A stretch of DNA of 56,039 bases from Actinomycetota bacterium (GTDB lineage: Bacteria; Actinomycetota; Acidimicrobiia; Acidimicrobiales; Ilumatobacteraceae), in contig SXUP01000018.1 of NCBI GenBank assembly GCA_005790505.1, forward strand, positions 1 to 56,039. Reading direction: 5' to 3'. Of the stretch, positions 1-56,039 are shown piece after piece. Under the pieces are notes generated by a model. It was not told the origin of the DNA. It made no database searches and saw only the letters and a program-made list of their open reading frames with translations. The first letter of the stretch is position 1; the number at the start of each line of letters is the position of its first letter. A program made the translations under genes and the position numbers.

Positions 1-1
1 G

Positions 2-184
2 ACTGGCGCAACTTCGGTCGCCTGTGCAGGCGGGCGGCCGCGTGAGGGTTTTGCCGCTGACGTCTATTGGAGTTCTTCTGAGGGCGCCGCGGGCAGCGCG
101 TGGACTCAGGGTTTCGACCTCGGGGGTCAGTACAGCAACGGTAAGTTCTTCACTTACTACGTGCGTCCAGTGCGGGCTTTTTAA
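2..184 (+). CDS. C-terminus of a DUF1566/Lcl-type protein (5' end outside window)
   Basis: The window opens inside this gene; only about 60 residues are visible. The reading frame contains a YWSSSE motif and ends in VRPVRAF just before the stop. This Trp-Ser-Ser start with a C-terminal RPVR-aromatic ending is the hallmark of the DUF1566 (Lcl C-terminal) domain, a C-type-lectin-like fold found in secreted or surface proteins of many bacteria. The fragment is rich in Tyr, Ser and Gly, as usual for this domain. Start, signal peptide and full architecture cannot be seen. The substrate or partner is unknown. The family call rests on the two end motifs only. Confidence 0.6.
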   Translation, partial: TGATSVACAGGRPREGFAADVYWSSSEGAAGSAWTQGFDLGGQYSNGKFFTYYVRPVRAF

Positions 185-207
185 CTATTTATCTATTTAT
201 CTATTTG
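185..207. repeat. Tandem octamer repeat (CTATTTAT, nearly three copies)
   Basis: Directly after the stop codon of the DUF1566-type gene, the unit CTATTTAT occurs twice exactly and a third time as CTATTTG. It runs into the hairpin that follows. A short AT-rich tandem repeat in a 3' flank; no function assigned. Confidence 0.7.
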
Positions 208-239
208 TTTTCTTACCGCCATCGGCGGCGAGAAAACAA
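205..239. terminator. Strong hairpin between convergent genes, probable terminator
   Basis: TTGTTTTCT (205-213) pairs perfectly with AGAAAACAA (231-239). Inside it CCGCC (216-220) pairs with GGCGG (224-228) around an ATC loop, with a small internal bulge. It lies between the plus-strand gene ending at 184 and the minus-strand gene ending at 381, where a bidirectional terminator is expected. The downstream tail is A/T-rich but is not a clean U run, so termination is inferred. Confidence 0.5.
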
Positions 240-380
240 GAAAAATATTTTTTAAATACAGGGCTTGAGATTGGTGTGTTCTGTGGCTGTGGATGGATGG
301 CGTCAGTCTGAGAGGTGGTGATGCAGGGTGTGTCGGCGAATAACGCACTTCATTTCGCACTATCCCCTGGGTAAGCCCCG

Positions 381-995
381 TCAGCGGAGAATTCCGCAGA
401 TGTGTCGTGCTGCGTCCAAGAATTGCTGCATGATCTGGCCGAGATCTTGTTTTTCTAATTCGTTGCCATCTTCGTCTTCTTCATCGTCTTCGATAATGCG
501 TCGGACAACCCAGACGTCGGTGCGGACCGACTCTTCGATGCCGTCGACTTTTGGAGAAGGAGTGACTTCGATGTCGATGCAATCAGGAAGTGGATCTGAC
601 AGATCCTTGATCAGTTTGATGACGGTGTCGGTGTCGAAAGGCATTCCGGAATTGGCCAGGACGGCAACTTCTGCGATGTAAAATGCGTCGTCGTCGTGAT
701 CTTTTGTGGGCCAACCAACGAATATCTCAAGGTCTCCTAAAGTCATCCCGATTGGTTCCGGAAAGTCAATGAGTTCGGTTTCCCAGCCGTCTACTAACAC
801 GTATGGGTTGTAGTCGGGACCCCGAATGGGAAGAACCTTTGGTGTGGGCTCCGCGATGGGCAAGACGACCCCACCCTCTAAGACCAACCAGTCAACCACT
901 ACCAGAATGTCGGCCACGAGATAGTTGGGATAGGACCGTTCGCCTAATTTGTAGAAGCCCTCGATGGCTGGTGAGTGATTGTCTTGATGGGTCAT
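381..995 (-). CDS. Acidic hypothetical protein
   Basis: About 204 residues, soluble, and strongly acidic towards the C-terminus, with a run of Asp/Glu around residues 170-180. No catalytic motif, signal peptide or membrane segment is visible and I do not recognise a family. The start is placed at the ATG at 995 because a consensus Shine-Dalgarno AAGGAGGTG sits just upstream (1002-1010) with ideal spacing. The in-frame GTG nine bases earlier is part of that Shine-Dalgarno and is unlikely to be used. It is transcribed away from topA and towards the contig edge. That it is a real gene is supported by the ribosome site and by its long uninterrupted frame. Confidence 0.6.
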   Translation of the reverse strand: MTHQDNHSPAIEGFYKLGERSYPNYLVADILVVVDWLVLEGGVVLPIAEPTPKVLPIRGPDYNPYVLVDGWETELIDFPEPIGMTLGDLEIFVGWPTKDHDDDAFYIAEVAVLANSGMPFDTDTVIKLIKDLSDPLPDCIDIEVTPSPKVDGIEESVRTDVWVVRRIIEDDEEDEDGNELEKQDLGQIMQQFLDAARHICGILR

Positions 996-1066
996 GTATG
1001 ACACCTCCTTGCATAGTCACCATAACGAAAGGGTGCGTCACACTAAGTTGCTCATGAACTGGTATC

Positions 1067-1097
1067 CACGCGCGCGTGCACGCGTGTGCGCGCACAT
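1067..1097. other. 31-nt perfect purine-pyrimidine alternation (Z-DNA-type tract)
   Basis: Every step from 1067 to 1097 alternates pyrimidine and purine, mostly CG and CA/TG. It is followed by a GC-rich palindrome (GCGGGCGCCCGC, 1101-1112) and a T7 run at 1132-1138. It lies in the divergent spacer between the acidic hypothetical gene and topA. Confidence 0.7.
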
Positions 1098-1211
1098 CCC
1101 GCGGGCGCCCGCCACCGCGCGCGAGGCAATATTTTTTTAAGCCTTATGCGTACTGAGTTACAGAGCATCATCGGCCTAACTATGACAAAGGGTGCCTGTA
1201 CATAGAGGACC

Positions 1212-3608
1212 ATGAAAAATTCCAGCACACCCAAGAAGGTCCCATCCACGTCACCTACATCGCCTCGAGCATCCTCGAGGAGACCATTACTTATCGTTGA
1301 GTCACCTGCCAAGGCAAAGACGATCTCGAAGTATCTCGGCACCGCCTACATGGTGGAAGCATCAGTCGGGCACATCGCCGATATTCCTGAAAAGAAAAAC
1401 TCCGTTGATGTCGACAATGGTTTTGCCGTTGAGTATGTGCTCACGCCAAAGGGTCGTGAGACCATCACGCATCTTCGTCAACAACTAAAAAAAGCTTCAA
1501 TGCTGATTCTGGCAACGGATGCCGATCGCGAGGGTGAACTCATCGCTGCCCATCTCGTAGATTTTTTGAAGCCCACCGTGCCTGTGCAGCGAGTGGAGTT
1601 TCGCTCTGTCACCAAGGATGCTGTCGAGAAAGCACTCACACAGCCTCGTCAGATTGACGCCTCACTCGTGGAAGCCGCCAAGACTCGTCGCATTTTGGAT
1701 CGCTTGTACGGATTTGAAGTGTCGCCGGTGCTGTGGCGCAAGGTTCGCCAGAATCTTTCAGCGGGGCGAGTGCAGAGTCCAGCGATGCGGCTTGTTGTTG
1801 AGCGCGAACTAGAGCGTTATCAGTTTGTCAGCGCAGGCTACTTCGATATCGATGCAACGTCAGCAACATCGCCGGCTTTTGTAGCCAAGTTGACTGCAAT
1901 AGATGGTCAGCGCATTGCAACCGGAAAAGACTTTGACTCCAGGGGAGTGCTAGTCAATGATGTGCGAGCAATTTCGATTGAGATGGCTACTGCCATTGCC
2001 ACGGTTCTTCAGAGTGGTCCATCAGCTCTCATGGTGTCTTCGTTCGCTGAGAAGGCGTACAGCCGATTCCCGCAGCGTCCATTCACGATGAGTAGTTTGT
2101 ATCAAGTAGCAGGCAATCGTCTTGGCATGAGCACGGCCGAGGCTCTTGTAGTGAGCCAGCAACTCTTTGATCAAAGTCTCATCACGTATCCCCGCACAGA
2201 TAACGGGGCGTTTGGGCGTGAGGCGCTTGCCAAAGTGCGACATGCAGTGAAGGAAGTCTTTGGTGACGCATTGCTGTCTCCCAAGGCTCGCTACATCAGT
2301 GGTGCCGGAAAAAATTCGCAAGCAGCACACGAGGCAATTCATCCAACACGAATGTTGGTGCGTCGCCCCGCAGGACTCACGCCTCGGCAGCAAGCGCTGT
2401 ATGAACTGATTTGGCAGCGCACTATTGCCTCACAGATGTCAGACGCAAGCGGTGTCACGGTGTCAATCACTCTGCAGACGACTGCGGCAACATCTCCGAC
2501 AGTTGATTGTGAGTTCAGCGCGTCGGGCACCACCATCACATCGCCCGGATTTCGATTGGCATACGGGTTCGAAGAGGAGGATGAGAAAGAAAAAGCTCTC
2601 CCAGCGCTCGCCGTGGGCGAGTCTGTGCCGATGGAATCATTTACGATGTTGCAACATGCAACGGCGCCACCAGCACGTTTCACTGAAGCATCATTAGTGA
2701 AAGAACTCGAAGAACTCGGAATCGGCCGACCATCAACGTATGCGTCAATTATCGCAAAATTGCGGGAGCACTATATCTGGTCAAAAAAAGGCGAGCGAGC
2801 ACTTGTGCCGACCATCACTGCGTTTGCGGTGCATCGCATTATGACACAATATTTTCAGCCTCTTGTTGATTACACCTTCACGCAAATCATGGAAAAAGAT
2901 CTTGATCGCATTACGTCAGGTGAACAAATGCGCGATCTGCTTCTTACTGATTTTTATTTCGGAGCAGGCGGCGAATGGCCAGGTATTCATCCACTTATTG
3001 AGAGCACGATTAAGACAATTGATCCGAAGCAACTTTTTGCGATTGATCTTGGGCCACACCCGACAACAGGTGAATCAATGCTGATCAAACCAGGGATTCT
3101 TCGCAAAGGGACGTTCAGTCCATATCTGCAATGCGGTGAAGCAACGCGCAGCATCTCTGATCAGACCATGCTTGACGAACTTGATATTCCGGCGATGGTG
3201 GCATTGCTCAGCGCGCAAGCAGTCGTTGTTGGTCACATTGACGGAGTGCCGGTGATTGTGAAAACTACGAGTACTGGTAGTTATTTTCAGCTCGGCAACA
3301 AAGAAGCACTGCCAGTCGGGAGCAGAAAACCACGCACTGCAGGTTTGCTATCCCACATGACCCCTGAGACCGTCACGATCGAAGATGCCATCGCGATGTT
3401 TTCACTTCCACGAACAATTGGCTCTCACCCCCAAACGGGTCAAGACATCGTGGCGCACTTTGGCAAGTTCGGTGCCTACATCGTGTGTGGCGAGGACACT
3501 CGGTCACTCAAAGACGAGACTGCTTTATTTAGCCTTATTCTGGGAGATGCGGTGGCTCTCTTGGCTATCCCAAAAAAGCCCCGTGGCAATTTTCGAGGCA
3601 AAAAGTAG
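1212..3608 (+). CDS. topA: DNA topoisomerase I
   Basis: A type IA topoisomerase that relaxes negatively supercoiled DNA by single-strand passage. The Toprim domain begins near residue 25 with LLIVESPAKAKTI and contains the DADREGE acidic signature near residue 100. The active-site tyrosine lies in ITYPRTD near residue 325. After the core, degenerate C-terminal segments (for example GKFGAYIVCGEDTRSL) resemble the topo C-terminal repeats of actinobacterial enzymes, but without Zn-finger cysteines. At 798 residues it is slightly shorter than many actinobacterial TopA proteins, which carry a longer Lys-rich tail; here the tail is only a few basic residues. The ATG follows an AGAGGA ribosome site. 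Its position directly upstream of rho is unusual but plausible. Confidence 0.97.
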   Translation: MKNSSTPKKVPSTSPTSPRASSRRPLLIVESPAKAKTISKYLGTAYMVEASVGHIADIPEKKNSVDVDNGFAVEYVLTPKGRETITHLRQQLKKASMLILATDADREGELIAAHLVDFLKPTVPVQRVEFRSVTKDAVEKALTQPRQIDASLVEAAKTRRILDRLYGFEVSPVLWRKVRQNLSAGRVQSPAMRLVVERELERYQFVSAGYFDIDATSATSPAFVAKLTAIDGQRIATGKDFDSRGVLVNDVRAISIEMATAIATVLQSGPSALMVSSFAEKAYSRFPQRPFTMSSLYQVAGNRLGMSTAEALVVSQQLFDQSLITYPRTDNGAFGREALAKVRHAVKEVFGDALLSPKARYISGAGKNSQAAHEAIHPTRMLVRRPAGLTPRQQALYELIWQRTIASQMSDASGVTVSITLQTTAATSPTVDCEFSASGTTITSPGFRLAYGFEEEDEKEKALPALAVGESVPMESFTMLQHATAPPARFTEASLVKELEELGIGRPSTYASIIAKLREHYIWSKKGERALVPTITAFAVHRIMTQYFQPLVDYTFTQIMEKDLDRITSGEQMRDLLLTDFYFGAGGEWPGIHPLIESTIKTIDPKQLFAIDLGPHPTTGESMLIKPGILRKGTFSPYLQCGEATRSISDQTMLDELDIPAMVALLSAQAVVVGHIDGVPVIVKTTSTGSYFQLGNKEALPVGSRKPRTAGLLSHMTPETVTIEDAIAMFSLPRTIGSHPQTGQDIVAHFGKFGAYIVCGEDTRSLKDETALFSLILGDAVALLAIPKKPRGNFRGKK

Positions 3609-3794
3609 TGGCGAGGTCGTTGCCAACAGGAGCGACAGGGGCTAGGGTGGAGGCTGCTCGGGTTTCCCGAGGCTCCCCATCAAATGGCTTTGACGGGTCG
3701 AGTGTTGAGCATTTCACTTCGGTTAGGCGCTCAATTTCCAATAAATCCCCCGAAAACAGTTGCATACGAAAACTGAACGAAAGCAGGCACCACA

Positions 3795-5516
3795 ATGGCC
3801 GCACAAGCCCTAGAAAAATCACAACTCGAGACAAAAGATCGGGAACAACTCCTCGCCATCGCCGAAGCGCTTGGGGTGTCATCAGTTTCTCGGGCAACGA
3901 AGTCCGTGTTGATTGACAAGATTCTCGACAAAACAGGCGCCAATGTTCCAGCACCCCAGCCAGTCGCCACGCCAGAAACGCAGCCAGTCGCCACTTCAGG
4001 AGCACAGGCGCAAGATCCGCGGCCAGCTGCATCGGCTCCAAGAATGGGTTCTGATGGTGAGCCCATGGCTGATTGGGAAATTGAGTTGGCCGAACACGAG
4101 GGGCGCATGACCCCCGAGCAAGCAACGACGGCGCGCGATAACAGCGCTCGTCCTCAAAGAGATGGTGGTCAGTCGCGCCCTCAGGGAAATCGCCAGCAAA
4201 ATGGTGGATCAGGAAATCGCCAGCAGAATGGTGGTCAAGAAAGTTGGGACAGTAGCGACCGCAATCCACGCAACCGCCGCCGCCGCCGCGGCAAAGGTCC
4301 GCGCGATGATGGTCCGCAGGGACAAGACCGTTACGAAATCAACGAGCGGGAGTCACGCGATGGCGCTGAAGCAATTAGTAACGAACCAGTTGAAGTGTCG
4401 GGTTATTTAGACTTGCGTGACGAAGGTTATGGGTTTTTGCGCATTGGTGGTTACCTCACAACACGTGAAGACGCCTATGTTCCTGTCAAGTTGACTCGGC
4501 AATATGGTTTGCGTAAGGGAGACCATGTCACAGGAACCGCCCGTCCTGCCGGGAGAAACGAAAAAAATCCTGGAATGCTTGAGATTCTGGCAATAAACGG
4601 AAAAGATCCAGAGTCAGCCAAAAGGCGTCCACGCTTTGAAGACTTGACTCCTCTGTTTCCCGATTCGCATCTGAAGTTGGAAGATTTAAACGATCCAGGC
4701 AATGTGACGGCGCGCATTATTGACCTGATTTCTCCGATTGGAAAAGGTCAACGTGGACTCATCGTGTCGCCACCAAAGGCGGGCAAGACGACGATCATGA
4801 AGACAATTGCGACTTCAATTGAAAAGAATAATCCTGAGGTAAAACTGATTGTCCTGTTGATTGACGAACGTCCCGAAGAAGTGACTGACATGCGCCGCAC
4901 CGTCAAAGGCGAAGTGATAGCGAGCACATTTGATCGCCCAAGTGACGAGCACACTCAAATCGCAGAACTTGCGATTGAAAAAGCCAAGCGTCTCGTCGAG
5001 TCAGGCGAGGACGTTGTGATCATCTTGGACGGCATAACTAGGTTGTCGCGGGCATATAACTTGGCTGCGCCAGCGACTGGTCGCATCATGTCTGGTGGTA
5101 TTGACGCAGGTGCCTTGTATCCGCCCAAGAAGTTTTTTGGGGCGGCGCGCAATGTTGAAGAAGGCGGAAGTTTGACGATTTTGGCCACCGCGCTTGTGGA
5201 GACAAATAGCCGAATGGATGATGCCATTTTCGAAGAGTTCAAGGGGACAGGCAATATGGAGTTGCGTCTTGACCGCAAGATTGCTGAGCGTCGTGTGTTT
5301 CCAGCCATTGATGTGGATGCCAGTTCAACTCGCCATGAGGAGCTTCTCTTTGACCGCAAACAATTGCCTTTGGTCTGGAAACTAAGGCGAGTGCTGAGTG
5401 GAATGGCTGCCGAAGGTAGCCCTGCCCCAGGCTTGGAATTATTGATGGACCGACTCAGAACCTTCAAGTCCAATGACGAATTCTTGTCTGAAATCGCCAA
5501 GCAACCATCCAATTAG
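3795..5516 (+). CDS. rho: Transcription termination factor Rho
   Basis: Hexameric RNA-dependent ATPase that ends transcription at Rho-dependent sites. Residues 1-45 form the Rho N-terminal helical domain. Residues about 50-185 are an actinobacterial-type insertion rich in Gln, Asn, Arg and Gly, with NRQQNGG repeats and a basic RRRRRGKG stretch. The cold-shock-like RNA-binding domain follows (around GYLDLRDEGYGFLR). The ATPase core has Walker A in SPPKAGKTT and the DERPEEVTDM and GGIDAGALYPPKKFFGAARN signatures. The long low-complexity insertion is typical of high-GC Gram-positive Rho and is thought to add RNA contacts. rpmE follows after 36 nt, the conserved actinobacterial order. Confidence 0.98.
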   Translation: MAAQALEKSQLETKDREQLLAIAEALGVSSVSRATKSVLIDKILDKTGANVPAPQPVATPETQPVATSGAQAQDPRPAASAPRMGSDGEPMADWEIELAEHEGRMTPEQATTARDNSARPQRDGGQSRPQGNRQQNGGSGNRQQNGGQESWDSSDRNPRNRRRRRGKGPRDDGPQGQDRYEINERESRDGAEAISNEPVEVSGYLDLRDEGYGFLRIGGYLTTREDAYVPVKLTRQYGLRKGDHVTGTARPAGRNEKNPGMLEILAINGKDPESAKRRPRFEDLTPLFPDSHLKLEDLNDPGNVTARIIDLISPIGKGQRGLIVSPPKAGKTTIMKTIATSIEKNNPEVKLIVLLIDERPEEVTDMRRTVKGEVIASTFDRPSDEHTQIAELAIEKAKRLVESGEDVVIILDGITRLSRAYNLAAPATGRIMSGGIDAGALYPPKKFFGAARNVEEGGSLTILATALVETNSRMDDAIFEEFKGTGNMELRLDRKIAERRVFPAIDVDASSTRHEELLFDRKQLPLVWKLRRVLSGMAAEGSPAPGLELLMDRLRTFKSNDEFLSEIAKQPSN

Positions 5517-5552
5517 TGCCGATACACTTCACCCCTAGTTTGAGGAGGCAAG

Positions 5553-5780
5553 ATGAAAACCGAAATCCATCCTGACTATGCAGTCATCCAGATCAAGTGC
5601 TCATGTGGCAATACATTTTCGACCCGCAGCACGAAGGGCAAGGACATCAGCGTTGAATTGTGCAACGAATGTCACCCATTTTTTACGGGTAAGCAAAAAT
5701 TAGTTGACACGGGTGGCCGTGTAGAACGCTTCAACAAGCGCCACGGTGAGCGCAAGTCAGGTCCTAAAAAAGCCGGATAG
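5553..5780 (+). CDS. rpmE: 50S ribosomal protein L31 (zinc-binding form)
   Basis: 75 residues beginning MKTEIHP, with the cysteine pairs CSCG and CNEC. These mark the zinc-containing C+ version of L31 rather than the zinc-independent paralogue made under zinc limitation. The C-terminus is basic ([14 protein letters not shown]), as usual for the actinobacterial protein. The start has a strong GAGGAGGCAAG ribosome site. It sits between rho and prfA, the normal syntenic position. Confidence 0.97.
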
Positions 5781-5786
5781 GTTTTC

Positions 5787-6776
5787 GTGTTAGACGAGTC
5801 AGAACGACGTAGCCGTTTACTTGGAATCAAACTTCGCGCCTTGGTTCGCGATCACATCGGGTCGGAATCTGACGGAGAAATTTCTACATTTGGTTTGGGC
5901 GCGGCGTTGCTTGCGAACGACGCAACATTTGTGCTTATTGAAGGAGACGCCAGTAAGGCTTTGGGGCCGGCGCTGTCGTGGGCGATGCAACGAAGTGAGG
6001 CACCGCTACATATCTTGGCAGACAGAGACACGGCAATCTTGGCTCGTCGTGCACAGTACTTCAATCATCCGATTTCGGTTTGGCACATTGCCGATCGTGT
6101 CTTGTTGCCCGCAGTTGCAGAACCATTTGCAAATCGGTCCGAGCCACTGAGTGCTCATCTTGCGTTTATTGGATTGATTGCCCAAGCTGGTGCCGAAGTA
6201 GTGATTGAGCATGGTGTTGTGACGGGTGAAGTACAGGGTCTTGAGATTTGTCGAGTCGTGGATGACGACTACACTGGAGAATCAAGGTTAGAAGTAGGGA
6301 TGGGTGCACACGACCGTGAGGCGTTTGCGATGATTCATGGTCAACTTCCCACAGAAAAAGCCCTACGCAATGTGATTGAAGCGGTGAGCACACACCGCAG
6401 TGTCGGAGCCGATCCTCATCCACTCAATATGTTTGGTGCCGAACGTCTGATGCGCGCGCAAGTCATTGCGAAACCTTCGTCAGTGGGCTTTGTCCATGCT
6501 GAAGCAGCCGAACCACCAGTGCAGCGAACGAACCTCAAGGATGCGGTGCCATGTGTGGCTATTGCCGTAGGTGCCCAAGGTCAAAGATATGTGGTCACAC
6601 TGGCGCATGGCATTGACTTGGATGTGGTGCCTTTTGCCCTTGATGCCTGGCAACACCTCGAACCAACCGCATTGCCAGCTGTTATTTTGCGCGAGCAAGA
6701 TGTCGTGAAGCCGACTGAACGTTTGGCCCTCAATGCAACAACGAGCGTTCAGATAATCGCCTTCCGCGCAGCCTGA
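5787..6776 (+). CDS. Conserved hypothetical protein between rpmE and prfA
   Basis: 329 residues starting at a GTG six bases after the rpmE stop, so it is co-transcribed with ribosomal and release-factor genes. The sequence is soluble, Ala/Val-rich, and has no signal peptide, membrane helix, Walker motif or metal cluster that I can see. Segments such as FVLIEGDASKALGPALSWAM and PLHILADRDTAILARRAQYF suggest alternating alpha/beta structure, perhaps a Rossmann-like or nuclease-like half. A gene of unknown function in this slot suggests a lineage-specific accessory to translation, but that is inference from position only. Confidence 0.75.
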   Translation: MLDESERRSRLLGIKLRALVRDHIGSESDGEISTFGLGAALLANDATFVLIEGDASKALGPALSWAMQRSEAPLHILADRDTAILARRAQYFNHPISVWHIADRVLLPAVAEPFANRSEPLSAHLAFIGLIAQAGAEVVIEHGVVTGEVQGLEICRVVDDDYTGESRLEVGMGAHDREAFAMIHGQLPTEKALRNVIEAVSTHRSVGADPHPLNMFGAERLMRAQVIAKPSSVGFVHAEAAEPPVQRTNLKDAVPCVAIAVGAQGQRYVVTLAHGIDLDVVPFALDAWQHLEPTALPAVILREQDVVKPTERLALNATTSVQIIAFRAA

Positions 6777-6792
6777 GCCGTATCCTGAGGGG

Positions 6793-7857
6793 GTGCGAGA
6801 TCGTCTTGAGTCCATTGAACGCGATTATGTCGACCTTGAAGCGAGCCTCGCGAGCCCTGAAATTTTGGGAGATCAGTACAAAATGCGCGAGGCAGGTCGT
6901 CGCTACAAACAATTAACACCCTTAGTCACCTGTATTCGGGCGTTAAATGTGATGCAGGGAAACGCTCAGGCTGCACGCGAACTAGTAGCCGAGACCGCAG
7001 GGGACGAACGAGACAATTGGCGCGAAGAGTTGATGATTTCGGAGGCAGCAATCAAGGTACTCGAAGAAGAACTTAAATTGTTGCTTCTGCCCCAAGATCC
7101 CAATGATGGAAAAAATTTAATAATGGAAATTCGTGGAGCCGAGGGTGGAGAAGAGGCAAATTTATTCGCTTATGACTTGCTGGAGATGTATCGAGCATAT
7201 GCAGCCAAATACAACTGGAACATTGAGACGCTCCAAATGGATATGTCGGAAATGGGCGGAGTCAACCAAGTGACTTTGTTGATTAAAGGTGAGTCCGCAT
7301 GGAGTCATCTAAAATTCGAGGGTGGTCCCCATCGCGTGCAGCGAGTTCCAGCCACCGAGGCTCAAGGACGAGTGCATACATCATCGGCAACGGTGATGGT
7401 CATGCCTGAGGCAGAAGAAGTGGATATCAGCATTGACGACAAAGATCTCGACATTGATGTATACCGCGCTAGCGGACCAGGCGGACAAGGTGTTAATACA
7501 ACGGACTCTGCTGTGCGTATTACTCACCGTCCAACGGGACTTGTTGTATCGATGCAAGATGAAAGAAGTCAATTACAAAATCGTGCCCGCGCAATGCAGG
7601 TGCTGCGTTCGCGCTTGCTGAAATTGCGTCAAGAAGAAGCAGATGCAAAGGCATCGGCCGCTCGCAAAGCACAGGTTGGTGGCGGTGGGCGAAGTGAAAA
7701 AATTCGTACATACAACTACAAGGACAATCGAATCACTGATCACCGGATCGGCTTTACCTTGTATCAGTTGCAGGTCGTTCTTGCCGGAGACCTAGATCCT
7801 GTGATTGATGCTTTGCAAGCAGACCTGCGGGCACGTCAACTCGCCGGCGATGACTGA
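6793..7857 (+). CDS. prfA: Peptide chain release factor 1
   Basis: Decodes UAA and UAG stop codons and triggers peptidyl-tRNA hydrolysis. The catalytic GGQ motif is in SGPGGQGVNTTDSAVRITH near residue 230. The RF1-type anticodon tripeptide PAT is seen in RVPATEAQGRVHTSSATV, which separates it from RF2 (SPF). At 354 residues it has normal length. It starts with GTG after a GAGGGG ribosome site. Its last codons overlap the start of prmC, the methyltransferase that modifies the Gln of its GGQ. Confidence 0.97.
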   Translation: MRDRLESIERDYVDLEASLASPEILGDQYKMREAGRRYKQLTPLVTCIRALNVMQGNAQAARELVAETAGDERDNWREELMISEAAIKVLEEELKLLLLPQDPNDGKNLIMEIRGAEGGEEANLFAYDLLEMYRAYAAKYNWNIETLQMDMSEMGGVNQVTLLIKGESAWSHLKFEGGPHRVQRVPATEAQGRVHTSSATVMVMPEAEEVDISIDDKDLDIDVYRASGPGGQGVNTTDSAVRITHRPTGLVVSMQDERSQLQNRARAMQVLRSRLLKLRQEEADAKASAARKAQVGGGGRSEKIRTYNYKDNRITDHRIGFTLYQLQVVLAGDLDPVIDALQADLRARQLAGDD

Positions 7858-8722
7858 TACAACAATTACCTGGCGTACATTGATGACGCAAACTGCGGCA
7901 TTGGTAGGTGATCGGGTTACTGCGATGTGGCTTTGCCATCAAGCGAGTGGTTGTGACTCAGATGAGTTCATGGAAACAATGGACGAACACGTCACACAGC
8001 GTTCGGCAGACCATATTGACGCAATGATTAATCGTCTCCTCGCAGGCGAGCCAGTGCAATATGTATTGGGACGTTGGGCATTTCGTCATCTTGATTTAAT
8101 GGTTGATAAGCGAGTGTTGATCCCGCGGCCAGAGACAGAACAATTGGTAGACATCGTGTTGCAATATCTGCGCTCACTCCCAGACGACCAACGAGCAATA
8201 GTGGCTGACTTGGGCACAGGCTGTGGAGCGATTGGTTTGTCGTTATTGCACGAACTCAAACTTGGAACTATTACGGCGTACTTGACGGATGTTTCTGTTG
8301 ACGCGTTGAACGTAACCCGTGCCAATGTGTCCGGTGTGGGACGGCCAGGTATGAATGCCATGGTCATGCATGGTCATTGGTACGAGGCGTTGCCAAATGA
8401 GTTGAGAAACACGCTTGATGTAGTTGTCAGTAACCCACCATACATTGCCAATGGAGATTTAGAAATTGCAGAAAACGTACTGCAGTGGGAGCCAAACGAT
8501 GCATTGTTCGCTGGTGCTGATGGTCTTGATGCATTGCAGGCCATCGTGTCGGGTGCGTGTGACTGGTTAAAACCAGGCGGACTGCTGGCTCTAGAGATTG
8601 GATACAAACAAGGTGCTGCAGTGCTGCGATTGCTCGGTGATTCTGCTCTAAAAGACGCACAGGTAATCCAAGATCTATCCGGGCGTGATCGGTTTGCGTG
8701 CGCTACTGCGCCACTTTTTTAA
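7850..8722 (+). CDS. prmC: Release factor glutamine N5-methyltransferase
   Basis: SAM-dependent methyltransferase that modifies the Gln of the GGQ loop in release factors. The SAM-binding motif VADLGTGCGAIGLSL and the catalytic NPPY motif (SNPPYIAN) are both present. The start is placed at the ATG at 7850, overlapping the prfA stop by the usual ATGACTGA arrangement; an upstream in-frame start at 7805 would extend it 15 residues into prfA without matching the family. Its 3' end overlaps the convergent peptidase gene by 20 bp. Confidence 0.95.
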   Translation: MTDTTITWRTLMTQTAALVGDRVTAMWLCHQASGCDSDEFMETMDEHVTQRSADHIDAMINRLLAGEPVQYVLGRWAFRHLDLMVDKRVLIPRPETEQLVDIVLQYLRSLPDDQRAIVADLGTGCGAIGLSLLHELKLGTITAYLTDVSVDALNVTRANVSGVGRPGMNAMVMHGHWYEALPNELRNTLDVVVSNPPYIANGDLEIAENVLQWEPNDALFAGADGLDALQAIVSGACDWLKPGGLLALEIGYKQGAAVLRLLGDSALKDAQVIQDLSGRDRFACATAPLF

Positions 8723-10802
8723 GGTGACGTTTTAAAAACGAAAGTTGATGAAGAAGCAGATTCTCGGCGATTATTTCTTGAGGAGCCATGTGCGTAACTC
8801 CTGACAACGGGAGCACCTCATGTGGTTTACCAACCGCGAGAAGAGCCGAAGATAATTGCAGAGTGTGGGCAGCCACAACATTGTCGTCAGAAAGTCCATG
8901 AATCAGCAGAAGTGGACGCGATAATTTGTCGGCATCATTGATGAGCGAAGTCGAGTCATATGGGTGACTGTCGTTCTCGGGATGACCCAGGTACCGCTCT
9001 GTGTAATGGGTGTCATAGAGGGTCCAGTCGGTAACGGGTGCGCCCGCAACAGCACAATGGAAAATGTCAGGCCGACGCAACACGCCAAGCGCAGCAAGAT
9101 ATCCGCCAAAACTCCAACCCCTGATACCAACCCGAGACAAGTCGGCGAGGGGTTCAATGTCGCCGAGGGCGAGGGCAACTTCAACTTGATCTGCCAAGAC
9201 TGCATTTGCCAAATCGTGATAGACGCTACGTTCCCACTCGGTGCCAAGACCTGGTGTGCCCGCACCATCGACCACGACCACGACAAAACCTTGATCAGCA
9301 AACCATTGAGATGTGGCAAATGAGTGCGCCGATGCGACTACGCGTTGAGAATGTGGTCCTCCATATGGATCAAAAAGCACAGGAAGGCGTGATGCAATTG
9401 GGTTTCGGGGCGTGATCACGGCAATCGGGATCGCCCTATCGCCGACGCGATGAAATTGCGTTGTTGGTAAAAATGGGAGTGGCTCTGCGTAGTTCGCAAT
9501 CTCTAAGTGGTCGCCATTAGGCCCATCGCCAGATAAATAAATATTAAAACTTGCACGAGTGTGCGTAGCAGAGTTTGTCCGCGCGACTGTGAGGTTTTCA
9601 CTGCTGACTGCGGATGAGGTGAGGTTTCCGTCATGAATGCAGTCAAGAGAGAGAGTCTCGGTGTCGTAACTCCAGATGTGCAGAACCGATGGTATGTCAA
9701 TGGGATTGGCATTAAAGACAATTCGCTGACCGACGTGACTTACTGAACGGACCTGCAGATCGGGTGGTGTAATAGCAACATTGTTTAGCAGCAATCGACG
9801 CGCACCGTCTCTGTCTGCACATGTGACAAGTTGGTTATCAGGAGTAAGCGCCGGTGTTCCGGGTACTAGTTCAACCCATTGTGGGTCTGTGTCTGTGTAG
9901 CGCTGTACGCACAAACCAGACACCGTGTTGATATCAAAAATGGCGACATCCCGTTGGTCTCTGGTTTGCACTTGCACGATGCAACCTGCTTTGCTCCATT
10001 GAACTGCCGTTATATATTCCCACTCATCAGCAATGTCTATTCGGGTGATTGTTGCTGTATTTACATCCACGAGATGTAGCGAGGTTGTCGCATTGGCCGT
10101 TCCGGCTGCCGGATAATGATGCGCAACCGGGGCTAGGGCAGGACTAGCAGGATCGGCGATGTACCACGAGTTGACGTTGCCAACATCAACTCGTTCGGCG
10201 ATGATGTGCGTCCCTGTTGGCGACCACCAGTATCCACGGTGTCGGCCCATTTCTTCGGCTGCGACGAATTCGGGTGATCCCCATGTCACTGTTTCTTCGG
10301 GGTCTGAGCACAGAGTTGTTTCTTGGCCATCGAGTGAGCACACGCAGAGGTCTCCGCCGCGAACGTATGCAATGCGAGTACCAGTTGGATCTAATCGGGG
10401 ATCAAAAATGCCAGATGCAACATTGATCGCTCGTGGTGGGGTCTTGTCAACAAGAGAACAGACAAATAGAACGCCCCCCAATACAAAAGTTGCAGTACTC
10501 ACATTTGCGTCGCATGCATATGTCGTGATTCCGCCCGCTCCTTCACGGGCACGTTCTCGTCGCCGACGTTCTTGCATGGTGAGCAATGTGTCGTCAGCAA
10601 GCAAGGTGGTTGGATCTGCCACACAATGTTCTGAACGAGTGGAAACGTCAAGTACCCATAGCGCATTGGCCCTGTTGGTTCCGCTGGCACTTCGGGCAAA
10701 GACAATGCGTGAACCATCAGGCGCGATCAGCAGATTTCGTGGTTCGCCCAACGTGAAACGCTGAGTGCGTGCCGACAGGCGAGGAAATGATTCGCTCGTC
10801 AC
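8703..10802 (-). CDS. S9 family peptidase, dipeptidyl-peptidase IV type
   Basis: A serine peptidase of the prolyl oligopeptidase family. The N-terminal two-thirds has the beta-propeller repeats of DPP IV. It includes the Glu-Glu element AEEMGRHRGYWWSP that binds the free N-terminus of dipeptide substrates in this subfamily. The C-terminal alpha/beta-hydrolase holds the nucleophile Ser564 in GWSFGG, the Asp of LSDDNVV and His671 in GVTHM. No signal peptide is evident, so it is probably cytoplasmic and trims peptides, especially Xaa-Pro or Xaa-Ala N-termini. 699 residues is normal. Tail-to-tail overlap with prmC. Confidence 0.93.
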   Translation of the reverse strand: MTSESFPRLSARTQRFTLGEPRNLLIAPDGSRIVFARSASGTNRANALWVLDVSTRSEHCVADPTTLLADDTLLTMQERRRRERAREGAGGITTYACDANVSTATFVLGGVLFVCSLVDKTPPRAINVASGIFDPRLDPTGTRIAYVRGGDLCVCSLDGQETTLCSDPEETVTWGSPEFVAAEEMGRHRGYWWSPTGTHIIAERVDVGNVNSWYIADPASPALAPVAHHYPAAGTANATTSLHLVDVNTATITRIDIADEWEYITAVQWSKAGCIVQVQTRDQRDVAIFDINTVSGLCVQRYTDTDPQWVELVPGTPALTPDNQLVTCADRDGARRLLLNNVAITPPDLQVRSVSHVGQRIVFNANPIDIPSVLHIWSYDTETLSLDCIHDGNLTSSAVSSENLTVARTNSATHTRASFNIYLSGDGPNGDHLEIANYAEPLPFLPTTQFHRVGDRAIPIAVITPRNPIASRLPVLFDPYGGPHSQRVVASAHSFATSQWFADQGFVVVVVDGAGTPGLGTEWERSVYHDLANAVLADQVEVALALGDIEPLADLSRVGIRGWSFGGYLAALGVLRRPDIFHCAVAGAPVTDWTLYDTHYTERYLGHPENDSHPYDSTSLINDADKLSRPLLLIHGLSDDNVVAAHTLQLSSALLAVGKPHEVLPLSGVTHMAPQEIIAENLLLHQLSFLKRHLKKVAQ

Positions 10803-10811
10803 TAGATCAAA

Positions 10812-11861
10812 CTATTTCTGTGGTTCGACGAGTATTTTGGCGTGTTGCTCGGGATTACCCAAGTCAATGAAAGCCTGCGGAACACCATCAATTCCAACAC
10901 TGCCGGTGAGCAACGGCGACAGGTCGACATCACCTTGGGCGATTGCATGAAGTGAATATGCAAACTCATCAGGTTCGTATCCGAGTGCAAATTGCAAATT
11001 GAGTTCGCGTGTCACCGCCACCATTGGATGCATTTGATCGGCCTGCATACACGCACCAACGACTAAGACATGCCCACTGCGAGGCGCCATTCGCATTGCT
11101 TCATCAATCATTGTGGGCACACCGACAGCTTCGAAGATAAATCGTTCACGGGTTGTTGCGGTTTCACGCCAGGCCTGTATTGCTGGAGTTTCGCGCGGGT
11201 CGACGACAACGTCAGCGCCAAGTTGCAAGGCAAGTTCGCGCCGTCGCGGAGAAAAATCAGCACCAACGATTGGCCCGATGCCTTTCATTTTTAATTCGGC
11301 AATGACAGCAAGTCCCACAGGGCCAAGCCCAATGACAATCGCGGAGTTTTCTTGGGTGATGCGACTCTTGGCGACGGCGTGCACGCCGACTGCAAGCGGT
11401 TCAGTGAGAGCTGCCAATCGGGGACTGAGGCCATTGGGAACTTTTAGCGCCAACATGTCGTTGAGAATCATCATGTCGGCGTATCCACCGTTGTAAAGAT
11501 TTGAATATCCGACTGGATGCAATCCAGATGCATCAAATGCAAGAGGCATTGATACAACGATGTCACCTGCATGCAAATTGGCGCAGTCAGGACCGACCTC
11601 AAGAACTTCACAACAAAACTCATGGCCCATGATTGTGTCCTTAGCAGCAATGAAAGAAGTGACGGGCATGGGGCTCGGATCAGCCCAATTGTTGAGTGTT
11701 TCAGACAAGGCAAGGGATTCTTTGCCGTGTTTGAGCATGTGTAGGTCACTGCCGCAAATGCCACAGGCAAGAACCTTTGTTAGAACTTGGCCGCTATTTG
11801 GCACAGGGTCGGCCACAGTGTCGACTCGTAGTTTCCAGTTATTCATGATTGTTGCCCGCAT
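10812..11861 (-). CDS. Zinc-dependent medium-chain alcohol dehydrogenase
   Basis: 349 residues of the MDR superfamily. The catalytic zinc site is recognisable from CGICGSDLH near residue 33 and GHEFCCEV near residue 80. The nucleotide-binding motif is GLGPVGLAV. The usual four-cysteine structural-zinc lobe is missing: the region after residue 100 has no Cys cluster. It ends nine bases before the S9 peptidase start and follows the thiolase-like gene by 26 bp, so the three minus-strand genes probably form one transcript. The substrate cannot be read from the sequence; the thiolase neighbour suggests a branched or sterol-like carbon source. Confidence 0.88.
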   Translation of the reverse strand: MRATIMNNWKLRVDTVADPVPNSGQVLTKVLACGICGSDLHMLKHGKESLALSETLNNWADPSPMPVTSFIAAKDTIMGHEFCCEVLEVGPDCANLHAGDIVVSMPLAFDASGLHPVGYSNLYNGGYADMMILNDMLALKVPNGLSPRLAALTEPLAVGVHAVAKSRITQENSAIVIGLGPVGLAVIAELKMKGIGPIVGADFSPRRRELALQLGADVVVDPRETPAIQAWRETATTRERFIFEAVGVPTMIDEAMRMAPRSGHVLVVGACMQADQMHPMVAVTRELNLQFALGYEPDEFAYSLHAIAQGDVDLSPLLTGSVGIDGVPQAFIDLGNPEQHAKILVEPQK

Positions 11862-11887
11862 GTTTTATCCCTATTCAATTGTGGTGA

Positions 11888-13369
11888 TTACGAGTTCACA
11901 AACATGATTCCACTTGAGTCAAGAACGCATGAACGACCAACCCATTCACCCTCGCACAATGCAGCGGCAAGGTCTGTGTCGGTACTTTGTCCCCAAGCCC
12001 TGCGTCCGTCGGCCAATAGACATGCCGCATACGCAGTTTCTGGCAGACCATCGCGATTATGCATCACCGTGTATGCCTCTATCGTGGCTGGTCCTGGTGC
12101 ATCGGCTGCAACGGCTAGTTCACGCATCGGCAACGCATCAATCTCGGCTTGTGGATTGGCATAGCGGAACCCGTTGCTTGTCGGTTCGGTGCCATAAACG
12201 CCAAAAGAATGTTTTGTCGTAAAGCCTCCGTTACCCCAAATCAAACCTTTGTTGCCTGGATTGGCACGAAGCTCATTGGCCATCGTGGCAATTGCGTGCA
12301 TGACGTAATTATTCCATGGACCACCGTTGAAGGGCAGTCCACCAGTGCGAGTGAGTTGTGAGGTGATGTCGAGTCCCAACGACTCTGCACCAAGTTGTGT
12401 TGCGGACGGAAAACACGAGTACAAATCAACAAAGTCGATCTCGTCAATATTTGAGCCAGCCAAGTCAAGTGCAGATTTTCCACCAATGCGAATCGCTGGG
12501 GTTTCATAGAAGTTGTTTCGATTGGAGACAAAAATATGTTCATGGGTATCGGTTCCTGAGTGCATGAACACCCACCTATCGCGGGGGACACCGAGGGACT
12601 CCGCTTTGGCAACTGAACACACCATCAATGCCGCGGCCATGTCGACGTCATTATTGGAGTTCATAAGTTTTGGGTATGGCATCCCGATCATGCGGTTTGT
12701 CGGTGAGACCGTTCGGATTTCTTCGGGCGCATAAAAACGCTGAGACCAGGCATTCGGATTTGTGGCGGCAACAGCAGAAAATCGGGACCATAACTCGCTG
12801 ATGTGTATCTGATGATCCTGCACTGAACGACCAGCGTGAGCACGCACGGCAGTCTCAAACATTGGATACAATTGAATCGGCGCGTACATCTTGCGCTCAA
12901 TTTCTTCTGGGTGCACAATTTTTTTCTCTTCAGTCACCATTGTTGGCGCGATATCAGTTGAGCGCCAATCCAGTTCAACACCGGCAACACGGGCGCGCTT
13001 GCGCGTTCTGCTGGTTTCGCCGCCAGCCAAAAAGACGAGGTCGATTTCGCCTCGTTGAATCTGTTGAGAGGCGATATTGACAAGCATCTGCGGTGTGTTG
13101 CCCCCAGTTGCTGACAGGCCCAACTCTTTGGGCTCAAGTTTCAAGTCTTGGGCCACAAAATAAGCAGGGTTTGTGTATCGCCAAGACAGCAAACTGACTA
13201 TTCGCAAGGCGTCCGGATTAGGGATTGATGCCAGACCAGCATCTCGTGAGGCAAGAGAAATAGCCTCGACTATCAGTGCGACTGGATCTTTGGCGTCCTT
13301 GAGTCCCTCTGCATGCTGTGCCACCTGCCCAGTTCCGATGATGATGGGCGTGCGGGGATCAAGTGACAT
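11888..13369 (-). CDS. Acetyl-CoA acetyltransferase-like (thiolase superfamily) protein
   Basis: 493 residues starting at MSLDPRTPIIIGTGQ; an upstream in-frame start would add 52 residues that do not fit the family and would run into the divergent rpiB. The thiolase N-terminal fold is clear (residues 1-270). At the position where thiolases have the nucleophilic Cys there is TGGNTPQMLVN, without Cys, as in the SCP-x-like acetyl-CoA acetyltransferase subgroup. YSCFPSATQL and NGGPWNNYVMHAI follow, and the last ~80 residues look like an OB-fold domain. It may be a non-canonical thiolase acting on bulky acyl-CoA. Start chosen by homology pattern. Confidence 0.85.
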   Translation of the reverse strand: MSLDPRTPIIIGTGQVAQHAEGLKDAKDPVALIVEAISLASRDAGLASIPNPDALRIVSLLSWRYTNPAYFVAQDLKLEPKELGLSATGGNTPQMLVNIASQQIQRGEIDLVFLAGGETSRTRKRARVAGVELDWRSTDIAPTMVTEEKKIVHPEEIERKMYAPIQLYPMFETAVRAHAGRSVQDHQIHISELWSRFSAVAATNPNAWSQRFYAPEEIRTVSPTNRMIGMPYPKLMNSNNDVDMAAALMVCSVAKAESLGVPRDRWVFMHSGTDTHEHIFVSNRNNFYETPAIRIGGKSALDLAGSNIDEIDFVDLYSCFPSATQLGAESLGLDITSQLTRTGGLPFNGGPWNNYVMHAIATMANELRANPGNKGLIWGNGGFTTKHSFGVYGTEPTSNGFRYANPQAEIDALPMRELAVAADAPGPATIEAYTVMHNRDGLPETAYAACLLADGRRAWGQSTDTDLAAALCEGEWVGRSCVLDSSGIMFVNS

Positions 13370-13417
13370 AGGTCTAACGCTAGGCGCTGAGGTGGTCGGA
13401 ACCTTATGCTGGAACCA

Positions 13418-13873
13418 ATGACACGAATCGCAATCGGTGCCGATCATGCAGGCTTCCTGCTGAAGCAACATCTCATCGAGGTGCTGGCGTCTAACGGACA
13501 CGATGTGCAAGATTTCGGAACTCATTCGCAGGAGAGTGTTGATTATCCGCCCATCTGCGCTGGTGTCGGTCGCGCTGTGCGCGACGGCAAGGCTGACTTT
13601 GGGATTGTCCTAGGCGGAAGTGGACAAGGCGAACAATTAGCCGCAAATAAGGTGCGCGGCGTTCGAGCTGCACTTTGCAATGATTTGTATACCGCTCGTA
13701 TGGCGCGCGAACACAACAATGCCAATGTGCTCTCCATGGGAGCACGAGTAGTAGGAATTGGCTTGGCTGAAGAAATTTTAATAATGTTTCTAGGGACAGC
13801 TTTTGCTGGCGGGCGGCACCAACGTCGAGTCGCACAGTTATCCGAAATCGAACAAGAAGAAGCGGGACGTTAA
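13418..13873 (+). CDS. rpiB: Ribose-5-phosphate isomerase B
   Basis: Interconverts ribose 5-phosphate and ribulose 5-phosphate. The family N-terminus [11 protein letters not shown], the catalytic-Cys region [12 protein letters not shown] and the phosphate-binding GGSGQGE are all seen, as is [13 protein letters not shown]. The start is set at 13418, where the protein begins [10 protein letters not shown] as in other RpiB proteins; an ATG four codons earlier is also possible. Its stop overlaps the glyA start (TAATG), indicating translational coupling. Divergent from the thiolase-like gene over 48 bp, which must contain both promoters. Confidence 0.95.
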
Positions 13874-15129
13874 TGCCTTGGCCACGAGAAAATAGTCCCG
13901 ATACCGAAGTTTTCGGTTTACTTGAAAAAGAACGGGTTCGTCAAAACACTGGTTTGCAATTAATTGCGAGTGAGAATTTCACATCTCCAGATGTCATGCG
14001 GGCAACTGGCTCGGTTTTTACAAACAAGTACAGCGAGGGATACCCCGGAAAAAGATATTACGGAGGTAACTCGGTCGTTGATGATGTTGAATCGCTGGCC
14101 ATTGATCGTGTCAAGCAACTTTTTGGGGCTGATCACGCCAACGTTCAGCCACACTCGGGGGCGAGTGCCAATATGGCAGTCTATTTGGGTTTGTTGCAAC
14201 CAGGAGACACGCTGTTGGGACTGAGTCTTGATCACGGCGGTCACCTCACCCACGGGTCGCCAGTAAATGCAAGCGGAATCCTGTACAACTTTTTGAGCTA
14301 CAAAGTAACGCCTGGCGATGAGCGAATTGACTTTCAAGAAATGCGTGACCTTGCACTGCAACACCGCCCCAAAATGATTGTCGCCGGTACAACGAGTTAT
14401 CCGCGTCGGCTAGATCCAGAGCCATTCAAGGCAATCGCCGACGAGGTTGGCGCGCTGCTGATGTTTGATATTGCCCACATCGCAGGATTGGTTGCTGGTG
14501 GTGCTCATCCGAATCCTGTTCCGTTTGCTGATGTCGTCACATTCACAACGCACAAAACTTTGCGTGGTCCACGGGGCGGGTGCATCTTGAGCAAAGCCGA
14601 GCATGCAAAAGTAATTGACAAAGCGGTGTTTCCCGGTAGCCAAGGCGGCCCATTAGAACATGCGATTGCTGCCAAGGCGGTCGCTTTTCGTGAAGCACTT
14701 GACCCATCTTTCAAGGTTTACGTGCAACAGATTGTGAAAAATGCATCTGCCCTCGCAGCAGCACTTTCCCAACAGGGCTTTCGTTTAGTAAGTGGCGGCA
14801 CTGACAATCACCTAATGGTTGTCGATCTGCGGCCATTTGATGCTGAGTGCACGGGCAAAGAGGCGCAACTCATCCTCGATGAGGCCGGCATCACGCTCAA
14901 TAAAAACACGGTGCCAAATGATCCACGTAGTCCATTTGTTACATCAGGGGTTCGCATCGGTACGCCTGCGATAACGACACAAGGGATGAAGGAGCCAGAA
15001 ATGGCTGAAATCGCCGAACTGATCGCGCAGACTCTGCGCGTTCGCAACGATCCGCCGGCCGTGGCTGCCGTGCGCCAGCGTGTAGATGCTTTGTGCTCGC
15101 GGTTTCCTGTTTACCCACACGCTTTCTAG
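13873..15129 (+). CDS. glyA: Serine hydroxymethyltransferase
   Basis: PLP enzyme converting serine and tetrahydrofolate into glycine and methylene-THF. The sequence has the family opening [12 protein letters not shown], the substrate and PLP motif [13 protein letters not shown], and the PLP lysine in [14 protein letters not shown] near residue 230. 418 residues is full length. It is fused by stop/start overlap to rpiB, and the WecA-like gene follows after 56 nt. The glyA-wecA-atp order is conserved in Actinobacteria. Confidence 0.97.
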
Positions 15130-15185
15130 AGGTTTTAAGGCAAGCACTTCTTCAACAAGTGGGCACAGCGTAGGCTCGTCTTTCA

Positions 15186-16313
15186 ATGGGTAGCTATTTA
15201 GTCATCATGCTGTGCGCCTTTGGCGTCACTGCGGCATCTACTCCTCTTGTGAGGCGAATGGCGATCAATCGCCAGTGGCTTGCTCTCCCAGACGAGCGCA
15301 AGGTACACAAACTTCCTACACCCGATGTTGGAGGAATTGCGATGTTCATCGGTGTCGTGGTGTCGTTGTTTGTGGCCTGGCGCATGGGGCGCTTCAGCAA
15401 TTTATTTGTTGGCAATAACGAACCAGCAGGAATTGTGATTGGTGCATTTATTATTTTGTGTTTTGGTGTTCGCGATGACATAAAAGAAATTTCTGCGCCT
15501 GCGCGGGTAGTCGGGACAGTTGTCGCGGGACTCGTTTTGGTGTATTTCGGGGTCACGATGTTCTATTTTCGACTCCCGTTCATTGATGTCTTTCAGGTTT
15601 CAAATGACTGGACACCAATCGTCACAGTCATCTGGTTACTCATGATGACCCAAGCAATTAATTTGATTGATGGCTTAGATGGTCTGGCGGCCGGCATCGT
15701 GGCGATTGCGTCAGGAACATTTTTCATCTACAGCCAACATCTTGCTCATCTCGGGCTGCTTTCTGAGCCAAATCTCGGGCCACTCATTGCAGCCATAACG
15801 GCGGGAGTCTGCCTTGGTTTCTTGCCATACAACTTCAGCCCCGCAAGTATTTTTATGGGTGATGGTGGCGCATATTTGTTGGGCTTTTTGTTGGCAGTTT
15901 CTACAAGTGTTGTGGGTGGGCGAGCAGATCCGGCAACGCAGGGTTTCAGTGGGCAAACCTATTTCTTTCTGGCACCACTTTTTATTCCCATCATTATTTT
16001 GGGCGTCCCCATCTTTGATGTGCTATTCGCCATCATTCGGCGTGTTGGTCGAGGCGAAGATTTCTCCAAGGCAGATAAGGGACACCTTCATCATCGGCTC
16101 ATCAATTTGGGCCACGGTCCACGACGAGCAGTCGTCATCTTGTGGGGCTGGACAATCTTGCTGTCGGGTTTCGTGATATTTCCGGTTTTCAACCCAAGCA
16201 CGAGTCGGAGTCTCGCAATCTTTGGAATAATTGCATTGGTGCTTTCCCTCTACACGGTGCTTCATCCAGATTTGCATTGGCGCAACTCAAGAAGTGCCAA
16301 GGCAGAGTCCTAG
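15186..16313 (+). CDS. WecA/TagO-like polyprenyl-phosphate sugar-1-phosphate transferase
   Basis: Integral membrane enzyme of glycosyltransferase family 4 that puts a UDP-sugar phosphate (probably GlcNAc-1-P) on undecaprenyl or decaprenyl phosphate to start a cell-wall or envelope glycan. About ten hydrophobic segments are visible. Signature loops are NLIDGLDGLAAG (Mg-binding Asp), SPASIFMGDGGAYLLGF and the His-rich KGHLHHRLINLGHG motif near residue 300, which fits the WecA group better than MraY. In mycobacteria the orthologue upstream of the atp operon starts arabinogalactan synthesis; I infer a similar role. Confidence 0.92.
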   Translation: MGSYLVIMLCAFGVTAASTPLVRRMAINRQWLALPDERKVHKLPTPDVGGIAMFIGVVVSLFVAWRMGRFSNLFVGNNEPAGIVIGAFIILCFGVRDDIKEISAPARVVGTVVAGLVLVYFGVTMFYFRLPFIDVFQVSNDWTPIVTVIWLLMMTQAINLIDGLDGLAAGIVAIASGTFFIYSQHLAHLGLLSEPNLGPLIAAITAGVCLGFLPYNFSPASIFMGDGGAYLLGFLLAVSTSVVGGRADPATQGFSGQTYFFLAPLFIPIIILGVPIFDVLFAIIRRVGRGEDFSKADKGHLHHRLINLGHGPRRAVVILWGWTILLSGFVIFPVFNPSTSRSLAIFGIIALVLSLYTVLHPDLHWRNSRSAKAES

Positions 16314-16328
16314 CAACTTCGCAAAATG

Positions 16329-16356
16329 TTGACTTTTACCATTGACGCGCTAGATT
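16329..16356 (+). promoter_or_regulatory. Candidate sigma-70-type promoter of the ATP synthase operon
   Basis: TTGACT (16329-16334) and TAGATT (16351-16356) are separated by 16 bp. They lie in the only sizeable gap (92 bp) before the first atp gene at 16406. Predicted by eye. Confidence 0.4.
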
Positions 16357-16405
16357 GAGAAGCCGTTCACAAGGTCGTGAACGTTGTCTGAGGTAGATAC
16401 GAAAA

Positions 16406-16681
16406 ATGGCTCTCAAACTCATCCCGACGCGCAGACCGATTGCCAACACCAACGAAACCATGGGGCACGGGGCTGAAATCGCTGGAGTGGTTTTAGTTTT
16501 TTTCTTGATTGGACTGGGCCTTGACTCATGGCTCAATACAACACCTCTATTCATGGTGATTCTGAGCATCGCGGCAGTGGTTGAGCAGTTCGCCAAGATG
16601 TATTTCGTCTACACGCATCGAATGCGAGAACTTGAAAAAGATCGTGCCAAAGACGCCCGTGGGGGACAGGGTCGGGTGTGA
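16406..16681 (+). CDS. AtpZ/AtpI-like small membrane protein
   Basis: 91 residues with two hydrophobic helices (about 25-42 and 47-65) followed by a highly charged C-terminal tail. First gene of the ATP synthase operon. It resembles AtpZ (formerly Ca/Mg-transport subunit of the F0F1 cluster), which forms a complex with AtpI and assists c-ring assembly. The stop overlaps the start of the next gene, so the two are coupled. Short and divergent, hence family-level confidence only. Confidence 0.75.
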   Translation: MALKLIPTRRPIANTNETMGHGAEIAGVVLVFFLIGLGLDSWLNTTPLFMVILSIAAVVEQFAKMYFVYTHRMRELEKDRAKDARGGQGRV

Positions 16682-17127
16682 CTTCCGACCAATCGTCACC
16701 ATTCACTACAGGTCTGGCGGGTCCAGCTCCTGAGTTGTCAGTCTCTCGTGACCTCGTCAAACGTGGTCTCCTCGTGGCACCGTTGTTTTGCCTGATTTCC
16801 GGCGTCATTTGGGGCTTAGATGGGGCATTTTCCTGTGCTTTTGCCATGGGTCTGGTCTTATTGAACTTCTTAATGGCTGCCGCTTTAATGGCCTACACCG
16901 CGCCGATCTCGCTGGCTCTGATGATGGGGGCATCACTTTTTGGCTATCTTGTCCGCCTCGGACTGATCTTTTTGGCGGTCATGTTGGTCAAGGACTTCTC
17001 GTGGGTTTCGCTTCAGGCCCTCGGATGCACCATTATTGTTACGCACCTCGGGCTTTTGTTCTGGGAGCTCAAGTACATATCCGCCTCACTTGCATTTCCT
17101 GGTCTCAAGCCAGGCAAGCAAAAATAA
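16678..17127 (+). CDS. AtpI-like (ATP synthase subunit I) membrane protein
   Basis: 149 residues, GTG start overlapping the preceding gene by 4 bp. Four hydrophobic helices lie at about 30-50, 52-72, 78-100 and 105-128, the AtpI pattern, ending in a basic tail. AtpI is an assembly factor for the c-ring. The call relies on topology and on position directly before atpB rather than on a diagnostic motif. Confidence 0.75.
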   Translation: MTSDQSSPFTTGLAGPAPELSVSRDLVKRGLLVAPLFCLISGVIWGLDGAFSCAFAMGLVLLNFLMAAALMAYTAPISLALMMGASLFGYLVRLGLIFLAVMLVKDFSWVSLQALGCTIIVTHLGLLFWELKYISASLAFPGLKPGKQK

Positions 17128-17172
17128 AGTCCAGTCCAGCACTAACGAAAATCACTGAAGGATTACAACAAC

Positions 17173-17931
17173 GTGTTCGCATTTGAATTTCCTCCGATTA
17201 ACGAAATCCTTCGTTGGCAGGACATCTTCCCAGGTTTTAATAAAATCGCTCTAATTGCCGTCGCTGCGACAGTCATTAGTGTCTCGCTTTTTTTGATTGC
17301 GGCTCGACAGGACTATCGCGAAGCTCCAACAGGCAGTCGTAACTTGGCGGAAATTTCAGTTGAGTTCATTGAAGAGAACATCATCATGCAAACAATGGGC
17401 CGTGACGGACTTGGTTGGACGCCTTTTCTACTCTCACTTTTTCTATTCATTTATTTGTGCAACGTTCCGGGAATTATCCCAATTCTGCAAATGCCGGCAA
17501 CTGCTCGGATGGCGATCCCGATTTTCCTAGCAATCGTCGTTTGGTTTGTTTATAACGCCACTGGCATAAAACATCAGGGTTTCTTTGGTTACTTCAAGAG
17601 CGTGTTGTTTCCGCCAGGAGTTCCCAAAGCACTTTATGTTTTGGTGACACCAATCGAATTCATTTCCACGATCGTCGTGCGCCCGTTCTCATTGGCAGTT
17701 CGACTTTTCGCCAACATGCTGGCTGGTCACCTTCTGCTCGTCATTTTTGCACTTCTCTCCGAGGCGTTGTTTGAAGCCCGCGACAAGGTCTTGATTCCCC
17801 TCGGAATCCTGCCTTTTGGCATGCTCATTTTCTTGACTGGATTTGAGGTGTTGGTTGGTTTCTTACAGGCTTTTATTTTTACAATTCTCACGGCGGTCTA
17901 TATCGCAGGTGCGGCACATCCAGAACACTGA
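17173..17931 (+). CDS. atpB: ATP synthase F0 subunit a
   Basis: 252 residues, GTG start, with at least five membrane helices. The essential arginine of the proton half-channels lies in FSLAVRLFANMLAGHLLL near residue 180. Residues 1-60 contain the extracytoplasmic N-terminus and first helix. The subunit provides the proton path against the c-ring. Cotranscribed with the small I-type proteins upstream and atpE 63 nt downstream. Confidence 0.96.
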   Translation: MFAFEFPPINEILRWQDIFPGFNKIALIAVAATVISVSLFLIAARQDYREAPTGSRNLAEISVEFIEENIIMQTMGRDGLGWTPFLLSLFLFIYLCNVPGIIPILQMPATARMAIPIFLAIVVWFVYNATGIKHQGFFGYFKSVLFPPGVPKALYVLVTPIEFISTIVVRPFSLAVRLFANMLAGHLLLVIFALLSEALFEARDKVLIPLGILPFGMLIFLTGFEVLVGFLQAFIFTILTAVYIAGAAHPEH

Positions 17932-17973
17932 TTATTTCGCAATACAAACAATGGTTGCGACAGCAACTCTTAA

Positions 17974-18267
<294 letters not shown>

Positions 18268-18326
18268 TACGTACTTGAGATCACAACCACAATCAAATTT
18301 CGCAATAGCGAATTCCAGGAGTTGAC

Positions 18327-18971
18327 ATGCAACATGCAGTCGCCACCCTCGCGGGCGGCAATTTAGTAAGTCTCCATTGGGTGGAGTCGGAAACGACGGA
18401 CACGACAATGCCAGGAGAGATGATGATGACGACGGCTACCCCCACAGCCGCGTCCGCTGGAGTTGCAGAGACGACTGGACCAAACCCGATTTCCCCTGAA
18501 ATGAAAGAACTGCAATGGGGTGCAGGATCATTCATCGTGCTCTTCATTCTGATGAGGTTGGTGTTGTTTCCTCGTTTGAAAAAAGGGATGGATGCGAGAT
18601 ACGCGGGTATTCGTGGGGACCATGAAGAAGCCGATGCGGCCAAAGCCGGTGCGCGGGCTGATGTCGTCGCTTACGAGACTGCTCTTAGTGAGGTTCGGGC
18701 TCAAGCAGCAACCCGAATAGATGCGGCGCGCCAGACTCTTGACAACGAGCGGCAATCACAGTTGGCGTCAGCCAACTCACGAATTGCAGCACGCCGTGCC
18801 GAAGCCGACGCACAGGCAAGTGCCGCCAAAGCAGCGGGCAGAGGTCAAATCTCAGAGGCAGTAATTGCAATTGCCACTAAAGCAACCCAAATCGCATCTG
18901 GTCGCACTCCCGATGCTGCGCTGGTAAAGCAAACTGTTACGACGACGATGGAAAGCGCAGGAGCGCAATGA
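18327..18971 (+). CDS. atpF: ATP synthase F0 subunit b (first copy)
   Basis: 214 residues. A long polar N-terminus (about 70 residues, rich in Met, Thr and Ala) precedes a single membrane helix (WGAGSFIVLFILMRLVLF) and a long Ala/Arg/Glu coiled coil, the peripheral-stalk design. AGGAG ribosome site before the ATG at 18327. The gene overlaps a second b-type gene, so the enzyme has a heterodimeric b/b' stalk. The N-terminal extension is unusually long. Confidence 0.9.
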   Translation: MQHAVATLAGGNLVSLHWVESETTDTTMPGEMMMTTATPTAASAGVAETTGPNPISPEMKELQWGAGSFIVLFILMRLVLFPRLKKGMDARYAGIRGDHEEADAAKAGARADVVAYETALSEVRAQAATRIDAARQTLDNERQSQLASANSRIAARRAEADAQASAAKAAGRGQISEAVIAIATKATQIASGRTPDAALVKQTVTTTMESAGAQ

Positions 18972-19519
18972 GTATTTTCCTCAGCATCTTCTTGGCGTCC
19001 GAAGCAGGGGGCCCTCCCGAGACTCACAGTTGGATCTGGCCAGAGCGTGCAGAAATCGTTTATGGCTGCACGGCATCAATCATTATTTTTGCTGCCCTGA
19101 TTAAATTTGGCGGACCATTGATCAAGAAAAGTTTGTCAGCGAGGACAGAAAAAATTCAGAAAGATCTGGATGCTGGCAGAAGCGACAAATCATCGGCCCA
19201 AACAGAGGCAACCGCAATTCGAGCAGCACTTGGTGACATTGATGCTGAGCGCACACGTATTTTGGCAGAGGCCGATGTTCAAGCAGCGTCTCTTCTCGCC
19301 GAGGGTCGCACTCGCATCACGCAAGAGATGGCCGCGCTCGAGACAAAAGCCGAAGCAGATATTGCGGCGGCTGCCGCACGCAGTGGTGACGAGTTGCGGG
19401 CTGAGATTGCGAGACTGGCTGGCTTGGCTGCCGAGCGAGTGGTGTCATCTTCACTTGATGACACGACAAAGCAAACCTTGATTGAGAATTTCATCAGCAA
19501 TGTAGGAGCAACACGATGA
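18968..19519 (+). CDS. ATP synthase F0 subunit b' (second copy)
   Basis: 183 residues with one N-terminal membrane helix (EIVYGCTASIIIFAALIKF) followed by an Ala/Glu/Arg-rich coiled coil to the end. Start overlaps the first b gene (ATGAG) and its own stop overlaps atpH, so b, b' and delta are translationally coupled. Two non-identical b genes are usual in phototrophs and some Acidimicrobiia; mycobacteria instead fuse the second b to delta. Here delta is a separate gene. Confidence 0.9.
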   Translation: MSIFLSIFLASEAGGPPETHSWIWPERAEIVYGCTASIIIFAALIKFGGPLIKKSLSARTEKIQKDLDAGRSDKSSAQTEATAIRAALGDIDAERTRILAEADVQAASLLAEGRTRITQEMAALETKAEADIAAAAARSGDELRAEIARLAGLAAERVVSSSLDDTTKQTLIENFISNVGATR

Positions 19520-20043
19520 GCGAAGCACGCATCGACGGATATGCCCGCGCAATGTATGAAATTGCCCAGGCAGAAGGGGCCGTCAACGAGGTCGAAAAAG
19601 AATTGTTCACATTGGCTCGCACAATTGAGTCCAATGAACAGTTGCGCAACACATTGACGGATGAGTCGATTCCCATTGATCGCCGCCAATCGATGGTCGA
19701 GCAACTAATCGGCGCCAAAGCGTCGAGCATCACGACGCATTTGGTCTCTTTCCTCCTTGCATCTGGTCGGGGTCGTGAACTACCAGCAATCGCCGAAAGA
19801 TTGTCAAAGCGTGCGAGTTTGGAATCAAATCGTGAAGTTGCAGAAGTGCGAAGTGCGGTGGCTTTGACTCCTGAGCAACAGCAACGCCTGTCTGACGCTC
19901 TCACTCAGGCGACCGGCAAGCAGGTAAACCTTAAAATTGTTATTGATCCGTTGGTGTTGGGTGGTCTTGTTGCCACTGTCGGTGACACCGTGATTGACGG
20001 AACTGTTCGTACCCGACTTGACCAGCTGAAGAGCCGGTTGTAG
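19516..20043 (+). CDS. atpH: ATP synthase F1 subunit delta
   Basis: 175 residues of the OSCP/delta family joining the peripheral stalk to the F1 head. The N-terminal helical domain starts DGYARAMYEIAQAEGAV and the C-terminal motif GGLVATVGDTVIDGTVRTRLDQLK is diagnostic. It is not fused to a b subunit, unlike in mycobacteria. Start overlaps the b' stop by 4 bp. Confidence 0.96.
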   Translation: MSEARIDGYARAMYEIAQAEGAVNEVEKELFTLARTIESNEQLRNTLTDESIPIDRRQSMVEQLIGAKASSITTHLVSFLLASGRGRELPAIAERLSKRASLESNREVAEVRSAVALTPEQQQRLSDALTQATGKQVNLKIVIDPLVLGGLVATVGDTVIDGTVRTRLDQLKSRL

Positions 20044-20073
20044 AAGATTCAGAAGAAAGCAGTAGAGGAAAAA

Positions 20074-21672
20074 ATGGCAGAGCTAACACTTTCCGCCCAA
20101 GAAATTGCATCGGCAATCTCGAAAAGTATGGAGGGCTATACCCCTTCTCTTGAGGCACGAACCGTCGGTCGCGTCTTTGAGGTCGGTGACGGTATTGCGC
20201 GCGTGACGGGATTACCCGACTGCGCCGTCAACGAACTACTCGAATTTGAAGACGGGACGATCGGCCTTGCGCTGAACTTGGACGAAACCAAAATTGGTGC
20301 GGTAGTCCTCGGTGACGCCGACGACATTGAAGAAGGTCAGACCGTAAAAGCAACAGGACGAATTTTATCCGTGCCAGTTGGAGATGCGTTGCTTGGTCGT
20401 GTTGTTAACTCGCTTGGTGTCCCGATTGATGGCAAGGGCGACATTGTCGGTGCAATCATGCGCCGTGTTGAGGTGCAGGCTCCCGGGATTATGGGTCGCA
20501 AGCCAGTGCATGAGCCTCTGCAAACCGGCATCAAATCAATTGATGCCATGACACCAATTGGTCGCGGACAACGCGAACTGATTATTGGTGATCGCAAAAC
20601 AGGCAAGACAACGATTGCGATTGACACGATTATTAATCAACGCGGATTGGGCGTAAAGTGCATTTACGTCGCAATCGGGCAAAAAGGTTCAACAGTCGCC
20701 CAAACAGTAGAAACATTGCGGCAACTTGGTGCGATGGATTACACGGTGGTTGTTGCGGCTCCCGCGAGTGATCCTGCACCATTTAAATATCTGGCCCCTT
20801 ACACGGGTTGTGCAATGGGACAGCATTGGATGGAGAGCGGTGAGCATGCGCTCGTTGTATACGACGACCTTTCCAAGCAGGCTGAGGCATATCGCCAAAT
20901 GGCTCTGTTATTGCGCCGTCCACCAGGTCGTGAGGCGTACCCAGGAGACGTTTTTTACTTGCACAGTCGGTTGCTTGAGCGGGCTGCCAAATTAAGTGAT
21001 GCCAATGGAGCAGGTTCGCTGACTGCACTGCCAGTAATTGAAACTAAAGCAGGCGACGTTTCGGCGTACATCCCAACCAACGTGATTTCAATCACGGATG
21101 GCCAGGTTTACTTGCAAGACAACCTTTTCAAGTCGGGTGTTCGGCCTGCTGTTGATGTGGGAATCTCAGTGTCACGCGTAGGTGGTGCTGCTCAGACAAA
21201 AGCAATGAAGAGCGTCTCTGGAACACTCAAATTAGATCTAGCGCAATTCCGTGAACTGGAGGCTTTTGCAACCTTTGGTTCGGAACTTGATGCTGTTTCT
21301 AAAGCACAACTAGAGCGTGGTTACCGTTTAGTCGAACTTCTCAAGCAACCACTCAACAGCCCAATGCCAGTAGAAGAACAAGTCGTGTCCATCTTTGCCG
21401 GCACAAAGGGCTATCTTGATGATCTGCCCGTTTCGGATGTGCGACGCTTTGAAAATGAATTGCTTGAGCACGTCCGTTCCCGTCACAGCGCAATGCTGGC
21501 GATACTGCGTAGTGATTCAAAGGCCGATGTTCCGTCCGACATGGCAGACATCGTCAAAGCCTTCAGGGCACAGTTTCGTACGTCGGTGTCAAAAGTTGGC
21601 ACGCCATCGGCTGATTTAGCAGCCGAAGCAGTAGGTGACGCAAATAGTGGCAAGACACTTGCAACGGAGTGA
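20074..21672 (+). CDS. atpA: ATP synthase F1 subunit alpha
   Basis: 532 residues, non-catalytic nucleotide-binding subunit. Walker A is [14 protein letters not shown] near residue 170. The alpha signature [14 protein letters not shown] lies near residue 365. The C-terminus has a Ser/Ala-rich tail of about 20 residues beyond the core. GAGGAAAAA ribosome site before the ATG. Standard operon position before gamma. Confidence 0.98.
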
Positions 21673-21677
21673 TGTAG

Positions 21678-22574
21678 ATGGCTGGTGGGCAAGAACGAAT
21701 TCTGCGTGGGCGAATCCGCTCAGTGCAGGCGACAAAGAAAATCACTCGTGCAATGGAGCTGATCGCTGCCTCGCGTATCGTTAAGGCACAGCAACGCGTG
21801 GTTGCAGCCGTTCCCTACAGCAATTTAATCACCGAAGTTGTTCGCGATCTTTCCGCAGGTGGGGCTGGCAGCAATAAGCCATTCCTATCCGGTCGGCCAG
21901 AGGTAAAAACAGTTTGTTATATTGCTGTCGCTGCTGACCGAGGTTTGTGTGGCGGATACAACACGGGTGTTTTGCGGGCAACAGAAAGTCAAATCAAACT
22001 TGATGCCGCCGCCGGACGTAATCACCTTGTTGTGCCCATTGGTCGTAAAGCCGAGGGTTATTTCAAGTTTCGTGGCTACAAAATGTCCAAAGCATTCAAC
22101 GGCTTCACAGATAATCCTCCCTATGCGATTGCCAAGGAAATTGGCGAGTACGTGGTTGAACTTTTTATTTCTGGCCAGGTTGACCGAGTGGAACTTGTGT
22201 ATACGAGGTTCGTGAGTTCTGGCAACCAAGAAGTGGTGCAGCGCCCACTCGTGCCATTAGGCGCTGAAGTAGTCGAGGGTGGCGATGGCAAGAACACGGC
22301 AGGCGCAAATTATGAATTTGAACCAGACCCAGATCTTATTCTCGACACGTTATTGCCTCGCTACGTTGAGGCCCGTGTTTATGCTTCATTGCTTAACGCG
22401 GCCGCAAGCGAGCACGCATTTCGTCAGCGTGCTATGAAATCAGCAACCGATAATGCTGAGGAAATCATCAACAATCTGTCGCGCATCATGAACCGTGCAC
22501 GTCAGGACTCAATCACCACCGAAATTATGGAAATCGTCGGTGGTGCCGAAGCGTTGTCTTCGGACAAGAACTAA
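21678..22574 (+). CDS. atpG: ATP synthase F1 subunit gamma
   Basis: 298 residues forming the rotating central shaft. The N-terminal helix reads RILRGRIRSVQATKKITRAM and the C-terminal one FRQRAMKSATDNAEEIINNL, both conserved coiled-coil ends. The middle contains DRGLCGGYNTGVLR. A short insertion with GGDGKNTAG near residue 200 is in a region that varies between phyla. Confidence 0.97.
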   Translation: MAGGQERILRGRIRSVQATKKITRAMELIAASRIVKAQQRVVAAVPYSNLITEVVRDLSAGGAGSNKPFLSGRPEVKTVCYIAVAADRGLCGGYNTGVLRATESQIKLDAAAGRNHLVVPIGRKAEGYFKFRGYKMSKAFNGFTDNPPYAIAKEIGEYVVELFISGQVDRVELVYTRFVSSGNQEVVQRPLVPLGAEVVEGGDGKNTAGANYEFEPDPDLILDTLLPRYVEARVYASLLNAAASEHAFRQRAMKSATDNAEEIINNLSRIMNRARQDSITTEIMEIVGGAEALSSDKN

Positions 22575-22586
22575 GCCAAGAACTAA

Positions 22587-24031
<1,445 letters not shown>

Positions 24032-24032
<1 letters not shown>

Positions 24033-24457
24033 TGGCCGAGGGCTCAAGTGCCTTGCGAGTAGACGTCGTCTCGCCAGAACGTATTCTCTTTAGTGGGGAA
24101 GCACGTCAAGTAATAACGCGAACTCTTCAAGGTGGAGAAATTGCATTTCTGCCTGGGCATGCGGCGTTTCTTGGGGCGTTGACGGAAAATCACACGCGCA
24201 TATATCTAGTTGACGGATCAATTCAACATATTGCGGTTCATCTGGGATTTGTCGAAGTTGGACCAGATCATGTCTCAATTTTGAGTGACTCTGCAGAGTT
24301 GGCACAAGACATTGATGTCAAGCGTGCCAAAGACGCAATGACCAAGGCTCAAGAACAACTTCGCACCGAAGTCACGACCGAAGCAGAATCTGCTTTACGT
24401 CGTGCCAACGCTCGATTAGCCGCATCTGGTAATACGGGTTCTGCAGCAAGTCACTAA
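24032..24457 (+). CDS. atpC: ATP synthase F1 subunit epsilon
   Basis: 141 residues. The N-terminal beta-sandwich contains RVDVVSPERILFSGEARQV and GEIAFLPGHAAFLGAL; the C-terminal helical hairpin is the Ala/Glu-rich stretch after residue 90. It is one base before the SDR gene, which is therefore likely read through from the atp operon. Confidence 0.95.
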
Positions 24458-25234
24458 ATGCCGACATATCCCTTTGGGCGCGCGCTCGTAACAGGAGCGT
24501 CAGCAGGCATTGGCGAATCATTTGCCCGCCTTTTGGCCTCAGCAGGAGTGCCCGTTGTTGTGGTAGCAAGACGATACGACCGTCTTGTAGCTCTAGCAAG
24601 TGAATTTGAAAATATTGAAGTCTTGCAGGCAGACTTGCAATCCGAAATTGGAATAGACGCAGTGATTCGCCGTCTAAATGACTCCGACAAACCAATTGAC
24701 CTCCTTGTGAATAATGCCGGATTCGGAACATCGGGAACATTTGATGCAATTGACCCGCAACGAACAACCCAAGAGATTGCTCTGAATGTGAATGCACTAG
24801 TTCGTCTCACCCATGCGGCTATCAATGTATTTTCGCCGCGCGCTCGTGGGTATGTACTCAATGTTTCAAGCGTGGCGGCATTTCAGGCTGGGCCCACATT
24901 GGCTGTGTATGCGGCTACAAAGGCGTTCGTTACGTCGTTTACTGAGGCGGTACACGAAGAAAATCGCAAACGTGGTATCCACATATCGGCACTTCATCCC
25001 GGCTTCGTGCCGACTGAGTTTCAATCAGTCTCGTCAGCAAAAGACTCAACTTCTAATATCCCCGGTTTTATGTGGTTGAAACCCGAAAGAGTTGCCCATG
25101 CAGGACTGGTTGCGGTTGCACGGAACAAAGCAATCTCAGTACCGTCAATTTTGTATAAGTCCCTTGTTGTTGTCACCAAGATTTTTCCACGCGGAGCCAT
25201 GCGTCGAATCGCCGGCAGCATTATTGCGGACTAA
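24458..25234 (+). CDS. Short-chain dehydrogenase/reductase
   Basis: 258 residues of the classical SDR family. The cofactor motif is TGASAGIGESFARLL and the structural motif NNAGFGTSG; the catalytic triad is Ser in NVSSVAAF and Tyr-Lys in YAATKAF. An Arg after the second strand (VVVVARRYDRL) suggests NADP(H). It begins directly after atpC, which implies co-transcription rather than functional linkage. The C-terminus (SILYKSLVVVTKIFPRG) resembles SDRs of lipid metabolism, but the substrate is unknown. Confidence 0.9.
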   Translation: MPTYPFGRALVTGASAGIGESFARLLASAGVPVVVVARRYDRLVALASEFENIEVLQADLQSEIGIDAVIRRLNDSDKPIDLLVNNAGFGTSGTFDAIDPQRTTQEIALNVNALVRLTHAAINVFSPRARGYVLNVSSVAAFQAGPTLAVYAATKAFVTSFTEAVHEENRKRGIHISALHPGFVPTEFQSVSSAKDSTSNIPGFMWLKPERVAHAGLVAVARNKAISVPSILYKSLVVVTKIFPRGAMRRIAGSIIAD

Positions 25235-25251
25235 CGGCCGGGTCGTTGGGT

Positions 25252-25959
25252 ATGTTGCTGGCTGAGTTTGAAGTTTGGCACTCCCGTCCCATTGCTCCGA
25301 CACGTCGATTGGCTTTGGGACACATTTATCTACCAGTTGAGCCTGCTCCGGGTTTTGGGGGTTTATTGCTGGGAGCAGTCATGGCAAAACACATTGCAGA
25401 GCTAGACAATGAAATAGTGCCGGATGTGTACAGATTGCTCAACGAAGTGGAGCGGGGCTCGCGAGTAGTTCAGCCTCGTCTGCGTCACCGGTTCCAGGCA
25501 GATCGTCACGGCCTAGCAGTAAGCACGCATCGAATGATAAGTAATGACGAGGAAATAAGTTTTGAGTTCGCCGATGGCGGTACGCCACTGCAGCAAGTGC
25601 TCGGAGCCACCTATGTTGTCGAACGGTTCAATATAGAGACAAGAGTGTCACTCGTGCCATTGTTGCGACGCGCGATGACTTGGCGAGGCCCGCTTGGCTC
25701 GGCTTTCGTCTCTTATCTGATGGGATCGAGTGCATCGTCGCTGCAGGCGATAACCGATCCGCGAGCTTGGGCTCTTGACATGCTTGGATTCCCCAGTGGT
25801 TCAATAAAATTTTCAAAAAAAGAAATCATGTCCCGCTACCGAGAATGCATGCGCCACGTTCATCCAGATAACGGAGGAGACGAGTCAGAGGCGAGCAATG
25901 CCATCGTCGAAATTGGTCAGGCCCGCCGTATTTTGTTGGACTCATTAAAAAATTTATGA
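25252..25959 (+). CDS. J-domain protein
   Basis: About 235 residues. The N-terminal 160 residues start LLAEFEVWHSRPIAPTRR, a conserved actinobacterial region that I cannot assign. The last 70 residues form a J-domain with the invariant HPD in CMRHVHPDNGGDE, preceded by KKEIMSRYRE. The J-domain would recruit an Hsp70 (DnaK) to whatever the N-terminal part binds. Start set at ATG 25252; a TTG two codons earlier is less likely. It follows the SDR after 17 nt. Confidence 0.85.
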   Translation: MLLAEFEVWHSRPIAPTRRLALGHIYLPVEPAPGFGGLLLGAVMAKHIAELDNEIVPDVYRLLNEVERGSRVVQPRLRHRFQADRHGLAVSTHRMISNDEEISFEFADGGTPLQQVLGATYVVERFNIETRVSLVPLLRRAMTWRGPLGSAFVSYLMGSSASSLQAITDPRAWALDMLGFPSGSIKFSKKEIMSRYRECMRHVHPDNGGDESEASNAIVEIGQARRILLDSLKNL

Positions 25960-26025
25960 GCAAACCTAGTGGCTTTGTCATCCCCAGGTTTTTGCTGAGA
26001 TACGGTCTTGCCCCCTTTGTTCTCA

Positions 26026-27081
26026 TCAAAGTGTGAGTACGTGACCAACCTCGGGGCGCACCCGACCGTTGACGAGTTGGTCGTAAATATCAAGCAATGA
26101 ATCTGGTCCACGAGAATGCTCAATAGTTAGCCATCGTGTGGCATCGTCAAGAAAAAGTGAAAGGGCAGTATTTATGCGTTCGGTAAACACATCGCGACCC
26201 CACTCTTTACTGCGCTTTGCCATTTGACTTGGAGCAAAGAAAAATTCTGGTCGCGGGCCAGGGTTTCCTTTTGAAGATCCAGATTGATCCCAATGAGTTC
26301 CGCCAATTCGGCATGAATATGTGAGGCGGTCATGGTAGTGATGATGAACTCGCGAGTTGATACCCGCATTGCCAGCCATGTCAACTAGCAAAGTTGGCAC
26401 TGCAGAGTCAAGAGCTTCGATGTCGTCGTATGCAATGACCTGGTGATACAGGTCAACTTCGCGTGTAAAGTCAATATTTGACACTGATGTCAGACCTACA
26501 ATTTTTATTTTTGAATTTAGTCGCAGGCAGTGGGCGAGAGCGATTGAAGTTTTGCTTGACGCGCTGGTGACAAGAATCTGTTCGGCACCAAAAAAAACTG
26601 CATCTCGCAAGAAGTCCTCAGCCAAAAATGACGTGACAAATAGTCCCCGTAAAACCAAAGTTGCGTCGTCCTTGGTGGCTTGGACCTCAGAAACCTTGTC
26701 AAACCCCCGATAGGCCATGGCATGAGACGCGCGATGAGCAGCAACGTCCACAAAACCTGAACTCATTGCCTCCGCCTGTACCACATGATGGTCGCCTGCG
26801 GGGTAAAAGCCAAAGTATCGGGTGCCGATTTCGATGCCTTGAACGGCAGTGGCAGCAACGACCCCAAATCCCATGGTGGGCAGACGACCCCATCCTTGTT
26901 GGGTGGGAAAGAAACCCCAATAGTCAAGAGCATCCCCCGACATCGCATAACTGATGTTGTTTGAGGTGAGTGCAAACCGTTCAACAGCCAAAACAACGCA
27001 CCCAACAGGCGCTATGTCTGGTCTTGCGGACGCAACGATCCGGTGGCTTCGTATATTGGAGCGATCTATTTCTAAGTGCAT
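26026..27081 (-). CDS. DUF2855 family protein (quinone-oxidoreductase-like)
   Basis: 351 residues. The sequence matches the DUF2855 pattern: FALTSNNISYAMSGDALDYWGFFP near the N-terminus, FGVVAATAVQGIEIGTRYFGFYP, and a degenerate nucleotide-binding segment ILVTSASSKTSIALAHCL. The fold is predicted to be a medium-chain reductase relative without zinc ligands. No substrate is known for the family. It is transcribed towards the J-domain gene and divergent from the rhodopsin, sharing a 188-bp intergenic region with it. Confidence 0.85.
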   Translation of the reverse strand: MHLEIDRSNIRSHRIVASARPDIAPVGCVVLAVERFALTSNNISYAMSGDALDYWGFFPTQQGWGRLPTMGFGVVAATAVQGIEIGTRYFGFYPAGDHHVVQAEAMSSGFVDVAAHRASHAMAYRGFDKVSEVQATKDDATLVLRGLFVTSFLAEDFLRDAVFFGAEQILVTSASSKTSIALAHCLRLNSKIKIVGLTSVSNIDFTREVDLYHQVIAYDDIEALDSAVPTLLVDMAGNAGINSRVHHHYHDRLTYSCRIGGTHWDQSGSSKGNPGPRPEFFFAPSQMAKRSKEWGRDVFTERINTALSLFLDDATRWLTIEHSRGPDSLLDIYDQLVNGRVRPEVGHVLTL

Positions 27082-27269
27082 CTAATCCCCATTTGGCTTC
27101 AATTTAGCGTTCTGAGGTGGGCGTTTGGCAGTCAGCGTTGGGGCCTTGTGCCTGCGCTCGGGACAATGAATAAAAATCATTTCACACAAGATGAGATCAC
27201 TCGGGATGGTGCCCATCGTCTAAATTATTGTTAGCCCAGGTCAGGGGGATCTGAGTTCCTAAACAGAAA

Positions 27270-28004
27270 GTGAATAATTTAAGTATGGCTATTGAACAAG
27301 TTTTACAAGATCCAGATCTAAATAATCTGGTTTACAACGTCCTGTCTTTTGGCGTGGCGGTGATGGTGGGTGCCTTTGTTTATTTCTTGACACAGATGAA
27401 CAGCGTCGCCAAGCAGTATCAAACAGGAGTTGCTGTGTCTGCCATCGTTGTGGGTATCGCTGGATACCACTATCTACGAATTTGGCAGGATTGGTCCGCA
27501 GGTGTACAGAACGAAGGCTATCGCTACGCAGACTGGCTCATCACCGTTCCGCTTCTCGTCATTGAATTGCTGATTGTTCTCGGCGTAACGGCCGATCGTC
27601 GCAAAGCGTTGCTGAAAACTCTTGTTCCAGCATCAGTTCTGATGATTGGACTTGGTTATCCAGGTGAAGTTGCGAACACTGACAGCACAAAGTGGTTATT
27701 TTGGGCGCTTGCAATGGTTCCCTTTCTGTTCATTTTGTTCACCTTGTTCGGGGAACTCAAAGCTGCTGGCTCACGCGAGACCGGCGAAATAGCTACATCA
27801 ATTAGCAATGCAACAAAAATTCTGTTGGTGACATGGTTGGTCTACCCAATCGGCTTCCTATTCCCAGTCATATTTGATGCGACGCATCAAGGTGCCGAGG
27901 CAGGTCGTCAGGTTGCGTATACGGTTGCTGACATAACGGCCAAGGCCCTTTACGGCTTAATGATCTTGAACATCGCCAAAGCGCGTTCTGGATCTTCTCG
28001 ATAA
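27270..28004 (+). CDS. Type-1 rhodopsin, proton pump of the actinorhodopsin/xanthorhodopsin type
   Basis: 244 residues, seven membrane helices. In helix C, RYADWLITVPLLVIE gives Asp88, Thr92 and Glu99, the DTE set of outward proton pumps. Leu96, the spectral-tuning position, predicts green absorption. His67 (GYHYLR) matches the counterion-partner His. The retinal lysine is Lys225 in VADITAKALYGL. The second half of the protein has an FWALAMVPF stretch in helix E with a bulky Trp where carotenoid-antenna rhodopsins need a Gly, so an antenna carotenoid is doubtful. The GTG at 27270 is taken as start; ATG at 27285 is possible. No blh or carotenoid gene is visible nearby. Confidence 0.95.
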   Translation: MNNLSMAIEQVLQDPDLNNLVYNVLSFGVAVMVGAFVYFLTQMNSVAKQYQTGVAVSAIVVGIAGYHYLRIWQDWSAGVQNEGYRYADWLITVPLLVIELLIVLGVTADRRKALLKTLVPASVLMIGLGYPGEVANTDSTKWLFWALAMVPFLFILFTLFGELKAAGSRETGEIATSISNATKILLVTWLVYPIGFLFPVIFDATHQGAEAGRQVAYTVADITAKALYGLMILNIAKARSGSSR

Positions 28005-28016
28005 CGAACAAATTTG

Positions 28017-28050
28017 AAATGGGGCGGGTGCAATTGCACCCGCCCCATTT
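28017..28050. terminator. Bidirectional terminator, perfect 34-nt palindrome
   Basis: Seventeen bases ending GGTGCAA are followed by their exact reverse complement, with no loop mismatch. A T run follows on the plus strand, and A's precede it so that the minus-strand transcript also ends in U's. It lies 12 bp after the rhodopsin stop and 14 bp after the convergent photolyase stop, serving both. Confidence 0.85.
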
Positions 28051-28064
28051 TTGTTTTTGAACTC

Positions 28065-29573
28065 CTAGAGAAGTCCCTGATCAAGTCTGTTCAAAACAGA
28101 CTTAGCTGTTTTTTGGACATCTTTAATATTTGAGAGTTGCTGGGCGCCGCGCACCTGACGAGCAATTCGGGGATTCTTGACGAACGTGGTTTGATGGCGC
28201 ATCATAAAGTCCCAATACAACACAGTAAATGGGCATGCATTCTCACCAACACGCTGCTTGCGGTCGTACTTACAATCACGACAGTGATTGCTCATTCGGT
28301 CAATGTAGGCACCCCCGCTGGCGTAAGGCTTTGTCGCCAGTAAACCGCCATCGGCATAAAGGGACATCCCAATAACGTTTGGCACCATTACCCACTCGGC
28401 AGCGTCAATGAAACTGTTCCACATCCATTGCGTGAACTGTTGTGGATTGACCCCAGAAATAAGGGCAAAGTTGCCAAGAATCATCAGCCTCTCAATGTGA
28501 TGGCTGTATGAACGCTGTTGAATTCCCTCAAGTACATTGCTCATGCAGTTCATCGAGGTTGCCTTTGGATTGGTGAACAATGGCGGCAATGGTCGGTTGG
28601 CCCCAAGATGATTGAGGTTCGCGTAGTCAGGCATCCAACGCCAATAACAGTTCCAGATATATTCCCGCCACCCCAGTATTTGGCGAATAAAGCCCTCCGC
28701 GCTATTAATGGGCACGTGACCCCGCTCAAAGGCCTTTGCAGCCGCATCGAGAACTTCTGCGGGTAGTAGCAAGCCAATGTTGAGATATGGAGACAAGAGA
28801 GAGTGCGCCAAGTGCCAATTGGACTGAATCATTGCATCTTCATGATCGCCAAATGAGGGAAGAAGTTGATCGACAAAATAATCAAGACGCTCAAGCGCGC
28901 CAGAGCGCGTTGTGGCCCAAAGACCTTCCGGGTGGTTTCCCCACACGGTGCTGGGTAAATCCTCAAGCACGGCCTTGTCTGTTTTATCAAGTGGCACAAG
29001 TTTGGGAACCGGCCAACGATCGTGTCCCGTCTTAGGTGGCGGAAGGCGATTTTCCTCATCAAAGTTCCACTTGCCACCAACTGGTTGATTGCCATCCATC
29101 AAGTAGTTCAAGCGCTTGCGTTGCCAACGGTAAAAATCTTCCATCTTGAGGGCTTTTTTGCCCTCAGCAAAGATTGCAAACTCCCCAGGGTGACAGAGGA
29201 ACTGATTTGAAGGTGTCGTGGCGACCCCAAGGGATTTTAGAAGTTCGCGAGCCGAGTAACTATTTGGTTCAGTGGCAACAATATTGGGCGGAATAAACTG
29301 GGCCAAGTGTTCGTCATATCCTTGGCGCATTGAGACGCTCTTACGGTAGTCGACCTCAAACCCTTCTTGCTCCAACTCTTGGGCGAAGCGACGCATGGAC
29401 GTCACGTAAAAGTGGGCCCGTTGGACATGCCACCTTCGGGATGAAATTTTTTCTGACGACTCAATCATCAGGACTCGGTGGGTCGCAGGTGACGCTTCGC
29501 TCAGCGCGCCAATTTGACGATTGAGTTGGTCACCAAAAACCCACACGGTTTTGAGGGATTTTTTCTTACTCAT
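28065..29573 (-). CDS. Fe-S (6-4) photolyase / cryptochrome-related protein (FeS-BCP, PhrB/CryB type)
   Basis: 502 residues. The N-terminal alpha/beta domain begins VWVFGDQLNRQIGAL, typical of the deoxyribodipyrimidine photolyase-related subfamily. The FAD-binding region includes SEGFIRQILGWREYIW and the ARMILGNFALISGVNP-like segment. Four cysteines, Cys343, Cys431, Cys434 and Cys447 (NHCRDCKYD, ENACPF), match the 4Fe-4S ligands of PhrB/CryB. Members repair (6-4) photoproducts or act as blue-light sensors. It is convergent with the proton-pumping rhodopsin, which fits a light-exposed lifestyle. Confidence 0.93.
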   Translation of the reverse strand: MSKKKSLKTVWVFGDQLNRQIGALSEASPATHRVLMIESSEKISSRRWHVQRAHFYVTSMRRFAQELEQEGFEVDYRKSVSMRQGYDEHLAQFIPPNIVATEPNSYSARELLKSLGVATTPSNQFLCHPGEFAIFAEGKKALKMEDFYRWQRKRLNYLMDGNQPVGGKWNFDEENRLPPPKTGHDRWPVPKLVPLDKTDKAVLEDLPSTVWGNHPEGLWATTRSGALERLDYFVDQLLPSFGDHEDAMIQSNWHLAHSLLSPYLNIGLLLPAEVLDAAAKAFERGHVPINSAEGFIRQILGWREYIWNCYWRWMPDYANLNHLGANRPLPPLFTNPKATSMNCMSNVLEGIQQRSYSHHIERLMILGNFALISGVNPQQFTQWMWNSFIDAAEWVMVPNVIGMSLYADGGLLATKPYASGGAYIDRMSNHCRDCKYDRKQRVGENACPFTVLYWDFMMRHQTTFVKNPRIARQVRGAQQLSNIKDVQKTAKSVLNRLDQGLL

Positions 29574-29643
29574 TTGAACTTACGTCGAGCACTTTCTTTG
29601 GCTCAAACCATTATTTGCCGCCATTTAGGTCTAGAGTCCAGGT

Positions 29644-29730
29644 ATGCAACGTCTTCAAAAACTTGTCGCCCCAGTAGTCGTTATTGCGGTCACGCTTGCT
29701 GTTTTTATCGCAAGCGTGACGCGCATTTAA
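29644..29730 (+). CDS. Candidate 28-residue single-helix membrane peptide
   Basis: The reading frame encodes MQRLQKLVAPVVVIAVTLAV and eight further residues ending in VTRI: a basic N-terminus and one hydrophobic helix. A weak ribosome site (GTCCAGG) precedes the ATG. The DNA of the second half forms an 11-bp perfect inverted repeat (29689-29699 with 29710-29720), so an RNA role is an alternative. It lies in the 175-bp gap upstream of the photolyase gene on the opposite strand. Confidence 0.4.
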   Translation: MQRLQKLVAPVVVIAVTLAVFIASVTRI

Positions 29731-29748
29731 AACGTATTCAGACTATTA

Positions 29749-29964
29749 CTAGTCTTTTAAGTTGTCGATACCGTTTCCGAGGGCCATGAACGTTGGAGCC
29801 CAAAGACCAATAAAAATCCCCAGCCGTTCTCCAGATGCTGCATCTTCGGCGACATCCGAGCCACCAACGGTGATCCAGACGACGATGCTGCCAATTACTG
29901 ACAAGAATCCGAGCGCGTACGAAAGGTTTGCGCTGTATCCCAGTGCCTTCAATTTTCTCAACAT
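29749..29964 (-). CDS. Small two-helix membrane protein
   Basis: 71 residues starting MLRKLKALGYSANLSYALGF. Helix 1 covers about residues 12-32 and helix 2 about 48-63 (LGIFIGLWAPTFMALG). The ATG at 29964 is chosen because AGGAGAATT lies just upstream; a longer frame exists but lacks a ribosome site. The C-terminus ends in a short charged tail (NGIDNLKD). No family with known function is recognised. Confidence 0.7.
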   Translation of the reverse strand: MLRKLKALGYSANLSYALGFLSVIGSIVVWITVGGSDVAEDAASGERLGIFIGLWAPTFMALGNGIDNLKD

Positions 29965-30130
29965 AATTCTCCTATTTGATAAATAAAAACTTGGGTTTTC
30001 CCAAGCAAGCGAAAGATAACACGCCAACCGTGGCAGGGGCTTGATGTGCTCGTATTTTTATCCCTCAAGCCCATTTTTTCACAAAATTTGGGCACCAAAT
30101 CAGACCCCCAGCGTCTAGAGACCCGACCAA

Positions 30131-31594
30131 CTACAGGTAGCCACCGTAATTGAAGCCTTGCTTGCCTCTTGGAGCATCGCCATAGACGGCCCGATTGCCC
30201 CGCAATTGCTCTCGCTGCTCAGTCAACATTGGGAAGAAGTCAAGACCATTGAGCTGACTCAACATTGTTTTCCCAGGGCGCTCGTATTTACCCAAACGTG
30301 AGGCATGAATATCCAGGACATTATTAAAAAGTCGGCGCATTTCACGTGCGTTGCCAAACGATTCTCCACGTTTCATATGTCGAATGAGATACTCCACTGA
30401 TTTAATCCCAGCGCCATGCAGGGTGTAGTCATTTTCCGTAACAAGTTTTTCAAAAATGGTGAGCAATTCGTCGTTGCTGAAATCTGGGAAATGAATCACG
30501 GTGTCAAACCGACTCCGTAATCCGGGATTAGATGACAAAAATTCTTCCATTTTTTTGGGATATCCGGCCGCGACCACCACAAACTCTCCACGATGTCCCT
30601 CCATAAAAGTGAGCAATTCTTCAATTGCTTCTGCCCCGAAATCGAGCCCTTCTCCGACGAGTGCGTAAGCCTCGTCAATGAACAACACGCCACCCAGAGC
30701 CGCGGTGCATGCGGCACGAGTTTTCAATGCAGTTTGACCCACGTAGGCCGCCACGAGCCCACTACGGTTCACTTCTACAACGTGCCCAATTTCCAGAATG
30801 CCAAGCGATAGGTACAACTCCCCAATAAGTTGTGCCACAGTGGTTTTGCCTGTTCCAGGATTTCCAGTGAAGACGAGATGTGGAGAGGGCAATACCGCCT
30901 TCATGCCGACACGTGCCCGCAGTTTCTCGACTCTCTGGCGCGCCACTAGTTGATGCACCATTTTTTTTACCGGTTCAAGACCCACCAATTTGTTGAGGGT
31001 GTCAAGCGCGTCAAGAGTAGAAATTCCCGAAGGAGCAATCCGGCGTGATGTCCCTGATAAATTTGTCGAAAGTTTTTTTTCTTCTATACCAAGATCATTG
31101 TCATCATCAAGGTCTCTAGCTATAAATTCTGGCTCTTCAATTTCACTGTGGTTGATCTCTGATTCTAGATCGGAGATATGTTGAAATAGTGCTTGCATAG
31201 TTTTGAACGTGTGCACCATGCTGCCGATGGACTGCTCAATTTGTTCGGTCGACAAGTTGTCATCAATCAATAGTGAGTGGGTCAAGAATGCTTCGCACTT
31301 ATTGTTGTCAGTGTTCTCAAAACGCACTGAACAAAAGGGTAACCACTGCGTCATTTCTATTAGTTTCTGACACAGTATGCCATTTCTACTGATTGATTCG
31401 AGTGCGACATCAAGTGACAACACGTGGCTGCCATTAAATCGCTCGTAGGTTGCCACTTGCACAACAACAGCCGATTCTTGATTGGGGTTAAGAAGAAGTG
31501 GATCGTCCCTCGTTAAGTCTCCTCTTGAAACAATTGTTCCCAAATCAATTATTTTTTCAATGATGCACTCTTCAATTTCTATTAGGTCACTCAT
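30131..31594 (-). CDS. AAA+ ATPase (CbbX/SpoVK type) with N-terminal sensory-type domain
   Basis: 487 residues. Residues 1-150 resemble the YbjN/type-III-secretion-chaperone-like fold, a mixed alpha/beta region with no catalytic motif. An acidic linker (residues about 150-175) leads to an AAA+ module: Walker A FTGNPGTGKTTVAQ, Walker B GVLFIDEAYAL, pore-type VGQTALKTR, sensor-type VVAAGYPKKMEEF, and an arginine finger region NPGLRSRFD. This is the CbbX-like class, in which the ring remodels or pulls on protein partners. It follows the ADP-ribosylglycohydrolase fusion by 14 bp, so the two form an operon controlled from 33.1 kb. Confidence 0.88.
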   Translation of the reverse strand: MSDLIEIEECIIEKIIDLGTIVSRGDLTRDDPLLLNPNQESAVVVQVATYERFNGSHVLSLDVALESISRNGILCQKLIEMTQWLPFCSVRFENTDNNKCEAFLTHSLLIDDNLSTEQIEQSIGSMVHTFKTMQALFQHISDLESEINHSEIEEPEFIARDLDDDNDLGIEEKKLSTNLSGTSRRIAPSGISTLDALDTLNKLVGLEPVKKMVHQLVARQRVEKLRARVGMKAVLPSPHLVFTGNPGTGKTTVAQLIGELYLSLGILEIGHVVEVNRSGLVAAYVGQTALKTRAACTAALGGVLFIDEAYALVGEGLDFGAEAIEELLTFMEGHRGEFVVVAAGYPKKMEEFLSSNPGLRSRFDTVIHFPDFSNDELLTIFEKLVTENDYTLHGAGIKSVEYLIRHMKRGESFGNAREMRRLFNNVLDIHASRLGKYERPGKTMLSQLNGLDFFPMLTEQREQLRGNRAVYGDAPRGKQGFNYGGYL

Positions 31595-31608
31595 TGCATT
31601 ACACCTTT

Positions 31609-33093
31609 CTATTTGGCTTCAGAGACGAACACAGACCACTCTTTTTCAAGAAATTGATTGAACGTCTCGTTATATGGGTTATATAAATCCCATTGCCCAG
31701 CAAGCCATTGATGTGCTTCAGCGGCACTTGAGCCGTGGCGCAGCATGTGCCAAGCTTTCAAAACTATGCCAGTGCGGCTACGCCCTCCATGGCAGTGCAC
31801 CACAACCGGTATCCCTTCATTTATAAAAGCCTCAATTGCGTCGACGGCTTCGCACACTGCATACCTGAGCGCACTATTAACACTTCCCTCCTCGTCGCGC
31901 ATGTACACTTCGCGGCGAAATGGATGATGCTCAAACCGCTTGTCAGTGATGCACATTGACACCACGCCAAAGTCGCGTGGTGCAAGCGCCGCACCCTCGA
32001 GGTTCGCCGCGTAAACACCCAGCGAATCAACTAATTGTGGCCCTCGAGCGCGCTCTGGGGTTGTGCGTGTGCAGTCTTTGAGCCCCAATAAGTTGCGTGC
32101 TAGATCATGTAATTGCACATTGTTGTAGGTTTGCGTCTTACCGTGCATGCCGGTTATGGATCCATTCAAATACGTTGCCCAACGCGAAGGAATTTGCTGC
32201 AAGCCGTACAAAGCGCCGGCCAATGCTCCGGTGACTGCTGCGACGGTGTCGGTATCGCCACCGAGTTCAATTGCTGCAATAATTGCGTCAGAAAATGTCG
32301 TGGTAGTGCGTACTGCCCAAACAGCTTGTGCCAAGCACGTCCATACCGAGCCATTTCCGGGACCCACAAACTCGTGTGGACTCCAGTCACTTGCCAATAA
32401 TTTCTCGTACACTGCGATTTCAGCACTTGATAGAAACTCAAATTGGCGCGCGAATTGCAACACGTCGTCAATGTTTTCCTCAAAGTTGCCCGTCAAGATG
32501 GTGCGTCGAATGAGTTCGGCTGCAAGTGCAGCGCCCACGCCAGCTCCGTCCTCCCAGTGCGTCAAGCGGGATTGTTCAAAGGCCACGCGCACGGTCTCAT
32601 GAGCACCCCAACGAACACCTGCAATGCCAATAGGTGCAATACGCATCAGAGAGCCGTTGCCGGCACTTTGTCCTGTCGCGTTGTGTCCTTGTTGTGCCGC
32701 CGTCCGCCAATCAGAACCTCTTAAGGCGCGCCGCGTGGTGTTACCAATATCTGTCGCGTTTGAGGCCCATGCTTGGAAGCGGTCGAAGGTATGTGAGGGA
32801 TCAAACTTGCAGTTACAGGCAACAATTGACTCGGCTAGAGCAATCGCCATCTGTGTGTCGTCGGTAAATTCACCAGGTTGCCAATCAAACGGACCGCCAC
32901 CGACCATTTCCCCCGTACCTGTTTGGACCGGCGTCGGAAACTTTTTGCGATATTGGCCGGCAGGACCAAACTCAGTAGGAGCTCCCAGGGCGTCGCCAAC
33001 GGCCGCGCCGATAAAGGAACCAACAGCACGCTGTGATTGTGCATGACTGAGTTGTTTGTGTGGTGGGGGATTTATTAGATCGGTTGCTTCCAT
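31609..33093 (-). CDS. ADP-ribosylglycohydrolase fused to a dual-specificity phosphatase
   Basis: 494 residues, two domains. Residues 20-325 are a DraG/ARH-type ADP-ribosylglycohydrolase: GAAVGDALGAPTEF, the metal site GEFTDDTQMAIALAES, GNGSLMRIAPIGI and GGDTDTVAAVTGALAGALYG. It would remove ADP-ribose from proteins or nucleic acid. Residues 345-490 are a dual-specificity-type phosphatase with the CX5R loop VVHCHGGRSRTG and the usual acidic/general-acid region before it. One polypeptide therefore holds two modification-removing activities. It has a strong AAAGGAGACC ribosome site and is divergent from the NrtR-type regulator. Confidence 0.93.
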   Translation of the reverse strand: MEATDLINPPPHKQLSHAQSQRAVGSFIGAAVGDALGAPTEFGPAGQYRKKFPTPVQTGTGEMVGGGPFDWQPGEFTDDTQMAIALAESIVACNCKFDPSHTFDRFQAWASNATDIGNTTRRALRGSDWRTAAQQGHNATGQSAGNGSLMRIAPIGIAGVRWGAHETVRVAFEQSRLTHWEDGAGVGAALAAELIRRTILTGNFEENIDDVLQFARQFEFLSSAEIAVYEKLLASDWSPHEFVGPGNGSVWTCLAQAVWAVRTTTTFSDAIIAAIELGGDTDTVAAVTGALAGALYGLQQIPSRWATYLNGSITGMHGKTQTYNNVQLHDLARNLLGLKDCTRTTPERARGPQLVDSLGVYAANLEGAALAPRDFGVVSMCITDKRFEHHPFRREVYMRDEEGSVNSALRYAVCEAVDAIEAFINEGIPVVVHCHGGRSRTGIVLKAWHMLRHGSSAAEAHQWLAGQWDLYNPYNETFNQFLEKEWSVFVSEAK

Positions 33094-33203
33094 ATGGTCT
33101 CCTTTTCAAGACAAATTAATACACACGTATTTATTCGTATGGTTTAGTGTACAAATGCAATTATAAGCAGGGGGGTGTGGCACGGTCACGGGTGTTTATG
33201 TAA

Positions 33204-33219
33204 ATAATGGTCATCAATA
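33204..33219 (+). promoter_or_regulatory. Candidate operator A, upstream of the NrtR-type gene
   Basis: ATAATGGTCATCAATA resembles the sequences at 34052 and 34539 (core TARTGGTCAT/TAGTCATAT). It lies 46 bp before the regulator start in the divergent spacer that also serves the ADP-ribosylglycohydrolase operon. The match to the other two is partial. Confidence 0.35.
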
Positions 33220-33249
33220 CCTATTTCCTCCCAAAAGGAGTGCAATGAT

Positions 33250-33996
33250 GTGGTGATGGCTAATCCAAAACGCACCAAACAGGGCAACTTCTACTTGTAT
33301 GTCGACACCGTGGTGCTCACGGTGAGCCGAGAAAAATCGCTTGAACCCAAGGCCCGCTTACAGGTGCTCGTAATGCACCGCCCCACAGCCCCCAAAGGGA
33401 AGTGGGCCCTGCCGGGCGGACTTGTGGCCGACTCCGAAGACCTGCCCGACACGGCGTTGCGTATTGTCAAGCGCGAGACGGGTATCACTGTGCCCAAGGC
33501 TGATCTTTTTCAGGTTGGCACCTATGGCAAGCCCAATCGTGACTCAAGATGGCGCGCTATTTCCGTCGCCTATGTAGTGCTTATTTCTGAACCAGAAACG
33601 CCCGCTCCGATAAGCAACTCTGATGACGCGCGCTTCATGTCGTATCGTCGTTTGCGTGACGAAAGTCTTTTGGAGTTCGACCATCGCACGATCATCCGAG
33701 ATGCTCGGCGCGCCGCGCGCCGACAACTTGAAGACACTCCAATCGCCCTTAAGTTTTGCGATAGCGAGTTCACACTCACAGATCTGCGATGGGTATATGA
33801 AGCCTTCGTGCTTGACAGAGTTGACCCAGCCAACTTTCGGCGTAAAGTTGAGCAGGTGAAAGACTTCGTGAGGCCATTGGACTCACTCATTACCTTTGGT
33901 AGCGAACCAGGTCGCCCCGCCCGTCTATACACGGCAGGAAAAACAAGTGAGTTGAACCCACCTGTGCGTTTTCGGCGCAAACTTCGTCCGCGATAA
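33250..33996 (+). CDS. NrtR-type Nudix-fold transcriptional regulator
   Basis: 248 residues. Residues 10-150 form a Nudix domain (GKWALPGGLVADSEDL) whose catalytic box is degraded: where an active enzyme has REUxEExGI this protein has RIVKRETGI, losing two metal-binding acids. Residues 165-235 are a winged helix (FTLTDLRWVYEAFVLDRVDPANFRRK, then GRPARLYTAG), the NrtR DNA-binding part. NrtR proteins repress genes of NAD and ADP-ribose metabolism and release DNA when ADP-ribose binds. Divergent to the ADP-ribosylglycohydrolase. GTG start with AGGAG upstream. Confidence 0.88.
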   Translation: MVMANPKRTKQGNFYLYVDTVVLTVSREKSLEPKARLQVLVMHRPTAPKGKWALPGGLVADSEDLPDTALRIVKRETGITVPKADLFQVGTYGKPNRDSRWRAISVAYVVLISEPETPAPISNSDDARFMSYRRLRDESLLEFDHRTIIRDARRAARRQLEDTPIALKFCDSEFTLTDLRWVYEAFVLDRVDPANFRRKVEQVKDFVRPLDSLITFGSEPGRPARLYTAGKTSELNPPVRFRRKLRPR

Positions 33997-34051
33997 AACA
34001 TCAAAAGTTGTAAGGGGCTGCTCACCTTAACGATGTGACATCCACTATTTA

Positions 34052-34068
34052 TAGTCATATTGTAACTA
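34052..34068 (+). promoter_or_regulatory. Candidate operator B, palindromic, before the vWA remnant
   Basis: TAGTCATATTGTAACTA: the halves TAGTCATA and (reverse complement) TAGTTACA agree at six of eight positions around one central base. This is the best palindrome of the three related sites, 26 bp before the vWA start. Confidence 0.45.
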
Positions 34069-34093
34069 ATAGGTTCTAGAAAGGGGCCCCAAT

Positions 34094-34431
34094 ATGTCTA
34101 ATTTTACTTCACCATCCACCCCACGCCCCAAGAAGTCAAAATCCAAGGAGTCGACCCACGTTGTGGTGCTTCTTGACGTGTCGGGCTCAATGGAGACCAT
34201 CCGCGGTGACGTTGTCGTCTAAAAGGTCTTGCAGAAGAGCCCATCGTGTTTGTCACCATTACCGATAGCGAAGAAAACTCAAGCAGAAAATATTCAATTA
34301 GTCGGCTAAAAAAACTCGTTTTTGAGCTGGAAGCAGCGGGCTGGACATTTGTATTTCTCTCTGGCGGTCTTGACGCATACGGAGAAGCAGGTCGCCTCGG
34401 TGTGAAATCCAGTCATACCCAATCTTTTTAG
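34094..34431 (+). pseudogene. Von Willebrand A domain gene with internal deletion
   Basis: The first part (42 codons) reads up to the metal-site motif VVLLDVSGSMETIRGDVVV and then hits a stop. The second part, from about 34246, continues in a different frame with FVTITDSEENSS, the later half of the same vWA fold, followed by AAGWTFVFLSGGLDAYGEAG. About 60-70 residues that normally separate these blocks are missing. In relatives the gene encodes a vWA protein of more than 200 residues. It is thus a decayed gene or an assembly break. It has an intact ribosome site (AGAAAGGGG) and candidate operator B. Confidence 0.8.
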
Positions 34432-34538
34432 GGAGACAAGGTTGGCACAAAGGTAATGACCGGATGCCGGTCACAGGAAAGGGGAAAAGGACTACGTGCC
34501 TGCATTTCACAGAACCCTGTAACACCCATGTTGAATAA

Positions 34539-34555
34539 TAGTCATATCTACAATA
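34539..34555 (+). promoter_or_regulatory. Candidate operator C, before the second phosphatase gene
   Basis: TAGTCATATCTACAATA shares the exact left half TAGTCATAT with operator B at 34052. It sits 61 bp before the GTG start of the phosphatase gene; a repeat element GAACCCTGTAACACCC lies just upstream (34512-34527). Confidence 0.4.
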
Positions 34556-34599
34556 AAGACCCGGCAGGCAGTCTGGCGGGCAACAGCTAAGGAGGCTAT

Positions 34600-35250
34600 G
34601 TGTCAGTTACACCATCGATTCCATCTCACAGCGAGGGGTCCCTCGTCCACGACGAGAGGCCAGCAAACCCCGCCAATTGGTGGCGACGAATATGCGAGGT
34701 CACCCCAAATCTCTTTTTGAGTGGTGGACTCTCAGGAGATGAAGATCTCGCACTCAACCAACTCAATGAATGGGCAGAGGCGGGCATTACGCACTACATC
34801 GCAGTGCACGGGGAGCGCGACGATAGCGAGTTCGTCCACGCCAATTCAAACATTATTTGTATTGTTGAAGGCGTAGACGATAACGGTACTCCTCGTGACC
34901 CACAGTGGTTTGAAGATGTCACGTCTGCGGCACTCGAAATCCTGGAAGATCCGAACGCAGTCATCATGACCACTTGTTGGATGGGCGTCAATCGCGGCCC
35001 ATCTGCGGCATATGCGATTCTTCGAGCACTCGGGTGGGAGTCTGTTCCGGCATTGCGTGCAATTCGAACAGCAAGGCCAATTGCAGGAATCATCTACGCA
35101 CCGGATGCGGCGCAATGGTGGGTCGAGCGCAATGGTGGCACCAACCGAGAAGCGCGCGAAGCATATAACGAAGTCGTGGAATGGCTATATCGAAATCCAC
35201 TTGACGTGTCATACGTAATCAGGGCTATCGGCTCTCGAACGGCAGCATAG
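34600..35250 (+). CDS. Dual-specificity-type protein phosphatase
   Basis: 216 residues. The core loop is TTCWMGVNRGPSA, a CX5R phosphatase signature in which the usual His before the Cys is replaced by Thr. The nucleophile and arginine remain, so activity is possible. The region around residue 92 (EGVDDNGTPRDPQWFEDVT) has the spacing of a general-acid loop. The C-terminal part (ALRAIRTARPIAGIIYAPDAAQW) matches DSP helix organisation. GTG start preceded by AAGGAGG. It is followed after 10 nt by the deacetylase-like gene. Confidence 0.85.
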   Translation: MSVTPSIPSHSEGSLVHDERPANPANWWRRICEVTPNLFLSGGLSGDEDLALNQLNEWAEAGITHYIAVHGERDDSEFVHANSNIICIVEGVDDNGTPRDPQWFEDVTSAALEILEDPNAVIMTTCWMGVNRGPSAAYAILRALGWESVPALRAIRTARPIAGIIYAPDAAQWWVERNGGTNREAREAYNEVVEWLYRNPLDVSYVIRAIGSRTAA

Positions 35251-35260
35251 GAGGCGGGTG

Positions 35261-36154
35261 ATGAAAGCAATCCCAGTGTTTTATTGCCCCGAGTACTTGT
35301 ATGAAAGTACTTCCATCGACACAACCAACAAGGCCGCGTTTGTCGCATCGTCACTTGATTGTGATCCAATCTTGAATGTACGGGTCGTGAAACCCTCCCG
35401 AGCAATCACGGTAGATGAAATTGAGCTCGTGCATTCACCTGAATATGCACGAGCGATTGCAACTGGCGTGGATAAAAACCTGGCAGACAAAAACGGTATT
35501 GGTGATTGGACTCCAGGTCTTGCAGAATCACGACTGTGGGCAACTGGCGGAGTTCGCGATGCGATCCTTGAATCTATTAAAACGGGTCGCAACGCGGGCT
35601 CTATGTCGAGTGGTCTGCATCATGCGCATTTCGATTACGGAAAGGGTTTCTGCACGATAAATGGGTTGGTCATCGGGGCCCGGTTGGCACTTATTGAGGG
35701 TGTCACACGCGTGCTAATTCTTGACCTTGACGCACACGGCGGCGGTGGAACGGCATCTCTGATCAAAGGTGTTGCAGGAATTGAGCAAGTTGATGTTGCA
35801 GTGAGTTCATTTGATGGTTATCAAAGCACGTCGCAATCTAAATACACCCTCACAAGTGGTTCTGAATATCTTGAGGTGGTGCAGCGCGAACTTGCATCAG
35901 TAGTAGATCCTGCAAGCATCGGTCTGATGATTTACAACGCAGGGGTGGACCCACATGAGGATTGCGACATCGGCGGCAGTCCTGGCATCACCACGGAAGT
36001 GCTCAAGGCACGCGATGAAATGGTTTTTTCATGGGCAGCGGCGCATGGTGTTCCTGTCGCGTTTGTCTTTGCGGGAGGCTATATCGGAAACCGTTTGAGC
36101 CAACAGGAACTCGTCCAACTTCACCGCAACACTATTGCGGCAGCAGCGCGCTAA
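35261..36154 (+). CDS. Histone-deacetylase-like amidohydrolase
   Basis: 297 residues of the arginase/HDAC superfamily. Motifs in order: GLHHAHFDYGKGFCTINGL (the His-His and substrate loop), LILDLDAHGGGGT (zinc-ligand DxDxH), and YNAGVDPHEDC. These metal-dependent enzymes remove acetyl groups from lysine, polyamines or small molecules. The ATG at 35261 is preferred over a GTG one codon upstream because AGGAGG is six bases before it. Placement beside ADP-ribose and phosphate removers suggests a protein-modification role. Confidence 0.92.
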   Translation: MKAIPVFYCPEYLYESTSIDTTNKAAFVASSLDCDPILNVRVVKPSRAITVDEIELVHSPEYARAIATGVDKNLADKNGIGDWTPGLAESRLWATGGVRDAILESIKTGRNAGSMSSGLHHAHFDYGKGFCTINGLVIGARLALIEGVTRVLILDLDAHGGGGTASLIKGVAGIEQVDVAVSSFDGYQSTSQSKYTLTSGSEYLEVVQRELASVVDPASIGLMIYNAGVDPHEDCDIGGSPGITTEVLKARDEMVFSWAAAHGVPVAFVFAGGYIGNRLSQQELVQLHRNTIAAAAR

Positions 36155-36185
36155 GGAGAGCAAAGACCGTGTTTCCGCAAATGCA

Positions 36186-37157
36186 TCAAACAGGGCTGGC
36201 AGGGGGCTGAGTCAAAAAGCTCAGCCCCTCCCAGAAGGATTCAGGCACGATGTTTTCTGCGTAGTAGAGATCTTGCTGGATTTCTTGGGGACTTCTAGCC
36301 CCAATCACCACGCAGGAGACATGCTCGTTGCGTAGACCAAATTGCACAGCCACATGTGGCAGGGAAGTTCCGTGAGACTCCGCCAAAACGGCAAGTGCCT
36401 CGGCGCGCTCAATCAGTTTGACAGGAGCAGCAACATAGTCGAAAGTTTTGTTCTTGCCGGGGTCAGCGAGTAAACCGCTGTTGAAGATACCGCCAAGCAC
36501 AACACCAATATTTCTGTTGGCGCACAGTTCCAACAAAGCAGTTCCAGATTTATTGTCAAGAACCGTGTAGCGACCAGCCAAAAGCAGGCAATCAAGATCA
36601 ATTTGTTGAACGAAACGGGTCAGTGATTCACTCTGGTTCATGCCACAACCGACGGCCTTGATGACGCCTTCTTGGCGCAACTCGATGAGGGTCGGAAAAG
36701 ATTCAGCCATTGCCCACTGTTCATGATCGTCGGGATCATGAACATGAACTACATCTAGATAATCGGTCTGAAGTCGATTGAGGCTCTCGTCAATTGAGGC
36801 AAGAATCGCCCCCCGGCTGAAGTCGAAGATTGGTTCCAAATTGGGCACATTTTTGAAAATTGTTGGTGACAATTCGCCAATTGGCTCACGCAACAATCGC
36901 CCGACTTTGCTGGCAAGTACATACTGCTCACGCGGATACTTTGCGAGGGCATGTCCGAGGCGGATCTCTGATAATCCGTGGCCATATAAAGGTGCCGTAT
37001 CAAAAAACCGCACACCTCCATTCCAGGCGGCATCAACCGTCTGCTGAACATCTTCGTCGGACACTTCCTCAAAGAGGTTCCCAAATGGTGCACAACCCAA
37101 ACCGATTCGTGAAACTTTTGGTCCGCGTGATCCAAGTTGTCGAGTCTCAATAGTCAC
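36186..37157 (-). CDS. Aldo-keto reductase, probable L-fucose dehydrogenase
   Basis: 323 residues of the aldo-keto reductase superfamily. RFFDTAPLYGHGLSEIRLG contains the catalytic Asp and Tyr. The active-site Lys follows in YVLASKVGRLL and the His in DVVHVHDPDD. Genes of this type next to fuconate dehydratase commonly encode D-threo-aldose/L-fucose 1-dehydrogenase (L-fucose to L-fuconolactone). It stops 3 bp short of the dehydratase gene's stop region on the same strand, so the two are one transcript. The specific substrate is inferred from the neighbours. Confidence 0.85.
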   Translation of the reverse strand: MTIETRQLGSRGPKVSRIGLGCAPFGNLFEEVSDEDVQQTVDAAWNGGVRFFDTAPLYGHGLSEIRLGHALAKYPREQYVLASKVGRLLREPIGELSPTIFKNVPNLEPIFDFSRGAILASIDESLNRLQTDYLDVVHVHDPDDHEQWAMAESFPTLIELRQEGVIKAVGCGMNQSESLTRFVQQIDLDCLLLAGRYTVLDNKSGTALLELCANRNIGVVLGGIFNSGLLADPGKNKTFDYVAAPVKLIERAEALAVLAESHGTSLPHVAVQFGLRNEHVSCVVIGARSPQEIQQDLYYAENIVPESFWEGLSFLTQPPASPV

Positions 37158-37160
37158 GGA

Positions 37161-38453
37161 TCAAACACGCCATTCGGCACCATTGGGATAACTCAGCATC
37201 TCAATCGACTCGGGCTTCATTTGTATTGAATAGCCCGGAGCCTGCGGTAACAGATAATGCCCCCGACGCATCTGTACCGGATCAATAAAATGTTCGTGAA
37301 GATGCGATGCATACTCAGTGGTTCGGTTGTCAAGCGAAGCACTCACGCTCAGGTAATCAATTACTGAAATGTGCTGTACATATTCGCACAAGCCAATTCC
37401 ACCGGCATGTGGACACACAGGGACATTGCGTGCCGCCGCCAACAGCAATACCGCCAAAACTTCATTGAGCCCACCGAGGCGACACGCATCGACTTGGACG
37501 TAATCAATGGCTTCGGCCTGCAGCAATTGTTTGAAAATCAAACGATTTGCCGCATGTTCCCCCGTTGCTACACCGATTGGCCTTACCCCGCGCCTGATTG
37601 TTGCGTGACCCAAAATGTCATCGGGGTGAGTTGGTTCCTCAATCCATCGCAGCCCATAGGGCTGCAAATGATTGCTCCAATTGATTGCTTGCTCGACATC
37701 CCACACCTGATTTGCATCAGCCATCAATTGTCGATCGTCACCAATTTCTTCCCGCATCACTTCACAACGCCGCATGTCCGAGGCAACATCAATCCCAACT
37801 TTTGTTTTGAAACTTGTCCAGCCATCTTCAATTGCACCCCGGCAGAGGTCGCGGACTTTGTCTTCGGGATAACCGAGCCAACCTGCAGACGTGATGTAGG
37901 CGGGGTAGCCATCATTTTGTAACTTCTGTAATCGCTTTCGTTGATCAACTCGGGCTCTTGTCAACATCTCAAGTGCCCGCACCTCATCAACCTCGTCACG
38001 CAGATAACGAAAATCAATACAGTCCACAAATTGCGCTGGCTCCATGTCTGATACCAATTTCCAAACTGGCACTCCGCGTGTTTTGGCCCAAAGGTCCCAC
38101 ACTGCATTGACAAGCGCCGCTGTCGCTAGGTGAATGACACCCTTGTCTGGTCCAAGCCAACGAAGTTGTGAGTGGTTGGTGATTTGTCGCCAAAAGGCAC
38201 CCATGTTGTCGACGATGTCGGACAAGTTGCGTCCAACAAGAAGAGTCGAAAGTGCCTCAATAGCGGCACAACAGAGGTCGTTCCCTTGCCCAATCGTGAA
38301 TGTCATGCCGTGACCCTCAAATGGACCGTCAGTGTTCAAAATTACATAGGCAGCCGAGTAGTCGGGGTCAGGATGGTTGGCATCTGAACCTGCCAGCGAA
38401 CGTGATGTGCGGGCACGAAGATCATGGGTTGAAATGGAAAGGATGCGAGTCAT
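37161..38453 (-). CDS. L-fuconate dehydratase
   Basis: 430 residues, enolase superfamily (mandelate-racemase subgroup). The base and metal residues lie in SFKTKVGIDVASDM, LMADANQVWDV and IEEPTHPDD; the C-terminal element GEHAANRLIFKQLLQ and CPHAGGIGLCEYVQH are characteristic of the fuconate dehydratase/ENOSF1 type. It makes 2-keto-3-deoxy-L-fuconate from L-fuconate. The start MTRILSISTHD at 38453 matches the family; an upstream TTG would add six residues. Divergent from the SDR gene. Confidence 0.95.
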   Translation of the reverse strand: MTRILSISTHDLRARTSRSLAGSDANHPDPDYSAAYVILNTDGPFEGHGMTFTIGQGNDLCCAAIEALSTLLVGRNLSDIVDNMGAFWRQITNHSQLRWLGPDKGVIHLATAALVNAVWDLWAKTRGVPVWKLVSDMEPAQFVDCIDFRYLRDEVDEVRALEMLTRARVDQRKRLQKLQNDGYPAYITSAGWLGYPEDKVRDLCRGAIEDGWTSFKTKVGIDVASDMRRCEVMREEIGDDRQLMADANQVWDVEQAINWSNHLQPYGLRWIEEPTHPDDILGHATIRRGVRPIGVATGEHAANRLIFKQLLQAEAIDYVQVDACRLGGLNEVLAVLLLAAARNVPVCPHAGGIGLCEYVQHISVIDYLSVSASLDNRTTEYASHLHEHFIDPVQMRRGHYLLPQAPGYSIQMKPESIEMLSYPNGAEWRV

Positions 38454-38533
38454 TACAATCAATAATAGCAATTTTGAATACGAAAAATAATACCCGAAAA
38501 TCCCACAGCAAAGGTCGAAGACAAGGAGACATG

Positions 38534-39238
38534 ATGAGTCGTCGCATCGTTGTTATCACAGGCTCAGCGGGTGGAATTGGTTCGGCAATTGGAAGCCGTT
38601 TCACTAAAAATAATGACACAGTGATTGGACTTGACCTTGCAGATGGGTTTGATCTTTCCCAGACCCAACATTGTGATGACGCAGTCAGACAAATTATTGC
38701 TGAGCATGGTCGCATTGATATTTTGTGCAACAATGCGGGCATCAGCAGTGTCGGTGACGTGGTCACATCAACACTCGAGGACTGGCAAAGGGTTTTTGCT
38801 GTCAATGTTTTTGGAATCGCCAATATGTCTAGATCCGTCTTGCCGCACATGCGTCATGAGCACTCTGGCTGCATTGTCAATACGTGTTCTATTGCTGCAA
38901 CAGTTGGTCTTGTCGAAAGGGCGGTCTATTCAGCGTCTAAGGGGGCGGTGCTTGCTTTGACAAAGGCGATGGCAGCCGACGAAATCGCCCACAATATTCG
39001 GGTCAATTGTGTTTCGCCCGGAACCGTGGCGAGTCCCTGGGTGGAGCGGCTTGTCGCGACAACGGTCGACCCCTCTCAAACCATGGAAGCACTTCGAAAG
39101 CGTCAACCAATGGGTCGCCTAGTTGAATGTGATGAAGTTGCTGAGGCAATTTTTTATCTTGCCGCATCAAGCACTTTTACTACTGGTGCAGAACTCCTGA
39201 TTGATGGCGGCATCGCTGGCATCCGAATTGTGCAGTAG
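38534..39238 (+). CDS. SDR dehydrogenase, probable 2-keto-3-deoxy-L-fuconate dehydrogenase
   Basis: 234 residues, classical SDR. Cofactor motif TGSAGGIGSAIG, NNAGISSVGD, catalytic Ser in NTCSIAATVG and the YSASKGAV Tyr-Lys pair; the C-terminus ends GAELLIDGGIAGI. An acidic residue after strand 2 (VIGLDLAD) favours NAD. In fuconate pathways this enzyme oxidises the keto-deoxy acid to the 2,4-diketo acid. The ATG at 38534 follows AAGGAG. Position within the fucose cluster supports the assignment, but it could be another SDR. Confidence 0.85.
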   Translation: MSRRIVVITGSAGGIGSAIGSRFTKNNDTVIGLDLADGFDLSQTQHCDDAVRQIIAEHGRIDILCNNAGISSVGDVVTSTLEDWQRVFAVNVFGIANMSRSVLPHMRHEHSGCIVNTCSIAATVGLVERAVYSASKGAVLALTKAMAADEIAHNIRVNCVSPGTVASPWVERLVATTVDPSQTMEALRKRQPMGRLVECDEVAEAIFYLAASSTFTTGAELLIDGGIAGIRIVQ

Positions 39239-39247
39239 TTTCAAGCC

Positions 39248-40339
39248 ATGACGCTGCGGATTGCCTTGGTTGGGGGACCGATGTACGACCATTTGTATCC
39301 CGTGTTTGATGAATTTGATGTTGAGGTGATTGTGCACGCAGATCATCCAACGCTGAATCGACGGGTGGCACAAATGCTTGCCGCCGGTGAACGAATTGAC
39401 CTGTTGTCGACTCATTCAAAATATGCACCATCGCAGGCTCACTGGTTGCAACCACTTGATTCGCTCATCGGAGTGGACTCAGATTTATTGCTTGACTCAC
39501 TTGCTCCCTTGGCTGTCGATCTATGTCGCTATAACGGCCAACTCCTGACCCTTCCGCGACTTATTGATGTGCGAATCATGTGGCTCCGCAAAAATCAAGT
39601 TGATGTCGTGCCCACAACATGGCAGGAAATTATTGACAGCCCTCTCCGATTCGGTTTTCCTGGCAGAGAGTCAGGGCTTTTTGGAACATTCTTTGAAATG
39701 GTTATTGGGGCGGGTGGGTCTATTTTCGATCAAGATCAGCGTCCTTGTTTCATTTCTGAACATTCGATACGTGCGATTGAAATGTTGACTTCACTTGCGA
39801 CAAAACTGCCGACTGATTTACCAAACTGGCATTATGATCAAGTTGATGATGCTCTGCTGCGCGGTGTAGTAGACGCTTCAGGTGCATGGCCAGGTGCATG
39901 GGGTCAGATTCTTACCTCAGGACAGGGTGACTTGTTGCAGCCTTTCCGTTATCCCTCAGGGCTCCAAAGATGGGTCAGTTATGCCGGATGTCATGCATGG
40001 GGCATTCCAACAACTGCTGGTGATCTTGATTCGGCAGTCACGTTGTTGCGGTATCTCATGTCGGCAGATGTTCATGCTCGTGATGCCCAAAGTGGAAGCA
40101 TGTGTGCCAACGTGCAAGCTCTCTCAAAAGTCGAACCAGTCAATGAAACTGATCGTCAACGCCTTTTGATTACTCGAGACACGATTAACCAGGCGATGAT
40201 TACCTACCCATCTCATGTTCGGTTCCCAGAAGTCGAGGATGCTGGATGGATGTTGATAAATGAGGCGATTCGTGGTCTCAAATCGCCGCAGGATGTGGTC
40301 GAGAGCCTGCAATCCATCGCTCAATCAGTGTTTGCTTGA
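39248..40339 (+). CDS. Solute-binding-protein-like protein lacking a signal peptide
   Basis: 363 residues. The sequence has the look of a type-1 extracellular solute-binding protein (periplasmic sugar-binding fold): alternating segments such as LLTLPRLIDVRIMWLRKNQV, PTTWQEIIDSPLRFGFPGR and WGIPTTAGDLDSAVTLLRYL. However it begins MTLRIALVGGPMYD directly, with no signal peptide or lipobox. It may be a cytoplasmic sensor or chaperone for a fucose metabolite. It follows the SDR by 9 bp and has no ABC permease beside it. Confidence 0.7.
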   Translation: MTLRIALVGGPMYDHLYPVFDEFDVEVIVHADHPTLNRRVAQMLAAGERIDLLSTHSKYAPSQAHWLQPLDSLIGVDSDLLLDSLAPLAVDLCRYNGQLLTLPRLIDVRIMWLRKNQVDVVPTTWQEIIDSPLRFGFPGRESGLFGTFFEMVIGAGGSIFDQDQRPCFISEHSIRAIEMLTSLATKLPTDLPNWHYDQVDDALLRGVVDASGAWPGAWGQILTSGQGDLLQPFRYPSGLQRWVSYAGCHAWGIPTTAGDLDSAVTLLRYLMSADVHARDAQSGSMCANVQALSKVEPVNETDRQRLLITRDTINQAMITYPSHVRFPEVEDAGWMLINEAIRGLKSPQDVVESLQSIAQSVFA

Positions 40340-40531
40340 GACCAGCAACCTTCCAGAACTGACTCGAAAATATTCATGTCGTCCTCTTTTGTCTTGCAAA
40401 TGAATCGGCTTGAAAATCAAATTGACCCCGAAAATTTGAATTCCCGAAGCAGGTCGGACAAGTTTGGTCTCTCGGGTTCTAATTGGCGGGCTGGTTGAGT
40501 CTTTTCCTTGGCGGGGAAGTAGTTTTAGCCC

Positions 40532-42070
40532 ATGTCGCTGCAGCACAAGCCAGGTACAAGTTGGGACGAGGTCTACACACGGGCTCGCTCAGTTGCACCC
40601 GAAGCTTTTGAAACTGATCACATCGCGAACTTGCTTGGCGGTCAGTGGAGTTTTGTCGGTGAAACTCGTCCCCATCCTCTTGCCATTGATGCAACTTTGA
40701 TACCGGGCCCACCGCGCATCGACCATGACACTGCCGTCACGGCAGTTGAGCAGGCCGCTCGCCAACACGTCGAATGGTCTCGAGTGCCTCTTGAGGAAAG
40801 ACAACGGCGGGTTCAAAACGCAGTAGCCCTGCTGCGAGAGCATCGCGACACTATCGCGTTGCTTCTAATGTGGGAAATCGGGAAGCCGTGGCGCATTGCA
40901 TGTGCAGACGTTGATCGTTGTGTCGACGGAATTGACTGGTATCTCCAAGAGATTGAGCGCCAGATGCAGGGCCGTACTCCTCTGCAGGGACCAATTTCAA
41001 ATATTGCCTCATGGAATTATCCTCTTAGTGTGCTCGTTCACGCTGAGTTAGCTCAGTTGTTGGCGGGTAACGCCGTCATCGCCAAGACACCGTCACAAGG
41101 TGGCTTTCACGCACTGACTCTTTGCCACGCACTAATGGTTCGCGCCGACTTACCCGTCACCCTGCTTTCGGGAGTTGGCGGTGATCTCAGTGATGCTCTG
41201 ATTTCTTCACGACAACTTGGTGCTCTTGCTTTTGTCGGTGGTCGCTCAAATGGTCGCAAAGCAGCGAGCACTCTTGCTGATTTGCGAAGGCGTCACATTC
41301 TTGAGCAGGAGGGTCTCAACACCTGGGGAATCTGGAATTTCTCACAGTGGGAATTGCTGTCTGGTCACTTGAAAAAAGGGTTTGAGTACGCCAAGCAGCG
41401 ATGCACCGCATATCCGCGCTATGTCATTCAACGAAAGCTGTTGCCCGACTTCCTCGCAACATACAACGACGTTGTTTCGTCTCTGCGATTCGGCAATCCA
41501 TTTGCTGTCGAAAATGCTGACGATCCACTTCCTAATTTTGACTTCGGTCCCGTAATTTCTCAGTCCAAGGCCAACGATCTGCGTGCTCGCTATGAAGAGG
41601 CGATTAGTTCTGGAGGAATTCCCCTGATCCATGGCGATCTCGGGGCGGGCAACTTTATCGTTGGTCAAGATCAATCGGCATATGTTGCGCCAGCTTGTGT
41701 GCTCAACCCCCCAACGGCATGGTCACTTCATCACAGCGAGCCGTTTGGTCCGATTGACTCAATCGTAATTGTCGACACCGAGTCCGAACTGCTCGCCGCA
41801 ATGAATGTTTCAAACGGCTCATTGGTTGCTTCGATTGCAACAGACGATGCTGACTTGGCCGCTCGACTTCGACCCGACGTGCAATCTTTCAAGTTCGGGG
41901 TGAACGCGCCCCGTAGTCGTGGTGACCGAGAAGAGGTGTTTGGTGGGCGAGGCGCATCTTGGCGAGGCGCTTTCGTCGGGGGCGATCTGCTCATCGATTC
42001 TTTTACTGACGGTGACCGTCCGTTGTTCGGCAATTTCCCGAACGGTTCTCTTTTCCCACCGAATACCTGA
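40532..42070 (+). CDS. Aldehyde dehydrogenase family protein
   Basis: 512 residues. The catalytic Cys lies in KQRCTAYPRYVI, the general-base Glu in LEQEGLNTWG and the cofactor region around SWNYPLSVLVHAELA. The family GxTxxG region is present as VGGRSNGRKAA. It could oxidise L-lactaldehyde or another aldehyde from fucose breakdown; substrate is inferred from neighbourhood. No ribosome site is evident before the ATG. Separated from the preceding gene by 192 bp in which I see no gene. Confidence 0.88.
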   Translation: MSLQHKPGTSWDEVYTRARSVAPEAFETDHIANLLGGQWSFVGETRPHPLAIDATLIPGPPRIDHDTAVTAVEQAARQHVEWSRVPLEERQRRVQNAVALLREHRDTIALLLMWEIGKPWRIACADVDRCVDGIDWYLQEIERQMQGRTPLQGPISNIASWNYPLSVLVHAELAQLLAGNAVIAKTPSQGGFHALTLCHALMVRADLPVTLLSGVGGDLSDALISSRQLGALAFVGGRSNGRKAASTLADLRRRHILEQEGLNTWGIWNFSQWELLSGHLKKGFEYAKQRCTAYPRYVIQRKLLPDFLATYNDVVSSLRFGNPFAVENADDPLPNFDFGPVISQSKANDLRARYEEAISSGGIPLIHGDLGAGNFIVGQDQSAYVAPACVLNPPTAWSLHHSEPFGPIDSIVIVDTESELLAAMNVSNGSLVASIATDDADLAARLRPDVQSFKFGVNAPRSRGDREEVFGGRGASWRGAFVGGDLLIDSFTDGDRPLFGNFPNGSLFPPNT

Positions 42071-42126
42071 TTGGCAAAGTAAAAATTAATGTCAATACTT
42101 GGTTTTGGCTATGACCGCAGAGCTTT

Positions 42127-43323
42127 ATGGCAAGTTTACCTTTAGATCTAAATCAAGATCTGTTGTTAACAATTGAGCGTGATTTCAAAGGCTTGTATTC
42201 AGGTGACATAGGAACTAGTTCAATACGAGGTGGACAGACTGCGGCGAATATCGCCCTGGCAAATCTTGACATCAGCGGTTATGCCAATAAGCGCTCCGAG
42301 GTGCTGCCAAGAAATAGACGTGGCGCAACTGTGTTGTCTCCGTATATCCGCCACAACATTCTGACCTTAGGTGAGGTGTATCAAGCGGTGGAGTTAGCGC
42401 CGTTCAAGGACAAAGAAAAGTTTCGGGATGAACTATTTTGGCAGGAATATGCGCGACATCTCTATGCCCGCATTGGTGTACGGCTTTTTGAGAATTTGCG
42501 TTTTGACGCAAACTACAACGTGGACGGCAATGGTTGGGACCGACAAATGTTGTGCATCGATCAGGTTGTTGCCGAATTAGAAACTGACGGCTGGTTGGTG
42601 AACCAAACCAGAATGTGGCTTGCCTCGCACTGGACAGTAAGAAACGACAAGGGCTGGATTTTTGGACAAGAGCGGATGCATCAACAACTGATTGATGGAT
42701 CTAGGGCAGCCAACCTGTTGGGATGGCAATGGACGGTCGGTGCAGGCACTGGTAAGCCTTATGGCTTTGCAAAGTGGCAAGTTGATAAGCGTGCTCCAGG
42801 TTTGTGCAACAAGTGCTCCCTAAAAAGCAATTGTCCAATCCAGGAGTTTCCAGACGAGACCTCATCACATCAATTGGACCGTGAGCCACTTTTAGACAAT
42901 GATCCAGACACCTCTGCGACTACTGGTCCAACGATTCCAATCATAAACAACAAAGCCGAGTACGTGCTTTTGACGATTGACTCACTCGGCGACAATGACG
43001 CTGCTCTTGTTGCCAACCCGCTATTGCCGGCAGTTTTTGTTTTCAATGAATCCGCATTAAGAAAACTGCAACTGAGTTCGCGTCGCCTCGCTTTTTACCT
43101 GCAAACTTTGGAAGATCTGAGCACTCGAAGGCAAGTTCAGGCGTATTTAGGCGATCCGTATAAATTCGCGCGAGATAATGCAGTCGCAGTCACCTATGCA
43201 CCAGTGCCTTCATTTAAAAAATTCAAAGATTTGGCCCAAATATTTCCCTACCCATGGCTTAGGCAACCTCACGTGGGCTCTGTGAAAAGTTTTTCATCCT
43301 GGCGAAACAGAGTAGCCAAGTAG
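42127..43323 (+). CDS. Cryptochrome/photolyase-like protein with reversed domain order
   Basis: 398 residues. Residues about 60-245 are the FAD-binding helical domain: LSPYIRHNILT, FRDELFWQEYARHL, DGWLVNQTRMWLASHW, GSRAANLLGWQWTVGAG. A cysteine-rich segment follows (CNKCSLKSNC, Cys217, Cys220, Cys226). Residues about 275-398 resemble the photolyase N-terminal antenna domain, here at the C-terminus: LPAVFVFNESALRKLQLSSRR, then a Leu-rich helix and a closing PYPWLRQPHVGSVKSFSSWR of the type that normally links the two domains. The order is therefore FAD domain then alpha/beta domain, the reverse of known photolyases. Confidence 0.85.
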   Translation: MASLPLDLNQDLLLTIERDFKGLYSGDIGTSSIRGGQTAANIALANLDISGYANKRSEVLPRNRRGATVLSPYIRHNILTLGEVYQAVELAPFKDKEKFRDELFWQEYARHLYARIGVRLFENLRFDANYNVDGNGWDRQMLCIDQVVAELETDGWLVNQTRMWLASHWTVRNDKGWIFGQERMHQQLIDGSRAANLLGWQWTVGAGTGKPYGFAKWQVDKRAPGLCNKCSLKSNCPIQEFPDETSSHQLDREPLLDNDPDTSATTGPTIPIINNKAEYVLLTIDSLGDNDAALVANPLLPAVFVFNESALRKLQLSSRRLAFYLQTLEDLSTRRQVQAYLGDPYKFARDNAVAVTYAPVPSFKKFKDLAQIFPYPWLRQPHVGSVKSFSSWRNRVAK

Positions 43324-43403
43324 ATGCAGTTGAACTCCGGAGATGTTTGATGAGCCATAAATCTCATCCCAGAAACAATCTTTCCCGCTACATTTTCTGA
43401 GAT

Positions 43404-44444
43404 ATGCGAGTTTTTGTTGCCTCATTGTTGACTCTCGTGGTTGTCTGTACTCTTGGTATTTTCCAGCGCGAAGTTCTTTTAGATACATGGAATCGGCTCG
43501 GCGAGATTTCGATGCTTGCATCAATACCTCTTATCATTGCAACTTTGTTGATGATGGTGGCGCGAGCAATGTTTCTTGTTTCTTGTTCTCCAGGTCTTCG
43601 CTTGCGACAAGCGATCGTCGCCGATCAATCGGCCCTCGCAGCGGGCTACGGAATTTTGCTTGGTGGCGGGGCCGTTGGGACTGGAATGCGTATCCACATG
43701 TTTGCAAAGTGGGGGATTTCCCATAGCACGATCGGGTCGTCAATCATTGCAACGGGAGTGTTTCCATCGTTCACTACTTGGGGACTTCCTTGTATTTTAT
43801 TGGTTGCTCCTGTCTTGGCTGGTTCTGCGAGGCCTGAACAAACTCTGACTGTTGCAGTAGGTGTCCCACTCATTTTTGTCTCAGCTGTTTTTTGGTGGGC
43901 GGCACTACGTACTTCGACAGTATTTTTGTATGTCGGTCGCATTATGTCTTCAATCAGATCAGTACTGCTACGACGAATACCGATTCGTTTTAAAACTTTT
44001 CGTGCAACAGTAGAGGGTTTGCAACCACTCACGTTTTCCGTTGAAATGCGCAATGAGCTCGTTCAATTAATTAAGCAGCGCGGGTTGTGGATTCTTCTGG
44101 CATCCTCTGGCACGCTTTCTGCAGGCTTCATTTGCCTTTGGACATCTGCCGCTATTTTTAAAGTTGACGGGCTGACTTTTCACGAAGCCCTCGTGGCGTT
44201 TTCACTCGTCAGAGTTGTGGTCGCATTGTCGCCTGTTCCCGGAGGTATCGGCCTCGCTGAACTAGGCCTCATTACTCTGCTTGAAAATGCTGGATTGTCA
44301 GTGCTTGAAGCAACCGGTGCCACACTGATTTACCGCTTTATGACGTGGTTCATCCCCATTCTCGTGGGTACAACGTGTTGGTGGTTCTACATCCGCAAAG
44401 ATGCCGGGACACCCAGTGATGCCGTGGGGCTCCTGAGGGCTTGA
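43404..44444 (+). CDS. UPF0104/LPG-synthase-type integral membrane protein
   Basis: 346 residues with about eight hydrophobic segments, including a signal-like N-terminal one. The diagnostic LSPVPGGIGLAELGLI near residue 275 marks the lysylphosphatidylglycerol synthase transmembrane (PF03706-type) family. Without the soluble aminoacyl-transferase half it is often a flippase-like or lipid-linked membrane protein of unknown substrate. The ATG at 43404 is 80 bp after the cryptochrome-like gene. Confidence 0.85.
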   Translation: MRVFVASLLTLVVVCTLGIFQREVLLDTWNRLGEISMLASIPLIIATLLMMVARAMFLVSCSPGLRLRQAIVADQSALAAGYGILLGGGAVGTGMRIHMFAKWGISHSTIGSSIIATGVFPSFTTWGLPCILLVAPVLAGSARPEQTLTVAVGVPLIFVSAVFWWAALRTSTVFLYVGRIMSSIRSVLLRRIPIRFKTFRATVEGLQPLTFSVEMRNELVQLIKQRGLWILLASSGTLSAGFICLWTSAAIFKVDGLTFHEALVAFSLVRVVVALSPVPGGIGLAELGLITLLENAGLSVLEATGATLIYRFMTWFIPILVGTTCWWFYIRKDAGTPSDAVGLLRA

Positions 44445-44595
44445 AACCAAGGTTTTCAGGGCAGTTCTAAAACCCCAAAAATTTACCTTCTGGTCACCTT
44501 CTCGTATTTTTACTGTTGCCAGACAGCAAGAAGTGTCAAGTAATTTCAAATTGTCAAAAATAACTTTGACCTAAAAAATCCCTGAAAGGATTGCT

Positions 44596-45744
44596 ATGAA
44601 GTTAGTGCATGGTGAGAAAAAATCTTCGCTAGTTGCAAAGATTGTTGTGGCTGCAATATTTGTCCCACTGATTGTTGGAAGTTTTGCTTCTGGGGCGAGC
44701 GCTGCTGTGAAAAGTGGTGACAACTGCAAACGCAGAGATCTTTTTAGATTGGAAAAGATTACTAACCCAAAGACAAAATCTGTCACGTGGGTTCGTTGCA
44801 TGGTTTCCACAGGTTCATCTTTGCATGCAGAAAAGCCAAAGTTTTCCTATCAGCGTGTCGCATTGAGGCAAGCGGACTATCGAACCACAACAACCAAAAC
44901 AGAAATTCGCATGGATGGGTCGAGCACCGTTTACCCGTTGATGGCCGTAGCAGCAAAATACTTCTACTCAACAACAAATGGTCTTGGAAAAATTTCAATC
45001 GGCCTTTCTGGCACAGGTGGAGGTTTTGAGAAATTTTGCAAAGGTGAAACTGATATGTCAAATGCTTCCCGAGCGATTTCAACGACAGAAATTGCGGCTT
45101 GTGCTGCGAAGGGAATCACGTACACAGAAGTCCTTGTTGCAAATGATGGCTTGGCAGTCGTTGTGAATCCATCTAATCCATTGAAGTGCATCAAGATGAC
45201 TGAACTTAAAGAAATGTGGAAACCAGCAACCGGAACATCTGGTGTAGGGTCTGCCAAAACTTGGGGCGCAGCAATCGCTGGCAACACCTTGGGTGACTTG
45301 AAGTTGTACGGAGCGGGATCGGACTCCGGGACATTTGATTCGTTCAATACATTCGTTCATGCGAAGTCCACGACTTCGCGAACTGATTATCAGGCTACTG
45401 AAAATGACAATGTCACTGTTCAAGGTGTCGCGGCAGACAAAACCGCACTTGGGTACTATGGCTTGTCCTACGCAATTGAGAACGCATCAAAAAACAAGGC
45501 TCTTCAACTTGATAAGGGTGCTGGATGTGTCGAGGCAAATAATGCAAATGTGCAGAATGGAACATACGCAATGTCTCGTCCCTTGTATGTTTATGTAAAA
45601 AACACAGCCAAAGAAATCGGCAACATCAAGAAATTCCTGACCTTTTATCTAGACAATGCTCAAAGAATCGGTGACGATGCGCTGTTCGTTCCCCTTACCG
45701 CGGCTCAGGTCGGAGTCGCAAAAGCCAAGGTCGCAAGCCTTTAA
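44596..45744 (+). CDS. pstS: Phosphate ABC transporter substrate-binding protein PstS
   Basis: 382 residues. A signal peptide (VAAIFVPLIVGSFASGASA) is cleaved near residue 36; no lipobox is seen. About 60 residues of unusual sequence with two Cys (SGDNCKRRD, TWVRCMVSTG) precede the binding domain, which starts at EIRMDGSSTVYPLM. The phosphate-binding elements TGGGFEKFCKGE and AGSDSGTFDSF are present. Ribosome site GAAAGGATTGCT. First gene of pstSCAB; high-affinity phosphate uptake suits a phosphate-poor habitat. Confidence 0.93.
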   Translation: MKLVHGEKKSSLVAKIVVAAIFVPLIVGSFASGASAAVKSGDNCKRRDLFRLEKITNPKTKSVTWVRCMVSTGSSLHAEKPKFSYQRVALRQADYRTTTTKTEIRMDGSSTVYPLMAVAAKYFYSTTNGLGKISIGLSGTGGGFEKFCKGETDMSNASRAISTTEIAACAAKGITYTEVLVANDGLAVVVNPSNPLKCIKMTELKEMWKPATGTSGVGSAKTWGAAIAGNTLGDLKLYGAGSDSGTFDSFNTFVHAKSTTSRTDYQATENDNVTVQGVAADKTALGYYGLSYAIENASKNKALQLDKGAGCVEANNANVQNGTYAMSRPLYVYVKNTAKEIGNIKKFLTFYLDNAQRIGDDALFVPLTAAQVGVAKAKVASL

Positions 45745-45752
45745 AACTCATA

Positions 45753-45794
45753 AAGGGAGGGTGGTGCCAAAGGTTCTTGGCATCACCCTCCCTT
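45753..45794 (+). terminator. Large intercistronic hairpin between pstS and pstC
   Basis: AAGGGAGGGTGGTGCCAA pairs with TTGGCATCACCCTCCCTT around the loop AGGTTC; one G-T pair is the only deviation from an 18-bp perfect stem. There is no U run after it, so it is more likely an mRNA-stabilising or attenuating hairpin that raises PstS relative to the permease genes. Confidence 0.7.
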
Positions 45795-45835
45795 GAGTAA
45801 TCTACGAGGACAGTTCCCATGAAAGGAGGCAGGCC

Positions 45836-46777
45836 ATGAACTCAAAAGTCATCGTTCCAAAAGACCTTCTTCCAAGTGGCCGCCAAAAACGCCAGCAGTT
45901 TTACGAACGAATTATCGGGTTTTTTCTTGGGTTTATTTCTCTTGCTGCAGTAGCTGTGTTATTTGGAATAGCCTCTGCGCTTGTCCCTCCGACGATAGAT
46001 TTTTTCCAAGAAGTCCCTTTTTCTGAATTTTTTGGATCTACGAATTGGTATCCGTTGTTTGAGCCTCCGGCGTTCGGAGTCTGGCCGCTAGTTACGGGGA
46101 CACTTGTCATCATGGCGATTGCCATAGTCGTGGCAGTGCCCGGCGGTTTGGCCGTTTCTTTTTACATGAATCAGTACGCATCGGATCAAGTGCGGCGAAT
46201 TCTCAAGCCCGTGCTTGAGATTCTAGCGGGAGTGCCAACGGTGGTCTTTGGGTTTTTTGCGATCAACTTTGTTTCGCCAAAAATAATTCGAAACATTTGG
46301 CCATTTGGCGATGTTGATTTTTATAATGCCTTGAGTGCAGGCCTGGTCGTCGGCATCATGATCCTGCCAATGATGTCAACTCTTGCTGAAGATGCAATGA
46401 ATAGTGTGCCTCGATCCCTTGTCGATGGGGCTTACGCGCTGGGAGCAACTCGACGAGAGGTCTGTACCTCTGTGGTTTTCCCAGCAGCACTTTCTGGCAT
46501 TATTGCTGGGGTTGTGATTTCTGTTTCACGCGCGATTGGAGAAACAACAATAGTTCTCTTGGCGGCTGGTGCATCTGCCAATTTCACGTTCAATCCTGGT
46601 GAAGCGATGCAGACGATGGCCTCTTTTATCGGATTTGCCGGAATTGGCGACCAGCCGACAGATTCAACTGGCTATCGAACTATTTTTGCTGTGGGTGCCT
46701 TTTTGTTTATCATCACTTTCACTCTAAATATCTTGAGCGTTCGATTCGTCCGTCGTTTTAGGGAGATATACGAGTGA
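45836..46777 (+). CDS. pstC: Phosphate ABC transporter permease PstC
   Basis: 313 residues with six membrane helices. The permease signature of the inner-membrane binding-protein-dependent family appears as LVDGAYALGATRREVCTSVVFPAALSG near residue 205. A 30-residue polar N-terminus precedes helix 1. Ribosome site GAAAGGAGGC. Its stop overlaps the pstA start (GTGA). Confidence 0.96.
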   Translation: MNSKVIVPKDLLPSGRQKRQQFYERIIGFFLGFISLAAVAVLFGIASALVPPTIDFFQEVPFSEFFGSTNWYPLFEPPAFGVWPLVTGTLVIMAIAIVVAVPGGLAVSFYMNQYASDQVRRILKPVLEILAGVPTVVFGFFAINFVSPKIIRNIWPFGDVDFYNALSAGLVVGIMILPMMSTLAEDAMNSVPRSLVDGAYALGATRREVCTSVVFPAALSGIIAGVVISVSRAIGETTIVLLAAGASANFTFNPGEAMQTMASFIGFAGIGDQPTDSTGYRTIFAVGAFLFIITFTLNILSVRFVRRFREIYE

Positions 46778-47679
46778 CGTCTCAAACTTTAGCGGAAACG
46801 CTTGATTCCCGTTCGCTCACATCATCAGTGGTTGGCACTCGACAAACAAAAGACATTTTTTTTCTTGTCGGGCTTTGGCTTGCACTTTTGATCGCTTTTG
46901 GTACTTTGATAACCCTTCTGATTGACACCTTCGTGACGGCCCGCAGTCGCCTCAACACGGACTTTTTGACTGCGTTTCCGTCTCCTTTTCCAGAGGATAC
47001 GGGGATTCAGGCGGCATTTTTTGGCTCACTTTGGGTCGTTGTTCCAGCGGGTTTGGTTTCTTTGTTTGTCGCCGTGTGCACGGCAGTCTTTCTTGAGGAA
47101 TTTGTAAAACAAGATTCTCGTTTCGCGGGTTTCGTTTCACTAAATATTCAGACCCTGGCTGGCGTTCCCAGTATCGTTTTTGGAATCCTTGGTTTGGCTT
47201 TTGTTGCCCGAGGGGCGTTGGCGTGGGGTTTCACGATCCGTACTGCATCGGTTGTGTTGGGAATGATGATTCTGCCCATCATGATTGTTTCGTCACGTGA
47301 AGCTATTCGGGCCGTACCTTCAAGTTTGCGGGAAGGCGCTTATGCTTTGGGTTCAACGAGGTGGCAGTGCATCAGGCGCCAAGTTCTACCGGCTGCAATC
47401 CCTGGTATCGCAACTGGCAGTATTCTTGGCATTTCGAGAGCTCTTGGGGAATCAGCACCTTTGATCATGCTGGGTGCGCTGGCATATGTCAGTTCCAATC
47501 CTGCCGGATTCTCTGACTACTACACTGTTCTTCCACTAGCGATTTTCAAGTACGCAACAGAAGCGCAAGTTGAATTTCAGTATGCAGCAGCAGCAGCAAT
47601 TGTGGTGTTGCTGGTCCTGATGCTGGCTCTCAATTTGTTGGCAATAATTATTCGAGACAGGAGCAGAAAATCATGGTGA
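46774..47679 (+). CDS. pstA: Phosphate ABC transporter permease PstA
   Basis: 301 residues, GTG start overlapping pstC. Six membrane helices and the loop [27 protein letters not shown], the EAA-type contact to the ATPase. Signal-type N-terminus of about 30 polar residues. Overlaps the pstB start by 7 bp. Confidence 0.96.
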
Positions 47680-48530
47680 GCAATATGGTCCCGCAAGAGG
47701 AACTGTCGGCTAATTTGCAGGCCAAGGTGGTCGAATCACAGGCGTCCAATATTGTGATTGAGACATCTAATCTCTCGGTCTATTACGGTTCATTTCAGGC
47801 CGTTCGTGATGCAACTTTTTCCATTTCGCTGGGAGAAATTACAGCATTCATAGGCCCGTCTGGTTGTGGCAAATCAACGATCATAAGAAGTTTAAATCGG
47901 ATGAATGATCTTGTTCCCTCGGCGCGAGTTGTCGGCTCCGTCAAGTATCGCGGAATTGAGATTTACGGCCCGATGTCAGACGCGGGGGAGGTTCGTAGGA
48001 GAATCGGAATGGTTTTTCAAAAGCCAAATCCATTTCCTAAGTCAATTTATGAAAATGTTGCGTTTGGGCCAAAAGTCAATGGCAGGGTTTCAAAGTCCAC
48101 CCTTGATGGCATCGTGGAGGACACTTTAAAGAAGGCTGCTCTATGGGACGAAGTGAAGGATCGACTAAAGACATCCGCTTTTTCGCTTTCCGGCGGACAA
48201 CAACAACGTTTGTGTATCGCCAGAGCTCTTGCAGTTGGGCCAGACGTGCTCTTGATGGACGAACCATGCTCTGCGCTTGACCCAATAGCAACGGGTAAAA
48301 TTGAGGACCTGATGCAGGGACTAAAAGCAGAATATCCAATTGTTATCGTCACTCACAACATGCAACAGGCAGCCCGTATTAGCGACTACACAGCCTTTTT
48401 CAGCGTCGAGGCAGGTGACGAATCTGCTCGCCCAACTGGGGTTCTCGTTGAGCATGATCGAACGGTAAATATATTTTCTCATCCCTCTGATGAGCGCACC
48501 CTGAATTACGTGACGGGTCGCATGGGCTGA
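47673..48530 (+). CDS. pstB: Phosphate ABC transporter ATP-binding protein PstB
   Basis: 285 residues. Walker [16 protein letters not shown]-loop [11 protein letters not shown], signature [15 protein letters not shown] and Walker [17 protein letters not shown] 30-residue N-terminal extension precedes the domain. The KPNPFP sequence is typical of PstB. No phoU follows within the window, which ends the pst cluster here; the gap to the next gene is 78 bp. Confidence 0.97.
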
Positions 48531-48608
48531 TGGGTAATCCGCTGTCGTAGTCAGTTTAGATCGGGCGCAAGAGTTGCGAAATGGACATGTTTAAAGTACT
48601 TTTCCTTC

Positions 48609-49262
48609 ATGACTCATGTTCCTAAGGCCCTTGCTCGGATTAGTCAAAAAACCACCACGATTCTGATTGCTGGTGTCCTGATTGGTGTTGTTGCTAGTGG
48701 CGTCGGTGTCTTTGCCGCATCGTCAACTAATACGGTGACGGTGTGTGTAAACAAAAAGACAAATATGTTGCGCTATGCCAAGAGCGGCAGTTGCACCAAG
48801 GCTGAAATAAAACTGGTCCTGAATCAGACGGGAGTTGCCGGTGTAAAAGGCGACACGGGAGCACGGGGAGTTGCCGGTGCAAAAGGCGATACGGGAGCAC
48901 AGGGAGTTGCCGGTGCAAAAGGCGATACGGGAGCACAGGGAGTTGCCGGTGCTGGAGCGAGCACGACACTTACATTTGCGGCCAGTGGTGGTTTGTTTCA
49001 AATAAATGGCACAAACAATCCTGTTTTCACCGTCATACGCAATCATCGTTATTTATTGAATGCAAATGTTTCTGGTCACCCGCTTTTTCTTCAAACATCT
49101 GCCGGTGCATATAGTTCAGCAGATCTGTATTCATCTGGTGTGACAAATAATGGGACCCAAAGCGGAACAATTACTTTCGAAGTACCGTTTGATGCTCCAA
49201 CTACTCTCTACTACGTCTGTCAGATTCATAGTGGCATGGGAAATTCAATAAAAGTTTTGTGA
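48609..49262 (+). CDS. Secreted collagen-like stalk protein with a cupredoxin-like head
   Basis: 217 residues. An N-terminal signal anchor (TTTILIAGVLIGVVASGVGV) is followed by a Cys-pair region, then Gly-X-Y repeats of the collagen type (GVAGVKGDTGARGVAGAKGD and copies) and a C-terminal beta domain. The C-terminal domain has HPLFLQ and, near the end, YYVCQIHSGMG, giving the His-Cys-His-Met pattern of type-1 copper sites (cupredoxin). The design is an extracellular copper or electron-carrying head on an elongated stalk, reaching out from the cell surface. Copper binding is inferred from the residues only. Confidence 0.75.
   Translation: MTHVPKALARISQKTTTILIAGVLIGVVASGVGVFAASSTNTVTVCVNKKTNMLRYAKSGSCTKAEIKLVLNQTGVAGVKGDTGARGVAGAKGDTGAQGVAGAKGDTGAQGVAGAGASTTLTFAASGGLFQINGTNNPVFTVIRNHRYLLNANVSGHPLFLQTSAGAYSSADLYSSGVTNNGTQSGTITFEVPFDAPTTLYYVCQIHSGMGNSIKVL
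48831..48938 (+). repeat. Three tandem 36-nt repeats encoding collagen Gly-X-Y units
   Basis: Units at 48831-48866, 48867-48902 and 48903-48938; the last two are identical and the first differs at a few bases. A partial fourth copy follows. Each adds 12 residues to the stalk of the surface protein. Slipped-strand change in copy number would lengthen or shorten it in frame. Confidence 0.9.
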
Positions 49263-49342
49263 TGTCACGCTAAAGATAATTTCGTTCTGCTAACCCTTTT
49301 TTGCTTTGAGTGACTGCAGTTGCCTCCGCACCACGACGTGCT

Positions 49343-50113
49343 CTATATATCCATTGTCCCGAGCACGATAATCCATCCAAGTGCGGACTTTGAGGCAAGA
49401 CTCAACACGATGTAGACCTTCTCTCCGTATGGATAGTGCTGCCACTTGCCAATTTTCTTGTACTGCAGCCACATGTTGATCGCAAAACTGTTGAAAAACA
49501 GAAAGGTCAACAGAAAACCGAATTGTGCGTATGTCGGAATGGCGTCAGCAAGGTTGTTGGTGGATACCCAAAAGTAAAGCCCACCCATTATCCAAGGCAC
49601 GATTCCGGCGAGTACTCCGATGTTGAAGGGAAGCCAACTTGTTTTTGCGGTGATTTGATTGTGCTTCTCCATCATCAGTCCCATCAGGTTCATGATGAAG
49701 TTGAGCGTAAAAAGAAATACGACGGTGGAAATCTCTATCAGCCCGCCAAGCATCATCAGCACAACGAGCATCAATGAGGAACTGACTGCATATTCCCACC
49801 AACGCACCGGATTTATTCCGCCCTCGATGTTTTGCTCATAGCGACGAATGTAAAGGGGCGAGGAAATCAAAAGGTGGCCTATTGCCGACAGTAAAAGGAA
49901 AATTGGTCCGATTAGTGCAACCGGAAACTCGAACAGCGTCTCGCTAACTGGCTGTATGTCCTCAGGAGTTTGAGCAAAAAATCGAGTGATGACGGGGATT
50001 TTGGTCTCATCATTCAGGATCAAGGAAAGCACAACTGCCTGGACCAGGTGAGTGAATCCAGCAATTCTATTGAAAGTTTGTAGTTGCCTACCGAGTTTTG
50101 TTTCTGGCTTGAT
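49343..50113 (-). CDS. Heliorhodopsin, with non-canonical start codon
   Basis: 256 residues if started at the ATC at 50113; the first ordinary in-frame start (GTG at 50032) would remove most of helix A. The upstream frame reads LQTFNRIAGFTHLVQA, matching helix A of heliorhodopsins. Diagnostic features follow: RWWEYAVSSSLM (counterion Glu), IGHLLISS and FTHLVQ (conserved His residues), LQYKKIGKW, and the retinal Lys242 in VLSLASKSALGW. AAAGGAG sits five bases before ATC. Heliorhodopsins have an inverted topology and bind retinal; roles in light signalling or enzyme regulation are proposed, not pumping. Confidence 0.93.
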   Translation of the reverse strand: MKPETKLGRQLQTFNRIAGFTHLVQAVVLSLILNDETKIPVITRFFAQTPEDIQPVSETLFEFPVALIGPIFLLLSAIGHLLISSPLYIRRYEQNIEGGINPVRWWEYAVSSSLMLVVLMMLGGLIEISTVVFLFTLNFIMNLMGLMMEKHNQITAKTSWLPFNIGVLAGIVPWIMGGLYFWVSTNNLADAIPTYAQFGFLLTFLFFNSFAINMWLQYKKIGKWQHYPYGEKVYIVLSLASKSALGWIIVLGTMDI

Positions 50114-50263
50114 TCTTGCTCCTTTCAGCGACGCATAATTCGAAATATTTAAAAATTTGAAGTGAAACTAAAGTTCTTCAAGATACATAGTAGGTAGGTT
50201 TTGGTCCATGCTGTAGGGTCGAGCGTCTCAAAGGCAAACCGCTATTTCGCCAGACTGGATTGA

Positions 50264-51619
50264 TCAGGCAATGCGGAAGGTGAGGGCTGGTTGTTGAGCA
50301 ATGTCTGGCGGCCAGGTAATGATGTCACCCTCGCGTTGAGGTTTTCCATTAGAACCGAGTAACTGCAGGTCTCCTTGTGGAATGCCAGGGATCGTGATGC
50401 TGCGTTCTCTTGCTTCACCAAGCACCATTGCATATGTTGCACCATCGGCACCTCGGGTCAAACGGACGTTGAATCCATTTGATGCGGTGAGTGTCGTTAT
50501 TTCATGTTGATGTGAACCAAATATTGCCTGACCATTGATCTCAAGCCATTGCCCAATTTCAATCAATCGCTGTTTTTGAATGTCGGGGATTTCCCCGTTG
50601 GCTTTGGGGCCAATGTTTAACAACAGATTGCCACCATCGGCAACGCTATTGATCAACAAGTGAATCAATTCAGACGATGATGCATATGTCGTTGCATTGT
50701 CCAGTCGGTTGTAGCCAAAACTCATACCGATACCGCGACATACTTCAAACTTGTGGCCGTCAGTTGTAAGTCCTGATGAATACTCGGGAGTGATGAAATC
50801 ACAATGGGCGTCGCCTCGTACGACACCGATCATGTCAAAGCGGTCATTGACAACACCATGTTCATTGTTGTTGTAGTAGTCGGCCATAAGTTGTAGTGCT
50901 CCCGAGCCGCCACCTGGCCAACCGACATCATTCCAAAGTAGGTCGGGTGAGTAACGATGGATGAGTTCCATGTAATGAGCGGTGGCGTATTGCTTGTATT
51001 CGTCGGACTGTGGGGTGGCCATCAACATACTCAGCCAACCGTTGTATCCAAGGCCCTGAAACGTAAGGTCGAGTCCACCGCAGTAATACAAGCCTGCTCG
51101 CATCCCGACACTACGTGCGGCGTTGCAAGCTTCACCCACAAGATCACGAGGCGATGTATAGCGCGAACCCTTGAACGGGTTGTGTAACTCGGTTGGCCAC
51201 ATGAGAGCACCGTCAATATGTCGTGTTCCCATGACGATGTACCTAGCATGTGATTGGGCGAAAACTTCGGCCCATGCATTGGGGTCCCACTCCTGTGATG
51301 CGATAAAAAACTCATCAACGAATTCGTCGTATGGTTTATCCCCATAGACATCGGCATGATGTTTCTGAACTGATGAGCCCTCAATTGCAAGCGAGTTCAC
51401 GTACCAATCGGCATATGGCGATTCAGAAAACGCGACAACATCGCCGTACTTGGCCGTTTGAGCAAAAAGGTCTTCGGTTAGGGGTGCGTAAGCCGGGACT
51501 GAGGCGGGATACCAGTGAATGAAAATCCCGAATTTGGCGTCGTTGAACCACTGGGGTAGGGGATGCTGCCGAATCGACTCGAGAGTTCCTTCATATTTCA
51601 CCATCACACCACGGTACAT
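50264..51619 (-). CDS. Alpha-L-fucosidase, GH29
   Basis: 451 residues. The GH29 nucleophile region is LLWNDVGWPGGG (Asp). N-terminal WFNDAKFGIFIHWYPASVPAYA and C-terminal GGNLLLNIGPKANGEIPDIQ are family signatures. No signal peptide is seen, so it probably acts on fucosylated oligosaccharides imported into the cytoplasm, feeding the fucose cluster at 36-42 kb. A start two to five codons further in is possible (ATG at 51604). Confidence 0.93.
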   Translation of the reverse strand: MYRGVMVKYEGTLESIRQHPLPQWFNDAKFGIFIHWYPASVPAYAPLTEDLFAQTAKYGDVVAFSESPYADWYVNSLAIEGSSVQKHHADVYGDKPYDEFVDEFFIASQEWDPNAWAEVFAQSHARYIVMGTRHIDGALMWPTELHNPFKGSRYTSPRDLVGEACNAARSVGMRAGLYYCGGLDLTFQGLGYNGWLSMLMATPQSDEYKQYATAHYMELIHRYSPDLLWNDVGWPGGGSGALQLMADYYNNNEHGVVNDRFDMIGVVRGDAHCDFITPEYSSGLTTDGHKFEVCRGIGMSFGYNRLDNATTYASSSELIHLLINSVADGGNLLLNIGPKANGEIPDIQKQRLIEIGQWLEINGQAIFGSHQHEITTLTASNGFNVRLTRGADGATYAMVLGEARERSITIPGIPQGDLQLLGSNGKPQREGDIITWPPDIAQQPALTFRIA

Positions 51620-51726
51620 GACTGATCTCGTCTGACGAAGTGTCGGATTGTCTCAGCGTTTCACGACCAGAAAAGACTGTGGAGTGCGCGTTGTTCGGGG
51701 TTGATATCCAAGTGAGATGTGGGCGA

Positions 51727-51834
51727 TCAATCTTCAGCCCGATGACGCCGCAAATATATTTCCATAAAGGGTATAATTTTTTCACCATTTTTGCGATTGA
51801 CCCATGTATTGAGGTTCCATGTTGCAATGCGCAT
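51727..51834 (-). pseudogene. Truncated EEP-family nuclease gene fragment
   Basis: The frame starts at ATG 51834 and reads MRIATWNLNTWVNRKNG before stopping after 36 codons. Its first 11 residues equal the start of the intact endonuclease/exonuclease/phosphatase gene at 54463 (RIATWNLNTW), and the DNA matches closely (ATTGCnACATGGAACCTCAATAC). The rest of the domain is missing. It lies 8 bp after the exonuclease gene on the same strand, so a former exonuclease-EEP operon is likely. Confidence 0.7.
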
Positions 51835-51842
51835 TGTTTGCC

Positions 51843-52520
51843 CTATTTCCTCAAGAGTGCTTCAATGACCCAACCACCCGGGTCGAGGTTTTCGATGAGC
51901 CATTGAACATAATCAGCAGGCAAGTCTCTTAGCTTGGTTCCCTTGTGTTTGCCAAAGGGCATCGGACTGTCGAGTGAAACACTTTGAATGAGCGTGAGCA
52001 TTTCATCAATTGACATGCTGTGAGCGGTTGCGATGTTCTTCATCAGATAAAAACTGGTGAGTGCATCGTTGAGTGCGCGGTGCGTTGGCTCAATGTCCAC
52101 ATTGAGCAATGCGGCGAGTGTCTGCAACTTGTGGTTTTCAGCGTCAGGGTAGAGCGTTTGACCAAGGCGCATAGTGCACAGTGCAGTGATTTTCTTGCAG
52201 TACGGGGAGAACATGGGAACGTCGTACGACGCATTATGTGCAACAACAAGGACATGTTCGTCAGCGAACTTCCCTGCATGTGTTTTCTTGAGGAACTCGT
52301 CAAGTGAAGGTTTATCGACCAGCATTTCAGCCGAGATGCCATGTGTTCTCTGCGCCCCCGACTCGATGGGGATGTGCGGATTGATGAGAGAGTTCACCTG
52401 TTCGACTTCATTCAAGTGGCTATCAAATTCCACCCAGGCAATTTCCAATGGCCGATACCCAGGATTAAGTCCCGTGGTTTCAAAGTCAAGAGCAATCATG
52501 CGGTCGAAGATAATATTCAC
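51843..52520 (-). CDS. DEDDh 3'-5' exonuclease with C-terminal DUF3820-like domain
   Basis: 225 residues. The DnaQ-type exonuclease motifs are IALDFETTGL (Asp, Glu), VVAHNASYDVPMF (Asp), and THRALNDALTSF (His, Asp). The last 45 residues (SPMPFGKHKGTKLRDLPADYVQWL) form the DUF3820-type module often fused to or beside nucleases. Probably proofreading-like, repair or RNA-processing exonuclease rather than polymerase III epsilon proper. No DNA polymerase gene is near. Confidence 0.9.
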   Translation of the reverse strand: MNIIFDRMIALDFETTGLNPGYRPLEIAWVEFDSHLNEVEQVNSLINPHIPIESGAQRTHGISAEMLVDKPSLDEFLKKTHAGKFADEHVLVVAHNASYDVPMFSPYCKKITALCTMRLGQTLYPDAENHKLQTLAALLNVDIEPTHRALNDALTSFYLMKNIATAHSMSIDEMLTLIQSVSLDSPMPFGKHKGTKLRDLPADYVQWLIENLDPGGWVIEALLRK

Positions 52521-52971
52521 TCCAGTTATTAGATTGTGAATTTCAGAACTGCAATAGACCTGTTTTCCCAGCAGGCACCAGCATTTCCTTTACTTATATT
52601 AGCGCAATTATTGAAAGTTTTGCAGTCTCAGGAATCTTGTTATTGAACTCTTGTAGATAAATGCTGGAAAGCGAAACCACAAAGTGACCAACGGTCGAAC
52701 TAGGCGGTCAGAGTTCTAGTTTTCCTATTCGGCACCCGCCCCGACCTCCTTGAATTGAACCATCTGAAATCAGGCAAAATTCGTGGGGTCTGATTCTGTG
52801 TTACACCCCGGCGGCAAGGTGTAATCAAAATCAAGAGTGACTCATAAGTGAGTTCGGCAACCGAGCCAGCCAGGCCGCGGTGCTTCCCGCCAGGGGATGT
52901 GGTGCACGAAAGTGCATAAAACCTTTGGCGGCTTCTTGATGGATTGAACATTCATCATCAAGGAGGAATTA
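52521..52971. other. Intergenic region, 451 bp
   Basis: No gene, tRNA or insertion sequence is recognised. Near 52800 an inverted repeat TTACACC...GGTGTAA encloses about ten bases; part of it resembles the TGTnACACCC element upstream of two other genes. A strong ribosome site AAGGAGGAATT ends the region before the small gene at 52972. Confidence 0.6.
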
Positions 52972-53174
52972 TGCAGAATCCCTATAAAAATCCACTGGAA
53001 GGAAAATCTGGTTATACGCAGAAATTACTGGAGTCTCTCACTTCAGAGGAATTGCGGGAATACAGTGCTTGGTACAAGTGGAGTCAAGACCATGAGTCTT
53101 TTCCAGACAAGCCCAAAAACATGTATCAGTCCCGGGCCTATTTTCCTGTATCGGACAACTCGATTTGTTTATGA
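52972..53174 (+). CDS. Small hypothetical protein
   Basis: 67 residues starting MQNPYKNPLEGKSGYTQKLL; Tyr- and Lys-rich, with SLTSEELREYSAWYKWSQ. No family is recognised. The call rests on the very strong AAGGAGGAATT site before the ATG and the uninterrupted frame. A second frame (53065-53346) overlaps it but lacks a ribosome site. Confidence 0.55.
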
Positions 53175-53236
53175 TGCCAAAAAGGAGATTGACCGTCGTG
53201 ACGAGATGGCGACAGAGAGTGGCGAGGTGACTGAGA

Positions 53237-53431
53237 ATGACGAAGAATCCGAGGCAACTGAGGAAACCCAGAACATGTGCCTCATGCCACAAGATTGGGA
53301 CACTAAGAATCGTCTTATATGGTATGCCGATAGGTCCTGTGGATGAAAGCAAATACGTACTAGGTGGTTGTCGCGTTGTTAAAAACGCAGTGAGGCTTCG
53401 CTGCATCAATTGTGATGCGTCGATCTCATAG
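53237..53431 (+). CDS. Small zinc-ribbon protein
   Basis: 64 residues with CASC near residue 14 and CINC near residue 56, two CxxC knuckles. Between them LRIVLYGMPIGP and YVLGGCRVV match a small bacterial zinc-ribbon family (CxxC...IVYGMP...LGGC...CxxC). The ATG at 53237 has GGCGAGG upstream and an in-frame stop just before it, so the start is secure. It overlaps another open frame that is a shadow. Function unknown. Confidence 0.7.
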   Translation: MTKNPRQLRKPRTCASCHKIGTLRIVLYGMPIGPVDESKYVLGGCRVVKNAVRLRCINCDASIS

Positions 53432-53793
53432 GAGTTGGACCAATTTCAGGGGGCAGGACAGCCAATTAATTCGCGTCTTTTCGCTGCGTCGGTCAGTCAG
53501 GGATCAATGTCGGTGCGGTAATCACGATGTCCGGTGTGCCAAAGAGCGCTTTCACCCTCGGTGTTGAGGTCCTACACCACTGACGAGGCGAAGAGAAGCA
53601 ACGACATGGAGCCACTGGAGCAGTGTTATTGGCAGCAGCGAAAATACAGATATTCACATCAATGCAAGATTGCGACTTTTCGAGGTGGAACGAGATAACA
53701 CTAGATGTTTTTGGGTGCGAAGGCGGATAAAAGATCTGAACCCTGTCACACCCCTCTATCTATACTAGCGGGGGTTAATGCAGCCACTAAAAA
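53432..53793. other. Intergenic region, 362 bp
   Basis: No gene is supported. Near its end GAACCCTGTCACACCC (53738-53753) is nearly identical to GAACCCTGTAACACCC at 34512-34527, and a candidate -10 (TATACT, about 53761) follows, so it probably contains the promoter of the gene at 53794. Confidence 0.5.
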
Positions 53794-54267
53794 ATGAATG
53801 GACATCACGAGAAAATGCAAAGTTTTGAAACATTAACTGCTAATGAAATTCTTTCGCTTTTTGATAGCTTAAATATCGTTACAAAGCTTTCTTCAACACA
53901 AGATGGTGAATCTGAACTTGCCACCATTGAATGCACCGAGGGATTGGTTCCTTTTATTTGCTGGCCAGAAGGCAACGAACCATTTTTTACTGGGCTATTA
54001 CTCTGCTCTATTCCGTGCGTGTCCTACAACCCTTTTGAATTTGCCAATCGGCAGAATGAGCAACTTGAAATAGCACGAGCCATTGTCCGCTTAGGTGATG
54101 ATGGAGTGCCGGAAGAAGATGAATTCGGTGAAACTTTCATCTATGCGCAATTGAGAGTTTTCTTCACTGGTGGCGTCACCATGGATCATCTGAGATTCAA
54201 ACTGGATCTCTGGCTTAGAGATCTGGAGTTCTTCACCGCGCTATCTAGAGACCAAAATGAATCGTAG
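53794..54267 (+). CDS. YbjN-like domain protein
   Basis: 157 residues. The region PFEFANRQNEQLEIARAIVRL followed by RVFFTGGVTMDHLRFKLDLWL fits the YbjN/type-III-chaperone-like sensory fold (asparagine-rich start, then GGVT and a helix). It is acidic and soluble. The N-terminal domain of the AAA+ ATPase at 30.1 kb belongs to the same broad fold. Function unknown; the match is by pattern. Confidence 0.6.
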   Translation: MNGHHEKMQSFETLTANEILSLFDSLNIVTKLSSTQDGESELATIECTEGLVPFICWPEGNEPFFTGLLLCSIPCVSYNPFEFANRQNEQLEIARAIVRLGDDGVPEEDEFGETFIYAQLRVFFTGGVTMDHLRFKLDLWLRDLEFFTALSRDQNES

Positions 54268-54462
54268 AAGTGTAACAACCATAGATTTGATTGCTGAGAA
54301 GAAGTTCACAGCCCAATACGCCTGGCTGCAATCCGTCGCTGCTTCTATAAATACTTCAGAGTGTTATTGTGTCCTCGTCGTAAGCGCTTCAAATTAAATG
54401 GGTATTCCTAGGGGTTATTGTGAGGTCATTGCCGCAGTGAGACTCTCTTTATTGTGCGCATT

Positions 54463-55242
54463 ATGAAACTCAGGATTGCTACATGGAACCTCAATACTTG
54501 GATAAATCGTCGAGATAAGAACATTTCCAACAATCAGTTGTGGCAATGGGCGGACACCCACTTGTCGGCTGATGTCGTTATTTTTACCGAGGCTCAGACT
54601 CCTCCACCGGCAAATGTGATTGCAGGTCGCTGGACTACCGCGCATCGGCGGGAAGGGTTTCCTGGAGTTAGCAAATGGGGAACAGTTATTGCGGCACGAA
54701 CATCCAGCCAGGTCCGAGTTGAACACGTCACGTCTGTAGGCACCGAGAGCCCGTATCCACTCGACAGTAAATTTCCTGGAACATTTACTGCTGCTGATCT
54801 CTTCGTAGGCGAGGAATGCATCGCCACCGTGGTAGGACTGCATTTGAGGTACCGCAAAGATAAAGCCGGAACTTTTATTAGCTACCCCTTAGACGACCTC
54901 AAGGCAATGAAGAAGGATTTTGTTGAATTGTTTGTCAATCGACAGAAACCAATGATCATTGCTGGCGATTTCAATTACGAGATGGAGTCCATGCCGCGAA
55001 TGTTGACGAAGCTTTGCCCCGGCAATCTCTCTATCGTTGACCCTTTTGAGAATCAGCAGATGACGACCTTTGAACAAGACTGGGAAGATCGTTATCAGTT
55101 TTGTCTTGATTACTTATTCCTCAGCAGGGTGTTGAACGAAAAACTGATTCTTAAGCGAGGTGGTGTTGATGATTTTCCTTCTGCTCTCGAAATCAGCGAC
55201 CATGCACCGCTATTGATTGAACTTGATTTTTCTGGTCTTTAA
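54463..55242 (+). CDS. Endonuclease/exonuclease/phosphatase family protein
   Basis: 259 residues of the EEP superfamily. RIATWNLNTW at the N-terminus, an Asp-bearing IIAGDFNYEMESM, and the terminal EISDHAPLLIEL with the conserved DH, plus DYLFLSR. Metal-dependent phosphoesterase for DNA, RNA or phospholipid; the exact substrate is not visible. The ATG at 54463 is used (an in-frame GTG lies 9 bp earlier). A truncated copy of its first codons is present at 51727-51834. Confidence 0.88.
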   Translation: MKLRIATWNLNTWINRRDKNISNNQLWQWADTHLSADVVIFTEAQTPPPANVIAGRWTTAHRREGFPGVSKWGTVIAARTSSQVRVEHVTSVGTESPYPLDSKFPGTFTAADLFVGEECIATVVGLHLRYRKDKAGTFISYPLDDLKAMKKDFVELFVNRQKPMIIAGDFNYEMESMPRMLTKLCPGNLSIVDPFENQQMTTFEQDWEDRYQFCLDYLFLSRVLNEKLILKRGGVDDFPSALEISDHAPLLIELDFSGL

Positions 55243-55487
55243 AGAAATCTTTTTTACAAGACTGTGACCTCGCCTCTCGGCTTTTTCAATGTCCGCATTG
55301 GCCCAGGCCCTGCGACCGATGAAAGAAAAAATCTCCACCTGCGCGCTGGCAAAGGCACATGGATCTGTCGGGTGGGGGGGAAATGCAGTTGCGGATTCAT
55401 TGAACTGGGGATGTTGACCCAGCGGGTCCCAAAGGGGCGGCCTCAAAAGCCCCTATAAAGGGAAATCCTTATTCTCTATAGGTTATA

Positions 55488-55527
55488 ACTGTCAAATTGA
55501 CAGTTGCAATACTGTCTTTATAACAGT
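55488..55527 (+). promoter_or_regulatory. Twin 17-bp operators before the MerR-type gene
   Basis: ACTGTC-AAATT-GACAGT (55488-55504) and ACTGTC-TTTAT-AACAGT (55511-55527) share the same arms and spacing, with starts 23 bp apart, about two helical turns. Each is a near-perfect dyad, typical of a dimeric regulator. Confidence 0.7.
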
Positions 55528-55532
55528 ATACT
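55504..55532 (+). promoter_or_regulatory. Candidate leaderless promoter of the MerR-type gene
   Basis: TTGCAA (55504-55509) and TATACT (55527-55532) are 17 bp apart. Transcription would start six or seven bases after the -10, at the GTG at 55539, so the mRNA would have no leader. The second operator fills the spacer, the usual place for MerR-type binding. Confidence 0.5.
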
Positions 55533-55538
55533 GGACTC

Positions 55539-56033
55539 GTGCCCGAATTCCTTTCCGTTGACCAGTTACTAGACGCGGTGCGCGAGCAAACGACCCTCCT
55601 CGTCGTGGGCGACGACCGTATCGCGCAGCAAATCACTGAACGTAACGTGCGCTACTACGTCACCCTCGGGGTGGTGCGACCACCGCTTCGTGTTCGCGGG
55701 AAATCCGTGTGGACAAGTGACCATGTCAAAGATCTCGTCCGGGTACGACGCGCTCAAAGCGCTGGTCAGTCATTAAGAGAGATTGGACCACCTCCATCGC
55801 CTGATTTATTACCCACATGGAAAGCAGCAAATGTCGGTGCGCATAGAGCCGAAATTTTTAATTTTATGAGAGTTCCTATGCCGGAAACGAACGGGTGGGC
55901 ATTTCAGATTTCACACAACATCCAATTAAGCGGCTTTACCCGTCAACGACCCACTCAACAAGAAATCCAACAAGTGACAACAGCATTATCTTCACTTATC
56001 TCATTTACCGAAGACAACCCAATCGAGCAATAA
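55539..56033 (+). CDS. MerR-type transcriptional regulator
   Basis: 164 residues, GTG start, no ribosome site. Residues 25-75 form the winged-helix MerR motif (NVRYYVTLGVVRPPLRVRGKSVW) followed by DHVKDLVRVRRAQSAGQSLREI. The C-terminal 70 residues lack the long dimerisation coiled coil and metal ligands of classical MerR, so the effector is unknown. Twin operators directly upstream suggest autoregulation. The bases after the stop (AAAAAGGA) look like the ribosome site of a next gene beyond the window. Confidence 0.8.
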   Translation: MPEFLSVDQLLDAVREQTTLLVVGDDRIAQQITERNVRYYVTLGVVRPPLRVRGKSVWTSDHVKDLVRVRRAQSAGQSLREIGPPPSPDLLPTWKAANVGAHRAEIFNFMRVPMPETNGWAFQISHNIQLSGFTRQRPTQQEIQQVTTALSSLISFTEDNPIEQ

Positions 56034-56039
56034 AAAGGA

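Follow-up and report, generated by a model that had tools for sequence, protein, structure and literature searches.

A putative NrtR-controlled ADP-ribosylglycohydrolase island with a chaperone-domain AAA+ protein and a phosphatase-deacetylase pair in an Ilumatobacteraceae genome

The window analysed here is a 56,039-nucleotide stretch of an Ilumatobacteraceae genome (contig SXUP01000018.1, positions 1 to 56,039 of the forward strand). The initial annotation recognised six gene families within it, and open reading frames and domain matches bear this out:

30131..31594, minus strand: AAA+ protein gene (Pfam AAA and AAA_lid_6)
31609..33093, minus strand: ARG-phosphatase fusion gene, an ADP-ribosylglycohydrolase (ARG, DraG-type) with a DSP-type phosphatase (Pfam)
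33250..33996, plus strand: NrtR-family Nudix-WHD regulator gene, Nudix box degraded (Pfam NUDIX and NrtR_WHD)
about 34094..34455, plus strand: vWA gene remnant (tblastn with the intact L111 vWA)
34600..35250, plus strand: gene for DSP2, a CX5R phosphatase-like protein (alignment of 15 proteins)
35258..36154, plus strand: gene for an HDAC-fold deacetylase-like enzyme (Pfam Hist_deacetyl, alignment and PDB relatives)

The ARG domain of the fusion protein matches ADP_ribosyl_GH (PF03747) with E 7.7e-65 and 219.8 bits against a cut-off of 26.2; its phosphatase part exceeds the cut-off for Tc-R-P (PF22785; 33.2 against 27 bits) and falls narrowly below that for DSPc (E 6e-8, 33.0 against 33.5 bits). 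The protein contains the motifs TDDTQM, GGDTDT and HCHGGRSR. An alignment of 13 ARG relatives shows no variation in TDDTQM and LGxDxDT and very little in the phosphatase loop. The window ARG shares its fold family and metal-site motifs with ADP-ribosyl hydrolases of the DraG, Tri1 and ARH3 type, and differs from them in its added C-terminal DSP domain and in scoring below the NCBIfam equivalog cut-offs for both DraG and Tri1. Tri1, itself an ARG protein, gives immunity against the ADP-ribosyltransferase toxins of rival bacteria, and the island might likewise be an immunity module directed at such toxins rather than at phages. Consistent with this, the ARG matches Tri1 (E 1.2e-41) and, in a PDB search, the dinitrogen-reductase-hydrolase-type structure 6dre, which we take to be Tri1, and neither an ADP-ribosyltransferase nor a sirtuin is found among the Pfam matches of the nine island and flank proteins scanned (28065-38471; two of the nine gave no match). 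However, the Tri1 score is 142.7 bits against the 490 required for the equivalog, and no secretion or toxin family appears among the Pfam matches of the same nine proteins; we consider this explanation unlikely. The lack of a transferase among the scanned proteins' matches also separates the island from DarTG and DraT-DraG, in which, as proposed here, ADP-ribose is taken off by an eraser enzyme.

The regulator gene, divergent from the fusion gene, may start at the ATG at 33256, since several relatives align from residue 3. Its Nudix box reads RIVKRETG (consensus REUxEExG); among 12 aligned NrtRs two Glu residues are changed in two (the window protein and L111), one is changed in seven, and the box is intact in L047, L122 and L052, the last being the second NrtR of the same genome (contig C33). 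The degraded box reported in the initial annotation is thus confirmed by comparison. On sequence, the protein classes as an NrtR family relative outside the NCBIfam equivalog 'ADPR responsive transcriptional repressor', whose cut-off it misses (70.9 against 400 bits). Its PDB relatives include AraR (5bs6) and SoNrtR (3gz5). It resembles Shewanella NrtR and Bacteroides AraR, as described in PMC4666351, in joining Nudix and winged-helix domains and in keeping the ADP-ribose-contacting R41 and R98 of SoNrtR as R44 and R100, and differs in that N43 and K76 are replaced by T46 and E76 and in that the island is neither an NAD nor an arabinose regulon. The loss of two of the four SoNrtR ligand residues compared, and a best PDB match to the arabinose-sensing AraR, weigh against regarding the island as one ADP-ribose-controlled unit. 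The regulator may sense ADP-ribose, which would then be its ligand and inducer.

Several NrtR-family members control NAD metabolism (PMC4666351), and the island could accordingly serve housekeeping turnover, with NrtR acting as in NAD-salvage regulons and ARG, the phosphatases and the HDAC recycling ADP-ribose and O-acetyl-ADP-ribose, without any role in conflict; the ARG-type enzyme ARH3 works on O-acetyl-ADP-ribose, according to the title of a reference in PMC9503650. Yet the gene set is patchy and decaying, with an ARG-DSP homologue in 18 of 32 genomes of the genus (this one included) and several flank contexts, and no NAD-synthesis family occurs among the Pfam matches of the nine island and flank proteins or of five neighbours of the second NrtR (one of the five without a match). 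We regard housekeeping as possible but rather unlikely.

A 24-base motif learned only from NrtR/ARG promoters of other genomes, one of 48 motif variants, was used to rank 112,032 window positions, giving the first three of the following predicted sites; the fourth comes from a separate ranking of 112,048 positions:

34536..34559, plus strand: predicted operator upstream of DSP2-HDAC (rank 1 of 112,032)
34049..34072, plus strand: predicted operator upstream of the vWA remnant (rank 2 of 112,032)
33141..33164, minus strand: predicted operator in the NrtR-ARG divergent promoter (rank 3 of 112,032)
33205..33220, minus strand: weaker operator-like site by the NrtR start (rank 13 of 112,048)

Across all 2.01 Mb of the genome, GTAGATRTGACYATWA occurs in exact form once, inside the first of these sites. 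Since ranks 1, 2 and 3 fall at the DSP2, vWA and NrtR/ARG promoters, co-regulation of these three appears likely from the motif ranking, and the co-regulation proposed in the initial annotation holds to the extent that they have a common element, predicted also at the NrtR/ARG promoters of relatives. Repression by NrtR would account for it, and a single regulator probably runs the whole island. A 32-base matrix built from six ARG promoters placed no island promoter in its top ten, a failure that counts against a single unit.

Parts of this neighbourhood recur in relatives, so that the arrangement is more than chance. Among 20 mapped ARG loci, NrtR lies divergent beside ARG in 14 and not in four, and two loci end inside ARG; AAA adjoins ARG in nine of the 20, and vWA lies beside NrtR in seven of the 14 NrtR-bearing loci, the broken window copy counted. 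The initial annotation had staked its proposal on a conserved neighbourhood, and five of the six families are indeed found together in genome G021 (AAA 62%, NrtR 80%, vWA intact, DSP2 67%, HDAC 69%), with parts in G011, where NrtR is divergent from an operon vWA-pentapeptide-d16-DSP2-HDAC, and in G111 of a sister genus, where ARG (78%, taken over the 189 C-terminal residues present on the contig) directly precedes AAA (58%). The G021 island also encodes a NERD helicase, for which PADLOC gives a match to a defence-associated model; that the island lacks ARG speaks against a single unit. In three further genomes (G064, G101, G114) an NrtR-like gene (30-33%) lies within one gene of AAA, and ARG was not seen in the stretches examined around it. 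The vWA gene is broken, as first annotated: relative to the intact L111 vWA, residues 2-48 and 125-204 are kept in two different frames, about 76 between them are missing, and there are further in-frame stops, indicating a multi-lesion pseudogene rather than a single sequencing error. An intact paralogue lies elsewhere in the genome (G000:C2:45078-45734); the dead window copy is a further point against one unit.

DSP2 gave no match in the Pfam search; its CX5R loop (C126...R132) is invariant across the 15 aligned proteins, and a viral relative (L265:3294-4004) matches DSPc (38.9 bits against 33.5). The HDAC-like protein matches Hist_deacetyl (96.3 bits against 27.9), has the bacterial HDACs 9gkv and 9rje as PDB relatives, and retains H121, H122, D158, H160, D231 and Y275, presumably zinc-binding or catalytic, invariant in ten aligned proteins. 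The two enzymes may erase phosphate and acetyl marks on proteins. Their pairing is conserved in bacteria and present in viral contigs: 14 genomes have DSP2 and HDAC no more than 3.4 kb apart on a single contig. In 13 of these no ARG clusters in the stretch examined, and in G026 ARG is about 10 kb off. DSP2 occurs at none of 80 ARG loci from genome contigs, and an HDAC-like gene at one, about 7 kb away and distant in sequence; that no other locus was found to have ARG beside DSP2-HDAC also tells against a single unit. Such a distribution, together with occurrence of the pair alone in viral contigs, would fit two merely adjacent units, an NrtR/ARG/AAA/vWA system beside which an independent DSP-HDAC pair has landed. 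Against this, the pair neighbours NrtR and vWA in both G021 and G011, each with its own arrangement, and of the 48 motif variants 19 give the DSP2 promoter the highest rank in the window and 37 place it among the ten best; we hold mere adjacency to be unlikely.

The viral contigs (IMG/VR) carry relatives of ARG-DSP, DSP2 and HDAC, with DSP and HDAC adjacent in viral loci, and PHROG families are matched by ARG (4.4e-53), AAA (2.2e-30), NrtR (1.4e-14) and a relative's vWA (3.3e-48), as might be expected of leftover prophage or viral cargo. However, DSP2 and HDAC have no PHROG match, no structural phage family is among the Pfam matches of the scanned proteins, and the best viral relatives of ARG, HDAC and DSP2 (47, 46 and 37%) compare with bacterial ones at 78, 72 and 67%, making this origin very improbable. 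Viral carriage of HDAC and DSP2 relatives would equally fit a phage counter-weapon.

Structure modelling suggests that in the AAA+ protein a domain of the YbjN/type-III-chaperone fold (TY; about residues 1-150) is fused through a linker (about 150-190) to a CbbX-like motor (about 195-453), with a C-terminal tail ending GYL. The N-domain model (pLDDT 69.1, built from three sequences) has as its first 33 matches (Z 7.6-11.6) members of the YbjN family, type III chaperones and a handful of chains bearing other names (8q8o, 2plg, 3cxj, 4h5b), ahead of a designed protein at Z 6.6; the best match is 9uwz_A (Z 11.6, 124 aligned, rmsd 2.9), and YbjN 6vu7_D gives Z 9.9 (127 aligned, rmsd 3.4). Sequence support is weak: Pfam YbjN is matched by three of 14 family N-domains (best 3.5e-4), and the window N-domain has no match to it and none in a PDB profile search. 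The motor belongs to the CbbX/SpoVK/EccA clade, whose N-domains are variable and thought to recruit substrates (PMC10659427), and its model superposes on CbbX 3syl_B with Z 27.1 (38% identity, 270 aligned, rmsd 3.2). It departs from that clade in its TY chaperone fold and in missing all three equivalog cut-offs (CbbX 215.5/459.25 bits, SpoVK 245.6/422.95, EccA 209.2/466.65); Rubisco, sporulation and type VII genes are absent among the neighbours scanned by Pfam.

Overall we favour, with a probability of about 0.6, the reading that NrtR controls the island as a single unit for stress or defence, ARG-centric in kind and with additions made in this lineage. The repressor would sit on operators before ARG-AAA, NrtR itself, vWA and DSP2-HDAC, binding its ligand without hydrolysing it because the Nudix box has decayed, and would be released by a rise in ADP-ribose, or in a related ribosyl nucleotide, such as might follow ADP-ribosylation of host proteins by a phage or a rival. 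ARG would then strip ADP-ribose off proteins, DSP2 and the DSP domain joined to ARG would dephosphorylate the released product or a derivative, the TY-CbbX protein would bind and remodel damaged clients through its chaperone-like N-domain, and the HDAC would take an acetyl (or other acyl or amide) group off a related product or client. We put forward each of these substrates, like the anti-phage role, in this conditional sense. By analogy with CbbX, for which a sugar bisphosphate is the trigger, a more elaborate repair machine can be imagined, in which a pure-sensor repressor that has given up hydrolysis switches on a TY-CbbX motor gripping ADP-ribosylated or misfolded clients, ribose-phosphate from ARG and the phosphatases triggers that motor, and the virus-shared DSP-HDAC pair acts on a diffusible signal derived from ADP-ribose and used by either side, taking off its phosphate and acyl groups; we consider this a long shot.

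The initial annotation knew of no described system with exactly this set. The core had in fact been described, with a mechanism near its anti-phage option, as the ARG-centric systems of Iyer et al. 2022 (PMC9503650, section 3.8; Viruses 2022, 14:1977), which are predicted to reverse phage ADP-ribosylation and whose actinobacterial core comprises a Nudix transcription factor of the NrtR kind, ARG, a rhodanese/DSP-type phosphatase (fused or adjacent), viewed as processing released ADP-ribose, and vWA. The titles and abstract openings examined showed no experimental test of any such system. The window shares with them an actinobacterial host, ARG without an ADP-ribosyltransferase or sirtuin among the scanned neighbours, an R-P/DSP phosphatase fused to ARG, a Nudix-type regulator where a Nudix or WYL one-component regulator is expected, and, where vWA or TY is expected, a TY domain recognised by fold beside a vWA relic that is intact in relatives. 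It differs in that the TY domain is fused to a CbbX-like AAA+ motor, vWA is broken, and an extra DSP-HDAC operon lies under the same predicted promoter element. The main text of PMC9503650 does not mention AAA and names histone deacetylase a single time, in the title of a reference; elsewhere it uses deacetylase for an aminosugar deacetylase (PF01522) encoded next to another protein, or the word stands in a reference. PADLOC 2.0 at E 0.01 gives no match for the window ARG, NrtR, DSP2 or HDAC, another observation against one unit, and for AAA gives weak matches to models of other AAA types, of which IetA is the best (7e-8). The island adds to the ARG-centric systems a candidate regulon with a recognisable operator-like element before the NrtR/ARG, vWA and DSP2-HDAC genes, an AAA+ motor whose client domain is of the chaperone type, and the pairing of a phosphatase with a deacetylase known from bacteria and viral contigs, which together make bacterial reversal of phage ADP-ribosylation, and its sensor, testable with a few purified proteins and DNA sites. 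While its core is not new, the chaperone motor and the virus-shared phosphatase-deacetylase pair look new.

The six-gene arrangement described in the initial annotation was confirmed from open reading frames and domain content, and comprises the following features.

Genes of the island (window 30131-36154)
30131-31594, minus strand: AAA+ protein (AAA), a TY domain (YbjN/type III chaperone fold) with a CbbX-like AAA+ domain
31609-33093, minus strand: ADP-ribosylglycohydrolase fused to a dual-specificity-type phosphatase (ARG), 14 bases upstream of the AAA+ gene
33250-33996, plus strand: NrtR-type regulator (NrtR), divergent from ARG and AAA
about 34094-34455, plus strand: broken vWA gene, after NrtR
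34600-35250, plus strand: small CX5R phosphatase-like gene (DSP2), after the vWA remnant
35258-36154, plus strand: HDAC-like gene (HDAC), seven bases past DSP2

The TDDTQM and LGxDxDT motifs of ARG are invariant, and its phosphatase loop HCHGGRSR nearly so, across 13 aligned proteins; likewise invariant are the CX5R loop of DSP2 (15 aligned proteins) and the candidate catalytic residues of HDAC (10 aligned proteins). Identification of ARG as a true DraG or Tri1 was ruled out, the cut-offs being missed. The vWA gene is indeed broken, as had been claimed, and is dead: alignment to an intact relative shows a loss of about 76 residues, a change of frame and further stops. Since an intact vWA gene is present elsewhere in the same genome (G000:C2:45078-45734, L420; 61% to the vWA protein of the relative G021), a vWA partner for the island could act in trans. 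The promoter of this intact paralogue contains the palindrome GTGTAGTTTCTACAC, and a similar palindrome precedes the corresponding gene in three same-genus genomes.

Genes on both sides were rejected as island members. The block at 36186-39238 (aldo-keto reductase, enolase-superfamily and SDR-like genes), together with the gene at 39248-40339, occurs without island genes in another genome (G016:C1, L439), and its aldo-keto reductase was found in 2 of 25 same-genus genomes searched; the photolyase-related gene at 28065-29573 was found in 23 of the 25. No empty integration site could be found via either flank, because synteny is too scrambled. We take the gene adjoining the photolyase-related gene (PF04244) to be rhodopsin-like (27270-29573 for the two).

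ARG-DSP homologues are present in 18 of 32 same-genus genomes, the window's own included. NrtR lies divergently beside ARG at 14 of the 20 mapped ARG loci and is absent there at four, the remaining two ending inside ARG; AAA adjoins ARG at nine of the 20. (Gene starts in relatives are approximate, because the maps use a mechanical longest-ORF choice.) At seven of the 14 loci with NrtR, its neighbour is a vWA gene, counting the window's broken copy, and the flanking contexts of the ARG/NrtR modules are several and differ. Genome records L168, L173, L179 and L183 are titled Bifidobacterium breve; their ARG proteins are closest to those of Acidimicrobiia relatives, and the titles look wrong.

A counterpart of the island, on G021:C17 (L111), comprises AAA (62%), NrtR (80%), an intact vWA gene, DSP2 (67%) and HDAC (69%). 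Gene order is that of the window, except that ARG is absent and a NERD-helicase gene (NERD being a nuclease of the REase fold) and a small ORF are inserted; the DNA conserved between the two loci takes in the DSP2 promoter (blastn, window 34510-36147). The inserted gene (L111:5847-7484), NERD plus a UvrD-type helicase, matches the PADLOC model RTasNERD-Hel (1.5e-43). A 49-base stretch at window 319-367 is also 88% alike to L111 928-976, in otherwise unrelated surroundings. On G011:C243 (L122), NrtR (50%) is divergent from a run of vWA, a pentapeptide-repeat protein, d16, DSP2 and HDAC, and in a sister genus (G111) ARG (78% over the C-terminal 189 residues present on the contig) directly precedes AAA (58%). 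In G064, G101 and G114 at most one gene separates AAA from an NrtR-like gene, and the stretches fetched contain no ARG. Pieces of the island thus combine repeatedly. By the refuting condition set in the initial annotation the neighbourhood is conserved, with subsets recurring in G021, G011 and G111, but ARG beside DSP2-HDAC was seen in the window only. We conclude that the gene set forms a unit, with these limits.

DSP2 and HDAC are a pair in their own right. DSP2 matches were obtained in 27 of 149 genomes (four of them very weak). In 14 of the 27 the contig with DSP2 also carries HDAC, no more than 3.4 kb away; in nine of these 14, counted by hand, the two genes share a strand and lie within 150 bases. 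By tblastn neither gene was found beside ARG at 19 fetched ARG loci, and in G026 ARG is on the same contig as DSP2 and HDAC, about 10 kb apart. Two loci, G021:C17 and G011:C243, link the pair with the NrtR system. At L113 and L115 DSP2 lies near HD_4-like genes, at L113 also near DUF1810, and HDAC is close by; matches to DUF1810 or HD_4 profiles likewise occur near fused ARG-DSP at L175, L177, L180, L181 and L184.

Relatives of these proteins were also recovered from viral contigs in IMG/VR, namely 183 candidate stretches for HDAC (best 46%), 111 for ARG (best 47%, phosphatase part included) and five for DSP2 (best 37%). Neighbourhoods of at most 6 kb each side were scanned with our own profiles (E 1e-4) at 80 HDAC, 80 ARG and five DSP2 loci. 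None of these 165 kept loci contained NrtR, AAA, vWA, HD4, DUF1810 or d16, and none combined ARG with HDAC or DSP2. A DSP2-like gene was present at 10 of the 80 HDAC loci, some of them near-duplicates, so the DSP2-HDAC pair occurs in viral contigs too: at nine the DSP2-like gene lies directly upstream of HDAC but scores weakly against the profile (E 1e-4 to 7e-7), whereas the tenth (L265) has a strongly scoring one (2e-53) about 2 kb from HDAC.

Viral loci with DSP2-like and HDAC-like genes (IMG/VR)
L263, L264, L265, L267, L271, L276, L277, L282, L301, L326

Neighbouring viral proteins scanned include ribonucleotide reductase, primase-helicase-like, DNA methylase, ParB-like and integrase proteins; recurrent neighbours of the viral pair include replication and nucleotide-metabolism genes. 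A literature search on phage HDACs yielded nothing useful among the titles and abstract openings listed. In a conflict the pair could serve either side.

As regards the putative ligand of the regulator, the best PDB relative of the window NrtR is the arabinose-sensing AraR, with the ADP-ribose-sensing Shewanella protein (SoNrtR) third. According to PMC4666351, SoNrtR contacts ADP-ribose via R41, N43, K76 and R98 among others. By our own reading of pairwise alignments, with numbering shifted by three, R41 and R98 are kept as R44 and R100 in all 12 aligned NrtRs; N43 and K76 correspond to T46 and E76 in the window protein. The Nudix box of the window NrtR is degraded, as first described: two Glu are lost in it and in its L111 counterpart, one is lost in seven of the 12, and the box is intact in three, including a paralogue in the same genome. 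The series suggests that hydrolase function has been lost by degrees within one genus. The paralogue (G000:C33:41404-42084, L052; 42% to the window NrtR) has flanks that match relatives' loci still carrying ARG and an HD phosphatase, both missing at the C33 site. Among its neighbours are genes for an IlvD/EDD-type dehydratase, a TPP enzyme, an inositol-phosphate synthase and a DUF3054 protein.

A promoter element is shared across the island. Motifs were trained on NrtR/ARG promoters of other genomes only (six or eight; widths 14, 16, 20 and 24), with no window or L111 sequence, and used to score every position of both. We rely on this window-free run because an earlier set of six training sites had been picked after a joint motif run that contained the window (192.8 vs 140.0 for shuffles, sd 3.9; 20 shuffles, width 16, with nulls that ignore relatedness). 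With the width-24 motif TTAGGGTCACATCTACTATAAACC (eight promoters), a variant fourth-best of its width and selected after ranks were known, the window's DSP2 (34536), vWA (34049) and NrtR/ARG (33141) promoters rank 1, 2 and 3 of 112,032 positions, and the vWA, DSP2 and NrtR promoters of L111 rank 1, 3 and 4. Over the 48 variants printed, many being shifted or reverse copies of one another, the window's DSP2 promoter takes first place in 19, reaches the top ten in 37 and never falls below rank 173, the vWA and NrtR/ARG promoters usually ranking below it. However, a 32-base matrix from six ARG promoters left every island promoter outside the ten best-scoring positions of the window, which counts against co-regulation. 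A first whole-genome pattern gave five matches, two in the island and three elsewhere (control 0). GTAGATRTGACYATWA occurs exactly once in the 2.01 Mb genome, at the site before DSP2; allowing two mismatches adds two more matches, and the control gave one. The externally trained ranks and the unique GTAGATRTGACYATWA match support co-regulation from predicted NrtR sites, at which the regulator would act by repression.

The modelled AAA domain matches CbbX (Z 27.1, 38% identity); identity as a true CbbX was ruled out, the cut-off being missed. The N-domain was modelled alone from three sequences (pLDDT 69). Its first 33 structure matches (Z 7.6-11.6) are to YbjN and type III secretion chaperones, apart from four otherwise named chains, and the next has Z 6.6. 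Pfam YbjN matches in three of 14 family members are weak but agree with the TY fold; an N-domain profile found no match among PDB sequences, and the full-length model is of low confidence (pLDDT 64.8). The C-terminal tail of the family is conserved, with Y486 invariant and mostly GYL (14 aligned members). TY-type chaperones have been proposed as client-binding parts of ARG systems (PMC9503650), and the available part of PMC10659427, which makes no mention of a TY-CbbX fusion that we could find, describes CbbX as stimulated by ribulose bisphosphate and the N-domains of the CbbX/SpoVK/EccA clade as variable and possibly substrate-recruiting. Such a fusion fits both the chaperone proposal and the N-domain account.

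The initial annotation knew of no described system with this set. That claim was refuted, as the core is already in PMC9503650 (section 3.8), which describes ARG with a phosphatase, a Nudix regulator and either vWA or a TY chaperone, in some cases joined by REase and helicase genes. Such systems are proposed there to undo phage ADP-ribosylation; substrates and a purpose for the present island we infer. Neither an AAA nor an HDAC partner for ARG was found in the main text of that paper, and a literature search on the combined features found nothing beyond it. Of 80 ARG loci kept from a database of genome contigs, two have TY-AAA no more than 1.5 kb from ARG, none has DSP2, and one has an HDAC-like gene that is distant in place and sequence; the AAA, DSP2 and HDAC additions to the ARG system therefore look lineage-specific. 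The NERD-helicase gene in the G021 island, for its part, fits the REase and helicase pattern of the ARG-centric systems of PMC9503650.
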